Assembly: GCA_029856045.1 (NCBI GenBank)
Contig: JAHQWG010000047.1
Span: 188,001-252,000 of the forward strand
Length of the DNA stretch: 64,000 nucleotides
Origin: Promethearchaeia archaeon
GTDB lineage: Archaea; Asgardarchaeota; Lokiarchaeia; Sigyniarchaeales; SOKP01
Direction of reading: 5' to 3'
In this document: piece after piece, positions 1 through 64,000 of the stretch
Position numbering within the stretch: the stretch's first letter is position 1
Layout of the letters: every line of letters begins with the position of its first letter
Position numbers and translations under genes: made by a program
Notes under the pieces: generated by a model
What the model was told of the DNA's origin: nothing
Database searches by the model: none
The model's input: only the letters and a program-made list of their open reading frames with translations

Positions 1-622
1 GCCTCCCTTTACTCCACGGGCTTTTCCAATATGGTTCTCCTTCCTTCATTTTTTTCCATAAGGCAAAATCTCTTGGATCTAATTTGTCTTCGCCAAATGC
101 AACATCTTGATCTTCTTCGATTTCTTGTTCAATTTCCTCTTCAATATCTAAGTTTTGAAAAATTGTCTTGTATTTCGGAAATGAATTTACAGAAAAATAT
201 ACAGAGCCATTTTTCTCATAAGCAACACCTTTTTCTATCAGACCTTGAATAAATTTTACCATAAAGTCGATAGTCTCCGTGGCTTTGGGATTCAAATAAT
301 CCTTTTCTATGTTTAAAACATCCATAATTTCAAAATATTCTTTTGTATACTGTTCGCTGAGAGTTTTTGTATCAATACCTTTCTCATTAGCCCTGTTAAT
401 TATCTTATCATCAATGTCAGTGATGTTTTTTACGAGTTTAACATTAAAACCCTTGAATTCAAGATACTTGCGAATGATATCAAATACTACTGCTGACTTT
501 GCATGCCCTAGATGAGGTGAACCATAAACTGTTGGACCACAGACATACATCAAAACTTCATTAGGACTTATCGGTTTAAATTCTTCTTTTTGAAATGTTA
601 AACTATTATATACTTTCAGCAT
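1..622 (-). CDS. cysS: Cysteinyl-tRNA synthetase, N-terminal part (runs off the window)
   Basis: Class I aminoacyl-tRNA synthetase charging tRNA-Cys in the cytosol. About 207 codons are present, read from an ATG at 622 and open to the window edge, so the C-terminal half is missing. Visible marks are the zinc-ligand region CGPTVYG (Cys28), the class I signature as HLGH (residues 37-40), the KNITDIDDKI stretch (about 65-74) and, near the window edge, EPYWKSPWSKG, which matches the W-x-SPWG-x-G motif of the family. The start is directly preceded by AAAGG, a weak ribosome site with no spacing, so expression may be leaderless or coupled to the tRNA transcript. The tRNA-Cys gene lies 47 nt upstream on the same strand, so enzyme and substrate may share a transcript. 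Confidence 0.95.
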   Translation of the reverse strand, partial: MLKVYNSLTFQKEEFKPISPNEVLMYVCGPTVYGSPHLGHAKSAVVFDIIRKYLEFKGFNVKLVKNITDIDDKIINRANEKGIDTKTLSEQYTKEYFEIMDVLNIEKDYLNPKATETIDFMVKFIQGLIEKGVAYEKNGSVYFSVNSFPKYKTIFQNLDIEEEIEQEIEEDQDVAFGEDKLDPRDFALWKKMKEGEPYWKSPWSKGR

Positions 623-669
623 CCTTTGAGTAAGTTAATTAAATTTTTAAATGTTTTTAAACAAAATAA

Positions 670-741
670 GCCAGTGGTGGGACTTGAACCCACGAATAAC
701 CGCTCTGCAGGCGGTCTCCTTAGCCACTCGGATACACTGGC
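670..741 (-). tRNA. tRNA-Cys (GCA)
   Basis: The 72-nt reverse-strand sequence folds as a full cloverleaf: acceptor GCCAGTG/CACTGGC, D-stem TCC/GGA with a 10-nt loop, anticodon stem ACCGC/GCGGT with loop CTGCAGA (anticodon GCA at 34-36), 5-nt variable loop, and T-arm GTGGG-TTCAAGT-CCCAC. The base after the acceptor is T, the U73 discriminator typical of tRNA-Cys. CCA is not encoded. No intron is visible. It sits just upstream of cysS. Confidence 0.97.
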
Positions 742-1089
742 TTTTATTGCTGTCGAGTTATTAAAAATATGTATATTATATCAAATAAATTTTATTCTAA
801 TATTCTTTTAAAATTATTCATTGAATTGTTCTCGCCATTCCTTGATGGATAACATATTAATATCCTCCTGAAAAATTTTCAATATAGCATCTATTTAAGC
901 AATTTAAACATAATTCTGTGATGAATTACAATCATTAAATACTCAATTTTGCCAAAGCAAATGAATTTAAACCTTTTGGAACTATTAATGGAAAATAAGT
1001 ATGATGAAATATTGAGGGGCTTGATAGGGTCTTCGTGAAAATATTAAGGAATTTGATAATATTATAATAAAATTTTGAGAATGTAATTT
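742..1089. other. Intergenic region with a 13-codon reading frame behind a strong ribosome site
   Basis: No normal gene is seen. On the minus strand, positions 855-814 hold ATG plus 12 codons (MLSIKEWREQFNE) and TAA, preceded by a near-perfect Shine-Dalgarno CAGGAGGA at 869-862, five or six bases upstream. It lies upstream of tRNA-Cys on the same strand and could be a microprotein, a leader peptide, or the start of a lost gene. On the plus strand, ATG 961 to TGA 1038 gives 25 residues (MNLNLLELLMENKYDEILRG...) with no ribosome site. It may be a fragment of a winged-helix protein, but this is not supported further. Confidence 0.35.
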
Positions 1090-2148
1090 CTAAGAGTCCC
1101 AAAAACCCCTTTTCTTTAAATATCTTCCCAAATAAACCAAGATTAGCATGATAGGAACTTCCCAGAATAACCCCATGGTTGTACCAAGTGCCGCCACTGA
1201 ACCAACTCCGTACATTGTAATAGCTGTGGCAATAGCTATTTCAAAGTGGCTTGAAGAACCAATAATAACTGTTATGATTGCTTCTCTATATTTCATTTTG
1301 AAGAGTTTTGTAATTAGTATGTTGTAGCCAACTACAATCATAAATCCAACCAATAATGGGATTGTAACTACTATTAACAAATCTGGATTATTAATCAACA
1401 CATTTCCATTCAATGAGAAAAGAATGACTAAAGTTGTCAATAATGCAATAATTGAAATTTTTCCAACAAATGGTCGATAATTATCATTAAACCATTCTAC
1501 TCCCTTGGAATTAATTATCAATTTTTTACTGACTATACCTAAGAATAATGGAATTCCGATAAAAAATAATAATGAAATTAATAAAAGTACCCAATCAATG
1601 GGAATATTTTGAATCCCTGTGAGTAATGTAACAATAGGAACATAAAGAAAAATTATAGTGATTGTATTTAAACTGGTATTAACCACATTTTGTTCTTGAT
1701 TACCCTTTGCCATATAACCCCATACTAGGACCATTGCTGTACAGGGTGATGAGCTAAGAAGAATAACCGCTACAATTAACTGTTCATTACCGTTTAAAAA
1801 TAGATTTACCATTACCAAGCCAACTATAGGCGCGATAACCCAATTGGATAAAATCGTCAATATTATTGGCTTAGGACTTTTTCTTAATTTTTTTAATTCT
1901 GATGCTTGTAGATTTAACATTGCGGGATACATCATTAAGAATAGGCAGATGCCAATTGGGATTGAAATACCCTGAATTTGCCAAGAATTAATCGATTCAC
2001 TTACTGCAGGTATAACTTGAGAAAAAATAATCCCAATGACCATACATAAGGCAACCCAAATTGGAAGATATTTTTCGAAAAAACCGATTCCTCTAGATCT
2101 TTCTTCTATTTTTTCCAGATCTGAGCTGTGTTCAGTTCCTATCACCAT
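1090..2148 (-). CDS. acr3: Arsenite efflux permease, ACR3 family
   Basis: Membrane transporter of the bile/arsenite/riboflavin superfamily, expected to export arsenite (and possibly antimonite). The 352 residues match the family length and hold about ten hydrophobic segments after a charged 25-residue N-terminus. The ACR3 signature is clear: SSPCTAMVLVWGYMAKGN with the conserved Cys136 in the half-broken helix. A second motif, NTITIIFLYVPI, follows. The gene is divergent from an ArsR regulator with 126 bp between starts and an 11-bp inverted repeat in that gap, so it is probably repressed by ArsR until metalloid binds. No arsenate reductase or arsA is next to it; a copper-type ATPase lies beyond the regulator, making this a metal-resistance block. 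Confidence 0.93.
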   Translation of the reverse strand: MVIGTEHSSDLEKIEERSRGIGFFEKYLPIWVALCMVIGIIFSQVIPAVSESINSWQIQGISIPIGICLFLMMYPAMLNLQASELKKLRKSPKPIILTILSNWVIAPIVGLVMVNLFLNGNEQLIVAVILLSSSPCTAMVLVWGYMAKGNQEQNVVNTSLNTITIIFLYVPIVTLLTGIQNIPIDWVLLLISLLFFIGIPLFLGIVSKKLIINSKGVEWFNDNYRPFVGKISIIALLTTLVILFSLNGNVLINNPDLLIVVTIPLLVGFMIVVGYNILITKLFKMKYREAIITVIIGSSSHFEIAIATAITMYGVGSVAALGTTMGLFWEVPIMLILVYLGRYLKKRGFWDS

Positions 2149-2274
2149 GATTCTTCAAATAGATTTATTTATTTTTTTTTGATAAGATCCTTATATCTAA
2201 AAATATGGATTCAGATTTAAGTTTATCTATTTGAATTCAAAAAAATTATTAGTCATGATTTTAATACTATAATT
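2149..2274. promoter_or_regulatory. Divergent acr3/arsR promoter with 11-bp inverted repeat
   Basis: TTCAAATAGAT at 2154-2164 and its exact reverse complement ATCTATTTGAA at 2225-2235 flank the 126-bp gap, one copy near each start. The second copy overlaps the palindrome TTGAATTCAA (2231-2240). Two copies in opposite orientation at the edges of a divergent promoter are what one expects for ArsR operators that control both genes; binding is inferred, not shown. Confidence 0.55.
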
Positions 2275-2625
2275 ATGGGATTAAAAAATGAAGAAGAACT
2301 TAGACGTTTAATCGAATGTGTTGGAATTGATAAAAACATTGTTGAATATATTGAGGAATTAAAGAAAAAAAGAGATGAAATTTTATCTAGAAAAGATTTT
2401 GAAAGCAATTTATCACGCTATAACGCACTCGGACATAAAATTAGATATTTAATTTATAATTTAATAAAAAAAAAAGAAATATGCATATGCGAGTTAAATG
2501 CGATTTTAGATTTAACTCAACCAACAATTTCCCATCATGTAAAAATTTTAGAACAAGCAGGTTTGATTATTGGGATTAAAAGCGGGAGATTTACCCATTA
2601 TCAAATTAAAAAAGAAATTAATTAG
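2275..2625 (+). CDS. arsR: ArsR/SmtB-family metalloregulator
   Basis: A 116-residue repressor with a winged helix-turn-helix at about residues 46-112. The metal-sensing segment in the first part of the HTH reads EICICEL, giving Cys70 and Cys72, which corresponds to the ELCxCDL motif of arsenic-sensing ArsR. The recognition helix TQPTISHHVKILEQAGL and wing IIGIKSGRFTHYQI are typical. A third cysteine, Cys15, sits in an N-terminal coiled extension of about 45 residues that is longer than usual and could supply another ligand. It is divergent from acr3 and most likely represses it and itself. Sensing of As(III) is inferred from the motif and the neighbour. Confidence 0.9.
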   Translation: MGLKNEEELRRLIECVGIDKNIVEYIEELKKKRDEILSRKDFESNLSRYNALGHKIRYLIYNLIKKKEICICELNAILDLTQPTISHHVKILEQAGLIIGIKSGRFTHYQIKKEIN

Positions 2626-2739
2626 ATTTTTTGAATGATTTAAAAATCAAAATTTTAATTAATTAAAAAAAATTGAGGTAAAGAGATTTCACTCACAATT
2701 TTAATGAAGCTTAAAATAAAATAAAAAAAAGAAATTGAA

Positions 2740-5700
2740 TTATTCTATAACTTCCATCTTAACTCCATGGTGTTCTGGGATAGGTTGTGCACCACAAGAG
2801 GCTCCCATCCAACACACCAATTGATCTCCCTCTTTATGCATGGGTTTCCCACAGTGCATTGGGAGTTCCATTATTTCTCCACATTCGGAACACTTCAATT
2901 TTCCCATAGTTATTTCACTATCTTTTTGTTTAATTTTTTCTTTTATAATTTTACCTTCTTCCTTTATTATATATTTTTCTGGATTATTCTTAAATTCAAT
3001 TTCACACGATTCATTGCAGAAATAATATTTTTTCCCTTTATATTCATATTCGATTGACTCGATTAACTTTATTTTCATACCACAGACGGGATCAGTAACT
3101 AATTCTTCAGATTCAGGTTTTTTATACATTAATTTTGGATCCATATGCTTATAATCCGCATATTTTTCCGGATTAGTTTTAAACTCTGTCTCACAGGATG
3201 AGCTGCAGAAGAAAAATTTCTCACCCTTATATTCATACTCAATTGATTGACTTGGAATTATTTCCATTCCGCAAATTGGATCGATTGCTTTCTTTTCGAT
3301 TAATAATTTTTCTTCTTGAATTTGTTGTTCAGTTCGTGGATCGAATCGTTTTAGGAATAATGCATTAGTGACCACGGAAACCGAGCTCGACGCCATAAAT
3401 AAAGCTGCCATATATGGTGGTAAGAAAAATCCCGTCAATGCATAAAGTAAGCCCGCAGCCATAGGGATTCCAATGATATTATAAATAAATGCCCAAAATA
3501 AATTGGTTATCATTTTTCTGTATGTTTTTTTAGATAATCTAATTGCCGAGACAACGTTTCTTAAATCTCCTCTCATTAAAACGATATCTGCAGTTTCAAT
3601 AGCTACATCAGTTCCGCTTCCTATTGCAATTCCAACATCAGCTTGTGCTAAGGCAGGAGCATCATTTATACCATCTCCAACCATTGCGACGATGTTACTT
3701 TCATTCAATTCTTGTGTAGATTTTACGGTTTTTGCTTTATCATTAGGCAAAACCTCTGCATATATATGGTTTTCTTCAAAATCTAATTCCTTTCCTATAC
3801 TTAAAGCTGTTTGCCTATTATCACCGGTAAGCATATATAGCTGAATCCCCATTTCTCTTAATTGATTAAGGGCATATGATGCTTGATCTTTGATTTTATC
3901 AGAGATTCCAATGATACCTCTAATTTTACTATCGACACTTAACAATATGGTAGTTATTCCACTATTTTGTAACTCCTTAAATTTGTTTTCAAATAGACCT
4001 AAACCAATTTTATTATCAAGTATTAATTTTTCATTACCAATCAAAACTTTCAAGTTATCAATTGTTGTTTCAATACCTTTTCCAGGTACTGCATTAAATT
4101 CTTTTGGTTCATTTAAGTCAATCATTTTTTGATTTGCTTCCTCAATAATTGCTTTTGCAATTGTATGTTCTGAGCCCAATTCTGCGCTTCCTGCAAAGTG
4201 AAGTATTTCTTCTTCAGTAAATCCAACTTTTTTTAATTCCTTTTCCGTTACAATTACAGAAACCTTAGGTTTTCCAATTGTTAATGTTCCCGTTTTATCA
4301 AATACGATATTATTAACATTATTTATTGCTTCTAATGAATCACCACCTTTTACTAATATACCAATCTCTGCTCCTTTTCCAGTTCCAACCATTATTGCAG
4401 TCGGGATTGCCAAACCTAGCGCACATGGACAAGCAATAACAACAACAGAAGTGAAAATTAATAATGACGTTTCAAAACCACGCTCCCCAATAAAAAACCA
4501 GTAAAGAAAAGCACTAAGAGCAACTATAATTACTATTGGTACGAAATAATTGCTTACTTTATCAGCTAATTGCTGTTTTGCTGCTTTTTTACTCTGTGCT
4601 TCCTTCACAAAGTCGATAATCTGAAATAATAATGTATCTTTTCCAACCTTTTCCGTCGTCATTTTAATTAACCCAGTTTGATTAACTGTCGCTCCAATAA
4701 CCTCATCTCCCGACGTCTTTTTAGCATAAACGCTTTCCCCAGTAATCATTGACTCATCAATTTTTGTTTTTCCTTCGATGATTTTTCCATCTACTGGAAT
4801 TTTCATTCCTGGTTTCACTATTAAAATATCCCCAACCTCAATTTCTTCAATTGGAATTTCTATTTCTTTACCATCTTTTAAAATTATTGCAGTTTTCGCT
4901 TGTAAACCAATTAATTTTTTTATAGCTTCAGATGCCTGACCCTTTGCTTTATGTTCAAGATATTTACCTAATAACAGAAATGTCAAAATCATACTCATAG
5001 CTTCATAGAATGTCTCACCTGGGATAAAAAATGTGGTCAATATTGAGTATATATAAGCCGTTCCTGTTCCCAATGAAACCAAAACATCCATATTAGTCGA
5101 TTTATTTTTAAGAGATTTATATGCTCCTATAAGGAAAAAAGATCCTCCAATCGCAAAATTTGCACTTGCTAAGAAAAATAAAATTAGTTTTATCGTAAAA
5201 GAAGGCTCAACAAACCAACTAATTGGAGTTATAATTAACGAGAGAATAGCGGATATAATAAATCTATTTAATCTTTTTTTTTGTTCCTTTTGCTGAACTT
5301 CAAATTCCTTGTCAATCACACCTGCAGATTTTTCTATTTTATAACCAAAATTCCTAAGTTTAGATATTAATTTGGATACACTTATTTCAAATTCATTAAA
5401 TTCAAGAAAAACTTTTTTTGCTTGATAATTCCCACGAATCTCATAAATTCCTTTTATATTTTTTGCGTTTTCTATTAAATTATCAAAATTTTTTTCTGAA
5501 ATATCATCGGTGATTACAACATCAATTCTCGAAAGATTCGCTCGATATCCTAAATTGATAATTGCTTGGCGAAATTTAAAGAAATCAACTTTGTTTGGAC
5601 TATATTCTACATTTGCTTCCTCATTAGCAAAATTTACAACAGAGGTTTCAACACCATTGAGAGATTTTAATTTATTTTCGATTTTAAGCGCACAATTAGC

Positions 5701-5754
5701 GCATGTCATTCCCCCAAGTTTAATAATAATTTTTTCTTTCGATTCAGGTTCCAT
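2740..5754 (-). CDS. copA: Copper-type P1B ATPase with HMA, degenerate HMA, two YHS domains and a zinc-ribbon-like tail
   Basis: ATP-driven membrane pump for Cu(I)/Ag(I) or a related metal, 1004 residues against about 750-820 for normal CopA. Order: HMA domain with GGMTCANC (Cys18, Cys21); a second ferredoxin-like domain at about 77-145 lacking CxxC; the ATPase core with TGES (338-341), CPC in the membrane (442-444), DKTGT (486-490), TGDN and GDGIND; transmembrane tail with MASSSVSVVTNA; then YHS domains at about 824-866 (DPICGM, CSSSC) and 887-929 (DPVCGM, CNESC); and a tail at 955-994 with Cys955, 958, 968, 981 and 987 plus several His. The usual SEHP motif reads SEHT. Bases 2740-2780 encode the His-rich end. 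The extra domains may load or sense metal. Exact substrate is uncertain. Confidence 0.93.
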   Translation of the reverse strand: MEPESKEKIIIKLGGMTCANCALKIENKLKSLNGVETSVVNFANEEANVEYSPNKVDFFKFRQAIINLGYRANLSRIDVVITDDISEKNFDNLIENAKNIKGIYEIRGNYQAKKVFLEFNEFEISVSKLISKLRNFGYKIEKSAGVIDKEFEVQQKEQKKRLNRFIISAILSLIITPISWFVEPSFTIKLILFFLASANFAIGGSFFLIGAYKSLKNKSTNMDVLVSLGTGTAYIYSILTTFFIPGETFYEAMSMILTFLLLGKYLEHKAKGQASEAIKKLIGLQAKTAIILKDGKEIEIPIEEIEVGDILIVKPGMKIPVDGKIIEGKTKIDESMITGESVYAKKTSGDEVIGATVNQTGLIKMTTEKVGKDTLLFQIIDFVKEAQSKKAAKQQLADKVSNYFVPIVIIVALSAFLYWFFIGERGFETSLLIFTSVVVIACPCALGLAIPTAIMVGTGKGAEIGILVKGGDSLEAINNVNNIVFDKTGTLTIGKPKVSVIVTEKELKKVGFTEEEILHFAGSAELGSEHTIAKAIIEEANQKMIDLNEPKEFNAVPGKGIETTIDNLKVLIGNEKLILDNKIGLGLFENKFKELQNSGITTILLSVDSKIRGIIGISDKIKDQASYALNQLREMGIQLYMLTGDNRQTALSIGKELDFEENHIYAEVLPNDKAKTVKSTQELNESNIVAMVGDGINDAPALAQADVGIAIGSGTDVAIETADIVLMRGDLRNVVSAIRLSKKTYRKMITNLFWAFIYNIIGIPMAAGLLYALTGFFLPPYMAALFMASSSVSVVTNALFLKRFDPRTEQQIQEEKLLIEKKAIDPICGMEIIPSQSIEYEYKGEKFFFCSSSCETEFKTNPEKYADYKHMDPKLMYKKPESEELVTDPVCGMKIKLIESIEYEYKGKKYYFCNESCEIEFKNNPEKYIIKEEGKIIKEKIKQKDSEITMGKLKCSECGEIMELPMHCGKPMHKEGDQLVCWMGASCGAQPIPEHHGVKMEVIE

Positions 5755-6013
5755 AATAATACATCCAGAAATACCTTAAAAGTTGTAAAATTGTTTTTAA
5801 AAAAAGATTATATCTCTATCTTTTATTAAAGATTGTTTAGTTAAATATAAAAAAATTTTCAGTATAAATTATTAGTTTTAAAAGAAAATTCTAAACAAAT
5901 ATAGGTATTTCGTTTAATTTTTCTGTTAATAATTATAGATTCAAAAAATTTTTATAAAATAATTATTAAAGGTACAAAATATATTTTTATAGTTATTTGA
6001 ATAATTTCTATCT

Positions 6014-6307
6014 ATGGCAGAATCAAAAATTCCAATTATTATTACTAAAGAAGGATGCCACCGTTGTGAAGAATTAGAAGCTTGGCTAAAAAAGAATAAT
6101 GTTAATTATATTCACCAAGACATTGAAGATAAAAAATTTACTGAACAATTATTACATGATCCAAATTTTGTAGGCACTTTTTGTGATGCAGATGGCTGTA
6201 TTGTAAATACTCCTGTTGTCATACACAAAGGTAAATATTGGTTTAAGGAACTATGGGGCATTTCTGGATTACGAGAAAGAGAAGCTAAAAAACTCTTTCT
6301 AGATTAA
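6014..6307 (+). CDS. Glutaredoxin-like thioredoxin-fold protein
   Basis: A 97-residue protein with a glutaredoxin/thioredoxin-like pattern: strand IPIIITKEG, active site CHRC (Cys15, Cys18) at the start of helix 1, and the cis-proline region NTPVVI (Pro67) followed by KGKYW. A second cysteine pair, CDADGC (Cys57, Cys62), precedes the cis-proline and is not standard for glutaredoxins; it could form a second disulfide or bind metal. It stands alone between the copper ATPase and a flavoprotein, with AT-rich promoter-like sequence upstream. Likely a cytosolic thiol-disulfide reductase or a metal-handling thiol protein; the partner is unknown. Confidence 0.8.
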   Translation: MAESKIPIIITKEGCHRCEELEAWLKKNNVNYIHQDIEDKKFTEQLLHDPNFVGTFCDADGCIVNTPVVIHKGKYWFKELWGISGLREREAKKLFLD

Positions 6308-6331
6308 GATTTGTGTGGATTTTATAAATTT

Positions 6332-6937
6332 TTAATTTTTTTCTTTCAATTTAGCCATTTTATTAACTACTTTTTTGATAGCTCTTAGACCTTCTTCATC
6401 TTTCTCAATACCTTTTTTTCCTAGATCTTTCGACCATAAGCAAGCACCTAAATTTGCTCCAAAAGCACCACCAGAAACCGTTATTATGCCATTTTGTATA
6501 TAAAAGTCCAAAATTGTTCTAATGGCAGGTTCTTGACCTCCGTTCCTATCTCCCCCAACAGCTAACGCTATTCCATTCTTATTCCAGAAAATTTCAGGTT
6601 TTTTGGCTACTAATGCTCTACAACGGTCCATAACTGCTTTTAATTGTGCGGATAGATTCCCTTGAAATACTGGAGTTCCAAATAAAAAATATTTTGCGTT
6701 TTCTAACTTAGGATAAAGCTCCTGTAAATCGTCTTTTTGTATACAACCCTTTTTCTCCCTAATACAATAATCGCAATGGGTACAAAAACCAATTTTCTTA
6801 CCTCTGACAGTCCAAAATTCTGTTTCGAATCCAAATTTCTCAGTAGCATAATTTAAGGCATATTTTATGGAGAATTCTGTAGCTTGATTTCTCGGACTGC
6901 CGCATATTCCTAATAACAAGTTTTTATTTTCAACCAT
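6332..6937 (-). CDS. Iron-sulfur flavoprotein / NADPH-dependent FMN reductase family
   Basis: A flavodoxin-fold protein of 201 residues. The N-terminus LLLGICGSPRNQATEFS is the FMN-phosphate loop, followed by a compact cysteine set CTHCDYCIREKKGC (Cys-x2-Cys-x2-Cys-x6-Cys) as in archaeal iron-sulfur flavoproteins that bind one 4Fe-4S cluster, and then FGTPVFQGNLSAQLKAVMDR, the second flavin-contact region. Members pass electrons from ferredoxin to O2, H2O2 or other acceptors, which suits the oxygen-defence genes that follow. It is convergent with the glutaredoxin-like gene (24 nt apart) and divergent from the NADH:rubredoxin reductase-like gene. Electron donor and acceptor are inferred. Confidence 0.88.
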   Translation of the reverse strand: MVENKNLLLGICGSPRNQATEFSIKYALNYATEKFGFETEFWTVRGKKIGFCTHCDYCIREKKGCIQKDDLQELYPKLENAKYFLFGTPVFQGNLSAQLKAVMDRCRALVAKKPEIFWNKNGIALAVGGDRNGGQEPAIRTILDFYIQNGIITVSGGAFGANLGACLWSKDLGKKGIEKDEEGLRAIKKVVNKMAKLKEKN

Positions 6938-7121
6938 AATTTATAATTTGTATTTTTTCTTTTATTTGTTTTTACAATATTCTTTTTCGGTGGATTAAGG
7001 AAAAATTATTAATATCCAGAATTTAATATTTAATGATGGATGAAAATAAACCGAGTTTAGCAAGGATTAGGATAAAATTTCCAGAACAATTCAAAAAAAG
7101 CAAAATATGAATATTTAAAAT

Positions 7122-8327
7122 ATGAAAGTAATTATTATTGGAAATGGAGTAGCAGGTACTTTTTCTGCTCAAAATATTATAAACATTGATAAGAGTGTAG
7201 ATATTAAAATAATAACTGAAGAGAAATATCCGTATTATTCCAGACCCAAATTACCTGAATTAATCTCTGAACAAGTATCAATCAACGATATTATCGTTTT
7301 TAAAGAAGATTGGTATAGGAAGAAAAATATAAAATTAATTTTAGCAAGGAAAGTTTTAGGAATTCATCCAAGACAAAAGCACCTCCTTCTTGAAGATCAA
7401 AAAGAATTCATTCAATATGATAAGTTAATTATTGCAACTGGAAGCAAACCTAATATTCCTCCAATTAAAAACGCAGTTGAACTATTAAAAAAAGGAGTTT
7501 TTACTTTACGCAATATTGATGATGCCATAGAAATACAGAATTATATTAAAGGAAATAAAGCTAAGAAGGCGATCATAATTGGGGGGGGGTTATTGGGTTT
7601 AGAATTGGCAAAACAAATCAAAAATTGCAATCTTGACACAACGATAGTTGAATTTTTTCCAAGGCTTTTACCTCGTCAATTAGACGATGAATGCGCAGAG
7701 ATGTTAAAAGCTGAAATTGAAAAAATGGGAATAAAAGTTATATTAAATGCTACAACTGAGGAAATTTTAGGAACTGATTCAGTTGAAGGAATAAAGATAA
7801 AGGATGGACCTGAAATTAAAGCCGATACTGTATTAATTCAAGCAGGAATAATACCAAGAACCGAACTAGCAGAAAAAGCAAAAATTCAACAGAATCGAGG
7901 TGTTATTGTCAATCAATTTTTACAAACAAGCGATAAAGACATTTTTGCTGTTGGTGATGTGATAGAATACAAATCTCAAACATGGGGGATAATTCCAGCA
8001 TGTATTGAGCAATCAAGAATTGTTGCAGCATCAGTTTTAAATAAAAAAGAGATTCAATATAAGGGAACTACTCCAAAAACCACTCTAAAAATTGTTGGAA
8101 TTAATTTAACATCTATAGGAATATTTGATCCTTCACAAGAAGAGGATATTGGATGGGAGATTCTAAAAAAAGTTGATCAAAATAATTGCTGCTATCAAAA
8201 ATTCGTTTTAAAGGATAATAAATTAAAAGGAGCAATTCTTTTTGGAGAAACAAAATCAATTCCATTTGTAAATAAGAATATAAATTCAAATGTTAATAAG
8301 GAAGAGATTAATAAATTATTAGAATAA
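7122..8327 (+). CDS. FAD-dependent NAD(P)H oxidoreductase, probable NADH:rubredoxin reductase
   Basis: A 401-residue two-dinucleotide-fold flavoenzyme. The FAD motif VIIIGNGVAGTFSA starts at residue 3, the NAD motif AIIIGGGLLGLELA is near residue 150, and the second FAD motif DIFAVGDVIEY is near residue 270. The set matches the NADH:rubredoxin/nitrite reductase-like family (NirB N-terminal, Nror). Rubredoxin starts 131 bp downstream and a flavodiiron protein follows, so the chain NADH to this enzyme to rubredoxin to flavodiiron protein to O2 is the simplest reading. The C-terminal 80 residues are a reductase-type dimerization domain. A coenzyme A disulfide reductase role is less likely because no CxxxxC or SFXXC active-site cysteine is visible near the N-terminus. 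Confidence 0.85.
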   Translation: MKVIIIGNGVAGTFSAQNIINIDKSVDIKIITEEKYPYYSRPKLPELISEQVSINDIIVFKEDWYRKKNIKLILARKVLGIHPRQKHLLLEDQKEFIQYDKLIIATGSKPNIPPIKNAVELLKKGVFTLRNIDDAIEIQNYIKGNKAKKAIIIGGGLLGLELAKQIKNCNLDTTIVEFFPRLLPRQLDDECAEMLKAEIEKMGIKVILNATTEEILGTDSVEGIKIKDGPEIKADTVLIQAGIIPRTELAEKAKIQQNRGVIVNQFLQTSDKDIFAVGDVIEYKSQTWGIIPACIEQSRIVAASVLNKKEIQYKGTTPKTTLKIVGINLTSIGIFDPSQEEDIGWEILKKVDQNNCCYQKFVLKDNKLKGAILFGETKSIPFVNKNINSNVNKEEINKLLE

Positions 8328-8458
8328 AAACCAAAGTCCCTTTAAAAATAACACAATAAATATCTATTATTTTATTAATTTATAGTCTTAATATTTTTAA
8401 TATTTATTAATTTAAATTTCCTAATAATATATTAGAAAATATAAGAGGGGAAATAATT

Positions 8459-8593
8459 CTGGCAAAGTATGAATGTACGGCTTGTGGCTATATTTATGAC
8501 GAAGAAGTAGAAGGGACAAAATGGGAAGACCTCCCTGATGATTGGACATGCCCAGTATGCGGAGTAGGAAAAGATATGTTTGAAAAACTTTAA
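8459..8593 (+). CDS. Rubredoxin, with a non-AUG start
   Basis: A 44-residue rubredoxin, a small electron carrier with one Fe(SCys)4 site. Visible are CTACGYIYD and [15 protein letters not shown], the two CxxC knuckles, around an unusually short loop ([12 protein letters not shown]). There is no ATG, GTG or TTG in frame upstream. The codon just before AKYEC is CTG at 8459, which fits the common MAKYxC start of rubredoxins; an ATT lies one codon earlier at 8456. The ribosome site GAGGGG (8445-8450) is 8 nt from CTG and 5 nt from ATT. Its place between a flavin reductase and a flavodiiron protein indicates that it ferries electrons to the latter. Sequence identity is secure; start codon is not. 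Confidence 0.9.
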
Positions 8594-8595
8594 AA

Positions 8596-8660
8596 TTAAA
8601 ATTATTCCAAATTTTTTTTATTTTCTAAATTTTTTATTATTTTTCCTTTTAGTAATCTCA
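8596..8660 (+). terminator. T-rich stretch after rubredoxin
   Basis: The 65 bases after the rubredoxin stop contain repeated runs of five to nine T on the plus strand, without a strong hairpin. Such runs act as archaeal terminators. The next gene begins about 120 bp later with its own AAAAAGGTGA ribosome site, so rubredoxin may end one transcript. Confidence 0.35.
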
Positions 8661-8783
8661 CATGTCAATTGTATTATTTATAATTAAAAAAAAATAAATT
8701 TATAATCACTTTTTGAGTCTAATTAAATGTTATTCAAAGAAATTCAAAAAATCAATTAAATAAGAAAAAAAGGTGATAAAAAA

Positions 8784-9989
8784 ATGATTTATACTGAATT
8801 AATGAAGGATATTTATTACACAGGTTATGTAGATTGGGAGGTAAGAAATTTTCACGGATATTCTACACACAGGGGGTCATCATATAATGCTTATTTGGTA
8901 AAAGGAGAAAAAAATGTTTTGATAGATACGGTTAAACGTCCTTTTTTTAATTATTTCTTGGAGAATATAAAGAGCATCATTAATCCGGAAAAAATTGATT
9001 ATCTTATCATGAATCATATTGAAATGGACCATTCTGGCTCATTTCCATTAATCATTAAATATCTTCCAAACGCTCAAATTATAGCTTCTAAAAAGGGTGT
9101 TGAAATTTTAAGAGATCATTTTCATAAAGAAGTTGATGATGAAGTATTCAATAATATTCGAGCTGTGAAAGAAGGAGATACTTTAGATATTGGTAACGGT
9201 AAAAAATTTACATTTGTTCCAATCCCAATGATCCATTGGCCTGATTCAATGGTATCATTTATGACAGACGAAAATGGTAAAAACATTTTATTTTCAAATG
9301 ATGCTTTTGGACAACATTTCGCCACTTCCTCACGTTGGGATGATGAGAATGATTTTGACGTAATAATGGAAGAAGCGGTTAAATATTATGCAAATATTTT
9401 ACTTCATTTATCGAAACTGATCTCAAATGTTTTACCCAAAGTAGGTTCTTTGCCAATAGAAATTATTTGCCCTTCGCATGGAGTGTGTTGGAGGAAACAT
9501 GTAGGAGATATAGTTGAAAGGTATAAAAAGTGGTCAGCAGGAGACATTGATAATAAAACAGCAATAATTATATATGATTCAATGTGGGGAAGCACCGAAA
9601 TTATCGCAAAAGCCCTATACAAGGAATTGCAATATAGAGGGATAAAAGTGAAACGATATAAATTAACTAATGCAGACTATTCTGACGTAATAACAGAAGC
9701 TATGCTTTCAAAAGCAATTATTGTAGGAAGTCCAACTTTAAATAATGGAATGTATCCAACAGTGGCAGAATATGTCTGTTATCAGAAAGGTTTAAAGCCA
9801 ATGAATAAAATAGGACTAGCCTTTGGTTCGTATGGATGGGGTGGTGGAGCTGTGAAAGAAATTATTAAAGAGTTAGAAGCTTCTAAAATTGAAGTTTTAG
9901 ACGAACATATAGAAATTAAATTTGTTCCAAAGCCAGAAGATCTTAATTTCAAAAAGATTATCGATAAACTAATTGAGAAAATGGTATAA
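8784..9989 (+). CDS. fprA: Flavodiiron protein (rubredoxin:oxygen oxidoreductase)
   Basis: Reduces O2 to water (or NO to N2O) in the cytosol using electrons from rubredoxin or F420. The 401 residues match class A flavodiiron proteins. The N-terminal metallo-beta-lactamase-like domain holds the diiron ligands in NHIEMDHSGSFP (H-x-E-x-D-H), with further His in PIPMIHWPDSM and PSHGVCW; the C-terminal flavodoxin domain starts near residue 255 with AIIIYDSMWGSTEIIAKAL and ends with SYGWGGGAVKEI. The ribosome site AAAAAAGGTGA sits 8-10 nt before ATG. The acyl-CoA dehydrogenase-rubredoxin gene follows after 12 nt, so the two are co-transcribed. The order reductase, rubredoxin, flavodiiron protein, rubredoxin fusion argues for O2 removal fed by rubredoxin. 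Confidence 0.95.
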   Translation: MIYTELMKDIYYTGYVDWEVRNFHGYSTHRGSSYNAYLVKGEKNVLIDTVKRPFFNYFLENIKSIINPEKIDYLIMNHIEMDHSGSFPLIIKYLPNAQIIASKKGVEILRDHFHKEVDDEVFNNIRAVKEGDTLDIGNGKKFTFVPIPMIHWPDSMVSFMTDENGKNILFSNDAFGQHFATSSRWDDENDFDVIMEEAVKYYANILLHLSKLISNVLPKVGSLPIEIICPSHGVCWRKHVGDIVERYKKWSAGDIDNKTAIIIYDSMWGSTEIIAKALYKELQYRGIKVKRYKLTNADYSDVITEAMLSKAIIVGSPTLNNGMYPTVAEYVCYQKGLKPMNKIGLAFGSYGWGGGAVKEIIKELEASKIEVLDEHIEIKFVPKPEDLNFKKIIDKLIEKMV

Positions 9990-10001
9990 AGGTTTTAAGA
10001 T

Positions 10002-11402
10002 ATGGATTTCAATTTAACAGACACTCAAAAAGAATTGCAAAAAAAAGCACAGGAATTTGCAATTAAGGAAATCTTGCCAGTAGCAGCTAGTTACGATGAA
10101 CATGGGAAATTTCCAATTGAAATTATTGAGAAAGCCTATAAGGCAGGTTTAGTGAATTTAGCAATTCCAAAAAAATATGGGGGACCTGGTTATGGTCTCT
10201 TAGAATCTGTAGTAGTTGTTGAGGAAATTGCTGCGGCTTGTCCCGGATTCGCAACATCCATATTTGCAAATAATTTAGGAGCAGAGCCAATAATTTTAGG
10301 AGGTAATGAAGAACAGAAAGATAGAATATTAGGAGAATTAGTAAAAAAATTTACTTTAATTTCTTTTGCTACCTCTGAACCTGGAATGGGTTCTGATGTT
10401 GCTGGAATTAATTGTCAAGCTCAAAAAGATGGAGAAGATTATATTTTAAATGGTACAAAGTATTGGATTACCAATGCAGGTTATGCAAAATATATTTCTC
10501 TATTTGCGACAACGGATCCAGCAAAAAAACATAAAGGAATATGTGCTTTTATTTTACCAACTAATTTAGTAGGAGTTAAAACAGGAAAACCAATTCCTAA
10601 ATTGGGGCATAGAGCATCGAATACCACTTCTGTGGTTTTAAAAAATGTGAGAATTCCAAAAGAAAATATATTGGCTCATCCAGGGAGAGGTTTTATTTTA
10701 GCAATGCAAACATTTGCTCACACTCGTCCAGCCATAGGAGCTTTTGCTACAGGTTTAGCAAGATCCGCTATGGAATATGTGATTGATTATGCAAAAAAAA
10801 GAGAGACTTTCGGAAGACCAATAGCAAATTATCAAGCTATTCAGTTCAAAATTGCAGAAATGTATAAAAATATTGAAGCTAGTCGATTATTAACCCATAA
10901 ATCAGCATGGGAGACAGATCAAGGGTTAGATAATACATTAAGTGCAGCATGTGCAAAAGCATTTGCCTCAGATGTTGCTATGCAAGTAGCTACTGAAGCT
11001 ATTCAAATAATGGGAGGTTACGGTTATATGAAAACATACCCATTAGAAAAGTTATTCAGAGATGCAAAACTATTTCAAATTTACGAAGGCACCTCAGAAA
11101 TCCAGAGAATAATTATTTCAAGATTTGTGATGAAACAATATAAACATGGAATGCCCAATTTATATGAACTCCCAAGAATTGAGGTAGAAAGAGAAGAAGA
11201 AGTTGAAATTCCGCCAATTTCATTAAAGACTAGTGAGGAACTGGGAGGAAAATACAGATGTACAGTGTGTGGATATATTTATGATCCTGTAAAAGGTGAT
11301 CCAGATAGTGGAATCTCTCCAGAAACTCCATTTGAAGAAATTCCAGATGATTGGCATTGTCCAGTATGCGGAGTTTCAAAGGATAAGTTTATAAAATTAT
11401 GA
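10002..11402 (+). CDS. Acyl-CoA dehydrogenase fused to a C-terminal rubredoxin domain
   Basis: FAD enzyme that oxidizes acyl-CoA to enoyl-CoA, carrying its own electron acceptor. Residues 1-380 are a full acyl-CoA dehydrogenase: [11 protein letters not shown] (122-132), WITNAG (155-160), KRETFGRP (266-273) and [10 protein letters not shown] with the likely catalytic base Glu362. A linker of charged and Pro residues (385-412) leads to a complete rubredoxin at 415-466 with CTVC (420-423) and CPVC (453-456). The gene is 12 nt behind the flavodiiron gene and its stop is close to the 2-oxoacid oxidoreductase start. The fusion implies direct electron transfer from FADH2 to rubredoxin and on to the flavodiiron protein or another acceptor, instead of ETF. 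Substrate chain length is unknown; branched or short acyl-CoA is plausible. Confidence 0.93.
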
Positions 11403-11426
11403 TTATTTTCTTGTAGGTGCGATAAA

Positions 11427-13085
11427 ATTACGGAAAAGAATGTATTCACATTTATAGTTGGGGGTAAAGCTGGTCAAGGTGTTAAAAAAGCAGGTTCAGT
11501 TGCTTCTCAACTTTTTATAAATAAGAGTCGTTTTGTATTTCAAATAGACGATTACATGAGTTTAATAAAAGGAGGACATAATTTCTCGATTGTTAGTACT
11601 TCTACTAGATGGATTAGTAGTCATTATATGAAAGCTGATCTAATTGTTAATTTTGATAAAAGAAGCTATGATAATCATATAGACCACCTTTCTGAAGGTG
11701 GTTTAATGGTCTATAATTCTGATATTAAAGGAAATATGGGTGGTATAGGTATTTCTTTAACAAGCGAAGCAAAAAGATTTCCTAATCCTAATTTAATGCT
11801 TGGAGTTGGTGCTATTGCTATATTAGGGGCGACCATTGGCGTTAATAAAACAGAGTTAAATGCATTAATAAAGAATGAATATTCTAAAGGTGTTAAAGAG
11901 AATATTTCTTATGCCAATATTATTTATGATATTGTTTATCCTATAATTGGAGGGAAATTCCAATTAGAAGGTGGATCTAAAAAAAGACCGAATATCTCGG
12001 GAAATCAAGCAATAGCATTAGGAGCAATAGCAGGTGGATTAGATTGTTATTACGCTTATCCTATGACACCAGCCACATCCATCCTACATTATCTTGCTGC
12101 AATAGCAGATGATTTTGGACTTGCAGTTATACATCCCGAAAATGAAATAGCAGTTATAAATATGGCTATAGGATCAACCTTTACTGGAGCGAGGTCAATG
12201 GTTGGTTCTAGCGGCGGAGGTTTTTCTTTGATGGCTGAGGGAATTTCATTAGCTGGTATAATCGAATCACCTGTATTAATTGTATTATCCATGAGACCTG
12301 GACCAGCTACGGGCGTTCCAACTTATACAGAACAAGGAGATTTAAATTTTGCTTTAAATGTGGGTCATGGGGAATTTTTACGCATCGTTGCTTCTCCAGG
12401 AACTATAGAGGAGGCATTTTTTCTTACAGCTCAAATGTTGGATTTAGTATGGAAGTTTCAAACTCCTGGAATATTACTCACAGAAAAACATTTATCAGAG
12501 AGTAGTATGACAGTCGATATAAATTTAAATGACACTATTTGGGCTGAACCACTGCTTTATAAAGATGGAGAATATAAAAGATATTTAGATACGAAGGATG
12601 GAATATCCCCCTTATTATTTCCACCATCAAAGGAAATACTCAAATGGAATAGTTATGAACATGATGAGTTTGGATTTACAACCGAAGATCCTCAATGGAT
12701 TAAAAGGATGCATGATAAACGAAATAAAAAGTTTAAATCATTAAAAAATTACCTTATGAAAAAAAAAACAATAAATATTTTTGGGGATAAGGGGCCAATA
12801 ATAATTACATATGGTTCAACGGTGATGAGCGTATTAGAAGCATTAAAGTATGGTAATATTGAGGCTAGAGTTGTACAACCAATTTTTTTGAGTCCGTTGC
12901 CTATTTGGGAGCTTGAAAAATTTAAAGACCAAGAAGTTATTGTTATAGAGCAAAGTGCTATAGGTCAATTTGCTAATTTACTTAAAGAAAATATGAATAT
13001 TCAATTAAAAAAAGTAATAAAGCAATACGATGGAAGACCTTTCGACCCAATAAAATTATCTAAAAAAATTAAGGATGTGGTATAA
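11427..13085 (+). CDS. 2-oxoacid:ferredoxin oxidoreductase, fused gamma-alpha subunit
   Basis: Oxidizes a 2-oxoacid with CoA to acyl-CoA and CO2, reducing ferredoxin. Residues 1-180 are the gamma domain, beginning TFIVGGKAGQGV; the alpha (pyrimidine-binding) domain follows with GNQAIALGAIAGG and YAYPMTPATSI. The 552-residue gamma-alpha fusion is like KorA/VorA of anaerobes. The frame is open from the previous stop at 11400-11402 but has no ATG, GTG or TTG before codon 44 (11556), which lies inside the conserved gamma domain. ATT at 11427 is preceded by AGGTG (11415-11419, 7 nt gap) and gives ITEKNVFTFIVGG, a normal family N-terminus, so AUU initiation is the best reading. With the beta gene next door it probably serves branched-chain, aryl or 2-oxoglutarate substrates. 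Confidence 0.9.
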   Translation: MTEKNVFTFIVGGKAGQGVKKAGSVASQLFINKSRFVFQIDDYMSLIKGGHNFSIVSTSTRWISSHYMKADLIVNFDKRSYDNHIDHLSEGGLMVYNSDIKGNMGGIGISLTSEAKRFPNPNLMLGVGAIAILGATIGVNKTELNALIKNEYSKGVKENISYANIIYDIVYPIIGGKFQLEGGSKKRPNISGNQAIALGAIAGGLDCYYAYPMTPATSILHYLAAIADDFGLAVIHPENEIAVINMAIGSTFTGARSMVGSSGGGFSLMAEGISLAGIIESPVLIVLSMRPGPATGVPTYTEQGDLNFALNVGHGEFLRIVASPGTIEEAFFLTAQMLDLVWKFQTPGILLTEKHLSESSMTVDINLNDTIWAEPLLYKDGEYKRYLDTKDGISPLLFPPSKEILKWNSYEHDEFGFTTEDPQWIKRMHDKRNKKFKSLKNYLMKKKTINIFGDKGPIIITYGSTVMSVLEALKYGNIEARVVQPIFLSPLPIWELEKFKDQEVIVIEQSAIGQFANLLKENMNIQLKKVIKQYDGRPFDPIKLSKKIKDVV

Positions 13086-13089
13086 AATA

Positions 13090-13929
13090 GTGAAATTAGG
13101 AACTAATATCGAAAATACCTGGTGCCTAGGTTGCGGTAATTTTGGAATTTTAAATGCTTTCAAGAAAGCAATTGTTGAGCTTGAAGAAAAAGGAATTTCA
13201 CAAAATAATATTTTAATTGCTTCTGGTATTGGTTGTAGCGCAAAAATCTTTGATTATCTTAATCTCAGCGGTATTTATTCATTACATGGAAGAGATTTAG
13301 CTACAATAGAGGGAATTAAATTTGCCAATCCAAATTTAAAAACAATCACATTCTCAGGAGATGGAAATGCAATGGGCGAAGGTTTAACGCATTTACTATT
13401 TGCTGCAAAACGGAACGCAGATGTAACAATAATTATGCACAACAACGGTGTTTACGCCTTAACAACGGGACAATATACGCCGATTACTGAAAGAGGTTGG
13501 AAAGGACCTTCCACTCCCAAGGGAAGCGTTGAAGAACCTTTTAATGCTATATCTTTAGTTTTGGAAGCAGGAGCTACCTTCGTTGCTAGGTCCTATACAG
13601 CGAAAATACAGCACCTTACAGATATGATGGTTCAAGCGATAGAACATAAGGGTTTTTCTTTCTTAGAAGTTCTACAACCTTGTGTTAGCTATAATAATAC
13701 TTATAAATTATACAACGAAATTGTTGAAGAACTTGATGATATTCCTAAAAGCATTGAAGAAGCAAAATTATATGCAAAGAATAAAGATAAATTATTTATT
13801 GGAATATTTTATAGAACTGAGAAACCAACTTTTTGTGAGTTATTATATGGTGATCATAACCCAGTAGAGAAAAGGCAGTATAGAGAAGAGAGAATAAATA
13901 AAATAAAAAAAATATTAAATATTAAGTAG
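13090..13929 (+). CDS. 2-oxoacid:ferredoxin oxidoreductase, beta subunit
   Basis: Thiamine-diphosphate subunit of the enzyme begun by the gene before it. The N-terminus WCLGCGNFGILNAF carries the family CxxC, and the ThDP/Mg motif is GDGNAMGEGLTHLLFAAKRN followed by NNGVYALTTGQYTP. A cysteine in GIGCSAK is the usual third cluster-side residue. About 279 residues. An ATG at 13075 would overlap the upstream gene, but it has no spaced ribosome site; GTG at 13090 lies behind GGATGTGG and gives VKLGTNIENTWC, so it is preferred. The sequence T-G-Q-Y-T-P is shared by most family members and does not fix the substrate. Ferredoxin reduced here could feed the rubredoxin and thiol systems nearby. Confidence 0.93.
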   Translation: MKLGTNIENTWCLGCGNFGILNAFKKAIVELEEKGISQNNILIASGIGCSAKIFDYLNLSGIYSLHGRDLATIEGIKFANPNLKTITFSGDGNAMGEGLTHLLFAAKRNADVTIIMHNNGVYALTTGQYTPITERGWKGPSTPKGSVEEPFNAISLVLEAGATFVARSYTAKIQHLTDMMVQAIEHKGFSFLEVLQPCVSYNNTYKLYNEIVEELDDIPKSIEEAKLYAKNKDKLFIGIFYRTEKPTFCELLYGDHNPVEKRQYREERINKIKKILNIK

Positions 13930-13974
13930 AATCGAAATTTTATTTTTTATTAAATAAATTTAGAGGTTCCTAAA

Positions 13975-14544
13975 ATGGATGTAAAAGAGGCAATAAATAA
14001 AAGAAGAGCGTATAGATCTCTTGATCCTATTAAAATTTCTGATGAATTAATACAAGATCTTGCAGAATCTGCACAATTGGCTCCATCTTGTATGAATAAA
14101 CAACCGTGGAGATTTATTTTTATTCATGATAAGAAAGTTTTAGAAAAATTATTTACTACATTAACATCGGGAAATAAATGGGTTGAAAAAGTATCTATGA
14201 TAATTGGTGTATTTAGCAATCCTAAAAATGATTGTATAATCGGAGAAAGATTTTATTATCTTTTTGATACTGGCATGGCTACAGCTTTTATTATATTAAG
14301 AGCTACTGAACTTGGGTTGATTGCGCATCCAATTGCTGGTTTTAATGAAGAGAAGGTCAAGAAAATTCTAGATCTTCCTGAAGAAATGAGATTAATTACA
14401 CTTGTGAATATTGGGAAACATTCTAAAGAAATAAATCCTAATCTTTCTGAAAGTATGAAGTTGGGAGAAAAACAACGCCCTCCGAGAAAATCAATTGATG
14501 ATTTTGTACATATTAATAAATATGACCCAAGTAAGGAAAAATAG
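13975..14544 (+). CDS. Nitroreductase-family flavoprotein
   Basis: FMN-dependent NAD(P)H oxidoreductase of the nitroreductase fold, 189 residues. The start MDVKEAINKRRAYRSL is the usual FMN-phosphate-binding R-x-S-x-R-like region, APSCMNKQPWRFIFI covers the flavin N5 side, and DTGMATAFIILRATELGL is the core helix. The ribosome site AGAGGTT lies 7-9 nt before ATG. Physiological substrate is unknown; members reduce quinones, nitro-aromatics, enoyl or flavin substrates. It follows korB by 45 nt and precedes the DUF255 gene by 18 nt, so it belongs to the same redox transcript. Confidence 0.9.
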   Translation: MDVKEAINKRRAYRSLDPIKISDELIQDLAESAQLAPSCMNKQPWRFIFIHDKKVLEKLFTTLTSGNKWVEKVSMIIGVFSNPKNDCIIGERFYYLFDTGMATAFIILRATELGLIAHPIAGFNEEKVKKILDLPEEMRLITLVNIGKHSKEINPNLSESMKLGEKQRPPRKSIDDFVHINKYDPSKEK

Positions 14545-14562
14545 TTTTTAAGAGATTAAAAA

Positions 14563-16701
14563 ATGGAAAAAAGATTGTTGGATAAAAAAAAATTATCTCA
14601 AAATGATGAAATTACACATAATAAACTAATAAATGAGAAAAGTCCTTATTTACTTCAACATGCTGAAAATCCTGTTAATTGGTATCCATGGGGAAACGAA
14701 GCATTTGAAAAGGCACGAAAAGAAAATAAGCCAATATTCTTATCAATTGGATATTCTACTTGCCATTGGTGTCATGTTATGGCACATGAGTCTTTTGAAG
14801 ATACAGCAGTGGCAGAATTAATGAACGAAATCTTTGTTTCAATTAAAGTTGACAGAGAAGAGCGACCTGATATTGATAAGATCTATATGACTATATGTCA
14901 AATGATGACAGGTCAAGGGGGATGGCCACTTACGTTATTTTTAACTCCTGATAAAAAACCATTTTTTGCTGGAACCTATTTTCCTAAAGAAAGGAGATTT
15001 GGTCGAATAGGTTTGATAGAACTCATATTAAAAATAAAAGAGCTTTGGAAAATACAAAAAAACGATGTGTTAAGATCTGCAGATCAAATTACTTTTTCTT
15101 TACAAAATTTAGATTTTAAATCGCCCGGAGATAAACTTAACGAAAAAACCATTAAAAAAGCTTATAATCAATTATTGAGTCAATATGATAATAAAAATGG
15201 AGGTTTCAACAACGCTCCCAAATTTCCTACTCCACATAATCTTCTCTTTCTTTTAAGATTTTGGAAGCGTACTGGGAATAAAGAAGCTTTAGAGATGGTT
15301 GAAAATACCCTTCAAAAAATGAGGCTTGGTGGTATTTATGATCATATAGGATTTGGATTTCATCGATATTCTACAGATCCAGTTTGGCTTGTTCCCCATT
15401 TTGAAAAGATGCTCTACGATCAAGCTTTATTGGCAATTGCTTATACAGAAGCTTACCAAGCAACTAAAAAAAATATATACGCAAATACAGCTAAAGAAAT
15501 TTTTACTTATGTCTTACGTGATATGACTTCACCTGATGGGGGATTTTATTCAGCAGAGGATGCTGATAGTGAGGGTAAAGAAGGAAAGTTTTATGTATGG
15601 ACTATTGAAGAATTCCAACAAATACTTGAAGAGGAAGAAGAAGATTTAGCAAGAAAAATATTTAATTTAAAAAATCAAGGAAATTATTTAGAAGAAACAA
15701 CTAAAAAAAAGACAAGTCATAATATATTGCATCTTAAAGATTCATTGACCAACCTTTCTAAAGAATTAAACATTTCTGAAAAGGATTTAACATTTAGGAT
15801 AGAAAAAATTCGCGAAAAATTATTCAAAATTAGAGATGAACGAGTTCATCCCCATAAAGATGATAAGATATTAGCTGATTGGAACGGATTAATGATTGCT
15901 GCATTTGCTAAAGGAGCTCAAATTTTTGGCGATTCTATTTATTTAAATGTTGCAAAAAAAGCGGCAAATTTTATACTTTCAAATATGCGGAAACCAAACA
16001 ATAGATTATTACATCGATATAGAGAAGGAGATGCTGAAATTGATGCTTACCTAAATGATTATATCTTCTTAATATGGGGATTTATTGAATTATATGAAAC
16101 TAGTTTAGAAGTCACTTTTCTTAAGAATGCTCTGGAATTAAATAAAGAAGTAATAGATCATTTTTGGGATGATTCAGTAGGTGGTTTCTTTTTTACTGCC
16201 AATGATGGTGAGACACTTTTAACTCGTCAGAAAGAGATCTACGATGGAGCAATCCCATCAGGAAATTCTGTAGCTATGTTAAATTTATTAAGATTGAGTT
16301 ATTTAACTGGAGATCACGAGTTAGAAGAAAAAGCGGATATTTTAAGTAGAGTTTTTGCTGAACGAGTTAATAATTCACCGATTGCGCATACTCAATTAAT
16401 GGTTGCAGTTGATTTTAGCGTTGGTCCAACCTTTACAATAGTAATTGTTGGTGATGCTGAAGAAATTAATACGCAAGAAATGTTAGCATATATTCATAAT
16501 CAATTTCTCCCAAATATATCATTAATTCAGAGAAATATAAAACAGGTTCCTCCAGAAATCGATGTATTTATAAATTATATCCATAATTACAATAAAATAG
16601 ATAATAAAACTACTGCTTATATATGCACAAATAAAACCTGTAAACCTCCAATAACAGATGTCAATAAATTGTTAAAACTTATTAATCCAAGATGGAATTA
16701 A
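14563..16701 (+). CDS. DUF255 thioredoxin-like / YyaL-family protein
   Basis: A 712-residue protein of the widespread YyaL/SPATA20 family. The N-terminal thioredoxin-like domain begins [20 protein letters not shown] and has the active-site-like STCHWCHVM (CxxC near residue 67); a second conserved block [14 protein letters not shown] follows. Residues from about 200 onward form an (alpha/alpha)6 glycosidase-like barrel with [12 protein letters not shown] and [14 protein letters not shown]. Function is not established; roles in thiol oxidation or N-acylglucosamine epimerase-like chemistry have been proposed for relatives. It is complete in length. It is 18 nt behind the nitroreductase and overlaps the next gene by 10 nt. 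Confidence 0.93.
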
Positions 16702-17873
16702 AAGTTATGAATGGTATTTGGGATGTTAAATCCGATGTTGTGAAAAGAGGAGATAATAATAGAGATGTTTCGCCTTTAACTGGCAAAACAGGAAAGGATG
16801 AAAACGGTTTCACTCACTATGTATTCAGCAAAGTTTTATTTAATAATCCGTGGTATGTCATCCCTGATGATAACATTGAATTATTCGAGAAATTTTTAAA
16901 AGGAGGTTCAAGGCATTATCCATCCGATGGAAGCATACCTTGTGATATAGTTGCTAAGGAAACAAGAATAATTTTAAATAAAATAGTAGAAATCGCTAAT
17001 GACCCTAGCGATAAATATTATGAAGATGCGCGTAAAACATTAGAAAATGGTAAATATGCATTGGTTAGAGGGACTTTAAAATTATATTTAGGCAAATATG
17101 CTACGAGAGATTGGAGAAGAAAAAGATTTACTGATGATATTGACTTCTGGATTTTCAACATGGATTTATATGAGCACGTGTTAAAAGAAAATGGTTGGAA
17201 AAGGATATCAGATACAAAAGAATGGGAAAAACAAATTCAGTGGGTTAATCTTATTAGAAATGAAAGGGAAGCAAATATGCTTATTGCAGCAAATGATATA
17301 AACTTATTATTGGATTTCGGGTCAGGAGCTTATCTTGAAGGTACAAGCCTAAAGGCAATTTTTAGCAAAAAAATAAAAAGAGGTCATGATGTTGACCTTA
17401 GTGATTTATTAAATGTAGCCATAGTTAATGGATGCGATTATAAACATTGCGGAGAAAGGCTTAGAGAAGAAGAGTGGCTTAATGCTTGGATTGCATTTGA
17501 GGAGGCCGTTAATACAAGAAATACACGAACAACTTCGAATTTGATAACTCTTTGTCGATATTCGTTAGGAATTGCTGATCACTTAGAAAGGGTTGCAAAA
17601 TCGATAAATAAATATCATTATAAGATACTTGATAACTCTGAATATCCAGATAACGAATTAGAGAGAATATGTAGAATATCAATTCATTGGATTGAATTTC
17701 TTTCGTCTCATGGTCATAATAATACTCGGAAAATGCTTCATGATTATTTAATAGAGCAAAGAGATTTTAAATTTCAACATTCAAAAAATCTTAGAGCTTT
17801 TACTGAAAAAGTACTAAATCTTCTTAATTCTAAATATTCACATTTGAAGATTTTTTTTGAAATTGAAAATTAA
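16692..17873 (+). CDS. Unknown protein with a nucleotidyltransferase-like motif
   Basis: I do not recognise this 393-residue protein by name. It has a short motif RGTLKLYL followed by [13 protein letters not shown] (about 126-156), which resembles the substrate-strand and catalytic D-x-D of MNT/AbiEii-type nucleotidyltransferases (G-G-T-x-L then R-x-T-x-DIDF). The C-terminal 150 residues are helical, with many paired Arg/Asp and HxH-type groups (SSHGHNN), without membrane segments. The listed ATG overlaps the DUF255 stop by 10 nt; an in-frame ATG at 16707 (MNGIWDV) is an equally possible start, as neither has a good ribosome site. The overlap suggests translational coupling. The nucleotidyltransferase idea is inference from a short motif. 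Confidence 0.6.
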
Positions 17874-17992
17874 AAGAAAACTTTATTATAATCGAAATAA
17901 TTGATGGTTTATTTACAATAATAGACTTAAGTTTCTCAAGAGAATTAAATGGATTTTTAGTAATTCATAAAAAAAATGAAAAAAAAATAATT

Positions 17993-18787
17993 TCATTTAT
18001 CTTCAAGTAATATTACTTTATCCACAAATAACTCGTAATTATTATCTTCATCGAAATCGTGTATGACAACCTTTTCTACATCCTCAAATCCTTTTATTTC
18101 TAGAAGCTCAGATTCGTATATAATTTTAACATCAGATATTTTTAATTTTTCTTGTATTTCTGCATTACCAGGAGTAGATTTACTGTAAGTGACTACTACA
18201 ACTCTTCCAGTATGTTTTGTTAATTCTAATGCGATTTTTAAGGAATTGTCTCCGTTATCTACAATTAATACTCTTTTATCGTTAAATTCTGATAAATTAT
18301 CTGCTTTCTTATAAGTTCCCTTACCAAGAAACTCATTAAAACCTATGATATTTTTTTCTTCTAATTGACAAGCAGTAATTACATCAACTTCTGGATTTTC
18401 ACCGTCTCTATAATTGCGAATTGCTGCTTGAAGCGCATCAGCTGCCAAATTAGAACAATGCATTTTAATCGGTGGTAATCCATCGAGTTCATCTGCCACA
18501 TCAGATCTCGTTATTTTATACGCTTCGTTAAGCGTTTTTCCCTTGGCCATTTCAGTAATCATAGAAGAAGTCGCCACAGCAGAACCACAACCAAATGTTT
18601 TAAACTTAATATCTTCTATTATTTCCTCGCCTTTTTCGTTTTTACCGACCTTGATATAAATCCACATAAGATCTCCGCATACTGGATTTCCAACTTTTCC
18701 CATACCGTCTGGAGTTTCTATTTCTCCCATATTTCTTGGGTTTCTAAAGTGATCTAATACTTTTTCAGAATATGTTGTTGATTTCAT
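17993..18787 (-). CDS. iscU: IscU/NifU-type Fe-S scaffold with a C-terminal thioredoxin-reductase-like domain
   Basis: Scaffold on which 2Fe-2S/4Fe-4S clusters are built before transfer. Residues 1-145 are a complete IscU: GNPVCGD (Cys37, Asp39), FKTFGCGSAVATSS (Cys67) and MHCSNLAADAL (Cys111). An extra Cys140 follows. The last 100 residues are an added domain: KRVLIVDNGDNSLKIALELTKH, then VVVVTYSK and IKGFEDVEKVVIHD, which resembles the NAD-binding half of thioredoxin reductase but lacks a clear GxGxxG or CxxC. This tail could bind a partner or a nucleotide; normal scaffolds are about 130-150 residues. One base separates it from iscS, and it ends the tusA-dsrE-iscS-iscU transcript. Confidence 0.93.
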   Translation of the reverse strand: MKSTTYSEKVLDHFRNPRNMGEIETPDGMGKVGNPVCGDLMWIYIKVGKNEKGEEIIEDIKFKTFGCGSAVATSSMITEMAKGKTLNEAYKITRSDVADELDGLPPIKMHCSNLAADALQAAIRNYRDGENPEVDVITACQLEEKNIIGFNEFLGKGTYKKADNLSEFNDKRVLIVDNGDNSLKIALELTKHTGRVVVVTYSKSTPGNAEIQEKLKISDVKIIYESELLEIKGFEDVEKVVIHDFDEDNNYELFVDKVILLEDK

Positions 18788-18788
18788 A

Positions 18789-19982
18789 TTATTTTTTTAC
18801 CTCATTATATTGTTTTAATAAATCAGAAGGAGTTAAAGGTGATAAAATTCTTAATTTTTTAACAATATCAGGTAATACTTCTACAACTTTATCAATATCG
18901 GATTCTTTTGTGTATCGACCCATTGAGAGAAGTAAACTACCGTGAGCTTCTTCATGTAGCAATCCCATTGCGATAAGTGTGTGGGATGGCTCTAAAGTTT
19001 TAGAACTGCAAGCAGAACCTGTTGCTGCAGATACATTTTGATCTCTTAATGATAAGATTAATGATTCACCTTCAATATATTCAAATCTAAAATGAGCATT
19101 ACTGGGAAGCCTTTTGTCGGGATGGCCATTTAAATAAGATTTAGGTATTGACGATAAAACCTCCGAAATGAGCTTATCTTTAAAACCTTTCAAACGGTTT
19201 GCCTCTTGATTTATTTCTTGTTTCATAATTTCAGCTGCTTTACCAAATCCCACAATATCTTGCATATTTTCGGAGCCTGATCTCATACCTCTTTCTTGAC
19301 CACCTCCTATAATAATAGGATTCACTTTCACTCCTTTTTTTAAGTATAACGCACCAACACCTCGAGGTCCATAAATATCATTTGAAGAAAAAGTCATTAA
19401 ATCTACTGGAACATTTTGCACATCAATAGGAATAACATTTTCAATTGCTACAGCATCTGTGTGAAACAAAATACCTTTTTCTTGTGCTATCTCGCTAATC
19501 TCCGCTATGGGTTGGAGAGATCCTACTTCATTACTAGCAGAGGTAATTGAAATTAGAATTGTATTCTCTCTAATTAAACGTTTTAATTTTTCTATATTGA
19601 TGACACCAAATTTATCAACACCAACCCTTGAAACTTCAAAACCTTGTCTTTCTAAGTATTTTCCAATATTTAATATCGAAATATGCTCAATCTCAGAAAT
19701 TATAATATGATTTCCCTTTCTTTTTCTATTTAAAGCCGCACCAATTAGTCCTAAATTACTGGCTTCCGTTGCACTAGATGTAAATATTATACTCTCTGGA
19801 CTTGGAGCATTAATGAAATCCGCAATTTTTTGACGCGATTCTTTTAAGGCATTGGTAGCATCATCTCCATCAAAATGTAGAGATGCGGGATTTGCAAAAA
19901 TTTTATTATAATATGGTCTCATTGCAGATAGAACCCTTGGATCAACTGGTTTAGCTGCTTGATAATCTAAATATACACTCAT
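18789..19982 (-). CDS. iscS: IscS/NifS-like cysteine desulfurase lacking the PLP lysine
   Basis: A fold-type I aminotransferase-like protein of 397 residues, expected to form the complex with IscU. It has the family start YLDYQAAKPVDPRV, ATEASN near residue 71, His100 in SEIEHIS, FHTDAV, and the sulfur-accepting loop ATGSACSS with Cys325. However the site that should read S-H-K-IYGP (Lys binding PLP) is SSND-IYGP, residues 199-202, with Asp202 in place of Lys, and the Gln of HTDAxQ is Ala. A classical Schiff base is therefore not possible here. I recall that Archaeoglobus fulgidus IscS shows an Asp at this place and was reported inactive as desulfurase. It may act as an IscU partner, with sulfur from sulfide or TusA/DsrE. 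Confidence 0.92.
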   Translation of the reverse strand: MSVYLDYQAAKPVDPRVLSAMRPYYNKIFANPASLHFDGDDATNALKESRQKIADFINAPSPESIIFTSSATEASNLGLIGAALNRKRKGNHIIISEIEHISILNIGKYLERQGFEVSRVGVDKFGVINIEKLKRLIRENTILISITSASNEVGSLQPIAEISEIAQEKGILFHTDAVAIENVIPIDVQNVPVDLMTFSSNDIYGPRGVGALYLKKGVKVNPIIIGGGQERGMRSGSENMQDIVGFGKAAEIMKQEINQEANRLKGFKDKLISEVLSSIPKSYLNGHPDKRLPSNAHFRFEYIEGESLILSLRDQNVSAATGSACSSKTLEPSHTLIAMGLLHEEAHGSLLLSMGRYTKESDIDKVVEVLPDIVKKLRILSPLTPSDLLKQYNEVKK

Positions 19983-20042
19983 TTTATCAATTTTCCCTCC
20001 ACTTTAATTTTTGAAAATAATTTAATTTGTATTTTTTAAATG

Positions 20043-20405
20043 TTAAAACCACATAGTAGCATCTGCTTCTAAAACTAAATCGTTTAGAGTAGCAGCTCCA
20101 ACAATTTTTATTCCTGATATTAATTCAACTTTATCCAATCCTAACATTCTTTTTGAAGCTTCACAAACAAAAATCTCGACACCAGCTTCAAGAGTCTTGT
20201 CTAGCATTTCTTTCACAGATGGGAATTCTCCGAGTTTTATTCTATCCGCTTCTCCAGGCTTTAGTATTCGTAATCCTGTACCTAAATAATATACTTTTGC
20301 ATCAATATCCATAGCCTTAGCCGTTTGAGCTAAAACTAATGGAGAATATTGTTTTTCAGGATTGTCACTGGTTTGAACATATAATATAAACTTTTTCTCA
20401 CTCAT
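20043..20405 (-). CDS. DsrE/DsrF-like family protein
   Basis: A 120-residue protein of the DsrE/YchN fold, which relays sulfane sulfur as a persulfide. It starts KKFILYVQTSDNPEKQYSPL, continues with AKAMDIDAKVYYLGTGL and has one conserved-position cysteine in EIFVCEASKRMLGL, the expected sulfur-carrying residue. Start ATG sits behind GGAGGGAAAGAAATG, a strong ribosome site. Only 14 bases separate it from tusA and 60 from iscS, so it belongs to the sulfur operon and probably takes sulfur from TusA. The direction of transfer and final acceptor are inferred. Confidence 0.88.
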   Translation of the reverse strand: MSEKKFILYVQTSDNPEKQYSPLVLAQTAKAMDIDAKVYYLGTGLRILKPGEADRIKLGEFPSVKEMLDKTLEAGVEIFVCEASKRMLGLDKVELISGIKIVGAATLNDLVLEADATMWF

Positions 20406-20418
20406 TTCTTTCCCTCCA

Positions 20419-20670
20419 TTATTTTATTAGTTTTTTAAATAAAAATATTAAATCATTATCTTCCTTTCTAAAACCTAAGATCTCGGTGCCAGTCCTTTTT
20501 GCCCACCTATGCAAATCTTCATCAGCAGCAGGATCATCTGCTATAACTTTGAAAATTTGGCCATAATCAAGTGTTTCGTATAAATTTCTAACCTCAAATA
20601 AGGGTTCAGGACAATACAATCCTCTTGTATCTAATTCTTCTTCAATTTCTTTATTTTCTTCACTTTTCAT
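20419..20670 (-). CDS. tusA: TusA-family sulfur carrier
   Basis: Small sulfur-relay protein (about 83 residues). It has LDTRGLYCPEPLFEVRN with the CPxP sulfur-carrying cysteine (Cys20 in this count) and the second motif VIADDPAADEDLHRWAKRTG. An upstream TTG at 20691 would extend it by seven residues, but AAAGGAG sits inside that stretch eight bases before the ATG at 20670, so the ATG is the better start. It heads a minus-strand operon tusA-dsrE-iscS-iscU. TusA and DsrE together are normally a sulfane-sulfur relay; here they may supply sulfur to Fe-S assembly, which is notable because the IscS lacks its PLP lysine. Confidence 0.92.
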   Translation of the reverse strand: MKSEENKEIEEELDTRGLYCPEPLFEVRNLYETLDYGQIFKVIADDPAADEDLHRWAKRTGTEILGFRKEDNDLIFLFKKLIK

Positions 20671-20691
20671 TTTACGAGTCTCCTTTTTCAA

Positions 20692-20987
20692 ATTTAAAAT
20701 ATTTAAATTACAAATTAAAAAGGATTTATTAATAAATTCTAATCCTTAAATAAAGACAAACCAGAAAAAACTTAAATATTCTCATTATTTTTTAATGAAA
20801 ATATTTGTATTTTGAAATACTACAATAAATACTATAGGAATTAATTTTATAATATATAAATTTCAAGCAAAATGATGATTAAAATCTATCAAATTCCAGT
20901 TTTGTTAATTTATAACTTTTTAAGATAAAGTCTTAAATGTATGATATTCTTAGTTATTTCATATTATTCTTTTAAATCAATGCGATT
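20692..20987. promoter_or_regulatory. Divergent promoter region of the sulfur operon and the ion transporter
   Basis: About 296 AT-rich bases between tusA and the transporter. AAGGATT (20720-20726) and AATCCTT (20741-20747) form a perfect 7-bp inverted repeat around TTATTAATAA, 50-75 bp upstream of the tusA ATG, next to TATA-like TTTAAATAT. It is a candidate operator for the sulfur operon. Nothing else is recognised; the right half holds only A/T-rich promoter-like DNA for the plus-strand transporter. Confidence 0.35.
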
Positions 20988-22319
20988 ATGACTAATGCTT
21001 TTTTACAAATAGTAGTAATAATTTGTTTCATTGTTTTAGTGATAGTGTTATTTTTCGAGAAACTAGATTATTTAATATACTCAATAGCTATTATTGTTGT
21101 GGCTGGATTGTTCACGGCAATTTTTATCCCTGAAGCTCAAGATTTAGAGAATTATTTTAATTCAATAGAATGGGAAATCGTTTTTTTTTTAATAACATTT
21201 TTCTGTATTGTAGAAATTCTAAATGAAAAAGGATTTTTTCACGAGCTTGCAAGACGACTTGTTAATCGATATAAATCAAATTTAAGAAAGCTATTTTATA
21301 TAATTTGTATAATATCAACTTTAACTGCAGCTTTTATTGAAGATTTATCAGTAGCAATTATTTTTGTCCCGATTATTATTCTAGCTTGTCAGGAACTCGA
21401 AATAAATTCTACTCCATTCTTATTGGGAATGACAATATGTATTAATTTAGCGTCAACCTTAACACCATTCGGTTCTGCTCAAAATATTTTAATTGCTAAT
21501 CATTTTAATTTATCTACATTATGGTTTATTATAAATTTGGGACCTTTTTTTGTGATTTCGACTGCTTTGACTTTATTTTTTTTAGATCAATTCGTACTCA
21601 CAAAAGAAGTTAAGCATCCAACTCCAGGCATGTGTGAGGATATTGAAGGAAAAGAAGTTCTTCAGCAAATTGAGGTTGAAGATAAAGTATTTAAGAACAA
21701 TTTTTATGGTTTTATCATTCTTATTATTTTATTAATTATAATTCCCAGTATTCTTATTGCAGGATTAATTGGATTAGTAATTTTTGTATTATTGAATCCT
21801 GTTAAAGATAAGAAAGGAAAATCCCATCCAAATGTATCGCATTATTTGCGTAAAGTTGATTATAAACTAATTTTTTTCTTCATATGTTTGTTTATATTAG
21901 TTTATCTAATGGAATTGAACGGGACAATCATATTCATTGAAGATTTCTTTGTTCAAATATCAACTGATAATCTTTTTCTGTTGTGCTTAATGATTTTAAT
22001 TATAACGAGCGTATTATCTGGTTTTATAGATAACACACCTGTTACTATTATGTTTATACCTATTGTAGAAATTCTTATTGGCATCGGAGGGGTTAATTCA
22101 ATTCCCGTGTTGATTGCATTTATCACTGGAATTAATATAGGTGGAAATTTCTTACCTCAAGGATCTGCTTGTGATATGATGACCTTAGAATTAGCAACGA
22201 AAGAGTGCGTTCCTGGAATGAATTACAAAAAATTAACAAAAATTGGAGGTATTTTTGCCTTAATTCATGTATTATTGGCGATTGGTTATATTACAATAAT
22301 TATTTTTTTATTCCCTTGA
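20988..22319 (+). CDS. Ion-transporter-superfamily permease (ArsB/NhaD-like)
   Basis: A 443-residue integral membrane protein with about eleven hydrophobic segments, of the ion transporter superfamily that includes NhaD Na+/H+ antiporters, ArsB arsenite permease and citrate transporters. Two repeat-type signatures are visible: DLSVAIIFVPIIIL with NLASTLTPFGSAQNILIAN in the first half, and GFIDNTPVTIMFIPIVEIL with INIGGNFLPQGSACDMM in the second half, the paired helix-loop motifs of the fold. Length fits. The substrate cannot be read from sequence: NhaD-type sodium/proton exchange and ArsB-type transport are both possible. It is monocistronic, divergent from the sulfur operon and convergent with the dnaKJ operon. 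Confidence 0.85.
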   Translation: MTNAFLQIVVIICFIVLVIVLFFEKLDYLIYSIAIIVVAGLFTAIFIPEAQDLENYFNSIEWEIVFFLITFFCIVEILNEKGFFHELARRLVNRYKSNLRKLFYIICIISTLTAAFIEDLSVAIIFVPIIILACQELEINSTPFLLGMTICINLASTLTPFGSAQNILIANHFNLSTLWFIINLGPFFVISTALTLFFLDQFVLTKEVKHPTPGMCEDIEGKEVLQQIEVEDKVFKNNFYGFIILIILLIIIPSILIAGLIGLVIFVLLNPVKDKKGKSHPNVSHYLRKVDYKLIFFFICLFILVYLMELNGTIIFIEDFFVQISTDNLFLLCLMILIITSVLSGFIDNTPVTIMFIPIVEILIGIGGVNSIPVLIAFITGINIGGNFLPQGSACDMMTLELATKECVPGMNYKKLTKIGGIFALIHVLLAIGYITIIIFLFP

Positions 22320-22323
22320 GTAT

Positions 22324-22515
22324 TTAATATCCAATTTTCACTTTTTTTAGATATTCAAATGCAGAATAAGTGGCAATTACTCCATCAGGTTGTTATTAAA
22401 GAGCAATATATAAATGAGTTGGTTCAAGTTGTTGATGATCTTTCGATTCCGCTAGAGATTTAACTTCAACAAAAGCTTCATGCAATTTTATTGAAAAACT
22501 ATCAAATCTCATCAT
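22324..22515 (-). pseudogene. Decayed N-terminal fragment of clpB
   Basis: Just 11 bases below the dnaJ stop, an ATG (22515) opens MMRFDSFSIKLHEAF, then LAESKDHQQLEPTHLYIAL, which matches the start of ClpB (MRxDxFTxKxQEAL...AxSLA...HQxIEPEHLLxALL). Two consecutive TAA codons follow, and the same frame continues with QPDGVIATYSAFEYLKKVKIGY before another TAA, matching the ClpB segment after the LLEQ-type residues (EQEDGVVxxIxxKxG). The remaining roughly 800 codons are gone; the transporter lies next. Read as a truncated pseudogene that once ended the dnaK-dnaJ-clpB operon. Confidence 0.7.
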
Positions 22516-22526
22516 TTTACATCACT

Positions 22527-23531
22527 TTATAATCCTAAATTTTTTAATTTTAATAATAAGTCTTTCTGTTCTCTCGTTAATTTTTTGGGAACTTTAATTT
22601 TTACTTTCACCAATAAATCACCTCTTTGATCTGAATTCAATTTATAAAATCCTTGATTTTTTAATCTAAGAGTGGCATAAGGTTGAGTTCTTGAAGGAAT
22701 ATTTACATTTAAAGTACCCCCATCGATTTTAGGAACTTTAATTTTACCCCCTAATGTTGCAACTGAGAATGGTATTTCTTTTTCAATATAGAGATCATTG
22801 GTTCTTCTTTCAAAAATTGTATGATTCTCAATGTGAATTGCGATATAAAGGTCGCCATTTGGACCACCATATTCTCCCGGAATACCTTTACCTTTAAGTC
22901 TTAATTTCTGATTATCATGTACTCCTCTAGGAATTTTTATTGATAGGGTAGTTTTTTTATTAGTAGCAGGATCTATATATTGAACCTTTCTAGTACCCCC
23001 ATAAAATGCTTCCATAAAATTAATTTCCATATCATATCTCAAATCATCACCTTCTCGAGGGATATTTGGTCTTACCCTTGCTCTTGTACTCCCACTTCTT
23101 TTATTTGAAAAAACATCAAATATATCTCCCAAATCGTTAAAGAAATCGAAATTGGATCCTGAGAATCCCCCCGAACCTCCCATATTTTTGAAAAATTCGC
23201 TAAAATCTCTAGGATTTCCGGAGCTAGTATATACATAAGTTTCATCAGGAGTTCTATTAAAATTTGAACGACTCCTACCAGGGGTAGCTTGATAATATGT
23301 TGAGCGATCACCATCTACTACTCCAAATTTATTGTACATCTCCCTCTTTTTATCATCATTCAAGACGCTATAAGCTTCATTAATTTCTTTAAATTTTTCT
23401 CCAGATTTTAGTTCGTCTGGATTTACATCAGGGTGATATTTTCTCGCCATTTTTCGAAAAGCGCGTTTTATTTCTTCCTTAGTAGCGCTTTTATCTATTC
23501 CTAAAATTTTATAATAATCTTTCTTTGGCAA
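22527..23531 (-). CDS. dnaJ: DnaJ-family co-chaperone (type B, without zinc finger)
   Basis: Stimulates the DnaK ATPase and hands over unfolded clients. Residues 1-70 are the J domain with the HPD tripeptide (YHPDVN) and the helix [11 protein letters not shown] Gly/Ser/Phe-rich linker (about 75-140) follows, with [15 protein letters not shown]. The C-terminal substrate domains start near [16 protein letters not shown] and include [21 protein letters not shown]. The cysteine-rich zinc region of type A DnaJ is absent, so it is a type B (CbpA-like) protein of 334 residues. It lies 72 nt after dnaK and 11 nt before the clpB remnant. No grpE is in the window. Confidence 0.93.
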
Positions 23532-23603
23532 AATTATTCACCCCAGCACAGTTCTTAATTTAAAAAAATAAAAAAATATTAAAAAAAAACAAATATTTTT
23601 ATT

Positions 23604-25484
23604 TTAGGATTCTTCATAATCTGCATCTACTACATCGTCTTGTCCAGAAGCTTTTCGATATTGTTCAGCTTGTTTTTCATGTTCTGGTCTATCATCTTGC
23701 GGTATTCCGCATGAACCACCAGGATAACCTTTATTAGTCTGATTTTGACCATAAATCCTCTCTGAAACTTGATGTAAAGCAGTTTGTAAATCTTCCATTG
23801 CGTTTTTAATCCTTGAAGGATCTTCTCCTTCATAAGATCCCTTCAACGCTAATACTTTTTGTTCAATAGTTGTTTTTAAGTCCCCGATTTTATCTTCGTG
23901 TTCTTTCATAATTTTCTCGGTTTGATATATTAGAGATTCCGCTTGGTTTTTTAAAGACATTAATTCTTTGATTTTCTTATCTTCCTCAGCATATTTCTCG
24001 GCTTCTCTGATTTTTGCATCTATTTCTGATTCAGACATATTTGTAGAAGCAGTAATAGTAATTCCAGTTTGTTTTCCAGTACCCTTGTCTTTTGCTTTTA
24101 CATTTAAAATGCCATTTTCATCGATGTCAAATGTCACCTCTATTTGTGGCACCCCTCTCGGAGCTGGTGGTATCCCAGTTAAATGAAATGTCCCTAAAGT
24201 AATATTATCAGCAGCCATTGGTCTCTCACCTTGAAGTACATGAATTTCAACTGCAGGTTGATTGTCTGACGCTGTCGAAAATACTTCAGTTTTTCTCGTA
24301 GGAATTGTCGTATTTCTTTCAATTAATTTAGTAAAAACTCCTCCCAATGTTTCGACACCCAAAGAGAGTGGCGTGACATCTAAGAGTAATAAATCCTTAA
24401 CTTCACCAGATAAAATTCCACCTTGGATTGAAGCACCCAGAGCAACACATTCCATCGGATCAATACCATGTTCTGGAGGCTTTCCAAAAAGTTCTTGGAA
24501 CTTTTTTTGAACGCTAGGCATTCTTGTAGGCCCTCCTACTAACAGAATCTTATTTATACTTGAAGACTGTAATTTTGCATCGCTTAACGCCTTTTTAATA
24601 GATATCTCTAATTTTTTTAAAATTGGGCTAATTAAACTCTCAAGTTTGGCTCTGGTTAAGGAGATATTTAAATGCTTAGGTCCATTTGCATCCGCAGTAA
24701 TGTACGGCAGATTTATTTCAGTTGTTAGCGTCGTGGATAACTCAATTTTTCCTTTTTCTGCTCCTTCTCTAATCCTTTCCATTGCTTTAGAATCTTTTCT
24801 CACGTCAATTCCTTGTTCCTTTTGAAATTCTGTAGCAATATAATCTACTAAAATTCTATCCATGTCAGTTCCTCCCAATTGAGTATCTCCAGCTGTGGAA
24901 ATGACTTCAAATACTTTATTTTCCATTTCGAGAATAGTAACATCAAATGTACCTCCTCCTAAATCAAGAACAGCAATTTTAATACTGATATCTTCCTTAT
25001 CTAAACCGTAGGCTACGGCTGCAGCAGTAGGTTCGTTAATTAATCTCTTTACGTTCAATCCTGCAATTTTTCCGGCGTCTTTTGTAGCTTGTCTTTGATT
25101 ATCGTTAAAATAGGCAGGTACCGTAATTATAACTTCATTTACTTCTTCTCCTAAAAAGGCACTTGCGTCTTCCTTTATTTTCCTTAAGATCATTGCTGAG
25201 ATTTCTTGCGGAGTATAATCTTTTCCATCGATTTTAACCTTGTAATTCATACCCATTTTTCGCTTAATGGCAGTGATGGTTCTATCAGGATTAGAAACAG
25301 CTTGTCTGCGAGCGGGTTCTCCTACTAATCGTTGTTTATCTTTCGTGAAGGCAACTACACTAGGAAAAGCTTTACCTCCAATGGTAAGGCCTTCAGCGCT
25401 CGGAATTAATGTGGGTTTTCCTCCAATTAATACAGCAGCAGCAGAATTTGAAGTTCCTAAGTCAATTCCAATTATTTTTCCCAT
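23604..25484 (-). CDS. dnaK: Chaperone DnaK (Hsp70)
   Basis: ATP-dependent chaperone, 626 residues. Phosphate 1 region [14 protein letters not shown], phosphate 2 [14 protein letters not shown], the [13 protein letters not shown] motif, adenosine region [16 protein letters not shown] and the interdomain linker [17 protein letters not shown] are all present, followed by the substrate domain and a lid with [15 protein letters not shown]. The C-terminus ends [11 protein letters not shown]; a Gly-rich stretch ([11 protein letters not shown]) precedes it. Hsp70 systems in archaea are usually acquired from bacteria. It opens an operon with dnaJ and a broken clpB. GAGGT sits 7 nt before ATG. Two palindromes and a TATA-like box upstream suggest heat-shock or repressor control. 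Confidence 0.97.
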
Positions 25485-25538
25485 TTTATTTACCTCATTT
25501 TTTTAGTTTTAATTTTTATAAAATTTGTTAATTTTTGC

Positions 25539-25587
25539 TTGTCAATCTATGATTGACAACCATTATTTATAAAATGTAAGCTTACAT
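25539..25587. promoter_or_regulatory. dnaK promoter with two palindromes around a TATA-like box
   Basis: On the minus strand reading towards dnaK: palindrome ATGTAAGCTTACAT (25587-25574, 14 bp), then TATA-like TTTATAAAT (25572-25564), then the inverted repeat TTGTCAATC-N3-GATTGACAA (25559-25539, 9-bp perfect arms). The second repeat lies 14-33 bp downstream of the TATA box, over the expected start of transcription, the place for a repressor. The first sits at the BRE position. The pattern is CIRCE-like in logic but not in sequence. No regulator gene for it is adjacent. Confidence 0.6.
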
Positions 25588-25688
25588 ATTTAAATGTTTG
25601 TTTAATAATAAATAAGTCTGTACTTGAGTTAAACTAAAAATAACTAACTATAACTAAAGAAAAATAAATAAAATATTAATTAAAAAAA

Positions 25689-26135
25689 TTAATATTCAAG
25701 ATTTAAATTCACTTCAATCCCTTCCCTAACAGCTGCAGTAACCGTGCAGTAATTCTCAAACATCTTTCGACATTGATCTGCTCTTTTACGGGCTTTAGGA
25801 TCGTCTATTTTAGAAATTATATCGACATCTACTTTTTTTACTCTTAAAAACCCCTTATTATTCCTCCCAATTACTACTTCGGCTTTTGCCATTAAATCGT
25901 CTATTGAAAAATTTCTTTTTTTTAAACAAAAAATAAAACTCGCACTTAAACACCCCAAAAGAGCCATCCCTAGAAGTTTTGATGGATTTGGACCCCACAT
26001 ATCTGCTTCTTCTTGATTGGTTTCGTCAATATAGCAGTCTTTAACTGCCATTTCACCCATATCGCATTTAAATATCATATCTTTTTTTAATTTTATACCT
26101 ACCTTTGTTTTCACTTCTTCCAACATAATTTTCAT
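25689..26135 (-). CDS. OsmC/Ohr-family peroxide-defence protein
   Basis: A 148-residue thiol protein of the OsmC fold, which reduces organic peroxides. Two expected catalytic cysteines are present: Cys62 in LLGCLSASF on the central helix and Cys130 in NYCTVTAAVREG on the last helix. Other cysteines at 24, 34, 70 and 122 are not typical. Residue pattern EADMWGPNPSKLLGMAL matches the active-site Glu/Asp and Gly/Pro region of the family. It is divergent from the half-ferritin across a long gap and downstream on the same strand of nothing obvious; it joins a row of ROS-defence genes. Substrate is not fixed. Confidence 0.88.
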   Translation of the reverse strand: MKIMLEEVKTKVGIKLKKDMIFKCDMGEMAVKDCYIDETNQEEADMWGPNPSKLLGMALLGCLSASFIFCLKKRNFSIDDLMAKAEVVIGRNNKGFLRVKKVDVDIISKIDDPKARKRADQCRKMFENYCTVTAAVREGIEVNLNLEY

Positions 26136-26828
26136 CTATATTTTTATATTTTATTTATAAATTCAATTTTTATTAATTATTAGAATTAGATTTTTTTTTA
26201 AAGGATTAGTAAAAAAATTAGAATAATAATAAAAAAATTAGAATGAAAATAGGCTAAAATAATAGAATATAATTAGAGTAAATGCAAAACTATAGAAAGA
26301 AATAAATTAGAAATAAAAAGGGGATAAATTTACTATGGCAAATAAAAATAAATTAGATGAATTGAAAAAGACTAAATTTACTTGTACTGGATGAGCAATT
26401 TTTGATACGATATCATTTCCATTTAGAAAACTAAAAAATTGGATAAACTGCAAGAAAACTAAAAAGCTAAATCATAATCTCAACAGTTAATTCAAAAAAG
26501 CTAGGAATTGGCTGTAGGTTCCGCAAGAATCTGAGAATAAAAAATTTTTAGTTATACACTTAAAAAAAATAGATAAAAATTTACTATTCTTTTTCAAAAA
26601 ATAATTCAAAAAATAGTTCCTTTTCTCCAACTTCGGGTGGTATTATTTTTGTATATCCTGATTTTTTAATAATATGAATCGTATTTTTATTTCTCAAATT
26701 AATTACAAATTTTTAAAAAATCTTCAAATATTAAATATATTTTTTAAAATGCGTGAATTAATTATATTCTTGAAGTTAGAATTAGAAATTAAAAATTAAA
26801 AATTAAAAATAAGAGGATAGTATAAAAT
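26136..26828. other. 690-bp region with a short reading frame interrupted by TGA
   Basis: AT-rich. At 26335 an ATG stands behind AAGGGGAT (26319-26325). The plus-strand frame reads MANKNKLDELKKTKFTCTG, TGA (26392-26394), then AIFDTISFPFRKLKNWIN and on to TAA at 26488-26490 (51 codons if TGA is read). The residues around the TGA are C-T-G-TGA, so CxxU is formally possible. The spacing C-x2-TGA-x2-F-x3-S also fits a decayed ferredoxin motif CxxCxxCxxxC. I see no clear SECIS-like hairpin after it; the same frame later shows further stops. Rest: nothing recognised. Confidence 0.35.
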
Positions 26829-27116
26829 ATGACTTTATCTAAAATTCCCATTTCACTTAAAAAAATTAGTAAAAAAAATATGGATAAAGAAATTTTACGA
26901 ACTGGAATAATAGCAGAGCTAGATGCGATAAATCTTTATGAACAAATGGCAGAAATGACAGAAAATCTGCATGTAAAGACTATTTTACTAGATATTGCAA
27001 ATGAAGAAAAAGTACATGTTGGTGAATTTCAATATTTGTTATTAAAATATGATAAAGAACAAATAGAAGCGTTAGAAGAAGGTAATAAAGAAGTAAAAGA
27101 ACTTATGGAAAAATAA
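26829..27116 (+). CDS. Half-ferritin / rubrerythrin-like diiron protein
   Basis: A 95-residue, all-helical protein that holds only half of a ferritin four-helix bundle. The metal motif is visible in ILRTGIIAELDAINLYEQMAE (Glu in helix 1) and LDIANEEKVHVGEFQYLL (ExxH in helix 2), so a dimer would build one diiron site, as in demi-ferritins and encapsulated ferritins. Such proteins oxidize Fe(II) or reduce peroxide. The start ATG is behind GAGGATAGTATAAAAT. A later in-frame ATG (26880) would remove 17 residues of charged N-terminus. No encapsulin gene is in the window, and the C-terminus has no obvious encapsulation peptide. It faces the SOR gene (106 nt apart). Confidence 0.8.
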   Translation: MTLSKIPISLKKISKKNMDKEILRTGIIAELDAINLYEQMAEMTENLHVKTILLDIANEEKVHVGEFQYLLLKYDKEQIEALEEGNKEVKELMEK

Positions 27117-27221
27117 TATTATAATTCAAAACAAATCTTTTTAATTTTTTTTATTAATTTAAATGATCTTTAATAGCCAAAATATTTAGATTTTAAAAAA
27201 AAAATATTTTAAATTATTTTA

Positions 27222-27614
27222 TTATTTTGATTTCCATAAACCGTGAATATTACAGTATTCTCTAGCCCAGAGTCCTTCAGTATCTGCTACTACAAATGTT
27301 GCTTTAGGTTCATCGCCTGGCTTAAGAAATTTCCTTTTATAGCAATTATCCTTGCAAATTAATTCTATCCATTCAATCCAATGCTCATCAGTCATTGGAT
27401 GAGCCATATCTGCAACAATTCCAATCGAAACAGTCACTTTATTCCCATCAATTTCTATATAAGGAACATGTTTTTCTCCTTTATAATCAGCGGTTTTTGG
27501 TTCCATTAATTTCATATCTTGTCCGCAACATACGAGAGTACCGCCTCCAGTATGTAGGACTTCAACAATATTACCACAAACTTCACATTTATAAATTTCT
27601 TTTAATTGAGTCAA
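27222..27614 (-). CDS. dfx: Desulfoferrodoxin (superoxide reductase, class I)
   Basis: Reduces superoxide to H2O2 without producing O2. The N-terminal desulforedoxin domain binds Fe through CEVC (residues 10-13) and TLVCCGQDM. The SOR domain shows EKHVPYIEIDG, ADMAHPMTDEHWIEW and EYCNIHGLW, giving His and Cys ligands of the Fe(His)4Cys centre. Length 130 matches class I proteins. It lies 82 nt downstream of rubrerythrin on the same strand. Electron donor is likely rubredoxin, and the product H2O2 would be taken by rubrerythrin upstream, so the two work in sequence. Confidence 0.96.
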   Translation of the reverse strand: MTQLKEIYKCEVCGNIVEVLHTGGGTLVCCGQDMKLMEPKTADYKGEKHVPYIEIDGNKVTVSIGIVADMAHPMTDEHWIEWIELICKDNCYKRKFLKPGDEPKATFVVADTEGLWAREYCNIHGLWKSK

Positions 27615-27695
27615 GATTCTTTCACCCTTTTTTATATGTTTATTTATTGAATATTTTGATTTTAAAAATTATTTTCTAATAAATATTAAAATAAT

Positions 27696-28280
27696 TTAAA
27701 ATTCTTCACATTTTTTTCGGTAGTTTGCTCTTGGATGATCACAAGCAGGGCACCTCCAATCTTCTGGTAATTCGTCCATCTCTACTTCATAACCACACTC
27801 CATACATACCCAAACAATCTTCTTCCCACGTTTGAAGAATGCATCATCACCGACTAGTTTTAAAAGCTTACCATAGCGTTCTGAGTGATGTTTTTCTGCA
27901 CGAGCAATGGATCTCAATCTGTTAGCAATTTCTGGATATCCTTCCTTTTTTGCAATATCTGCAAATCCGGGATACATTTCCTGCCATTCATAATTTTCTC
28001 CAGCAATTGCAGATTTTAAGTTTTCCTCGGTCGTTCCATAAGTTGTAGGTCCTGCAGCTTGAACTTCCAAATCATCAAAACTTTCTTCTTTTTTTAGATC
28101 TTGTAACATTCTATAATTCCATGTTGCGTGTTCTTTCTCTTGGTCAGCGGTTTCAATAAAAAATTTTGATATTAATACATACCCTTCTTTTTGTGCTATT
28201 TTAGAAAACATGGTATATCTCATTCTTGCTTGAGATTCGCCCATAAAGGCAACCATTAAATTTTGTACTGTTTTTTTCAT
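27696..28280 (-). CDS. rbr: Rubrerythrin
   Basis: Peroxidase reducing H2O2 to water through a diiron site. The 194 residues are normal. Ferritin-like helices contain [35 protein letters not shown] and [11 protein letters not shown], holding the two ExxH motifs and extra carboxylates. The C-terminal rubredoxin-like domain has CMECGYEVE and [11 protein letters not shown]. It is the first gene of the rbr-dfx pair, with its own AT-rich promoter region above 28,281. Electrons likely come from the rubredoxin of 8,459 or the fused rubredoxin of the dehydrogenase. Confidence 0.97.
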
Positions 28281-28499
28281 TATTTTTAACCCATCAATTT
28301 AATATTTATTTTTAAATATTTCTTAAGAAATTTTAATTTTTAAATAATGATATTTCCGTTAATGTAAATATCTAAAGATTATATTTTAAAAATTAAATTA
28401 AAAATTAACTTAAGATATAGGAATCTCTCTTTCTAAATGTTTAATAATATTTTAAAGTTAAATTGAAATTCTCATTTTAGCAAATATAAAGAAATAAAA

Positions 28500-28655
28500 T
28501 TATTTTTTTTTCATTTTAACCTTATCTCTCTGAAGTCCCGTTTCTCTGCTAGATGGAAGAGCAGTACCACAATGGTTTTTTTGAGCTTCTTTTAATTTAA
28601 AAGCTCTTTCCAATTCCTCTTCTACTTCTTTATCAGTTAATTCTTTATTACTCAT
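28500..28655 (-). CDS. Small Cys-containing protein of unknown function
   Basis: I do not recognise it. The 51-residue frame starts at ATG 28655 (MSNKELTDKEVEEELERAF), which gives a charged helix, then KLKEAQKNHCGTALPSSRE with one cysteine, and a basic tail RDKVKMKKK. An upstream ATG/ATA-rich extension in frame (28691) encodes hydrophobic residues but lies close to the next gene and has no ribosome site, so the shorter form is preferred. It is downstream (45 nt) of the ferredoxin:thioredoxin reductase gene on the same strand, which suggests co-transcription with the thiol-redox genes. Confidence 0.5.
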   Translation of the reverse strand: MSNKELTDKEVEEELERAFKLKEAQKNHCGTALPSSRETGLQRDKVKMKKK

Positions 28656-28700
28656 AATAATCAAAGAGAAAACGGAAAATAAAAAGATCACGTTTAAAAA

Positions 28701-29057
28701 TTATAAATTTTCTTCAGCTTTTCTTTGCAAATCAATTGGTCTCCTCTCAGGAACATTTACAAATTCCAAACCCTTTTCATAGAAATTTGAAGCTAAATAT
28801 AAATTGCAATAACATGCCCCATATTCTTTTATATCTGCTGGGGCATAATCACATGGACAAATTAAATCATGATCTAATTCCCTCTTTCCTGAAGCTAATC
28901 TACATGGACAAGATTGATATCCATATCTTAATTTATTATTTAATAATCCATCTATTAAATCCTTAAGAGTCTCTTTATCCTTATTAAGATTCCAATTATT
29001 GGTTTTAGCAACTTGCTTGCAATATTGAATCATCCCATCTTTAGTTGATAAATTCAT
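28701..29057 (-). CDS. ftrB: Ferredoxin:thioredoxin reductase, catalytic subunit
   Basis: Iron-sulfur enzyme that uses ferredoxin electrons to reduce the disulfide of thioredoxin or glutaredoxin-like proteins. All six marker cysteines are present: SCPCR (Cys50, 52), CPC (67, 69) and ACYC (82, 84); one disulfide and a 4Fe-4S cluster are built from these. An extra Cys13 is not conserved. Length 118. No variable subunit gene is adjacent, as usual in archaea. The neighbour glutaredoxin-like gene ends 7 nt upstream, so it is the likely substrate. Reduced ferredoxin could come from the 2-oxoacid oxidoreductase of 11,427-13,929. Confidence 0.95.
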   Translation of the reverse strand: MNLSTKDGMIQYCKQVAKTNNWNLNKDKETLKDLIDGLLNNKLRYGYQSCPCRLASGKRELDHDLICPCDYAPADIKEYGACYCNLYLASNFYEKGLEFVNVPERRPIDLQRKAEENL

Positions 29058-29064
29058 TTCATAC

Positions 29065-29388
29065 TCACTCCCTTTTAATTAATTTTTTATATTTTTCTGG
29101 ATCGTATCCAACGAGAGGTTGATCGTCAACGATTAAAAAAGGAAAAGCAATTCTTTCTTTATAGGTTTTTCTTAAACAATCTAAAATTGCTTTTTTTGTG
29201 TTTTTATCTATTTTATCTACATCGATAAATCTATACTTTATATTATTATCATTTAAATACTTCTTAGTTTTCTTACACCACATGCATGTACTTAAAGTAA
29301 ATAATGAAATCTTTTGAGAAGTTTTACTTCCATCGACTATATTAAATTCTTCTTTACAAAAATCGAACATTACATCAGCATTAGACAT
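29065..29388 (-). CDS. Glutaredoxin-like protein, probable partner of FTR
   Basis: A 107-residue thioredoxin-fold protein with the CxxC site STCMWCKKTKKYL (Cys35, Cys38), a following strand KYRFIDVDK and cis-proline region IAFPFLIVDD ending in VGYDPEKYKKL. An N-terminal extension of about 25 residues (MSNADVMFDFCKEEF...) adds a third cysteine. It ends 7 nt before ftrB, so it is co-transcribed with the reductase and is probably reduced by it. NrdH or a DsbA-like role is less likely given the neighbour. Final target is unknown. Confidence 0.88.
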   Translation of the reverse strand: MSNADVMFDFCKEEFNIVDGSKTSQKISLFTLSTCMWCKKTKKYLNDNNIKYRFIDVDKIDKNTKKAILDCLRKTYKERIAFPFLIVDDQPLVGYDPEKYKKLIKRE

Positions 29389-29845
29389 TTCTTATTTTCT
29401 ACTCCCATTTTAATAATTGCTAATAATGATTATTTTTATTTATTACAAATTCAGTATTTTTTCAATTTTTTTGACATTTTCTTTCCAATTATATTCTTTT
29501 CCATCTCAAACTCAAGTAAATATTTGAAAAATTAGAATTTGTTGTATATAATTTATAGAAATTTTTTCTCAAATTAAAAATGAACAAGTTTATTTTTAAC
29601 TTTTTATGTATAAAATATTTAAAAAAAAAAAATGATAAGAGTAATTAGTGTTTTCTCTTCACTTCAATTGAAATCAAGAGAATTGCCTAAAAAATTTCTT
29701 AATTTAAAAATATCGCCAAATTTTATTATCAGTTAATATTAAATAAACGGAATTATATAATTTCTTTTTTAAAATTTATCCCTTTGCAATTTTCTTTTTA
29801 TTTTATAATCAATAAAATTAAAGTTTTTAATTAGTATTTTATCTT
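29389..29845. other. Intergenic region, AT-rich, no gene recognised
   Basis: About 450 bases between the glutaredoxin-like gene (minus) and a ferredoxin (plus). Contains poly-A and poly-T runs. An ATG at 29632 opens a 34-codon frame without ribosome site. Presumably holds the two divergent promoters. Confidence 0.4.
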
Positions 29846-30073
29846 GTGGAAGTTTCAAACTGTTCAGCGAAAGCTTTTCATATTATTAGAGAGAATAAAT
29901 GCTCAAAATGTCAAACATTCGACTGTGAAAATGCATGCTTTAGAGGGATCTATAAAGTAATAAACAAGGATTTGGTACCAAAATGTATTGTGGTTAAAGA
30001 AAGAGAATCGTTCTGTGTAAAATGCCACCTTTGCACAACTGCATGCAAATATAAGGCAATCGAAATATTATAA
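29846..30073 (+). CDS. Small 4Fe-4S ferredoxin-like protein
   Basis: A 75-residue protein with two cysteine groups: CSKCQTFDCENAC and CVKCHLCTTACKYKAIEIL. The second is a standard CxxCxxCxxxC ferredoxin motif; the first has a spaced variant CxxC-x4-C-x3-C, so one normal and one variant cluster are likely. A further cysteine (PKCIVV) lies between. The start is GTG at 29846 and no ribosome site precedes it, so it may be leaderless. It is upstream (95 nt) of an Lrp-type regulator that ends in a CGPNC motif, hinting at redox control. Partner is unknown. Confidence 0.8.
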   Translation: MEVSNCSAKAFHIIRENKCSKCQTFDCENACFRGIYKVINKDLVPKCIVVKERESFCVKCHLCTTACKYKAIEIL

Positions 30074-30168
30074 ACTTCTATTTAAGTATATCCAAAATAT
30101 ATGAAAATTTTATTATTACCATTTACACTTTATATTAATAAGAGTTAATAATGGAGTGAAAAAAGTAA

Positions 30169-30720
30169 ATGTCAAAACAAACCTTTAACGAGAAATTGGG
30201 AATTGACAATGATGATAAAAAAATAATAGAAATGCTTGAGGAGAATCCAGATTTAACGCATAGTTATATAGCTGAGGAAATAGGAAAGAGTCAGCCTGCT
30301 ATTGGAGCAAGAATTCTAAAATTGGAGCGAAAGCATCTTATAACCAAACAAGTTGGATTGAATCTTAGAAAAGTTGATTTAGATGTTGCAATTGTTCAAA
30401 TTTCTACACGAGATGTTGAAGAAATCATAAAAAAAGTTAAGGATTGCCCTTTCATTAATTATGTATTTAGAATATCTGGTGAATTTAATCTTATGGTTGT
30501 TTTGGCTGCCTCTGATTTAAACATTATAGAAAAAATAGTAGATCTATGTTTTCGTAATGATAAGAATGTATTAAACGTAAAAACCAATTTTATAATATCT
30601 GCAGAGAGAGATTTCGTTATACCTATTGATTTTAAGATTGAAAAATTTGATGGCAACTCTTGCGGACCAAATTGTTATCTAAATAAAAATAGACCAACAA
30701 TAAATATTAAAAGAGATTAA
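30169..30720 (+). CDS. Lrp/AsnC-family regulator with a C-terminal CGPNC motif
   Basis: Transcription factor of 183 residues. An N-terminal helix-turn-helix (IIEMLEENPDLTHSYIAEEIGKSQ, about 19-60) is followed by the RAM-like ligand domain (about 75-150, VAIVQISTRDVEEIIKKVK). The C-terminal 30 residues carry DGNSCGPNCYLNK, a CGxxC not part of standard Lrp proteins. It may bind metal or act as a thiol switch. Together with the paralogue on the opposite strand it forms a convergent pair. TGGAGTGA is found 8 nt before ATG. Target genes are unknown, but its setting among redox genes suggests redox-linked control. Confidence 0.88.
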   Translation: MSKQTFNEKLGIDNDDKKIIEMLEENPDLTHSYIAEEIGKSQPAIGARILKLERKHLITKQVGLNLRKVDLDVAIVQISTRDVEEIIKKVKDCPFINYVFRISGEFNLMVVLAASDLNIIEKIVDLCFRNDKNVLNVKTNFIISAERDFVIPIDFKIEKFDGNSCGPNCYLNKNRPTINIKRD

Positions 30721-30731
30721 ACCTTTTCAAT

Positions 30732-31265
30732 CTACGCATTAACTTTTTCAATTAATCTTACACAATCTTCTCCACAACCTTTTTCTTTGGTGGGATTTTG
30801 ATCTTCAGACCTGAAATCCACTGGAAGGATTAAATCTTTAGCAATGTCAACTACAATTTCCATTTTAACATTTGTTATATTTTTATTGTTCCTGAAGTGA
30901 TAATTTACCATATTATCTAATTTATTCAAATTCGAGGCGGTGAGTAATAATAGGATATTTTCCTCGCCCGATAACTTAAAACAATTAATTATAAACGGGC
31001 AGACTTTCGCCATTTCAAAAATATCATTGGGATCTTTAGTTCTTAATGTCACCGATGCTAAAAATAGATCAACTTTCTTAAAATTAACACCTCTTTGCAA
31101 CTCCAGAAGTCCTTTTTCCTCCAATTTATGAATACGCATACCTACAGTAGGTTGGGATCTAGAAATCTTATCTGCTATTTCCATATGTGTCAAAGTGGGG
31201 TTTTCCTGCAACAAATCAATTATATTCCTGTCAACTTCGTCAATTCTAAATTTTGATTCAGTCAT
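30732..31265 (-). CDS. Lrp/AsnC-family regulator with a C-terminal CGEDC motif, paralogue of the neighbour
   Basis: A 177-residue regulator that aligns from end to end with the gene on the other strand (EENPxLTH...KxSRSQPxxGxRIxKLE...CPFI...SGE.N...). HTH at about 14-55, RAM-like domain at about 70-145 and a C-terminal tail EKGCGEDCVRLIEK. Both copies keep the CGxxC although the surrounding residues differ, so the motif is likely functional. The genes converge with 11 bases between the stops. The pair probably arose by an inverted duplication. Ligand and targets are not known. Confidence 0.88.
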   Translation of the reverse strand: MTESKFRIDEVDRNIIDLLQENPTLTHMEIADKISRSQPTVGMRIHKLEEKGLLELQRGVNFKKVDLFLASVTLRTKDPNDIFEMAKVCPFIINCFKLSGEENILLLLTASNLNKLDNMVNYHFRNNKNITNVKMEIVVDIAKDLILPVDFRSEDQNPTKEKGCGEDCVRLIEKVNA

Positions 31266-31444
31266 TTTTTTAAAATCTTTTTTTTTACAATTTTAAATTG
31301 AAATTCGGATACTTATAAAATATAAATTAAAGGTTTTTAAAAAAATTTTACAAATTATTTTGATATTCTTTAAAAACTTTTTATGTTTTGATCATAATGA
31401 ATATTTTTTCAACACATAGGATATTTTATCCGTAATTCCTTAAA

Positions 31445-32395
31445 TTATCCACTTGAAATAATAATTACTGCTATTAAAATTAGAATACCTCCGAATAATG
31501 GAACCAAGATATCCTGCTCAATGCCTAAAACAAAAGAAAAAAGTAGAGTCAAGAAGGGTTCTGCATAGAGAAATGATGCGACTTTTGAAGCTTCAAGTTT
31601 TTTCATACTTGATGCCCACAAAATCCCTCCAATTACACTTGCGATAATTGCAAGATAAGCAACATTTAAGATAACAATGGGATTAAGGAAATTTTCAAAA
31701 AAGATAGGCAGTTCACCTAAAAATATAACAAATAAAAATAATTCAATAGTTCCAATATATATTACATAACGCATGGTTTGAGCGGGTGTTAATTTTTTTG
31801 TTAATTTTTTCAAGAGGATAGAATATGCAGCCCAAATAATTGGCTGGCCTATACCGAGAAGATTTCCAAATAAGTTTTGAGAAAACAGATTTAAATTATT
31901 AATATCGCCACGTGTCATTAATATTAATGTGCCTATTGTTGCTAAGATAAAACCGATAATTTTAAGATAATTTAATTTTTCCTTGAAGAAAATTATTGAT
32001 AATATCATAATGAAAATTGGGGATAATAAACATACTAATAAGGCGGATGTCGAAGGTCCAATCAATTCTATTGCGTTGTATTGGACAATATAAAAAAGGG
32101 AGCCTCCAAGAAAGCTGCAAGCTAAAATTAAAACATAATCTTTTTTTTTAAAATTTAAATTATTTATTATCTCTTCATTATTCTTAGAAATCTCTTGATC
32201 ATTTTTCATGGAACTATTCTTTTTTTTCCATATTTTTTCAAAAAATGTTATCAGTAAGAGAGCAAAAGATGCAATTATGAACCGATAAAAAGCAATTGTA
32301 ATTGGAGTTAAATAATTAATAAGATTATCGACTATAATAAATGAGAAACTCCAAAAAACTATTAGTATCCCCAATAGGACGTATTCTTTTTTCAT
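31445..32395 (-). CDS. EamA/DMT-family transporter
   Basis: A 316-residue membrane protein with ten predicted helices in two EamA repeats: LLGILIVFWSFSFIIVDNLI opens the first and GQPIIWAAYSILLKKL the second. A charged loop of about 30 residues (KIWKKKNSSMKNDQEI) follows helix 2. Drug/metabolite transporters export amino acids, nucleotides or toxic compounds; the substrate is not deducible here. It is monocistronic, divergent from ftsZ with 166 bp between starts. Confidence 0.88.
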   Translation of the reverse strand: MKKEYVLLGILIVFWSFSFIIVDNLINYLTPITIAFYRFIIASFALLLITFFEKIWKKKNSSMKNDQEISKNNEEIINNLNFKKKDYVLILACSFLGGSLFYIVQYNAIELIGPSTSALLVCLLSPIFIMILSIIFFKEKLNYLKIIGFILATIGTLILMTRGDINNLNLFSQNLFGNLLGIGQPIIWAAYSILLKKLTKKLTPAQTMRYVIYIGTIELFLFVIFLGELPIFFENFLNPIVILNVAYLAIIASVIGGILWASSMKKLEASKVASFLYAEPFLTLLFSFVLGIEQDILVPLFGGILILIAVIIISSG

Positions 32396-32561
32396 TGATG
32401 ATAAGCAGATATATTAAAAATGTTAATTTAAACAAAGAAGAGTGGTTTATTACTTTTTATCTTGAATAGATATGTAAATGAAAATTCCATATTATGTCGA
32501 TATTACATAGTAATATTTAGATCTACTTCAAATGTATATCTAGATAATATAACATAATTTC

Positions 32562-33773
32562 ATGATTTATATGGAATTTCAAGAGCCTATTATAAGAAAG
32601 GTCGATTCCTTTAATTTAGATTCCTTTCAAGATAGAAGATTAAAAACTTTTTTGAATGCAGGGATTAAAAATGCTTTTCCATCCAAAGAAGGCATTAATA
32701 TTCCGAAAAAGGGAGATTCCGATGAATTCTTAGCGGATTTATTAAATGTTTTGAATATTAAGACATTGGTTGTAGGAGTGGGAGGAGCCGGCAATAATAC
32801 AGTATCTCGATTGCAAGAGGGGGGGATTATTGGAGCTGAGACATTAAACGTAAATACAGATGCTCAAGATTTGTATTATTCACATGCGAGTTCAAAGTTA
32901 TTGATTGGAAAAGAAATTTCCAAAGGGTTGGGGTCAGGAAATAATCCTGAAATAGGAAAGGAATCTGCTGAATGTGACGTTAAAAGAATTAGAGAATTCA
33001 TGGATGCAGATGTAGTATTTTTAACGTGTGGATTAGGAGGAGGTACAGGAACTGGTGCTACTCCTATTATTGCAAGAGAAGCAAAAAAAGCAGGTGCCGT
33101 CGTTGTTACTTTCTGCACATTACCGTTTGGAATGGAGGGAGAAAAAAGGAGCTTGCGCGCGAATAGTGCATTAAGAGAATTAGCACAATATTCGGACTCG
33201 TTAATTCCCATTCCAAACGACCGTCTATTTAAGTTGGACCAAAACATTTCAATGATGACTGGATTTAAGATTATGGATGAAGTTCTTGTCAGAAGTTGCA
33301 GATCTTTGGTAGGTCTTATAAATAATTGTGGGATGGTCAATTTAGATTATGCTGATGTGAAAAATGTTCTTAGAAAAACTGGGAAATATCCATCAGGAAT
33401 TATTGGAATCGCTGAATCAGTAGGAGATAAAAATGACCTTATAAATAAAACAAAATTGGCTATTAATAATCCCCTTCTAGAACCCGATACAAAAAAAATT
33501 GATCAGTGCATAGTTTCAATATCTGGAGACCATGATATTCCATTATCAAAAATAGACAACGTAGTATCCACTGTTTCAAGTGAAATATCTAAAGAGGCCG
33601 ATTTAAAATTCGGTGCCATGATAAATCCAACTTTGGGTTCAAAAACTCAAATCCTATTTTTAGGAAAAGGACCGATTTCTCCATTATTACTTAAAGCGGT
33701 TAATTCGGAGGAAGGTAGGAACGATATTGAAGAAGATATGGGTTATAAAAATGTAATTAATCGCCTTTTTTGA
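32562..33773 (+). CDS. ftsZ: FtsZ cell-division GTPase
   Basis: Tubulin-like GTPase that forms the division ring. After an N-terminal extension of about 66 residues, GVGGAGNNTV (72-81) opens the nucleotide fold, and the signature GLGGGTGTG lies at 157-165, with NTDAQDL and PNDRLFKL. The GTPase-activating helix is present (NLDYADVKNVL). Length 403 is slightly larger than usual. The first codons MIYMEFQ include a second ATG; the N-terminal extension is charged and probably disordered. The C-terminus has no obvious conserved ZipA/FtsA-binding peptide. It stands alone between a transporter and a HAD gene. The GGGTGTG signature rules out tubulin and CetZ-type variation is not needed. Confidence 0.95.
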   Translation: MIYMEFQEPIIRKVDSFNLDSFQDRRLKTFLNAGIKNAFPSKEGINIPKKGDSDEFLADLLNVLNIKTLVVGVGGAGNNTVSRLQEGGIIGAETLNVNTDAQDLYYSHASSKLLIGKEISKGLGSGNNPEIGKESAECDVKRIREFMDADVVFLTCGLGGGTGTGATPIIAREAKKAGAVVVTFCTLPFGMEGEKRSLRANSALRELAQYSDSLIPIPNDRLFKLDQNISMMTGFKIMDEVLVRSCRSLVGLINNCGMVNLDYADVKNVLRKTGKYPSGIIGIAESVGDKNDLINKTKLAINNPLLEPDTKKIDQCIVSISGDHDIPLSKIDNVVSTVSSEISKEADLKFGAMINPTLGSKTQILFLGKGPISPLLLKAVNSEEGRNDIEEDMGYKNVINRLF

Positions 33774-33901
33774 TTAATTACATCCTTTTAATTTTAAGTT
33801 GTTGATTATTTATTCTAATAATTCATATCATAGGCCAATATATTTCAAAATTATTCATTAGAGCAATTTTAAATTAGATATCATATTATGCTTTTTTAAC
33901 G

Positions 33902-34528
33902 ATGATTCAATTTGACATTAAAACCATAGTTTTTGATTTAGGTGGTGTATTATTCACATCGGGGACAACATTAGCTATAAAAAAAATTGCAATTAATTAT
34001 GGAATTAATTATAGAAAAGTCGGAGTAATATTTCTTGATAAAACTCATGAACTGGGCTATAAATTAAGGAGTGGAATGATCTCTATGGAAGAGTTCTTAG
34101 ATAATGTAATTAAAAAACTAAATTTGGAAGAAGAAGATAAAGAGCATATACAAAATATTTGGTTTAATTCGTATATACCTCATTTTGGAATGTTTGATTT
34201 AATAAAAAATTTGAAGAAAAATTATAGATTAGTGATTTTTAGCGGAAATGTTAAAACGAGGATAGCTTTTCTTAATAAAAGGTATGATTTTCTGAAATAT
34301 TTTGATGATTACGTTTTTAGTTATATTTATCATCATAATAAAAAAGAAATAGAATTTTATAATGAATTGATCAATCATCTTGGGTGTGAGCCAAATCAAT
34401 CTTTATTAATTGATGATAGTAGTAAGGCCGTTAAAATTGCCCGATCTCTTAATCTAAATGCAATAATTTATTATTATCCTGAGAAGTTAATTAAAGATTT
34501 AAAAAATTTTAATATAAAAATAAATTAA
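33902..34528 (+). CDS. HAD-superfamily hydrolase (subfamily IA)
   Basis: A 208-residue phosphatase-fold protein. Motif I is VFDLGGVLF (nucleophile Asp), motif II is VIFSGNVK, and motif IV reads LLIDDSSKAVKIA. The cap is helical, with KVGVIFLDKTHELGYKLRS. The form DLGG rather than DxDG is found in the epoxide-hydrolase/HAD-IA branch. Substrate is unknown. The Cys-rich small gene starts 14 nt after its stop, so the two are co-transcribed. No signal peptide is present. Confidence 0.88.
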   Translation: MIQFDIKTIVFDLGGVLFTSGTTLAIKKIAINYGINYRKVGVIFLDKTHELGYKLRSGMISMEEFLDNVIKKLNLEEEDKEHIQNIWFNSYIPHFGMFDLIKNLKKNYRLVIFSGNVKTRIAFLNKRYDFLKYFDDYVFSYIYHHNKKEIEFYNELINHLGCEPNQSLLIDDSSKAVKIARSLNLNAIIYYYPEKLIKDLKNFNIKIN

Positions 34529-34542
34529 CGAGAGGGAATGCT

Positions 34543-34743
34543 ATTCCGAAGAAATGTAAATGGTATAATTGCTGCCCATTGAAATTTTTTTACGAGCAGG
34601 ACAATTTAGAAGAAAAATGGGTCAGAGATTATTGTTGGATAGGCAATAAAAATTGCATAAGATATCAAAAAGAAGAAGCTGGAATACCTCATCCAGATAA
34701 TATGATGCCAGATGGTAGTATAAGAGAGGATTTAAAATATTAA
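34543..34743 (+). CDS. Small cysteine-rich protein with an ATT start
   Basis: A 66-residue frame with six cysteines: KKCKWYNCCPLKFFYE, then DYCWIGNKNCIRYQKEE, then PHPDNMMPDGSIREDL. I recall similar Cys-rich proteins of this pattern in other archaea but know no function; the Cys set may bind zinc or an Fe-S cluster. The frame has no ATG, GTG or TTG before the conserved first cysteines. ATT at 34543 stands 5 nt behind GAGAGGGA (34530-34537), giving IPKKCKWY, so AUU is the likely start. The HAD stop is 14 nt upstream. It overlaps the end of the convergent MBL gene by 12 bases. Confidence 0.7.
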   Translation: MPKKCKWYNCCPLKFFYEQDNLEEKWVRDYCWIGNKNCIRYQKEEAGIPHPDNMMPDGSIREDLKY

Positions 34744-35412
34744 TGTGCTTCCAGCTTTTATTTCTACAAAATTATTGGGAAAATTTTTTCTTATTTTATT
34801 AGTTTTTGATGTACAATGACAGGGAGCAATTAAATCGATTCCTTCTAAAGCATATAACTTATCGAATCCGTGAAAACCTCCCAATACAGCGCGGATTTTT
34901 CCTAATTCCTTAGCATTTTCTATTATATTTTCTAAGCCTGGATGGGCACATCCTGTAATTATCACAATTCCTTCTTCTGACTTTAAAAATAAAGAGATTT
35001 CGGGTATTCCTGTTCCCAATTCTTTTGAGCAATAAATATTATCACCAATCTCAGTTATTTCCTTTATTCCATGAATCTTAACATCGGATGGCATTTGATT
35101 TGACATAAAATCTTTTTTTGAATAAGCTAGATAAAGTTCGATATTAGGATTTATTGCAATAAGACTCATTAATCCCCCAGCATGATCCATATGCGTATGA
35201 GAAAGAATTACTTTTTGAATTTTTTCAACTTCAATATTAAATTTATTAAGATTATGTGCCAATTTAGGAAAGTCACCACCGGTATCAAAGAGCAAAATCT
35301 TATTTGAATAATTATTCACAATAATTGCCCCAAATCCCCATCCAGATTGGAATCCAGGGAGGGCATTATTATCGAAGACTATTTTTACTTCAAAATTATG
35401 TTTATTTTTCAT
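34732..35412 (-). CDS. Metallo-beta-lactamase-fold hydrolase
   Basis: A 226-residue MBL-fold enzyme. Metal motif is SHTHMDHAGG (H-x-H-x-DH), with further ligands in ITGCAHPGLENI and GGFHGF. The start VKIVFDNNALPGFQSGWGFG and the CAHPG motif match the group related to dihydropterin/ribofuranosyl-aminobenzene phosphate synthase-type MBL proteins (COG1237). This group is common in methanogens and other archaea but most members have no proven reaction. It is convergent with the Cys-rich gene and precedes alaS on the same strand by 90 bp. Confidence 0.87.
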   Translation of the reverse strand: MKNKHNFEVKIVFDNNALPGFQSGWGFGAIIVNNYSNKILLFDTGGDFPKLAHNLNKFNIEVEKIQKVILSHTHMDHAGGLMSLIAINPNIELYLAYSKKDFMSNQMPSDVKIHGIKEITEIGDNIYCSKELGTGIPEISLFLKSEEGIVIITGCAHPGLENIIENAKELGKIRAVLGGFHGFDKLYALEGIDLIAPCHCTSKTNKIRKNFPNNFVEIKAGSTLIF

Positions 35413-35501
35413 GAGATTATACCAATATCTTAAAAGAGATATGATTTAAAAAATTATTGAGCTTTATGATAAGAAAGAGAAATGAAATGATTATATCTAG
35501 A

Positions 35502-38420
35502 TTAAGATTTTTTGATTAAATCAATACAATATTCTAAAATAGCAGTTTCTTTTATTGTTTTATCAGGAATTAATCCTTGTCCGTAATTTAATTTACCTCC
35601 GCCTTTCCCTCCAAAATTTTGGACACAAGTCTTTATTATTTTGCCCATATTGAGATTGGATTTTTGAGAAGCTTCAGATCCTAACAAACCTAATAGAATT
35701 GTTCCCTGCTTTTCTTTACTGGTAAAAATTGTGATTGTCTCGGGGACTTTCTTAAAAATCTTAATTGATAAATTCTTCATATCATCTTGATTAATTGCAT
35801 CAAATGATCGCATAATGATTTTAAATTCTTTAAATTGTTTAGCATCTTCAATATATTTTTCAATTGCGCTATCACCAAAAATATTATTTATTTTTTCTAA
35901 TTTTTGTTTACTTTCCTCCCATTCGCCGTAGAATTTTTTAACTCTTTCTACGATAAGTTCAATTTGGGAATTTAGAATTTTGGCAACCTCTTCCAAGATA
36001 TCTCCTTTTTTTTCTTCAGTGGAAGTTAAAACTAGATCCTCTGGATTAATTTGACCTGAAGTAAGAGATTTTCTGGTTGATTTCCATTTTTTTATTAATT
36101 CTTGTACTCTGGCGGGTATTTGGGATGCGGAGACATGTAATACATCTTCTAATTCTTGAATTAATTTTTCATAAATGTATTTTAATTCTTTTGTAGCATT
36201 ATCAGCAGTGAATGTTATTCTGACAATACCATCTTGTATTTTTTGAGATTTTAAAATTTTTATTTCACCTGCTTCTCCTGTTCTATTTAAATGAGTTCCA
36301 CCACACGCTTCGACTTCTAAATTAGGTATTTCGACAATTCTAATCAGTTTACCGGGAACTGCACCACCTTGATAGATGCTCATTCCGTACTTATTTTCAG
36401 CTTCGGAACGAGGCATAAAGGATAGATTTGTTTTTAAATTCTTTTTAACAATATCATTTGATATAGCTTCAATTTTTTTAAGATCCTCATCAGAAATTGC
36501 ATTATAATGAGTTACATCGAGATGGGCTTTTTCTTGAGATTTTTTTGCGCCTGCTTGGTTGATATGAGCACCTAAGACTTCTCTTGTTGCGGCATTTATA
36601 ATGTGGGTTGTAGTGTGATGTTGTGCTATTTGTTTCCGCCATTTTTTATCAAGAATAACATTAACTATATCACCTTCTTTAAATTTAGGTGGATCGTCCA
36701 TAACATGAACTATATGTTTTCCCTCCTTAATTACATCTAAAAATTTCTCTCCATTTATAGTTCCAATATCATGTAATTGGCCACCAGAAGTTGGGTATGC
36801 CACAGATTTGTCAAGAATCACGTACTTATCTATTATTTTTAATACTTTTCCTTTATTAGAATAATCTTCATAATTATCAAAATAAAGTGATTGGGTTTCA
36901 GGTATATTACTTAAATCAATATCGAGCTCTTTCTGAGTAGCATAGACTTGTTCCTTTTTCTCATGTAATGCAACAACTCTACTATAAAAATCATCGGGAA
37001 TTTTAACTTTTACGCCTAGTTGTTTTGCCTCTTCCACGACCATATCAGGGCTTATACCGTTAGAATCATATAACTTAATTAGGGTTTCTTCTGAAATTTC
37101 TCCTTTTTTAATTTCATTTTTAACGATTTTTGCCGCATTCTTTTTAGTTTGATAATATTTCTTTTTTTCAACATTCAATATTTGCCTTAACTCATCTAAA
37201 TGTTCGCTGACCTCTGGAAATAATTCCTTTAATTCTTCAGCGTGCCATTCACATACATCTGCAATGTTAATATCCCAATTAAATTGGTCTATAAAAGAAA
37301 TGGCTCTTCTAAAAATTACCCTTAAATTATAACCTCCTCCTACATTTGAGGGTAATTTTCCATCATTAATTGCAAATAATAAAGTTCTTGCATGCTCGGC
37401 GATTGAATATAAGCCTGCCATTGGCATGATTTTTTTTTCTAATTCCATCACATCCATATTTAATTCCTGAGCGACTCTTTCCCATGCTTTTCCTAAATCA
37501 TCGACTTCATCTATGTTTAGATACGCAGAATATTGTGAAAATTTATTATATAATTCTAAATCTAAATCAATTTTTGCTTTTTCTCTTAATCTTGATAATA
37601 CTAAGGGGAATACAGCTTCATACATATTTGGAGTACCTTGTGAGAACCAAGCAACCCGTTCCTGACCAAGACCCATGTCTAAAACTTTTAATGGAAGTTC
37701 GCGAGAACCTTCTGGTGTTTGTTCAAACATAGTATATACTTGATTAAACAACTCAACCCCTCTACTAAAAAATTCAAGACTACAACCGTAGGAACCTCCT
37801 CCAGCCCAACTATCTTCATGAATTGTTAATTCATGTTTTGAAACTCCTACTCCCTCAGTAATAAAATCATACATATCGAGAAAATATTCACCTTGTTTCC
37901 ATTCTTCAGGTTTCACAAATGCATGCTGCCCGATCATTACAAATCCTGTACAATGGCTTCCCGTAATACCTACATTTTCAATATCAGAAAATCTCAAGCA
38001 AAATTGAGGAATAATTAATTTCTTTGCAGGAGGTTCAACTTCACCTGTTATCACATATGGTTGAAATGCAGAAATTGAAGCAATAGTAAATTCAGTAGTG
38101 GGATTCCATCTTGCAACACAGGGATATCGGTTTACTGGTTTATATCCTCGAGGTTTTAAAATTTCTACGATTTTTTTCCAAACACCGATAAAGGAGAGTT
38201 GGATTTTAGAGGGATTATCTTCAACAACTTGAAAACCTCCCGAACAAGTGGGGTCTCCGCACACTTCTCTATCTTCATGAGTAGTCCAAAAATAAGTTCC
38301 ACATTTGCACAGTTTCCTAATAAAACCTTTATTTCTTAATTCTTTAGTAGGAAAATATTTTTCTGGATCAGCAGATGCAATTTTTCTGAAGACTTCCTTC
38401 TGTTCCTTATCAGAGAGCAT
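35502..38420 (-). CDS. alaS: Alanyl-tRNA synthetase, archaeal type
   Basis: Charges tRNA-Ala. 972 residues, somewhat longer than the roughly 900 usual for archaea. The archaeal-type N-terminus has CKCGTYFWTTHEDREVCGDPTC, a zinc-binding insertion absent from bacterial AlaRS. Core: ARWNPTTEFTIASISAF and FCLRFSDIENVG (class II motifs). Editing domain: HHTTTHIINAATREVLG and EACGGTHLNRTGE, holding the HxxxH and CxxxH zinc ligands. The C-terminal oligomerization domain ends with GGKGGGKLNYGQG. The ORF is complete. The extra length lies partly in the linker around 720-800. Confidence 0.97.
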   Translation of the reverse strand: MLSDKEQKEVFRKIASADPEKYFPTKELRNKGFIRKLCKCGTYFWTTHEDREVCGDPTCSGGFQVVEDNPSKIQLSFIGVWKKIVEILKPRGYKPVNRYPCVARWNPTTEFTIASISAFQPYVITGEVEPPAKKLIIPQFCLRFSDIENVGITGSHCTGFVMIGQHAFVKPEEWKQGEYFLDMYDFITEGVGVSKHELTIHEDSWAGGGSYGCSLEFFSRGVELFNQVYTMFEQTPEGSRELPLKVLDMGLGQERVAWFSQGTPNMYEAVFPLVLSRLREKAKIDLDLELYNKFSQYSAYLNIDEVDDLGKAWERVAQELNMDVMELEKKIMPMAGLYSIAEHARTLLFAINDGKLPSNVGGGYNLRVIFRRAISFIDQFNWDINIADVCEWHAEELKELFPEVSEHLDELRQILNVEKKKYYQTKKNAAKIVKNEIKKGEISEETLIKLYDSNGISPDMVVEEAKQLGVKVKIPDDFYSRVVALHEKKEQVYATQKELDIDLSNIPETQSLYFDNYEDYSNKGKVLKIIDKYVILDKSVAYPTSGGQLHDIGTINGEKFLDVIKEGKHIVHVMDDPPKFKEGDIVNVILDKKWRKQIAQHHTTTHIINAATREVLGAHINQAGAKKSQEKAHLDVTHYNAISDEDLKKIEAISNDIVKKNLKTNLSFMPRSEAENKYGMSIYQGGAVPGKLIRIVEIPNLEVEACGGTHLNRTGEAGEIKILKSQKIQDGIVRITFTADNATKELKYIYEKLIQELEDVLHVSASQIPARVQELIKKWKSTRKSLTSGQINPEDLVLTSTEEKKGDILEEVAKILNSQIELIVERVKKFYGEWEESKQKLEKINNIFGDSAIEKYIEDAKQFKEFKIIMRSFDAINQDDMKNLSIKIFKKVPETITIFTSKEKQGTILLGLLGSEASQKSNLNMGKIIKTCVQNFGGKGGGKLNYGQGLIPDKTIKETAILEYCIDLIKKS

Positions 38421-38580
38421 AATATGATATATTTAAATTTCAAACAATGGTATTAACTAACTTATTTTTATATTGTTATGGACTCCTTAATTATTTTTTT
38501 ATTATCGAAAAAAAAATAAAAATTATTAAATTGTAAAGGATGTTGAGATACATTAAGGAAATGCTATTGGAGAAATAAAA

Positions 38581-39498
38581 ATGGAGAAAGGAAAAAGGAA
38601 AATTGTTGAGTCAGTGCCCAATTTTAGTGAAGGAACTGATAGTACTAAAGTTGAAGCGATTGTTTCTGAAATCAGAAATACTCATGAGACTCGTATTGTA
38701 GATATTCAATATGATTCTGATTATAATCGAGCAGTTATTACATTTATTGGAACACCAGAAGCAGTACTTAAAGCAAATATTGCTGCTGCTAAAAAAGCCA
38801 TCAAATTGATTGATATGAATAAACACAAGGGACAGCATCCACGTATAGGTGCGGTTGATGTTTGTCCATTTGTACCTGCTCAAAATGTTACTATTGAAGA
38901 ATGTAAAGACTTAGCAATAAATTTTGCTGAAGCGATGACAAAGGAAGGAGTTCCAGTTTATCTTTATGAAGAATCCGCTACTAAACCAGAGAGGAGAAAT
39001 ATTGATAATATCCGCATAGGCGAATATGAGGGTTTGAAAGAAACAATAAAAACGAACCATGAACATAAACCAGATTATGGACCTTCCGAATTCCATCCAA
39101 CTGCTGGTGCAACGATTACAGGCGCCAGATATCCTTTAATTAGTTTTAATATTAATCTTGGAACAACAGACGTTAAAATAGCTAAGAAGGTTGCTAAACG
39201 GATTCATCAACGCTCTGGAGGACTCGTAAATGTTAAAGCAATGGGAACGGAAATAAAAGAGCGAGATTGTGTTCAAGTAGGGATTAGCAATATTAATTTT
39301 AGAAAAACACCACTCTATCGGCAGATGGAACTCGTTAAAATTGAAGCGGCGCGGTATGGAGTTCCAGTGGTTGGTTCAGAATTAATTGGTGTTCTCCCCA
39401 TAGATGCAGTGCTTAACTCGTTGGATTACTATTTACAACTCGAATCTCCCAAGAAGCTTGAGCAGAAGCATTTATTAGAGTATTATTTTGATTTTTAA
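38581..39498 (+). CDS. ftcD: Glutamate formimidoyltransferase
   Basis: Transfers the formimino group from formiminoglutamate to tetrahydrofolate (or a related carrier) to release glutamate, the last step of one histidine-degradation route. The 305 residues cover the formiminotransferase domain only: ESVPNFSEG start, DYNRAVITFIG, HKGQHPRIGAVDVCPFVP and GARYPLISFNINLGTT are hallmarks. The cyclodeaminase domain is not fused and not seen in this window. It faces hutI (16 nt between the stops) and so completes the hut cluster. A short AGGAAATG ribosome site precedes it. Confidence 0.95.
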   Translation: MEKGKRKIVESVPNFSEGTDSTKVEAIVSEIRNTHETRIVDIQYDSDYNRAVITFIGTPEAVLKANIAAAKKAIKLIDMNKHKGQHPRIGAVDVCPFVPAQNVTIEECKDLAINFAEAMTKEGVPVYLYEESATKPERRNIDNIRIGEYEGLKETIKTNHEHKPDYGPSEFHPTAGATITGARYPLISFNINLGTTDVKIAKKVAKRIHQRSGGLVNVKAMGTEIKERDCVQVGISNINFRKTPLYRQMELVKIEAARYGVPVVGSELIGVLPIDAVLNSLDYYLQLESPKKLEQKHLLEYYFDF

Positions 39499-39513
39499 TA
39501 TTAATAAATACAA

Positions 39514-40782
39514 TTAATTCTGCACAACGATTTTTCCATTTTTAATGACTGTTGAAACGAGATTTATTCCAAATTGGTAAGCCAAGAATTGATAATTGGG
39601 TGCATTAAACATTACCAAATCTGCTTTCTTTCCAACTTCTATGCTACCAACCTGGTCTTGTCGTTGTAGGGCGCACGCAGCATTAATTGTTGCGGCACTC
39701 AGAGCTTCTGCAGGTGAGAGTTTCATATTATAACAAGCTAATACAATTATCATTTGCATTGACTCCGTCCAACAATTTGGGTTTAGATCAGTTGCAAGTG
39801 CCACAGGAATGCCAAATTCAATCATTTTTCTTGCTGGTGCATAATCCTTTAGCATCAAACAGAATGGAGTACCTGGCAATAGAGTAGCTATGACTCCCGC
39901 TTTTCTCATTGCTTCCAAACCATTATTATTTGATTTCAGTAAATGTGCTGCTTGAACTGCGTTTAATTTTGCTGCCAATAAGGCTCCATTTGTATCTACA
40001 ATCTCATCTATATGAATTTGAGGTTTTAATCCATATCTTTTTGCAGCAATTATTATTTTCTGAGTTTGTTCGATTGAAAATATCCCTTCTTCGCAGAATA
40101 CATCACAAAACTCTGCTAAACCCTCACTAGCAATTTTGGGGATAATTTCTGAAATTATTAAGTCAACATAATCATCTGTTCTCCCTTTGTATTCTGGTGG
40201 TATTGCGTGTGCTCCTAAAAATGTTGAAACAACATCTAACGGGTGTTCTTTATTAAGGATATTCGCCGCTTTTAATGATTTTATTTCGCTATCGAGTGAA
40301 AGTCCATAACCAGATTTCGTTTCAACTGTTGTTGTACCATAATTCATCATTCTATCTAAGATTTTTTTGCCGTTTTCAACTAATTTTTCAAGAGAAGCTT
40401 TTCTCGTTTCTCGAACAGTTTTTAAAATTCCTCCTCCAGCCTCGAGAATCTCGAGATACGTTTTTCCAGCAAGCTTCATTGATAATTCATTTTCTCTTGA
40501 ACCGTCAAATATGATATGAGTATGTGGGTCTATGAATCCAGGGGTAACTAATTTATTAGTAGCATCGATCTTAATGTTAATTTGATTGTAAGCATATTTA
40601 GACATTAGATCTTTGGTAGTTCCAACAAATATGATTTTGTCATCTTTTACTGCTACCGCTCCATCAAGAATAATTGCCAACTCTCCCATTTTTTCGCCAA
40701 TCCTAGGCACACCAAATTTTGAATCCATAGTAACAAGTTGATTTGCATGGATAATTGCGAGATCTGGTTCATCATTCTTCAT
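39514..40782 (-). CDS. hutI: Imidazolonepropionase
   Basis: Opens the imidazolone ring to give N-formimino-L-glutamate. The 422 residues are an amidohydrolase with the metal motif GFIDPHTHIIFDGSRENE, QIHIDEIVD and ATDLNPNCWTESM. Complete and of usual size. It lies 11 nt downstream of hutH, so hutU-hutH-hutI are likely one transcript. Its product is the substrate of the convergent ftcD gene. Confidence 0.96.
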   Translation of the reverse strand: MKNDEPDLAIIHANQLVTMDSKFGVPRIGEKMGELAIILDGAVAVKDDKIIFVGTTKDLMSKYAYNQINIKIDATNKLVTPGFIDPHTHIIFDGSRENELSMKLAGKTYLEILEAGGGILKTVRETRKASLEKLVENGKKILDRMMNYGTTTVETKSGYGLSLDSEIKSLKAANILNKEHPLDVVSTFLGAHAIPPEYKGRTDDYVDLIISEIIPKIASEGLAEFCDVFCEEGIFSIEQTQKIIIAAKRYGLKPQIHIDEIVDTNGALLAAKLNAVQAAHLLKSNNNGLEAMRKAGVIATLLPGTPFCLMLKDYAPARKMIEFGIPVALATDLNPNCWTESMQMIIVLACYNMKLSPAEALSAATINAACALQRQDQVGSIEVGKKADLVMFNAPNYQFLAYQFGINLVSTVIKNGKIVVQN

Positions 40783-40793
40783 AATTGGCAGCT

Positions 40794-42320
40794 CTATTGA
40801 TTGCTTATTTTTAATAATTCATTACTTCTAATAATTTCTATTGCCACTTTTATAAAATCAGAGAGAATTGTATCTTCTGTTAAATGGGGTATTTTTTTTC
40901 GTATATATTCATAACAAGCCTCTAGAATCTTGCTTGATTTCAGAGGTCTTCTAAAATCAAAGGCTTGTGCGGCACATAAAAGTTCTATTGCATAAATTTT
41001 TTCGACATTTTCAATTATTCGAAGTGTTTTTCTAGCACTAATAGCACCCATACTTACATGATCTTCTTGACCCATAGATGTTGGTATGCTATCAGCGCTA
41101 GCAGGAAAGCAAAGTGATTTATTTTCACTTGCAAGAGCTGCTGAAGAATATTGAACCATCATAAATCCAGAGTTTAAACCAGATTCCTTAATTAAATAAG
41201 GGGGTAATCCCCATTTCCCTTCCAAAAGAAGATACGTTCGCCGGTCAGAAATGTTTCCTAGTTCTGAAGCTGCTAAACCCACATAATCTAAAGGTAATGC
41301 AAGTGGTTGTCCGTGGAAATTTCCTCCACTAATAGCATCTTCTTCATTAAAAATAATGGGGTTATCGGTAATGGAATTTAATTCACATTCCAATTTTTCA
41401 TTCAAATGCGATAAAGCATCCCTAGATGCACCATGAACTTGTGGCATACACCGAAGAGAATATGGATCTTGAACACGTTCACAATTTTTATGAGATTCTA
41501 TAAATTCGGAATTCTCAAGAAATTTTCTTATTCTCTTAGCCACTATTTTAGCACCTTGATGTGGTCTTAATTCAATTAATCTCTCATCAAAAGGTTGGGG
41601 TGAACCTAAATAGCTTTCAAGACTGAGAGCACCAATTATATCCGCGTGATCTAAGCAATTTTTTAATTTTTCTGATACCTTTATAGCATGAGCTGCTATA
41701 AATTGCGTACCATTAATTAATGCTAAACTTTCTTTTGGGCTAAGTTTTAATGGGGAAATTTTATACTGATTTAATATTTTCTCAGTTGGAATAAAGGTTT
41801 TCCCATCGGTTGATAGATATCCTAAACCAATTAATGGTAAAAATAAATGAGCTAAAGGTGCGAGATCTCCCGATGCCCCAACCGAACCTTGTTCAGGAAC
41901 TAAAGGTATATAATTTCTCTCAATATGCCAGAGTATTCTCTCAAGTATTTGTAATGATATTCCAGAATAGCCTTTACTTAATACATGCACCTTGAGAATA
42001 AGCATTAATTTTGAGATTTCTTGCTCTATTGGTGAGCCAACACCTACACTATGACTCTTAAGAATATTCTCTTGTAATTTACCAGTATCTTCTTTAGTAA
42101 TTCTAGTTCTACATAAAGAGCCAATTCCGGTGTTAATACTATATACAAGTTTCTCACCCTGAGCAATAGATTGAACTATCTCATAACTTTTTAATACTTT
42201 AGTTTTAACCTCATCTGTTAATATCCCTTTTATCTGGTCCCTTGCCAATTTCAGCGCTTTTTCAATGGTAAGTTGATCTAAACCAAATTTAAAATTGTCT
42301 TTCATATTCTCCTGTTTCAA
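40794..42320 (-). CDS. hutH: Histidine ammonia-lyase
   Basis: Removes ammonia from histidine to give urocanate. The 508-residue protein has the MIO cofactor tripeptide Ala149-Ser150-Gly151 in GSVGASGDLAPLAH, and YSINTGIGSL and GRRTYL-type motifs nearby (ISDRRTYLLLEG). PAL/TAL are excluded by size and the nearby hutU and hutI. It starts 42 nt after hutU and 11 nt before hutI. Archaeal occurrence of the full set is limited and probably of bacterial origin. Confidence 0.97.
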   Translation of the reverse strand: MKQENMKDNFKFGLDQLTIEKALKLARDQIKGILTDEVKTKVLKSYEIVQSIAQGEKLVYSINTGIGSLCRTRITKEDTGKLQENILKSHSVGVGSPIEQEISKLMLILKVHVLSKGYSGISLQILERILWHIERNYIPLVPEQGSVGASGDLAPLAHLFLPLIGLGYLSTDGKTFIPTEKILNQYKISPLKLSPKESLALINGTQFIAAHAIKVSEKLKNCLDHADIIGALSLESYLGSPQPFDERLIELRPHQGAKIVAKRIRKFLENSEFIESHKNCERVQDPYSLRCMPQVHGASRDALSHLNEKLECELNSITDNPIIFNEEDAISGGNFHGQPLALPLDYVGLAASELGNISDRRTYLLLEGKWGLPPYLIKESGLNSGFMMVQYSSAALASENKSLCFPASADSIPTSMGQEDHVSMGAISARKTLRIIENVEKIYAIELLCAAQAFDFRRPLKSSKILEACYEYIRKKIPHLTEDTILSDFIKVAIEIIRSNELLKISNQ

Positions 42321-42362
42321 AATATTGATAGATTTTTTATTGTGTTAATCGAGTAATTTAAT

Positions 42363-44384
42363 TCATTTAACATTTTTTAAATAATTAGTTACAACTTCAT
42401 CAACAAGATTATCTTGGGCTATGAATGGCAAGGTTATGTGTCCCCACCCTTCATTTTCAATGTTCCAATTATAAGCGGTTTCCATCGCATGCGGATTTCT
42501 TGCCCAACTTCTTCTACCTATTCCACCCATAACGTCCCATTCTAATGCATTCTTTATAGTTCTATCTACCTTTACAGACCCATCTAATACCAGTCCAAAC
42601 CCACCGTTAAAACATTTCCCAACTCCTACACCACCTCCATTTGACAGTACAGCTATAGTCATGCCCCTTAATGCATTTCCAGCAAAACAATGAACAGCCA
42701 TTTCTACCATAACATTACTTCCATCTTTAATATTAGATGTTTCTCTGAATGGGGAATCAGTGCCTGAAACATCATGATGGTCTCTTCCGAGCATTATTGG
42801 CCCGATTTCTCCATTTCTTACCAATTCATTAAACTTGAGGGCAATATTAATTCTTTCTTTTGCATCAGCATATAATATTCTGGCTCTTGTCCCAACAACA
42901 AGTTTATTTTTTTTCGCATCCTTTATCCAAATATAATTATCTCTATCTTGAGCTCGCCTTTCTGGGTCAATGTAGCTCATTGCTGCATGGTCCGTTTTAT
43001 CAAGATCCTCATTTTTTCCAGAGAGACATACCCATCTAAAAGGACCATACCCATAATCAAAGCATATAGGTCCCATAATATCTTCAACATACGACGGAAA
43101 AATAAATCCTTCTGAAGTATCAACGCCGTTTTTCACTATATCCCTGACACCAGCATCAAAAACTGCTTTCATAAATGAATTTCCATAATCCCAGAAGAAA
43201 GTTCCCTTATCTCGCATAATTTTTATTAATCTGAATTGTTCCTTTAAAGATTCATCTATTAGTTGTTTTAATTTTGTTGGGTCAGATTTTATTAATCTCC
43301 TTCCTTCTTCAAAGCTGACCTGATAAGGTGTATAACCACCATTATATACAGCATGACAGGAAGTCTGGTCAGAAGCAAGTTCAACTTTAATCTTATTTTC
43401 AACTACATATTTCCAAAGATTAACAACATTTCCATAATACCCAATAGATATTGATGTACCTGATTTTTTTGCATCATCAATCCAATTGAAAATCTCTTCT
43501 AGATCATCGGAATATTTTGAAAGCCATCCCTGTTTATGCCTTGTTTCGATTCTTGATTTATCCACCTCTGCTATAACACCTATGCCCCCAGCTATCTCTA
43601 CTGCTTTTGCTTGAGCTCCTGACATACCTCCAAGACCTGAACTAAGGTATATGACTCCCTTGAGGTCTTTATCGGCAGGGATTCCAAGATAATAACGCCC
43701 AGCATTAAGCAAAGTGATATAAGTTCCATGAACTATGCCTTGTGGTCCGATATACATCCAACCTCCGGCGGTCATTTGCCCATAGTTCGCTACTCCCAAT
43801 GCTGCTGCCGTTGCAAAATCTTCTGGGTTATCGAACATTCCAACCATTAAACCATTTGTCGAGATCACCCTGGATGCGGTGGGGAAGGTAGGAAATAATC
43901 CAACCGGATGCCCAGATGAGACGACAAGAGTTTGATTGGAAGTTAATTCTTCAAGATACATTTTCACAAGCCGGTACTGCATCCAATTTTGGTGAACTTG
44001 ACCAGATTCTCCATATGTGACAAGTTCATAAGGATATAGAGCTACATCAAAATCAAGATTGTTATCAATCATAACTTGTAAAGCTTTCCCTTCAAGTGTT
44101 TTTCCTTTATACTCATCAACAGGCTTCGCTTTTATGTTTCCTTCTGGTCTAAATCTATAACCGTAGATTCTACCTCTTGTTACCAATTCATTCATAAATT
44201 CAGGTGCAATTTTTTCGTGTAAAGAAAGAGGTATATATCGTAAAGCATTTTTTAAGGCTAATTTTGTTTGATTTTTATTGAGTCTATAACCACGAGAGGG
44301 TGCTCTTCTAATACCATCAATGAATTCGGGATATTTAGGGAGTGTTTCTGGCAATTTAATTTTCATAGCTTTTGAAAGATCCAT
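42363..44384 (-). CDS. hutU: Urocanate hydratase
   Basis: Adds water to urocanate to form imidazolonepropionate, using tightly bound NAD+. 673 residues; most urocanases are about 550, so this is the longer type. Urocanase motifs are clear: HQNWMQYRLV, VVSSGHPVGLFPTFP, YLSSGLGGMSGAQAKA (NAD-binding) and GVGKCFNGGFGLVLDG. It is the first gene of the hutU-hutH-hutI operon, with AT-rich promoter sequence at 44,385-44,530. Confidence 0.97.
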   Translation of the reverse strand: MDLSKAMKIKLPETLPKYPEFIDGIRRAPSRGYRLNKNQTKLALKNALRYIPLSLHEKIAPEFMNELVTRGRIYGYRFRPEGNIKAKPVDEYKGKTLEGKALQVMIDNNLDFDVALYPYELVTYGESGQVHQNWMQYRLVKMYLEELTSNQTLVVSSGHPVGLFPTFPTASRVISTNGLMVGMFDNPEDFATAAALGVANYGQMTAGGWMYIGPQGIVHGTYITLLNAGRYYLGIPADKDLKGVIYLSSGLGGMSGAQAKAVEIAGGIGVIAEVDKSRIETRHKQGWLSKYSDDLEEIFNWIDDAKKSGTSISIGYYGNVVNLWKYVVENKIKVELASDQTSCHAVYNGGYTPYQVSFEEGRRLIKSDPTKLKQLIDESLKEQFRLIKIMRDKGTFFWDYGNSFMKAVFDAGVRDIVKNGVDTSEGFIFPSYVEDIMGPICFDYGYGPFRWVCLSGKNEDLDKTDHAAMSYIDPERRAQDRDNYIWIKDAKKNKLVVGTRARILYADAKERINIALKFNELVRNGEIGPIMLGRDHHDVSGTDSPFRETSNIKDGSNVMVEMAVHCFAGNALRGMTIAVLSNGGGVGVGKCFNGGFGLVLDGSVKVDRTIKNALEWDVMGGIGRRSWARNPHAMETAYNWNIENEGWGHITLPFIAQDNLVDEVVTNYLKNVK

Positions 44385-44530
44385 ATTTTTTAATTACCCC
44401 ATCCAATATTTGAATTTTATTATTTCTTTTTTTTTAATACACTAAAGTGCTAACCAAACGGGAAAAAAGGCTATAAAAAAATTAATAACATATTTAACAT
44501 TTAAAAGCAGAAAAAAGTTTATATACAGTT

Positions 44531-45313
44531 ATGAAAGAACTTTATCGGCAAATTATCGAAATTGAGCGGATTGCTAGTCACGCTTGGCCAGCTCATGAAG
44601 TTCAGTATTTGGGTGGATGGATGCTTCGAGCCAGTTATGGGATTACTCATAGGGCAAATAGTACATTAATTCTTGACGAGCTACCCGAGGGAGATATCGA
44701 TTCAGCTATCCAAATTATTCGTGAATTCTATATAAGCCAAGGTTTACCAACAAGATTTCAATTAACGAATGCAAGTGTGCCTGCTAATATTGACCGTAAA
44801 ATTGCTGATTTGGGTTTTATCTTAGAAATGAAAGTTAATGTGCAAATTATTTCCCTGGATTCTTTATTCCATGATATAACTTCTTTTCATATAGAAATTC
44901 ATCCAGTCCCTCAACAGGACTGGCTTTCTACATATGCAGCTGTTGGAAATTATGATTCTGTCTCTTTAAGAATTAGAGGAGCCATTATGAGACGTGTTGT
45001 GCAGGAAAAAGCATTTGCATCAGCTATCTTTAAAGGCAAGGTTGTTGGAGTGGGATTTGGGGTAGCTGAAAATGGTTGGCTTGGATTATTTGCAATATAT
45101 ACCCTAGCCTCGTTTCGACATAAGGGCATAGCAACTGCTATTACACGCGCTCTCGCCCAATGGGGATTATCTAAGGGAGCCACCCGTGCCTATCTCCTAG
45201 TTGAGCAGAAAAATGAACCTGCAAATGCCCTTTATAATCATTTGGGTTTCCAAAATCTCTATTATTATTGGTACAGATTGGAACAAGGTAGTATTGAAAA
45301 TAAAGAAAATTAA
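44531..45313 (+). CDS. GNAT-family N-acetyltransferase, probably transferred from bacteria
   Basis: A 260-residue protein with two GNAT-like halves. The first begins IEIERIASHAWPAHEVQYL and continues GGWMLRASYGITHRANST; the second has KVVGVGFGVAENGWLGLFAI followed by RHKGIATAITRALAQWG, which holds the acetyl-CoA-binding R-x-x-G-x-G/A motif. This form is common in bacteria (Bacilli). Local base composition is visibly richer in G and C than in neighbours, and codons such as CGA and GCC are more frequent. This suggests recent transfer. Substrate unknown. There is no operon context. Confidence 0.82.
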   Translation: MKELYRQIIEIERIASHAWPAHEVQYLGGWMLRASYGITHRANSTLILDELPEGDIDSAIQIIREFYISQGLPTRFQLTNASVPANIDRKIADLGFILEMKVNVQIISLDSLFHDITSFHIEIHPVPQQDWLSTYAAVGNYDSVSLRIRGAIMRRVVQEKAFASAIFKGKVVGVGFGVAENGWLGLFAIYTLASFRHKGIATAITRALAQWGLSKGATRAYLLVEQKNEPANALYNHLGFQNLYYYWYRLEQGSIENKEN

Positions 45314-45375
45314 TTTATTTTGGGTGGTATCAAAATTTAGTGATGGATATATCAATTAAGAAATTATTTTTTACT

Positions 45376-46128
45376 CTATTTTGGAACTTTTAATACCTTA
45401 CAAATTAAGGTTGAAGGAATCATTTCTATTATTTCTTGATACCGTTCCTCGTGAGGGATGACATCTCTTTCCAATGGTTTAGGCTCAAGTATGTTTTCTA
45501 TATTGAAGCCAATCCTGATTAATCCATTGATGATATCACTAATTTTTGATGCGTGAACTCTAAGATCTATTCCTGTAGACTCTACAAATGTCACTTCTTT
45601 TTCAAAATAGCTTACCGATATTTTAAGCTCCTTAAGATCAAGATCCTCTGCACCAAGAAGGTTGTAAATCGGGTGTTGCATACTAAACACGAAAATACCA
45701 TTCGGTTTTAAAATTCTATAAGCTTCCTTAAATGCCGCATTCAAATCTTGCATCCAATCTAATGCGAAAGTAGATATTGCTATATCAAATATATCATCAT
45801 CGATCATTATTAAATTCTCTATATCACCTTCTATTAACTCAATTTTAACTTTATTTTCTATTATTAAATTTTTAGCATATTTCAATTGTTCTAAAGATAT
45901 ATCAACTCCTGTACAAATACCTCCTTTCTTTGCTAAAGTAATAGAGTTTTCAGCAGCTCCACATCCTAATTCTACAATTCTTTTTTCTTCAACATCCCCA
46001 AGCAGATTAAGTTCAGATTCCCTTGCATAACCTGGAGCGTATTCAATATCAGCAAATGATAACTTTCTTTTCTTCTGATATTCTAATGCTATTAAATTCC
46101 AATGTTCTTTAATGTTGTTTTTACTCAT
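45376..46128 (-). CDS. Class I SAM-dependent methyltransferase
   Basis: A 250-residue Rossmann-fold methyltransferase. SAM motif I is VELGCGAAENSITLAKKG, motif II IELIEGDIEN, motif III EAYRILKPNGIFVFSMQHP. The last region CxxP-type LVKVPK is typical of a UbiE/biotin-synthesis-like or generic small-molecule methylase. Substrate cannot be assigned. The start ATG is followed by SKNNIKEHWNLIALEYQKKR, a common helical lid. It is upstream of the Nudix gene in the opposite reading order: both are on the minus strand, but with 87 bp between. Confidence 0.88.
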   Translation of the reverse strand: MSKNNIKEHWNLIALEYQKKRKLSFADIEYAPGYARESELNLLGDVEEKRIVELGCGAAENSITLAKKGGICTGVDISLEQLKYAKNLIIENKVKIELIEGDIENLIMIDDDIFDIAISTFALDWMQDLNAAFKEAYRILKPNGIFVFSMQHPIYNLLGAEDLDLKELKISVSYFEKEVTFVESTGIDLRVHASKISDIINGLIRIGFNIENILEPKPLERDVIPHEERYQEIIEMIPSTLICKVLKVPK

Positions 46129-46215
46129 ACTGTAATGAATTTAAGTAATTTTATTAAATTTTTTTCTAAAGTCTAAGTAAAAATTCCTATCATCACTGAA
46201 TTTTGCATCCATCCT

Positions 46216-46644
46216 TTATTTTTTTTTTAAAAGAGAATCGATAATTATTTTTTTATGATCAAATGCTAGTTCCATTGATTCAATATTTTTAATAGGAACT
46301 AATTCCAAATCCGTTGCATCAGTTTTTGCTATAGGGTTTTCGTTCATTGTTAATGGTTCACATAAATATGAAATAGTAACTGTGTGACCTCTTGGATCTC
46401 GTTTGGGATCAGAATAAACTCCTGTTAATTTTATAATTCTAATATGGATATTTGTCTCTTCAAAAGCTTCCCTTTTACAAGCTTCTTCTGCAGTTTCACC
46501 TACTTCCACAAAACCACCGGGTAAAGCGAATTGCCCTTGAAATGGGGGATTTTTCCTTTTAATAAGTACAATTTTCTCATCCGGTATTTTTATCACAGCA
46601 TCAACCGTTAAAAGTGGTGTAATGGGGATGGGCATATTTTTCAC
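46216..46644 (-). CDS. Nudix hydrolase
   Basis: A 142-residue protein with a complete Nudix box G-x5-E-x7-REUxEExGU: GGFVEVGETAEEACKREAF then EETNI. The flanks, PLLTVDAVIKIPDEKIVLI and PPFQGQFALPGGF, are those of ADP-ribose pyrophosphatase-like members. It would hydrolyse nucleoside diphosphates linked to another moiety. The substrate is not defined. It ends 20 nt above the SIS gene, both on the minus strand. Confidence 0.92.
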   Translation of the reverse strand: MKNMPIPITPLLTVDAVIKIPDEKIVLIKRKNPPFQGQFALPGGFVEVGETAEEACKREAFEETNIHIRIIKLTGVYSDPKRDPRGHTVTISYLCEPLTMNENPIAKTDATDLELVPIKNIESMELAFDHKKIIIDSLLKKK

Positions 46645-46664
46645 ATTATTTTAAAAATTTGTAT

Positions 46665-47753
46665 TTAAATTCCAGAAATTTTTGTTAGGGCTTCTGGTTT
46701 ATCACAATTAAGACCTTTTTTCTTTGAAAGTTCTAAAGTTAATAATTGTATCGGAATGATTGATAAAAAGGGACACAAATCTGGCAATGTTAGTGGAATA
46801 TTTAATTGAAAATCAACTAAATGGGAATCGATATCACTGGATATGCCTATAATTGTTGGATTTCTTTTCTTCAACTTATTTATCAATTTAATCATATATT
46901 CTTTTCTAGTCCCATTTTGTGACGGAATAATAGTTACAATCCAAACACCAAACTCCGCCAATGTTATTGGTCCATGGGGAAACTCGGCGGTGGGAAATTC
47001 ATCTGCAAAGATTTGGGCTCCTTCTTTTAATTTTAAAGCTCCTTCTTTCGCTGTAGCAAAATCGGGACCTGCTCCCAAGACAAAACAGCGATCGGTTAGC
47101 TCAAAATTTGATGTTAATGTTTTTACTTCTTTATGAGATTTAGGAATTAATTTTTCTATTTTGTTTGGAAGCGAAAGCAGCTCATTCCAATATGAAGTAT
47201 ATATATCATCAGAAATTTTATTTAAGTATTTAGCTATTTCAAGAGCAAATGCTGTAAGAACACCCAATTCCGCAATATATGTTTTTGTAGCCATTACACT
47301 TATTTCTTTTTCACATTTAGTAAAAATACAATAATCTGTGATTTTAGCTAATTTTGAATCTGGGTTATTTGAAACACATACAGTTGTAATATTTTTCTCA
47401 TTTCCATATTCGATAGTCTTAATTGTAGCTTTAGATTCACCGCTTTGAGAAAGACCAATTATTAAATCATTTTCATTAATAATTGATTCAATTAAATATG
47501 GAAATTCAGGTGCAAATTCAGCAGATGAATAAATCTTTGCTAAATTATTAAATAAATATTGCGCAAAGAAGCCTGAATGATAAGACGTGCCTGATCCAGT
47601 TAAAAATACTCTTTTTTTTTCAGTTTTAAAAATTTTTTTAGCAACATCTTTTATTATATCTGTTTGTTTTAATGTTTCTTTTAATGCTCTGGGTGTATCG
47701 TATATTTCTTTAAGAGTATATTTGCCAAGATTGTTGGAGTTTTCAGTAATCAT
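46665..47753 (-). CDS. SIS-domain protein, GlmS isomerase-like
   Basis: A 362-residue phosphosugar-binding protein with two SIS domains. The first has VFLTGSGTSYHSGFFAQYLF and GLSQSGESKATIKTIEYGNE, the second GAGPDFATAKEGALKLKEGAQIFADEFP and PHGPITL, typical of the isomerase half of glucosamine-fructose-6-phosphate aminotransferase and of related fructosamine deglycases/aldose isomerases. The glutaminase domain is absent. It could isomerize or deaminate an amino-sugar phosphate. No sugar operon is next to it. It follows the Nudix gene on the same strand. Confidence 0.85.
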   Translation of the reverse strand: MITENSNNLGKYTLKEIYDTPRALKETLKQTDIIKDVAKKIFKTEKKRVFLTGSGTSYHSGFFAQYLFNNLAKIYSSAEFAPEFPYLIESIINENDLIIGLSQSGESKATIKTIEYGNEKNITTVCVSNNPDSKLAKITDYCIFTKCEKEISVMATKTYIAELGVLTAFALEIAKYLNKISDDIYTSYWNELLSLPNKIEKLIPKSHKEVKTLTSNFELTDRCFVLGAGPDFATAKEGALKLKEGAQIFADEFPTAEFPHGPITLAEFGVWIVTIIPSQNGTRKEYMIKLINKLKKRNPTIIGISSDIDSHLVDFQLNIPLTLPDLCPFLSIIPIQLLTLELSKKKGLNCDKPEALTKISGI

Positions 47754-47852
47754 TTTACTTTAAAACAATTTATTTGAAAGTACTTGTTTTTATCTTAAGG
47801 AATTAATAGCATATTAAATATATTTATTTTATTTAAAATAATACGATATTTA

Positions 47853-48755
47853 ATGAGTCAAAAAGAAGATGTATCCACCACAGATCTTGAAACTGCTGAT
47901 ATTTTCTTGAAAAAATTGTATGAAGTAATTTATAAATTATCAGCCTTCTCTAAAACTCAATTCCCCAGATTCACAAAATTATGGAATATTTATCTTTTTA
48001 AAAGTAAAATAAATCCTCATATTCCAAGACAAATAAAGTTAAATAAGGAGAAATTCTTAACCGATAATAATTATAAATCTCAAATTCTTAGAACTACAGA
48101 AAATGCTATTGTTGATATTTTTTATTCTATTCGTTCTATTGTTGAGGCATTATATAATAAAATTTTTCCCAATCCAGATTTATTCCTTAAAGATTTTTCC
48201 GAAGATGATCAAAAGATTTTACCTTATATTTGTGCAAAAGATTTATATGGTAAGCTCCTTGAATTTCTTAAGTTAGAACACAATATAACATCGACAAAAT
48301 ATTTGATTATTGGAAAAAATTACTTATTATTAAAATTAAACGGAATGAGCAATGCCGAAATTCTCAATAGCCTAGAAAAGTCAGAAATAACAATAAAATA
48401 CTATAAGTTAAATAAAATAATGCAAGAAATTGAAGGGGAAAGAATTATTAAGGTTGAGAGGAAAGGCAGAACTAAAATCTATACATTAAAGAATGATTTA
48501 GTTCTAAGCTCTGATGGACAAAAAAAGTATAATCAGTTTTTTTACCCTCTTTTAGAATGGTCTACCCAAATTTGGCGTAGTTTTTACAATATCCGGGAAT
48601 TAAATATCACCCCACCTTCGGAATATAAATGGCGTTCATATTTAGAAAAAGTCTTACCACGATCCGCTACTCAAGGATTTAATGCGACTCATTATGTTAT
48701 GAAAAATTTGGCTAAATATTATGAAATGCTTATAAAAGAAGAGAATGAAGAATAA
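47853..48755 (+). CDS. Unknown protein with a probable winged-helix segment
   Basis: I do not recognise this 300-residue protein. No signal peptide or membrane segment. The middle (about 160-210) looks like a winged helix: LNGMSNAEILNSLEKSEITI then KYYKLNKIMQEI, and a beta wing GERIIKVERKGRTKIYTLKND. The flanks are helical, with a long Phe/Tyr-rich tail FFYPLLEWSTQIWRSFYNIR. A DNA-binding or RNA-binding role is possible. It is divergent from the SIS gene (99 bp) and convergent with the GHMP kinase gene. Confidence 0.55.
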   Translation: MSQKEDVSTTDLETADIFLKKLYEVIYKLSAFSKTQFPRFTKLWNIYLFKSKINPHIPRQIKLNKEKFLTDNNYKSQILRTTENAIVDIFYSIRSIVEALYNKIFPNPDLFLKDFSEDDQKILPYICAKDLYGKLLEFLKLEHNITSTKYLIIGKNYLLLKLNGMSNAEILNSLEKSEITIKYYKLNKIMQEIEGERIIKVERKGRTKIYTLKNDLVLSSDGQKKYNQFFYPLLEWSTQIWRSFYNIRELNITPPSEYKWRSYLEKVLPRSATQGFNATHYVMKNLAKYYEMLIKEENEE

Positions 48756-48859
48756 GTTCATTTTCAGAAAAAAGTTTGTCTAGAGTATGTTAAATTCACC
48801 TTAAAAAAACATTCTATATTATTTTATGGGGATCTGCATTATACAGAAAATAGATTTTT

Positions 48860-49849
48860 TTAATATTTTTTTGCAGGTACTAGCTTTAATACTTGGAATA
48901 TTTGATTTTCAGAAGGATTTGTGTCAAAATTTTTTATTTTTTTTTGTAATTTTTCACTTAGTATGAAATCCAATAAGAAATTTGGTTTTTCCTCACTTAG
49001 AATGATAAGTGAACCACTAGAGCCTCCTAATTTTGCTCCGATAACATTATTTATATTACAAAAGTCCAATATTTCTTGATCAATTTTTCTTTGCAATATC
49101 ACATTTTCAGTTGGATTTCCATAACGACCGTAAGTTTGTGTTAATTTCTGATTCTCATTCATCAGTTTTCCAATTAATTTAAGGTCTTTATTAATAATTG
49201 CTTCTTTACCTTTTATAGCACAATTTCGAATTTTATTCACAATTTTTATTAGACTAGAATTAGTTGGATAAGCGAGAAATGGGAATCTATGAATATCTCC
49301 ACTGCTAATATTCTTACTCCTTACACCAATATAGAATGGTATATCTTTAATATCAAGGTCTTCAATAATATAATTTCTATAATCATCACTTGAAAAGTCC
49401 ATATATTTAATCCCTCCAAATGTATCTACAAAACAATCTTGTGGTCCAGCAGTATTCCCCATAATCTCATGCTCAACAAGTCGAGTATAATGTGCGATGG
49501 TTCTTAAATTCAATTTTAAAGAAAATAATTTATTGAGACCTTTAAATAGATTAACAATTATCGCAGTAGAACCTGAAAGACCCCCTTGTACGGGAATATT
49601 TGTCTTGATTTTAAAACTGAAATTTTCTAAGTTAAAACCTTTTTGGCTTAATAAAATTAAAGAACTACTTACAATATTTCTAAAATTCTCATTTTGCTCA
49701 TTATTAATTAAAAATAAATTTTTTTCCTCTTTACTCACCTCTCCTTTTACGAAAAAATCTTTAATAGTTGAGGAAATTACAATACCATTATAAATATCTG
49801 ATGGATTTCCCAAAATTCCTATTCTTGCGTTAGTTTTAATTCTTACCAT
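48860..49849 (-). CDS. GHMP-family kinase
   Basis: ATP-dependent small-molecule kinase of 329 residues. The ATP loop P-x3-GLSGS is in NIPVQGGLSGSTAIIVNLFK; motif III is KLGGSSGSLIIL; motif I is KTNARIGILGNPSDIYNG, which resembles glucuronokinase- and arabinokinase-type members rather than mevalonate kinase. Substrate is probably a sugar or sugar acid but is not fixed. One base separates it from dtdA upstream, so the two are co-transcribed. Confidence 0.85.
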   Translation of the reverse strand: MVRIKTNARIGILGNPSDIYNGIVISSTIKDFFVKGEVSKEEKNLFLINNEQNENFRNIVSSSLILLSQKGFNLENFSFKIKTNIPVQGGLSGSTAIIVNLFKGLNKLFSLKLNLRTIAHYTRLVEHEIMGNTAGPQDCFVDTFGGIKYMDFSSDDYRNYIIEDLDIKDIPFYIGVRSKNISSGDIHRFPFLAYPTNSSLIKIVNKIRNCAIKGKEAIINKDLKLIGKLMNENQKLTQTYGRYGNPTENVILQRKIDQEILDFCNINNVIGAKLGGSSGSLIILSEEKPNFLLDFILSEKLQKKIKNFDTNPSENQIFQVLKLVPAKKY

Positions 49850-49850
49850 T

Positions 49851-50762
49851 TTAATTCTGGAATTCCTTTGTTCTTTTTATTTCAATATTGAATCCATTTA
49901 GAATTTGAGATAAATGTGATTTATCTGGAGCGTTTAATCCCTTCCAATCGTATATAAAATAATCAATTTTTGATTCTAGTGTTTTGTCAATGATTTGTTT
50001 AATCATTTCCTCATTAAGCTCCTGAATAAAATATTTAGGGCAAATATGAGCTATTGCAATATTTGTATTAATTATTAATTTTTTAAATTTAGGTGAATAA
50101 TGGGTTCCACCAAATCCCAGACAGATCATTGGGTTTTCTCTTTTCACTATCCAATATTTTTCAATTGTTTTAATAATTGCATCAGCCACTACTTTTCCCG
50201 CTCTTTGATCATTCCATTCCGCCTTTATACTACCTAACTCCATAAAAACTAATGGAATGGAATGATTTGTTGGTCCATGATGGTTAACTTCCATATCAAT
50301 TGAAAATTTTCCCTCTTCTAATTCTCCACTTGATTCTAGTAGGGAGAGAAATCCAGCTTTCAATAAAATAGCGCTTGAATATGCAATTTCTTTTGAATTG
50401 CCACCAAATAGTGCTTCTTCGCCCCAATTTCCAGTTGTATGAATTAATAAAGCCGGTTGAGCTGATTTTGAAGCATGTCTGCTAGCAAAAATTAAAAAAT
50501 CAGGCTTAAAATCTAATTCTTCTAATTTAAGATCGTCGAGAAAAATTAAACTCTTATCAGTAAGTCCTAAATAAACTCGATTATTTAATGAAATATCCTC
50601 TTTGATGAAATCTTTATCAACTTTATTCAATAGAAAGAGATTATGCCCATACCATTTATTATTTAACTCTTTAAATGAATAATTTTTTGAATTTATTAAT
50701 TTATCACGGATATTTATTGATGCGATATCCTCCGAACTCGATATAATCAAAAAATTTAGCAT
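49851..50762 (-). CDS. dtdA: D-aminoacyl-tRNA deacylase, archaeal type
   Basis: Hydrolyses D-amino acids mischarged on tRNA. The 303-residue protein is the archaeal/plant type (DtdA, DTD2; GEK1-like), with FASRHASKSAQPALLIHTTGN, NHHGPTNHSIPLVFMELGS and CLGFGGTHYSPKF. The histidine-rich motifs bind zinc. This marks the genome as archaeal. It is directly followed by the GHMP kinase gene, and its start is preceded by a short weak ribosome site. Confidence 0.93.
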   Translation of the reverse strand: MLNFLIISSSEDIASINIRDKLINSKNYSFKELNNKWYGHNLFLLNKVDKDFIKEDISLNNRVYLGLTDKSLIFLDDLKLEELDFKPDFLIFASRHASKSAQPALLIHTTGNWGEEALFGGNSKEIAYSSAILLKAGFLSLLESSGELEEGKFSIDMEVNHHGPTNHSIPLVFMELGSIKAEWNDQRAGKVVADAIIKTIEKYWIVKRENPMICLGFGGTHYSPKFKKLIINTNIAIAHICPKYFIQELNEEMIKQIIDKTLESKIDYFIYDWKGLNAPDKSHLSQILNGFNIEIKRTKEFQN

Positions 50763-50893
50763 TATATTATGTAATAATACACGCGTTTTAATTAAGATAT
50801 AATTGAACTTACAATTTTTCGAATGGATTTTGTCATACTAAAAAAATTTGTGATTATGTCAAAATAATGGATCTCTATAAATTTAAAATTATT

Positions 50894-51835
50894 TTAAATT
50901 CTTCTTGACATTGGCCAAAAAATTTGAAAAATTCTCGCTTTCGCGGATTTTAAATAAAAATATTTTGTTCTACCTGCTACCCACTTGATTATACATTTAT
51001 CTATACCCATCTGCTTTATATCCCATAAGCACCATTTTAACAACAACCCTCCGATACCTTTTCCCCGTAAATTTCTTAATACACCTGTAGGACCAAAACT
51101 CCCTGGATGTTGAGCACTATGGGTTGCAAATCCAACAATTTTGTAATTATTGATATCTCGCACAATAAACGTCGTTGAAGGATCATTCTCAAACGAAATA
51201 AGAGTCTCTTCTGGCCATGTACCTTTACCAAAATGTTTTTTAATAAAAGCTACAGTTTCTTCTTTATCTTTTTGTAATGTTCGTGATATTTTATATCCAT
51301 TTATTTCTTTCAGAGGTTCTTCTTTTGGAAAATTGTCTTTATCAACTCCTAAATCGGTTCGAAATCGTTCAAAGAAATTATTTTTAAAACCTAATTTCCT
51401 CAAAAAAAAGTATGCTTCAGTATGTCTTGGATCTAACCCGGGCAACCAATAACGAGGATTTGAGTCCATGATAGAAACTTTCATTCTCCAAACTGCATTT
51501 TTTTGTTGTTTCGCTCTTTTAAAAAGCTTATTCATCATTTCAGTTCCTATTCCTCTATATCTGTAATTCTTTTCTACAACGAACATCTTTATAACTAATT
51601 TATTGCGAGATTTTGGTAGTATACATCTTCTAAACACTGCAAAAAAAAATGCTATTGGTGTATTATTCTCATCAACTGCAACTAAACTCAATTCGGGATT
51701 ATAATCTTCGTCCATTAGCGTTGCACGCTTAAAAGTATCAAATGAAAAGGAATAAAATAAAACATTTTCTTCACACATTGTATAAACAGAACTTAAATTG
51801 CTTTCAGTGAGAGGATCGATGTTTAATTCTTCCAA
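50894..51835 (-). CDS. Double GNAT-domain acetyltransferase
   Basis: A 313-residue protein made of two GNAT modules. The first has VVEKNYRYRGIGTEMMNKLF (acetyl-CoA motif R-x-x-G-x-G) and the second THSAQHPGSFGPTGVLRNLRGKGIGGLLLKW. The sharing of a second-module motif GPTGVL is seen in tandem-GNAT proteins of Firmicutes and archaea. Substrate is not predicted. It is divergent from the DUF362 gene with 87 bp between starts. Confidence 0.85.
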   Translation of the reverse strand: MEELNIDPLTESNLSSVYTMCEENVLFYSFSFDTFKRATLMDEDYNPELSLVAVDENNTPIAFFFAVFRRCILPKSRNKLVIKMFVVEKNYRYRGIGTEMMNKLFKRAKQQKNAVWRMKVSIMDSNPRYWLPGLDPRHTEAYFFLRKLGFKNNFFERFRTDLGVDKDNFPKEEPLKEINGYKISRTLQKDKEETVAFIKKHFGKGTWPEETLISFENDPSTTFIVRDINNYKIVGFATHSAQHPGSFGPTGVLRNLRGKGIGGLLLKWCLWDIKQMGIDKCIIKWVAGRTKYFYLKSAKARIFQIFWPMSRRI

Positions 51836-51922
51836 ATTCTTCCAACAATTAGATTTTTAATTCTATATTGTTTAATTTTCTTTAATATTAATAAATTTAA
51901 TTAAATACTGTTAATCCAAATA

Positions 51923-53194
51923 ATGTTAGATTTTCAAGTTGCAATAATTCCTCAGGAAAATTATGATAAATCAGAGATTGCTTTAAAAATTGGAACATAT
52001 TTTGACCAAGCAGGTTATAATTTTAAAGAAAAAACCGTTTTAATTAAACCTTCATTTGTATTTGCTATAGGAGATGCGGAAAGGACATTATCAACAAATA
52101 CTAATGTCGCCCTAATTTATGGAGTTGCGCAGGCGCTATCAATTAGGGGAGCCTCAAAAATTTTAATTGCTGAAGATAGAACAATCGGTCCCGCAAGATA
52201 CGCATTTTATATGATCAATATAAAAAAGACTGTAAATGGCATAAAAAATGTTAAAATGTGTTATTTAGATGAAAAAAAGAAAGTTAAAGTTGTAGTAAAT
52301 AATCCTTTCATTCCAAATCATATAATTAAATACCCTAAATTACTAATTGATGATACAGTAGATTTTTTTATATCATTACCTAAATTAAAAGCAAATATCT
52401 TTGCTGATATTACTCTAAGTATAAAAAATAATCTGGGTTTAATTTCTAAAAAAGAACGACTAAAATTTCATGATGATAGACTTCATATGCACCTTGCAGA
52501 TATTGCACTAATTCGCCAACCAGATTTAATTATTGCAGATGCTATTGTTTCTGGGGAAGGTCAAGGACCATATGAAACTACAAATGTATATACAAACATG
52601 TTGGTTGTTGGAACAAACTGTCTTGCAGTTGATGTAGTATGTTGTTATCTTATGGATCAAAATCCAAGTGAGATTGAACATCTAAAAATTTTACATGAGA
52701 GAGGCATAGGACCTTTAAATATTAATGATATAGATATTAAAAATAAGAATTATCTTGATACTAAAAAAAAGAAATTTAAAATGCCTGATAGAAATCTAGA
52801 AATGTCTCCTTCGATTAAAGTGTATCTAGGAAAAAAATCATGCCAAGCTGGTTGCTTAGGAATGATTAGAGCATTTTTAGATGGATATAGTATAAAAAAA
52901 GGATGGGATTCACTAGGAGAATTAAACTTAATATTGGGAGAAAATATTGAAATTCCAAAAAATGAACTTGATAAACTGAATAAAAAAAATACAATCGTTT
53001 ATGGAGATTGTGCAAAAGAGTATAAGAAATATGGGATTTATTTTAAAGGATGCCCACCAGATTATGTAAAAGCATTATTAAAAATGTCACTTAAATCCTC
53101 TTTAGGCAAGTCTCCATGGTTTGAATATTTTTCACCTTGGAATTATGTTAAAGCCTGGATTGTCCATATACTACAAAAAATATTTAGATTTTAA
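51923..53194 (+). CDS. DUF362-domain protein
   Basis: A 423-residue protein whose first two thirds are a DUF362 domain: KTVLIKPSFVFA, ATRTIGPARYAF-like segment AEDRTIGPARYAF, FISLPKLKANIFADITLSIKNN and ADAIVSGEGQGPYETTNVYTN. DUF362 proteins often bind an iron-sulfur cluster through distant cysteines, but function is unknown. The C-terminal third has cysteines in KKSCQAGCLGMIRAF, YGDCAKEY and KGCPPDYVK that could bind a cluster, and a hydrophobic amphipathic end (WIVHILQKIF). It precedes the decayed 53,219 gene on the same strand by 24 bp. Confidence 0.83.
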   Translation: MLDFQVAIIPQENYDKSEIALKIGTYFDQAGYNFKEKTVLIKPSFVFAIGDAERTLSTNTNVALIYGVAQALSIRGASKILIAEDRTIGPARYAFYMINIKKTVNGIKNVKMCYLDEKKKVKVVVNNPFIPNHIIKYPKLLIDDTVDFFISLPKLKANIFADITLSIKNNLGLISKKERLKFHDDRLHMHLADIALIRQPDLIIADAIVSGEGQGPYETTNVYTNMLVVGTNCLAVDVVCCYLMDQNPSEIEHLKILHERGIGPLNINDIDIKNKNYLDTKKKKFKMPDRNLEMSPSIKVYLGKKSCQAGCLGMIRAFLDGYSIKKGWDSLGELNLILGENIEIPKNELDKLNKKNTIVYGDCAKEYKKYGIYFKGCPPDYVKALLKMSLKSSLGKSPWFEYFSPWNYVKAWIVHILQKIFRF

Positions 53195-53218
53195 GCAATT
53201 TTAAAAAAATTTTAAAAT

Positions 53219-53458
53219 ATGAAGACCCTCACGGAAAAAACTCCTTCAAAGTGCAATTTGGTTTGACAAGGTTATTCAAAAGGTACATGTGAGGTAATTT
53301 TAAAAGATGGAACTACTCAACCTGCATGTAAATCGACATTGAAATATAAAAATGGGTAGCATTATAGACTAATCAAATCGATGCATTTATCACGTCTTGA
53401 AGATTATTTTTCAATATGTACCGGAAGATCAGATGGTAGAAGTTATTTGTTAGATTAA
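53219..53458 (+). pseudogene. Decayed N-terminal part of a gene with internal TGA and TAG codons
   Basis: One frame starting at ATG 53219 reads KTLTEKTPSKCNLV, TGA, QGYSKGTCEVILKDGT, TQPACKSTLKYKNG, TAG, HYRLIKSMHLSRLEDYFSI, CTGRSDGRSYLLD and TAA. The pieces are protein-like and continuous in frame. I recall a radical-SAM-type family with CKSTLxYKNGWHYRLIKSMHLSRPExYFSI; there the TAG stands for Trp (TGG) and the TGA may have been Cys (TGT/TGC). The usual YQSGCN that should follow is lost. It looks like a truncated pseudogene; readthrough of TGA as selenocysteine is unlikely because of the TAG. Confidence 0.6.
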
Positions 53459-53489
53459 AATAAAGGCGGACCTTATATGAAATATTTTA

Positions 53490-54383
53490 TTAATGGTTTC
53501 TGATAAAATCGCGAATTGTTCTATACCCGATTATTTTTATACCGTACTTCTTAACACACTTCTTAATACGTGGATCGGTAAATGCTTCATAATCTTGATT
53601 TCGCCAACTTGCTGAATCCGGTGTTATAGCTCTTAATTCTGGACTCATTTTTGCTGGATGAAATAAAAAGTGTGTCAAACCGGGTTTTATTTCTGCAAAA
53701 AGTTTACAATAATACTCAACTTTATCTGGTTGCTCCCCCCCTGTATCAATAATCATATGATCCATTAGAGGAACACCACTTGCCTCTAGCTTTGAGAACA
53801 TTTTTAGAAAAACATCAGCTTGATCTCCTCGTCCTATAGCGATTAATTCTTCTCTAGTTAATCTTGGTAAAAATGCAGGAACATTAAAGTCTCGAGCTAC
53901 CCTTAGGTATGACGGAATGAATTTGGGATTCAAAACAGTTCCCATATGTGAATCTATGTGCGTAACATCAATTCCATTGTCTAAAGCCATCTGAATTTGT
54001 AAACGCATTTCGATTTCAGCCGCCTTAACAGTTACATTGGCAATCGCCTCCTCCTCAGTACGCCAGAGACATTTTTCTGAATCCAATAATCCTGTCTTGG
54101 AATCAACACTGCTCAATGCACGCCAGCGATACAGATCATATTCACACGTGAGAGTTAAATGAATACCAAGATCATATTTTGGGTTATTCCTATAATTTGA
54201 TGCTACTTCAAAAAACCAAGGGGCAGGGACAAGAATAGAGCCACAGCTAGCTATCCCAAAATCTAAACATTCAAAAGATGCTACATTTGAACTATGAGAA
54301 AAACCAATATCATCAACATGGAATATAACAACTTTATCAGATGCTTTAAAACCAAGTTTTTCAATAAGTGTTAAATCCTTCAT
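53490..54383 (-). CDS. ChbG/YdjC-family carbohydrate deacetylase-like protein
   Basis: A 297-residue metal hydrolase of the YdjC-like NodB-type fold. The metal-binding pattern is HVDDIGFSHSSN near the start, GIHLTLTCEYDLYRW and THIDSHMGTVL. Members deacetylate chitooligosaccharides or related amino sugars. The loops with SRVDxx of chitin enzymes are not seen; substrate is therefore unclear. It is monocistronic and convergent with the decayed gene. Confidence 0.87.
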   Translation of the reverse strand: MKDLTLIEKLGFKASDKVVIFHVDDIGFSHSSNVASFECLDFGIASCGSILVPAPWFFEVASNYRNNPKYDLGIHLTLTCEYDLYRWRALSSVDSKTGLLDSEKCLWRTEEEAIANVTVKAAEIEMRLQIQMALDNGIDVTHIDSHMGTVLNPKFIPSYLRVARDFNVPAFLPRLTREELIAIGRGDQADVFLKMFSKLEASGVPLMDHMIIDTGGEQPDKVEYYCKLFAEIKPGLTHFLFHPAKMSPELRAITPDSASWRNQDYEAFTDPRIKKCVKKYGIKIIGYRTIRDFIRNH

Positions 54384-54448
54384 ATTTTAATCTCGTGTTT
54401 CATATTTAATAATTACTTAAAAACAGTAGGTTCATCTGTAATTTGAAA

Positions 54449-55108
54449 TTATAACTTAATATCCACAGTTATTTTGGCCAATTCTTTTATTCTTCTTACT
54501 CCTTCAACTGCATCATCAGCAAAATCATCAGCACCCAATTTTTTAGCGAGTTCCATATTTAAAGGCGCTCCTCCAACGATAATTTTAACCTTATCTCTTA
54601 AACCAGCTTTTTCAAGTTCTTCATGAACATTTTTAATTTCCTCAACTGTCATCGTCAATAAAGAACTAAGACCAATAATTTTTGCTTTAGTTTCTTTTAC
54701 CGTCTCAACTATTTTCTCTGCTGGAATATCCATACCAACATCTATTACTTCGAAACCAGCACTTAGGAGTAGAGATGATAGAATATTTTTTCCTATATCA
54801 TGATTGTCTCCTCGAACAGTAGCCACAATGATTTTGACTTTTTCTTTCCCTCCACCTTCGGCTTCTAATTTTGGTTTAAGGATTTTAAACGCTTCTTTCA
54901 TTGTCTCACCCGCAAGAACTAATTCAGTAAGATAATATTCCTTTTTTTCATATAATTCTCCAACTTTATCCATACCTTTGGTTAATGCATCTAAAATACT
55001 CATTGCGGTTTTACCCTCACTCAATGATTCTTTTACAGCGTCTGCAATATCGTCAACTTCAAGCTCAATAATTAATTCGGTTAATTTTTCAAATTCCATT
55101 TTATTCAA
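54449..55108 (-). CDS. Methyltransferase-associated corrinoid protein
   Basis: Carries a cobalamin cofactor that receives a methyl group from a substrate-specific methyltransferase. The 219 residues have the helical cap, then the cofactor-base motif D101-x-H103-x2-G106 in ATVRGDNHDIGKNI, plus GFEVIDVGMDIPAEKIVE and IIGLSSLLTMTVEEIKN. It resembles MtaC/MtbC/MttC-type proteins used for methanol, methylamines or methoxy compounds. No methyltransferase (MttB-type), ramA or acceptor gene is adjacent, so its partner must be elsewhere. In the region it is 65 bp from the ChbG gene and 167 bp from the ABC exporter. Confidence 0.92.
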   Translation of the reverse strand: MNKMEFEKLTELIIELEVDDIADAVKESLSEGKTAMSILDALTKGMDKVGELYEKKEYYLTELVLAGETMKEAFKILKPKLEAEGGGKEKVKIIVATVRGDNHDIGKNILSSLLLSAGFEVIDVGMDIPAEKIVETVKETKAKIIGLSSLLTMTVEEIKNVHEELEKAGLRDKVKIIVGGAPLNMELAKKLGADDFADDAVEGVRRIKELAKITVDIKL

Positions 55109-55275
55109 TACTCAATTCATTATTTTCTACAAAAATCTAATATTTATTTATAATTTTAAATTCTAAAAAAGTTTTTCTGAAGTAGTATTTAGAAAAGTTG
55201 AGAGAATAATTTGGCTTGAAAATTTTAAAAAATATTTAATAAGTTTTTAATTCTGTTTTTCGTTTCTTATGAATT

Positions 55276-56022
55276 ATGGAAAACAATAATTTTGTGAATT
55301 CTAAAGAATCCATTGAAACCAAAAAAAAACCATTAATTGTTTTAAAAGACGTGTTAAAAGAGTATGATATAGGAGATTGGATTATTAGGGCAGTGGATCA
55401 TGTCAATTTATCGATTTTTGAAACGGAATTTGTTGCAATTGTGGGACCTTCAGGTGCAGGAAAAACAAGCTTATTGAACTTAATTGCAGGATTGGATTCA
55501 GTAAATGAGGGAGAAATCTATAATTCGGGAATAAGAATTACCGATATGTCTGAAGAATCCTTAGCTACATTCAGAATTTTTAATATTGGATTCGTCTTTC
55601 AGAATTATAATCTTATATCAACTCTAACTGCTGAAGAGAATGTAATTTTTCCAATGATGTTGGCTGGAATGACCTTAGATGAGCGAAGGGACAGAGGCTT
55701 AAGATTATTGGGGGAAATGGGGTTGGAAGAGAGAAGAGAACATTTACCATTCCAACTTAGTGCAGGGGAACAACAAAGAGTTGCAATTGCCCGGGCATTG
55801 GGTAATGATCCCCCAATAATCATTGCAGATGAACCAACAGCTAATTTAGATATGGAGACTGCGGAGTTTATTGCAAAATTATTTAAAAAACTAAAAGAAA
55901 ACAAAAAAACTTTAATAATTGCAACTCATGACAAGGTTCTAATTAAACAAGCAGATAGAATAATTACTTATAAAGACTCGCAAATAATAAAGCAAGATAT
56001 TATACATGATATTTTACAATAA
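55276..56022 (+). CDS. ABC transporter ATP-binding protein (MacB/LolD type)
   Basis: ATPase of an export-type ABC system, 248 residues. Walker A GPSGAGKTSLLN, Q-loop FVFQNYNLIS, signature LSAGEQQRVAIARAL, Walker B IIIADEPTANLD, and H-loop ATHDKVL are all present, in the order of the MacB/LolD/FtsE family. It lies 14 nt before the FtsX-like permease gene, with which it forms a unit. Function of such pairs in archaea is unsettled; export of peptides, lipids or toxic compounds are options. Confidence 0.95.
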   Translation: MENNNFVNSKESIETKKKPLIVLKDVLKEYDIGDWIIRAVDHVNLSIFETEFVAIVGPSGAGKTSLLNLIAGLDSVNEGEIYNSGIRITDMSEESLATFRIFNIGFVFQNYNLISTLTAEENVIFPMMLAGMTLDERRDRGLRLLGEMGLEERREHLPFQLSAGEQQRVAIARALGNDPPIIIADEPTANLDMETAEFIAKLFKKLKENKKTLIIATHDKVLIKQADRIITYKDSQIIKQDIIHDILQ

Positions 56023-56036
56023 TAGAGGGATATTAA

Positions 56037-57929
56037 ATTTCACTAGATTTCGCAATAAAGGACCTAATAAGAAAAAAAGAAACGACTATTCCAAATTTAG
56101 TTATAGTCATTTTAGTCTCAGCATTAGTAGTTTATTTCATATATTTTTGGAATTCTTTAGGAGTTAATATATTCTATGAAAATAAGTATTTATTCACAGC
56201 AAGCATCCGTGAAATTTACTACGAATTTAATGTCTTCATTTTAATTTTGGTGTTAATAATAGCCAGCACAGTTATAGTCATTATAATCTCGTCTTTATTT
56301 GCGTACAAAAAGAGAGATATTGCGATAATGAAATCTTTAGGAGCTTTGCGCGAGAAATTTTATAGCTTTTATATGAAAGAAGCATTAATTATTTATCTCG
56401 TTGGCTTTTTAATTGGATTAATTATAGGGTTATTATCTTATGGATTAACTAGTTTAATTTTATTATTTCTTAATTTTTCAGTAAATATTTATATAGATTT
56501 TTTTTGGATTCCTATTTTTTTCTTCTTAACTCTATTCGCCGTTTATGTCATAAGCGGTTATGTATTAAGAAAAATCACTCAACAAAAGATTCAGTGGATA
56601 TTTTCGAAAGATATACAACATGATTTTGATGCACAAAAGACATTAACATTAATCCCTAGATGGCTTTCTCGATTTGGATTTAATCTAAAAATTGCCATTA
56701 CCAATTTAATTAGAAGAAAAGGTGAATTTAAGAGATTTTTAATTTTATTTGGTACAATAATGACTCTTATCTTTACACTTACGATTGGGGTTTTTGTGTT
56801 GACTTCATCTGCAGAAAATTGGATATCTAGATCACAAGGAAATAACTTAATTGTAATTGGTCATAGAGATGTAGTATATAATTATTCTTTAATGTATCAA
56901 AAATTTTCTGATTTAAATATTGATACCAATGAACCAAAATTTAACTTTACCAAATCAAATTACTTATTTGATTCAAGTATTTTATCCTCATTCGAATCAA
57001 TTGAAGGTATTCAAAAAATAGATAAAAGATTAATTACTTTTTCAACAATAAAAGAAATTAACAGTTCAATAATTATTGAAGGACAGTATATCTCTGTAGG
57101 AGAAGATAGATACGCCACAATTCCTTTAATTGGAGTTGATCCAAATGAGATGTGTCAAGATTTTGAAATTGAAGGGGTATTTTTTACAGATGAAGATGGC
57201 TATGATAATATTACAATTGGCGATTCTCTTGCAAGATTCACATTTTCTGTTCCATTATATCAGAAATTAAGAGTAGGAAATGGCACTTCATATCACATTA
57301 AAGGAATTTTAATCGATAGTTTTAATAATGGATACACAGCATATTTTGATTTAGAAACGTTAAATGAAGAAATGGGCTTACCCATAGATAATATTAATAT
57401 CATTCTGATTCAAGCTAATTCAATAGAAATTGATGCTTTGGAAAATCAACTGGAAACAATAATTAAAAATGAATTAGGTCAAGAATTTATTGCAATGAAT
57501 ATGAATAATGTTTTTAATCAGAATTTATTCAAGTTAAAAACATTGAATATTATCCCTATAATTCTTATTATCCTTTTCTCAGCAATTTCATACCTTTCAT
57601 TATATAATTATCAGAAAGTAGCTTTGCATGAAAAGGTTAAGGATTTTATAATTATGAAAGCAATTGGTGCAAAAAGCAAATCACTAAAGCGAATTTTATT
57701 CATAGAGAACTTCTTTATTATAATTATATCATCCGCTTATTCTATAGGAGTATCAATGTTAATAAACATTTTATTTTTATTTGAAAGAGTTACTTTGCCA
57801 CCATTTTATGAACCGTTATTAATATTTATTGGATATCTTTCAATCTTCTTAATATTAAATTTCCTCAGTATAATACCTTTGAGTAAAAAGATAAAGCAAT
57901 TTTCAATTAAGGATTTTGAAGTTTATTAA
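56037..57929 (+). CDS. FtsX-type ABC transporter permease with an ATT start
   Basis: Membrane component of the preceding ATPase. From ATT 56037 (GAGGGA ribosome site at 56025-56030, 6 nt gap), the protein is 630 residues: ISLDFAIKDLIRKKETT, the first transmembrane helix (about 25-45), then helices around residues 72-96, 120-145 and 155-175, and a second FtsX-like module from RRKGEFKRFLILFGTIM with a large extracytoplasmic part and C-terminal helices (ILIILFSAISYLSLYN and others). The first standard start is ATG 56247, which lies within the first helix group, and would remove the conserved N-terminus. The start ISLDFAIKDL matches the MSLxxA-K-x-L beginning of MacB-type permeases. The TCA after ATT fits Ser2. 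Confidence 0.85.
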   Translation: MSLDFAIKDLIRKKETTIPNLVIVILVSALVVYFIYFWNSLGVNIFYENKYLFTASIREIYYEFNVFILILVLIIASTVIVIIISSLFAYKKRDIAIMKSLGALREKFYSFYMKEALIIYLVGFLIGLIIGLLSYGLTSLILLFLNFSVNIYIDFFWIPIFFFLTLFAVYVISGYVLRKITQQKIQWIFSKDIQHDFDAQKTLTLIPRWLSRFGFNLKIAITNLIRRKGEFKRFLILFGTIMTLIFTLTIGVFVLTSSAENWISRSQGNNLIVIGHRDVVYNYSLMYQKFSDLNIDTNEPKFNFTKSNYLFDSSILSSFESIEGIQKIDKRLITFSTIKEINSSIIIEGQYISVGEDRYATIPLIGVDPNEMCQDFEIEGVFFTDEDGYDNITIGDSLARFTFSVPLYQKLRVGNGTSYHIKGILIDSFNNGYTAYFDLETLNEEMGLPIDNINIILIQANSIEIDALENQLETIIKNELGQEFIAMNMNNVFNQNLFKLKTLNIIPIILIILFSAISYLSLYNYQKVALHEKVKDFIIMKAIGAKSKSLKRILFIENFFIIIISSAYSIGVSMLINILFLFERVTLPPFYEPLLIFIGYLSIFLILNFLSIIPLSKKIKQFSIKDFEVY

Positions 57930-58010
57930 GAAACAATTTTGGAAAATTTTTTATTATTGAAATTTGTTATAATTTATTAAGGTAAAAAGTGATAAAAGGA
58001 GTTTTTTTTA

Positions 58011-59201
58011 TTGGAACAACTTAAAGCTGAAGTAGAGCAATTAAAAAAAGAATTAGATTTTAAAAAAAGGGAGATTAGCCAATTAAAAACTGATTTAGAA
58101 CTCAGTGAAGATTCAATTTCCTCATATGAAGAGGAACTCAAAAATTTAAATAACCTTATTAATAGTGTAGGGATCAAACGTGCATATGGTAAAAAAATCC
58201 AATTAAAATTAGGAGAAACAGAAAAAGAATTAAGAGAATTAAAAAATAATATGGGTTTGCTCAGAAAAGAAAAAATTCAAATTCAACAACAATTAAAAGA
58301 GGAGATAAAGAAAGGATCAAATGAAATGGGACACATTATTGAGATTAAGGAGGAAGAAGTGCCTGTCCATAATCTTGTAAAAGATTTAACAAACAAATTG
58401 AACAAACAACGGCTATTAATAACTCGGTTAAAAAACGAATTGAGCGAAAGACCAAGTAAAGAAGAGAGTGAATTATCAAAACCAATTAAAATGGATCTTG
58501 GAAAAGATATTACAGAATTACACCAAAAACTTGAAAATAAAGAAAAAGAATTAAATGATTTGAAAGAAAAATTTGAGAGAAAAGAAGAAGAAATCAATGA
58601 ATTAAAAATAAACATTAAAGACTCAAGAATGGATCAAAAAAAAGGAACGGAAACTGGTCCTCTAAGCAAACTTGTAAAAGAACTTCAAGAAAAATTAAAT
58701 GAATTAAAAAAAAAAAATAATAAACTCCAAAAAAAGCTAGAAGAACAACTTCAATCTCCAAAAAAGGATAATGAACTTCAAAATCAAGTATCCAAATTGG
58801 AATCTGAACTTAAAAAAAAAGAAACAGAATTAGATAAAATATTAAAGCAAAATAAGAGTTTAGAAGAAAAGGTTAAAACTGTTGATTCTTCAAAAGTTGA
58901 TAAAATTTTAACTGCAAAAAACAATGAAATTACCAATTTAACCAAGGACTTATATTTAAATAAAAACAAAACGGAAGAACTTCAATCTAAATTAAATGGA
59001 ATGGAGCAAAAATGTATATCTTTACAAAATGAGTACATTAAATTACAAGAACATCTTAAAGCTCCAAAAATTGATATACAAGAAGGGAAAATAGATAATG
59101 AGCAAGAGCTTAGAATCAGAGAATTACGCACTATTATCGAAACACTTAAAAAATTAACAAAACAACAACGAATTGAAATAAATTACTTAAGAAATAAATG
59201 A
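58011..59201 (+). CDS. Long coiled-coil protein
   Basis: A 396-residue protein formed almost completely of Lys/Glu/Leu-rich heptads, e.g. LKAEVEQLKKELDFKKREIS, broken by short Ser/Asn/Pro-containing stretches near residues 100-110, 150 and 205. No membrane segment or signal is seen. It starts with TTG 58011 behind AAAAGGAG (gap 7-8), so it is translated from a TTG. tRNase Z follows after 17 nt, which suggests co-transcription. Function is unknown; such proteins may be structural or scaffold proteins. Confidence 0.72.
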   Translation: MEQLKAEVEQLKKELDFKKREISQLKTDLELSEDSISSYEEELKNLNNLINSVGIKRAYGKKIQLKLGETEKELRELKNNMGLLRKEKIQIQQQLKEEIKKGSNEMGHIIEIKEEEVPVHNLVKDLTNKLNKQRLLITRLKNELSERPSKEESELSKPIKMDLGKDITELHQKLENKEKELNDLKEKFERKEEEINELKINIKDSRMDQKKGTETGPLSKLVKELQEKLNELKKKNNKLQKKLEEQLQSPKKDNELQNQVSKLESELKKKETELDKILKQNKSLEEKVKTVDSSKVDKILTAKNNEITNLTKDLYLNKNKTEELQSKLNGMEQKCISLQNEYIKLQEHLKAPKIDIQEGKIDNEQELRIRELRTIIETLKKLTKQQRIEINYLRNK

Positions 59202-59218
59202 AAGCTTAAGTTATTCTA

Positions 59219-60211
59219 ATGAATTTAGAACTAATTATTCTTGGCTCAAGTGGGGCTATTCCAGTGAAAGATAGGAATTTACCCGGTATTTCAATTAGAT
59301 ATAATTCTGAGATTATTCTATTTGATTGTGGTGAGGATATTCAGAGAAGATTTCAGCAAGCTGGATTAAAATTCAATGTACCTTTAACAATTTTTATTTC
59401 TCATATGCATGGAGATCATGTTATTGGCTTACCAGGTTTATTATTTAATTTCTCTTTAAAAGATAGAGATGCGCCTGTTAAAATTTATGGCCCTCCATCA
59501 ATATTTTTATATCTTTTTTTACATAAAAAAATTTTGGGGCTATTTACTCCATACGATTTAGAAGTAAATGAAATTGATTTAAAAAATTTAAAAATTACAA
59601 GATATAATGGTTTAAATTCTGAAAAAAAAAAAGAAGAAATTGATATTATTGATAATATTCTTTTTGAAAACAGAAGATACATGATAAAATCTACAATGGT
59701 AAAACATTCGGTTCTAACATATGCATTTTCATTTGTAGAAAAACCAAGATTTGGTAAATTTAATCCGGAGAAAGCAAAGGAACTTAATATACCGGAAGGA
59801 TATCTTTGGAAAAAATTACATAATGGAGAAAAAATAAAATTTAAAGGGAAAATAATAAATCCTGAAAAAGAGGGAATTGTTGGACCAAAAAAACCCGGGA
59901 GAAAGATAACATATTCAGCAGATACTACACCTTGTGAATCTTTAATTGAGTTGGGCAAAAATTCAGATATCTTGATTCACGAAGCTACATATGATAAATC
60001 GCTTAATGATGTTGCTAAGGAAAAAAAGCATTCAACAACCATTGATGCTGCCGAAATGGCTAAGAAAATGAATGTAAAACAACTAATTTTATTCCATTTC
60101 TCTTCAAGATATAATAACGATAAATCTATTGAGCTTTTAATAAATGAAGCCAAAGAAATATTCGAAAATACAATTGGAGCCTATGATTTATTAAGAATTG
60201 AATTAAAGTGA
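59219..60211 (+). CDS. rnz: Ribonuclease Z (tRNase Z)
   Basis: Cuts the 3' trailer from tRNA precursors, needed because tRNA-Cys in this window has no CCA. The 330-residue protein has LGSSGAIPVKDRNLPGISI, metal motif SHMHGDHVIGL, the exosite-like arm KIYGPPSIFLYLFLHKK, the late ligand motif YSADTTPCESL and ILIHEATY, and FHFSSRY. This is the short archaeal/bacterial form. It follows the coiled-coil gene by 17 nt. Confidence 0.95.
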   Translation: MNLELIILGSSGAIPVKDRNLPGISIRYNSEIILFDCGEDIQRRFQQAGLKFNVPLTIFISHMHGDHVIGLPGLLFNFSLKDRDAPVKIYGPPSIFLYLFLHKKILGLFTPYDLEVNEIDLKNLKITRYNGLNSEKKKEEIDIIDNILFENRRYMIKSTMVKHSVLTYAFSFVEKPRFGKFNPEKAKELNIPEGYLWKKLHNGEKIKFKGKIINPEKEGIVGPKKPGRKITYSADTTPCESLIELGKNSDILIHEATYDKSLNDVAKEKKHSTTIDAAEMAKKMNVKQLILFHFSSRYNNDKSIELLINEAKEIFENTIGAYDLLRIELK

Positions 60212-60346
60212 AAAGAGTTAAAACAAAATTTGGGCACAAAATTACCTGTTATAATAGGAAAAAGATATTTTATGCTATGATTAGAAATTTTTCCTAATAT
60301 CTACTATTTATATCCTTAAAAAGAAGAAAAATTAAATAATTAATAT

Positions 60347-60556
60347 TTAAGCGCCGCCGGCGATATTTGGGAGTATAATGACCTCGTCTGTTGCTTTTAT
60401 TATAGTATTTTTGTCAGCTTTCTTGCCGTTGACTAATATACCAAAAAATTTACTTTCTAGGTTTAATTCTTTTAGAAGAGCTGTGACTGTTAATTGTTTT
60501 TCGACTTTATAGGTTGTATATACGCCAGTTTCGACTAATTCAGGAATTTGTTGCAT
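60347..60556 (-). CDS. Ubiquitin-like sulfur carrier (MoaD/ThiS/SAMP type) ending Gly-Gly-Ala
   Basis: A 69-residue beta-grasp protein. Strand order and the hydrophobic end VIILPNIAGGA match MoaD/ThiS/SAMP/Urm1. The diglycine needed for adenylation is not terminal: GGA is followed by stop, so one Ala must be removed, as for ubiquitin-type precursors. The ORF is complete, and ATG 60556 is preceded by an AAGTGATA ribosome site. It stands alone between rnz and the TPR gene, without an E1 or JAMM gene in the window. Alternatively the Ala may be tolerated, or the protein may be inactive as a carrier. Confidence 0.8.
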   Translation of the reverse strand: MQQIPELVETGVYTTYKVEKQLTVTALLKELNLESKFFGILVNGKKADKNTIIKATDEVIILPNIAGGA

Positions 60557-60749
60557 TATATCACTTTTTTCTTATTTTTTCTTTTTTATTTCTAGTATCT
60601 AATATAAATATTATCCCATTTAAATTTTATCCCATTTAGATTTTTGTTTCAAAATTATAAAATTGTTAAATTAAGGTAATGATAATCTTTTTTAGTTATA
60701 TAAAATTTCGTTTAATTAAGATTTACAGTTTTCTTACGGGACGATTCAA

Positions 60750-62408
60750 ATTTCTGAAAAAGATATTGAAGACACTCTAGAAGTAGAAGATCAGATTCAA
60801 GTGTTTATCGATCAAATTTTAACGTCAGAAAATAAAGAAAATAAGAAATTCTTAATTTTAGAATTAATAAAATTTATCTCCACTGAAGCCAAAAAGATTG
60901 CAGAAATGGGAGACTTTTTTGAAGCTGCTGAAATTTTATCATCTACAGCAAATTTATTGGAAGAAATTGATCAAGATATTGCAAAAGAACTCTTAAAGAA
61001 TGCGATGAAATATTGGGATAAACAAATAGAGACTTGTAAAAAACAAGCTAAATTTCTTGAAATTGCTGAATTATATATTAAACAAGCAGATATACATCGT
61101 GACATATTTAGGAATACAAAGAAAGAGCAAGAAAATATCCTTTATGCTATCCAATTCCTAAATCATGAAGCCGATGTTCGTCTTGAATTTAATGAGTTAG
61201 AAGCAGTTGCTCGAACATTTCAAAATATAGCGAATTTATACAACCGGATTTCAAATTTTAGGAAAGCAATTAAGTTCAACAAGATGGCAATTAAGCTTGC
61301 TAAGGAGCACGGCTATTATCACATCCTTCAATACACCTATCAGCAATTATTTTCATGTTTTTCTGATTTGGGCGATTATAATTCAGCTAAAGAAATTGTA
61401 TTAGTTGGAATTGAATATTTCGCTTCAGAGGCTTTAAAATATGAGCAAAAGGACATTCTCAACCTAAATTTGTCCGCACTTTACCAAATTATAAAAAAAT
61501 TATATTTTATGCTAAATGATACGGATAACTATGTTTCTTATGCAAAAAAAGAAGCGAGTACATATATAAGCATTGCACAATCCTTAGGAAATGATCCTAA
61601 TGATGCAGAAAAAAAAGGAACTCTATATCGCGGAGCAGCATTATGCTATAATGAAATTCAAAATAATTTAATCGAATGTGCCTCCTGTTTTTTCCTAGCT
61701 GGAAATTTCTTTCATTCAATCCAAAAGAATAGTGATGCAGCAGAAAATTATAATAATGCAGCGATGGTATTTGGGCAAATCGGTAATTACCAAAAAGCTT
61801 TTGAATTATATGTTAAGGCAGCATTAAATTATCAAAATAACAATGAAGTTCGGAATTGTCTTGAAAATTTCTTGAATGCATATGATCTTACTCTTAAAGA
61901 GGATATTGAGTTTAATAGAACTGAACTATATAATTATCTTATTCAAGGACTAAATAAATACGCTAAAGAAAAAATAAAAACAAAAGAATTCTATTCAGCA
62001 GCAACGTCTATTTTAGAAAGTCTTAAATTTTACTCAAGTTTCGATAGTGTGCGTTTTAGTCCAGAAATATTTGCTGAGATGGTTAAGAGGGTTTCGAAAA
62101 ATTACTATAAAGCAGCAGATTTTAAAACCATTCGACCACGCAATATACGATTTAGTTATTTTTTAGCTGCGCTATCACGCCTTTTATTAAAACAAATTGA
62201 TGAAGCTAAAGAAATTATGAAAGAGGTTAATACGAATGGTAGCCGAGTGGAAAAATATAAAGCAATTGTAAATCAAATCATTGAATGGATTAATGAAAAT
62301 AAACAAATCTTAATATCGGATTTTCCCAAAAATATACAAAAATTTATCAATCGATATGATGAAGTGAAATATATTATTTCTTTATTTGAAAATATTTATG
62401 ATTCATAA
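60750..62408 (+). CDS. TPR-like helical-repeat protein, probably with an ATT start
   Basis: A mostly helical protein of about 552 residues made of TPR-like pairs, for example KQAKFLEIAELYIKQADIHR, FQNIANLYNRISNFRKAIKF and AENYNNAAMVFGQIGNYQKA. These resemble TPR/soluble NSF attachment-like repeats and usually bind other proteins. The standard start GTG 60801 has no ribosome site, and the frame stays open back to a stop at 60717-60719. ATT 60750 stands 8 nt behind GGGA (60738-60741) and would give ISEKDIEDTLEVEDQ. It is the weakest of the ATT cases. No enzyme motif is visible. Confidence 0.7.
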   Translation: MSEKDIEDTLEVEDQIQVFIDQILTSENKENKKFLILELIKFISTEAKKIAEMGDFFEAAEILSSTANLLEEIDQDIAKELLKNAMKYWDKQIETCKKQAKFLEIAELYIKQADIHRDIFRNTKKEQENILYAIQFLNHEADVRLEFNELEAVARTFQNIANLYNRISNFRKAIKFNKMAIKLAKEHGYYHILQYTYQQLFSCFSDLGDYNSAKEIVLVGIEYFASEALKYEQKDILNLNLSALYQIIKKLYFMLNDTDNYVSYAKKEASTYISIAQSLGNDPNDAEKKGTLYRGAALCYNEIQNNLIECASCFFLAGNFFHSIQKNSDAAENYNNAAMVFGQIGNYQKAFELYVKAALNYQNNNEVRNCLENFLNAYDLTLKEDIEFNRTELYNYLIQGLNKYAKEKIKTKEFYSAATSILESLKFYSSFDSVRFSPEIFAEMVKRVSKNYYKAADFKTIRPRNIRFSYFLAALSRLLLKQIDEAKEIMKEVNTNGSRVEKYKAIVNQIIEWINENKQILISDFPKNIQKFINRYDEVKYIISLFENIYDS

Positions 62409-62513
62409 TTCTTTTTAATCTTTTTTTGAAAAATTCAAGTTCTTTAAATATAAATTTTAAGAATGGATAGCGTGCAAAAGTAAATTTGCATTAACTAACA
62501 TTAGGGTGATTAT

Positions 62514-62624
62514 TTGAATAAAAAGAGTATAATTGCATTAGCAATCTTATTAGCGGTTGCATACGGAATTAATATGTCTATGGCAGGAGTGGCTATTCCT
62601 GGCTGTGCTGATGGAGTTCCGTAA
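62514..62624 (+). CDS. Small secreted or membrane peptide
   Basis: A 36-residue frame: TTG 62514 behind TTAGGGTGAT gives NKKSIIALAILLAVAYG, a lysine-led hydrophobic helix, then INMSMAGVAIPGCADGVP and TAA. The N-terminus is signal-peptide- or membrane-anchor-like, with one cysteine. A hairpin TGCAAA-N6-TTTGCA (62473-62490) lies upstream. It may be a microprotein, or the stump of a longer secreted protein. I do not recognise a family. Confidence 0.45.
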   Translation: MNKKSIIALAILLAVAYGINMSMAGVAIPGCADGVP

Positions 62625-62911
62625 GTAATTCAAGCTGATAAGTATTTTTTTTTTCCTTTTTTTATTTCATATCAGTTTTATTCAATATAATTACTTTTTT
62701 GTATAAAATTAAAACCAAAAATATCAAAAAAATCCCATCAACAATTAAAATTATTTTTAACGCTCAATTAAGAAATCCAATCATAAATTGTAATAATTTT
62801 TAGGAGATGGGAAGGAGATGGGAAAGGTTCTGGTAATGTTTTTCAATTAGAGGATTTTTATTTAATTAATCACAGAAGAATTATATTAAAAAAAAATAAG
62901 ATTGATGTCTT
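62625..62911. repeat. Tandem repeat in the gap before the lyase gene
   Basis: AT-rich gap of 287 bp, with the short direct repeat GGAGATGGGAA twice in a row (about 62803-62826), followed by AGGTTCTGG. No gene is seen. The repeat could be a regulatory site for the lyase, 85-110 bp downstream. Confidence 0.35.
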
Positions 62912-64000
62912 TTGCATGGACCAGTAGAACCGTTTAAAATTAAAGTGGTTGAACCCGTTAAGATACCATCTGAGAAAAGAAGAAAGGATGCCATAAGAGA
63001 AGCAGGATTTAATACTTTTCTACTTCTATCAGTTGATGTTTTTATTGATTTATTAACCGACTCGGGTACATCCGCAATGTCAGATAACCAATGGGCTGGG
63101 ATGATGATTGGAGACGAAGCTTATGCAGGAAGTAAAAACTTTTATACACTAGAAAAATCCGTTCAAGATGTTTTGGGATATAAATACATGGTTCCCACGC
63201 ATCAAGGACGAGGCGCGGAACATTTGATGTCTAAAAATTTAATTAAACCTGGTCAGCTAGTTCCAAGAAATATGTATTTTACGACTTCGAAATTGCATGT
63301 AGAATTACCTGGTGGTACTATGCCTGATGTAATCATTGATGAGGCGCATGATCCAGAAAATACACATCCATTTAAAGGAAACATTGATCTAAAGAAATTG
63401 GAGAAATTAATTGATGAACATGGAGTTGAAAAAATCGCGTATATTAATGTTGAAATGGATGTAAATATGGCTGGAGGTCAACCTGTTTCAATGCAAAATT
63501 TGAGGGAAGTATATGAATTCGCTAAAGAGCATAAATTAAAAGTCATTTTTGACGCAACACGTTCAAGTGAAAATGCATACTTTATTAGAGAAAGAGAAAA
63601 AGGATATGAAGATACTCCCATTATTAATATTCTCAGAGAAATGATGAGTTATTCCGATGGTTGTATTTATTCTTCGAAGAAAGATTGTCTAGTGAACATT
63701 GGTGGTTTTCTTGCAACTCATGACAAGGAAATTTTTGAAAAAACCAGATCTGAAGTTGTTGTGTACGAAGGTCTTCACACATACGGTGGAATGGCGGGGC
63801 GTGATATGGAAGCTGTAGCAAGAGGTTTGCGGGAAGGAACACAATACGAATACCTTAAATATAGAACAAACCAAACACGATATCTTGGAGAGTTACTCAT
63901 AAAAGAAAATATTCCTGTTGTGAAGCCAATAGGTGGTCATGCAGTATTTCTTAATGCTTTGAAATTTTTACCTCATCTTCCACGGGAACAATGGCCTGCA
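62912..64000 (+). CDS. Tyrosine phenol-lyase / tryptophanase family lyase (runs off the window)
   Basis: PLP enzyme that splits tyrosine to phenol or tryptophan to indole, with pyruvate and ammonia. About 363 codons are present; the C-terminus is missing. The TTG at 62912 is preceded by an in-frame TGA, so it is the first possible standard start; it has no clear ribosome site. Family blocks: YIDLLTDSGT-like FIDLLTDSGTSAMSDNQWAG, PTHQGRGAEHL, PLP-lysine SSKKDCLVNIGGF and YGGMAGRDMEA. FTTS, KKDCLVNIGG and GRDMEA resemble tyrosine phenol-lyase (TnaA has FDTT), but the Arg of the lyase DARRF stretch appears as NALKF. Substrate stays open; tryptophan, tyrosine or another amino acid is possible. 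Confidence 0.88.
   Translation, partial: MHGPVEPFKIKVVEPVKIPSEKRRKDAIREAGFNTFLLLSVDVFIDLLTDSGTSAMSDNQWAGMMIGDEAYAGSKNFYTLEKSVQDVLGYKYMVPTHQGRGAEHLMSKNLIKPGQLVPRNMYFTTSKLHVELPGGTMPDVIIDEAHDPENTHPFKGNIDLKKLEKLIDEHGVEKIAYINVEMDVNMAGGQPVSMQNLREVYEFAKEHKLKVIFDATRSSENAYFIREREKGYEDTPIINILREMMSYSDGCIYSSKKDCLVNIGGFLATHDKEIFEKTRSEVVVYEGLHTYGGMAGRDMEAVARGLREGTQYEYLKYRTNQTRYLGELLIKENIPVVKPIGGHAVFLNALKFLPHLPREQWPA

What the first reader, a model, noticed from the sequence alone, without database searches (positions are those of the whole stretch)
11403..11460. Probable AUU start codon in the 2-oxoacid oxidoreductase gene, part of a recurring pattern
The conserved gamma-domain N-terminus (FTFIVGGKAGQGV) is in an open frame that has no ATG, GTG or TTG between the upstream stop (11400-11402) and codon 44. 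The only suitable start is ATT at 11427, 7 nt behind AGGTG. The same picture occurs at 34543, 56037 and, more weakly, 60750 and 8456/8459. AUU initiation is known to be very rare. Four or five cases in 64 kb suggest a genome-wide use or a systematic error in sequence or assembly.
Basis: partly seen in the sequence, partly recalled or inferred. Interest (0 to 1): 0.85.

Follow-up and report, generated by a model that had tools for sequence, protein, structure and literature searches.

The report
AUU and AUA start codons in Lokiarchaea
A Lokiarchaeal genome (Asgard archaea, the closest known relatives of eukaryotes) appears to begin roughly one in twenty of its genes at the codons AUU or AUA instead of the usual three start codons, including, across its whole family, the gene for the protein that polices start-codon choice.

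Summary
At 11427 and 56037 the only reasonable start is ATT behind a Shine-Dalgarno (SD) sequence. 34543 is good. 8456/8459 is ATT or CTG, and 60750 is weak. The window lies in a Lokiarchaeal genome (3.34 Mb, about 29% GC). The pattern extends genome-wide and includes AUA. In 1.72 Mb, genes with an SD but no ATG/GTG/TTG carry ATT (18 vs 6.6 expected) and ATA (14 vs 4.6) at start spacing; no other codon is enriched. Sequencing error is excluded. The ATT at 11427 is kept in two sister-species assemblies, and another genus has ATA there. hypA (MHEF...) starts with ATA in all five species of the genus, ATT in one other genus, and NTG in seven other genomes of the family. The strongest result lies outside the window: the gene for aIF1, the start-codon fidelity factor, has an AUU/AUC/AUA start in all 20 genomes (8 genera) read in this family. 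In 15 of them no standard start exists before the conserved zinc ribbon. This parallels bacterial infC (AUU/AUA, autoregulated) and eukaryotic eIF1 (poor context, autoregulated), and suggests that aIF1 limits its own synthesis. Direct translation evidence is lacking.

The parts
11415..11419 (+). Shine-Dalgarno AGGTG of the 2-oxoacid:acceptor oxidoreductase gene
   Evidence: kept in G001 and G002; 16S 3' end GGATCACCTCC found in the genome
11427..11429 (+). ATT start codon
   Evidence: no ATG/GTG/TTG between stop 11400-11402 and codon +43; ATT in G001 and G002, ATA in G008, ATG one codon later in four other genera
11427..13085 (+). 2-oxoacid:acceptor oxidoreductase subunit alpha, gamma-alpha fusion (552 aa)
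   Evidence: TIGR03710 above its cut-off, residues 7-548 = profile 2-561 of 561; POR domain from residue 15 and POR_N from residue 199
56025..56029 (+). Shine-Dalgarno GAGGG
56037..56039 (+). ATT start codon directly behind stop TAA 56034-56036
   Evidence: same-genus orthologues align from residue 1
56037..57929 (+). FtsX-like ABC transporter permease (630 aa)
   Evidence: PF02687
34530..34536 (+). Shine-Dalgarno GAGAGGG
34543..34743 (+). 66-aa Cys-rich protein with ATT start (34543-34545)
   Evidence: orthologues in 13 of 15 relatives align from residues 1-5; no Pfam or NCBIfam family
8445..8450 (+). Shine-Dalgarno GAGGGG of the rubredoxin gene
8456..8593 (+). rubredoxin gene starting at ATT 8456 or CTG 8459
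   Evidence: PF00301; NF045768 residue 2 = profile position 2 counted from CTG
60750..62408 (+). TPR/SNAP-like protein, possible ATT start 60750 (or 60744); weak
   Evidence: same-genus orthologues align from residues 1-2; no clear SD

Best explanation
In this Lokiarchaeal lineage the initiation complex, placed by an SD sequence, accepts AUU and AUA (more rarely AUC, possibly CUG) as start codons, presumably decoded as Met by the ordinary CAU initiator tRNA with a third-position mismatch. In this genome about 5% of genes use them, and a larger share of SD-led genes. The gene for aIF1, the factor that rejects non-AUG starts, has such a start in every genome read in the family. The most likely function is negative feedback: abundant aIF1 suppresses initiation at its own AUH codon (AUA, AUC or AUU), and scarce aIF1 relieves it, as IF3 does at infC. 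Shown: open frames, SD, codon enrichment, conservation and turnover with NTG at the same codon. Inferred: actual initiation, Met as first residue, feedback.
For: Site facts. Codon-specific enrichment of ATT and ATA at SD spacing, with permutation control. Seven of 140 G000-G004 orthologue pairs keep SD + ATT/ATA; in one of them G004 has a stop directly before the ATT. KorA-like gene: ATT in G000-G002, ATA in G008, ATG in four other genera. hypA: ATA in 5 of 5 congeners, ATT in G006, NTG at the same codon in 7 other genomes of the family. Pfam HypA aligns residue 2 to profile position 2. Two coiled-coil paralogues start ATA AGT ATT AAT TGG and ATT AGC GTT GAA TGG. aIF1: AUN 6-7 codons before the zinc ribbon in 20 of 20 genomes, no standard start before it in 15, the stop only 7-9 codons before the first Cys in most. 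aIF1 is present in every high-quality genome searched. Six other gene families in the same genomes use mostly ATG (28 of 33). A CAU initiator-type tRNA gene with GGG/CCC stem and an intron is present. aIF1 opposes non-AUG initiation (PMC6237735). infC AUU feedback is reviewed in PMC9410913.
Against: There is no peptide, ribosome-profiling or reporter evidence. A start-model EM over all codons did not separate ATT and ATA sharply from coding background (ratios about 1.1 and 1.0, against values mostly below 1 for other codons and 27.6 for ATG). In four of five congeners a GTG lies 4 codons upstream of the aIF1 ATA and could be used there; G003 lacks it. In G097 a GTG inside the SD could be used. 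Some related families use ATG or TTG for aIF1 (G070, G015, G018), so the trait is not universal.
Confidence: 0.85

Rival explanations
1. Sequencing or assembly errors turned ATG into ATT or ATA.
For: The genome is a 55-contig assembly, and raw reads are not available here.
Against: The same ATT/ATA is found in independent assemblies of sister species with differing flanks, and in aIF1 across 20 genomes of 8 genera.
Confidence: 0.01
2. The genes start at internal ATG/GTG/TTG codons, so the products are shorter and the upstream frame is untranslated.
For: Standard gene callers would choose these starts. For a few SD sites a standard start lies soon after.
Against: It would remove 43 residues of the KorA-like gamma domain, 70 residues of the permease, His2 of HypA and, in most genomes, the zinc ribbon of aIF1. 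Relatives have NTG exactly at the ATT/ATA codon of hypA and ATG one codon beside it in the KorA-like gene. Differences between G000 and G004 in the region in question leave the protein largely unchanged.
Confidence: 0.05
3. AUU/AUA starts are real but simply neutral decay of ATG under AT pressure, tolerated when the SD is strong; the aIF1 case has no regulatory meaning.
For: Ordinary genes switch between ATG and AUH among genera. The genome is about 29% GC.
Against: aIF1 is AUH in 20 of 20 genomes, while other gene families are mostly ATG. Its third base varies (T, C, A) but G never appears, which suggests selection for a non-AUG start. AUA also appears in aIF1 of other Asgard families (G022, G023, G024, G067, G069, G016).
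Confidence: 0.25
4. A hidden upstream start in another frame is joined by frameshifting or intron removal.
For: Out-of-frame ATGs occur near 11399 and 34538.
Against: They run into stops within a few codons (TAG at 11414; TGA after 14 codons at 34538), and no common slippery or bulge-helix element was noticed; at 56037 the stop directly abuts ATT. The SD spacing points to the ATT.
Confidence: 0.01

Closest known systems
Bacterial infC (IF3) with AUU or AUA start and autoregulation (E. coli; S. aureus)
   Same: A fidelity factor whose own gene starts at AUU/AUA behind an SD; aIF1/eIF1 and the IF3 C-terminal domain occupy a similar role (PMC9410913, PMC13009471).
   Different: aIF1 is a different protein family (SUI1); here many ordinary genes also use AUU/AUA, whereas E. 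coli has two AUU genes (PMC9410913). Feedback is not yet shown in archaea.
Eukaryotic eIF1 autoregulation by poor AUG context
   Same: Orthologous factor (SUI1 family) whose own start site is kept weak across the lineage (PMC5823381, PMC6237735).
   Different: In eukaryotes the codon is AUG with weak flanks; here the codon itself is non-AUG and an SD is present.
Non-canonical AUU/AUA starts with extended SD in Staphylococcus (cvfC1, ccpN, citZ)
   Same: Weak start codon supported by an SD, measured at about 10-30% of AUG (PMC13009471).
   Different: Four sites in that genome; here dozens are inferred.
Archaeal start codon use as reviewed (AUG, GUG, UUG)
   Same: SD-led and leaderless mRNAs coexist; SD is sparse in Lokiarchaea (PMC7531240, PMC12993045).
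   Different: AUU/AUA did not turn up as archaeal starts in that review; annotation-based surveys cannot see them.

Membership tests
Natural AUU/AUA (AUH) start codons | No ATG/GTG/TTG available before the conserved N-terminus | tested here: met
Natural AUU/AUA (AUH) start codons | SD at start-codon spacing | tested here: met
Natural AUU/AUA (AUH) start codons | Same codon position is ATG or another NTG in some relatives | tested here: met
   KorA-like, one codon offset; one ATG-ATT pair; hypA
Natural AUU/AUA (AUH) start codons | Initiation shown by peptide, toeprint or profiling | not testable with these tools
   no expression data held
Autoregulated initiation-factor gene (infC-like control) | Product discriminates against non-AUG starts | not testable with these tools
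   reported for aIF1 of S. solfataricus and consistent with P. abyssi data (PMC6237735)
Autoregulated initiation-factor gene (infC-like control) | Own gene has a conserved non-AUG start | tested here: met
   20 of 20 genomes of the family; four congeners and G097 retain a possible GTG
Autoregulated initiation-factor gene (infC-like control) | Expression falls when factor rises, abolished by AUG | not testable with these tools
   needs an experiment
Altered genetic code (AUA = Met in elongation) | Internal AUA at conserved Met positions | not tested
   AUA is a common internal codon (3.4% of coding codons); nothing suggests reassignment, but positions were not scored

The most novel reading that the evidence does not exclude
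Asgard archaea of the Lokiarchaeal family run an aIF1-controlled layer of translation. The fidelity factor's own gene is held at a conserved AUH start for negative feedback, and a regulon of dozens of AUU/AUA-start genes (hypA, 2-oxoacid oxidoreductase, ABC transporters and others) rises and falls with aIF1. This would be an archaeal form of a control loop known separately in bacteria (IF3) and eukaryotes (eIF1).
Probability: 0.4. Interest if true: 0.9.

Novelty: new variant of a known kind. Interest (0 to 1): 0.8.

Why it matters
If true, gene annotation in this Asgard family is systematically wrong at the N-terminus for some percent of genes, because standard gene finders allow only ATG/GTG/TTG; short genes such as rubredoxin would be missed altogether, and aIF1 itself would be truncated in most species. 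It also makes an evolutionary question testable: self-limitation of the start-codon fidelity factor, known in bacteria (IF3) and eukaryotes (eIF1), would exist in the archaeal lineage closest to eukaryotes, built on codon identity as in bacteria but with the eukaryotic-type factor.

Tried and rejected
A first duplex-energy SD scan had little power because most genes lack a strong SD. The full start-codon EM was too noisy for a clean estimate. Strong-SD sites with a loose coding-loss limit were diluted by SD-like words inside genes; the stricter test replaced it. In G075 and the mixed 20-kb stretches too few sites were present to test. ATG-to-other substitutions between G000 and G004 were too few (93% identity) for a spectrum, though one clean ATG/ATT pair with an identical leader was found. 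No reads can be inspected here. A loss of aIF1 as the cause of lax initiation was considered and rejected: aIF1 is present in all genomes at least 90% complete and at most 5% contaminated; G086 and G089 of the family, at 6-7% contamination, showed no match. An unusual initiator tRNA was considered; the one found looks ordinary apart from an intron. Plasmid search for the 34543 protein: no match.

Full report
What was claimed.

Observation. All coordinates hold. The two airtight cases are 11427 (stop at 11400-11402, AGGTG at 11415-11419, next standard start 43 codons in) and 56037 (TAA abuts ATT, GAGGG 7 nt upstream, next standard start 70 codons in). 34543 has GAGAGGG 6 nt upstream. For rubredoxin the SD is GAGGGG, and either ATT 8456 or CTG 8459 fits; the NCBIfam profile favours CTG as residue 1. 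60750 lacks a good SD. Gene calling gives 52 genes in the window, to which the short 34543 gene is added, so about 5 of 53 are affected.

Organism. The genome is 3.34 Mb in 55 contigs, about 29% GC. Its closest named matches are Candidatus Lokiarchaeota MAGs (6H3_1 at 96% and 2R3_4 at 95% amino-acid identity for this protein).

Genome-wide test. In 1.72 Mb of the genome ORFs were called by codon usage, and genes were selected with an SD 5-mer close to the opening of the frame but no ATG/GTG/TTG in the start window or the next 8 codons. Of 35 such genes 26 have ATT or ATA in the window. ATT was seen 18 times against 6.6 expected (p=1e-4) and ATA 14 against 4.6 (p=2e-4); no other codon was enriched (best p about 0.1). 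With slightly different bookkeeping, permuting the SD words gave 10.3 +/- 3.3 genes with ATT/ATA against 25 observed, never reached in 300 trials; the permuted words still contain SD-like sequences, so this is conservative. With the same words, standard starts behind an SD number ATG 126, TTG 31 and GTG 10. So AUU/AUA make up a sizeable share of SD-led starts, but only a few percent of all genes.

Individual cases outside the window. hypA: GGGGAGAGAAAAAA-ATA-CAC-GAG-TTC. A short-chain dehydrogenase: AAAGGTGATAAAAA-ATT. An ABC ATPase: AAGGTGGTCAAAA-ATT. A pyruvate-formate-lyase-like enzyme: AGGTGGATAAATT-ATT. An NAD epimerase: AGGTGATTTAC-ATT. A response regulator: GGAGGTGATATAAAA-ATA. An AMP-dependent ligase: GGTGAATTGAA-ATT. 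Two coiled-coil paralogues have ATA and ATT at the same aligned position.

Comparison with relatives. The KorA-like start is ATT with the SD kept in G001 and G002. G008 has ATA behind GGTGA. G006, G007, G009 and G011 have ATG one codon later. Between G000 and G004, 7 of 140 orthologue pairs keep SD plus ATT/ATA, with flanks that differ; in the ligase gene G004 has a stop directly before the ATT. For hypA, motif searches show ATA in all five members of the genus (down to 74% protein identity), ATT in G006, and NTG at exactly that codon in seven other genomes; the two motif sets are mutually exclusive, and G007 matched neither. HypA is a sharp test because its Pfam model aligns from residue 2, and by established knowledge of the family the Met-His N-terminus binds nickel.

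aIF1. Because aIF1 is the archaeal factor that opposes non-AUG initiation (PMC6237735), its gene was examined. It is present in all high-quality genomes. In 20 of 20 genomes of the family whose DNA could be read (8 genera), the start is AUN 6-7 codons before the first Cys of the zinc ribbon, with third base T, C or A and never G. In 15 there is no ATG/GTG/TTG at all between the upstream stop and that Cys, and usually only 7-9 codons in which a start could lie. The leader AAAGGTTGTGA is conserved among several genera. In four congeners a GTG lies 4 codons upstream, but G003 lacks it; G097 has a GTG within its SD. Other Asgard families show AUA at aIF1 too (G022, G023, G024, G067, G069, G016), while G070 and G015 have ATG and G018 TTG. 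Six other gene families compared in the same stretches use mostly ATG (28 of 33 positions).

Mechanism. The genome has an initiator-type tRNA gene with anticodon CAU and GGG/CCC anticodon stem, interrupted by an intron, and a normal anti-SD (GGATCACCTCC). The simplest reading is that SD pairing places the start codon and the initiator tRNA tolerates a third-position mismatch, as with AUU/AUA starts in S. aureus, which work at 10-30% of AUG (PMC13009471). For aIF1 the lineage-wide retention of a non-AUG start is a signature of selection, and the obvious function is negative feedback as in infC (PMC9410913) and eIF1 (PMC5823381). Feedback is inference.

Known or new. AUU and AUA starts are known but rare in bacteria. 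The reviews consulted name AUG, GUG and UUG for archaea and call SD rare in Lokiarchaea (PMC7531240, PMC12993045). No paper found in eight searches reports AUU/AUA starts in Asgard archaea or a non-AUG start for aIF1; the library lacks most subscription journals, so this is not proof of novelty.

Limits. No expression data. About half the genome was read. The percentage of affected genes is rough (5% from the G000-G004 pairs, 9% in the window). The EM model did not resolve it.

Noticed in passing
window 10002-11402: Acyl-CoA dehydrogenase with a C-terminal rubredoxin domain, next to a free rubredoxin (8456-8593), a flavodiiron-like protein (8784-9989) and an NADH:rubredoxin-type oxidoreductase (7122-8327): looks like one redox operon. 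Assigned from the translations only.
   Followed up: no
G000:C27 minus strand, around 339375 of the reverse complement: Initiator-type tRNA-Met gene with an intron in the anticodon loop; the default tRNA scan of 60 loci found few tRNAs, so introns are probably common.
   Followed up: partly
G000:C27, ORF opening at 380124 on the minus strand: OLA1/YchF-like GTPase whose conserved N-terminus is cut by a stop just upstream of the P-loop; frameshift, sequence error or a split gene.
   Followed up: no
L176 (G097), aIF1 leader: A GTG lies in frame inside the SD (GAGGTG). Automatic gene finders may choose such SD-internal GTG codons as starts and so hide AUU/AUA starts.
   Followed up: partly
L140, L142, L137 (G024, G023, G022): In distant Asgard families aIF1 has ATA behind a strong AAAGGAGG; in G153 (L156) CTG. 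Non-AUG starts of aIF1 may have arisen several times.
   Followed up: partly
L173 (G085), aIF1 region: The N-terminal part of aIF1 reads as N (withheld or masked), so this genome could not be scored.
   Followed up: no
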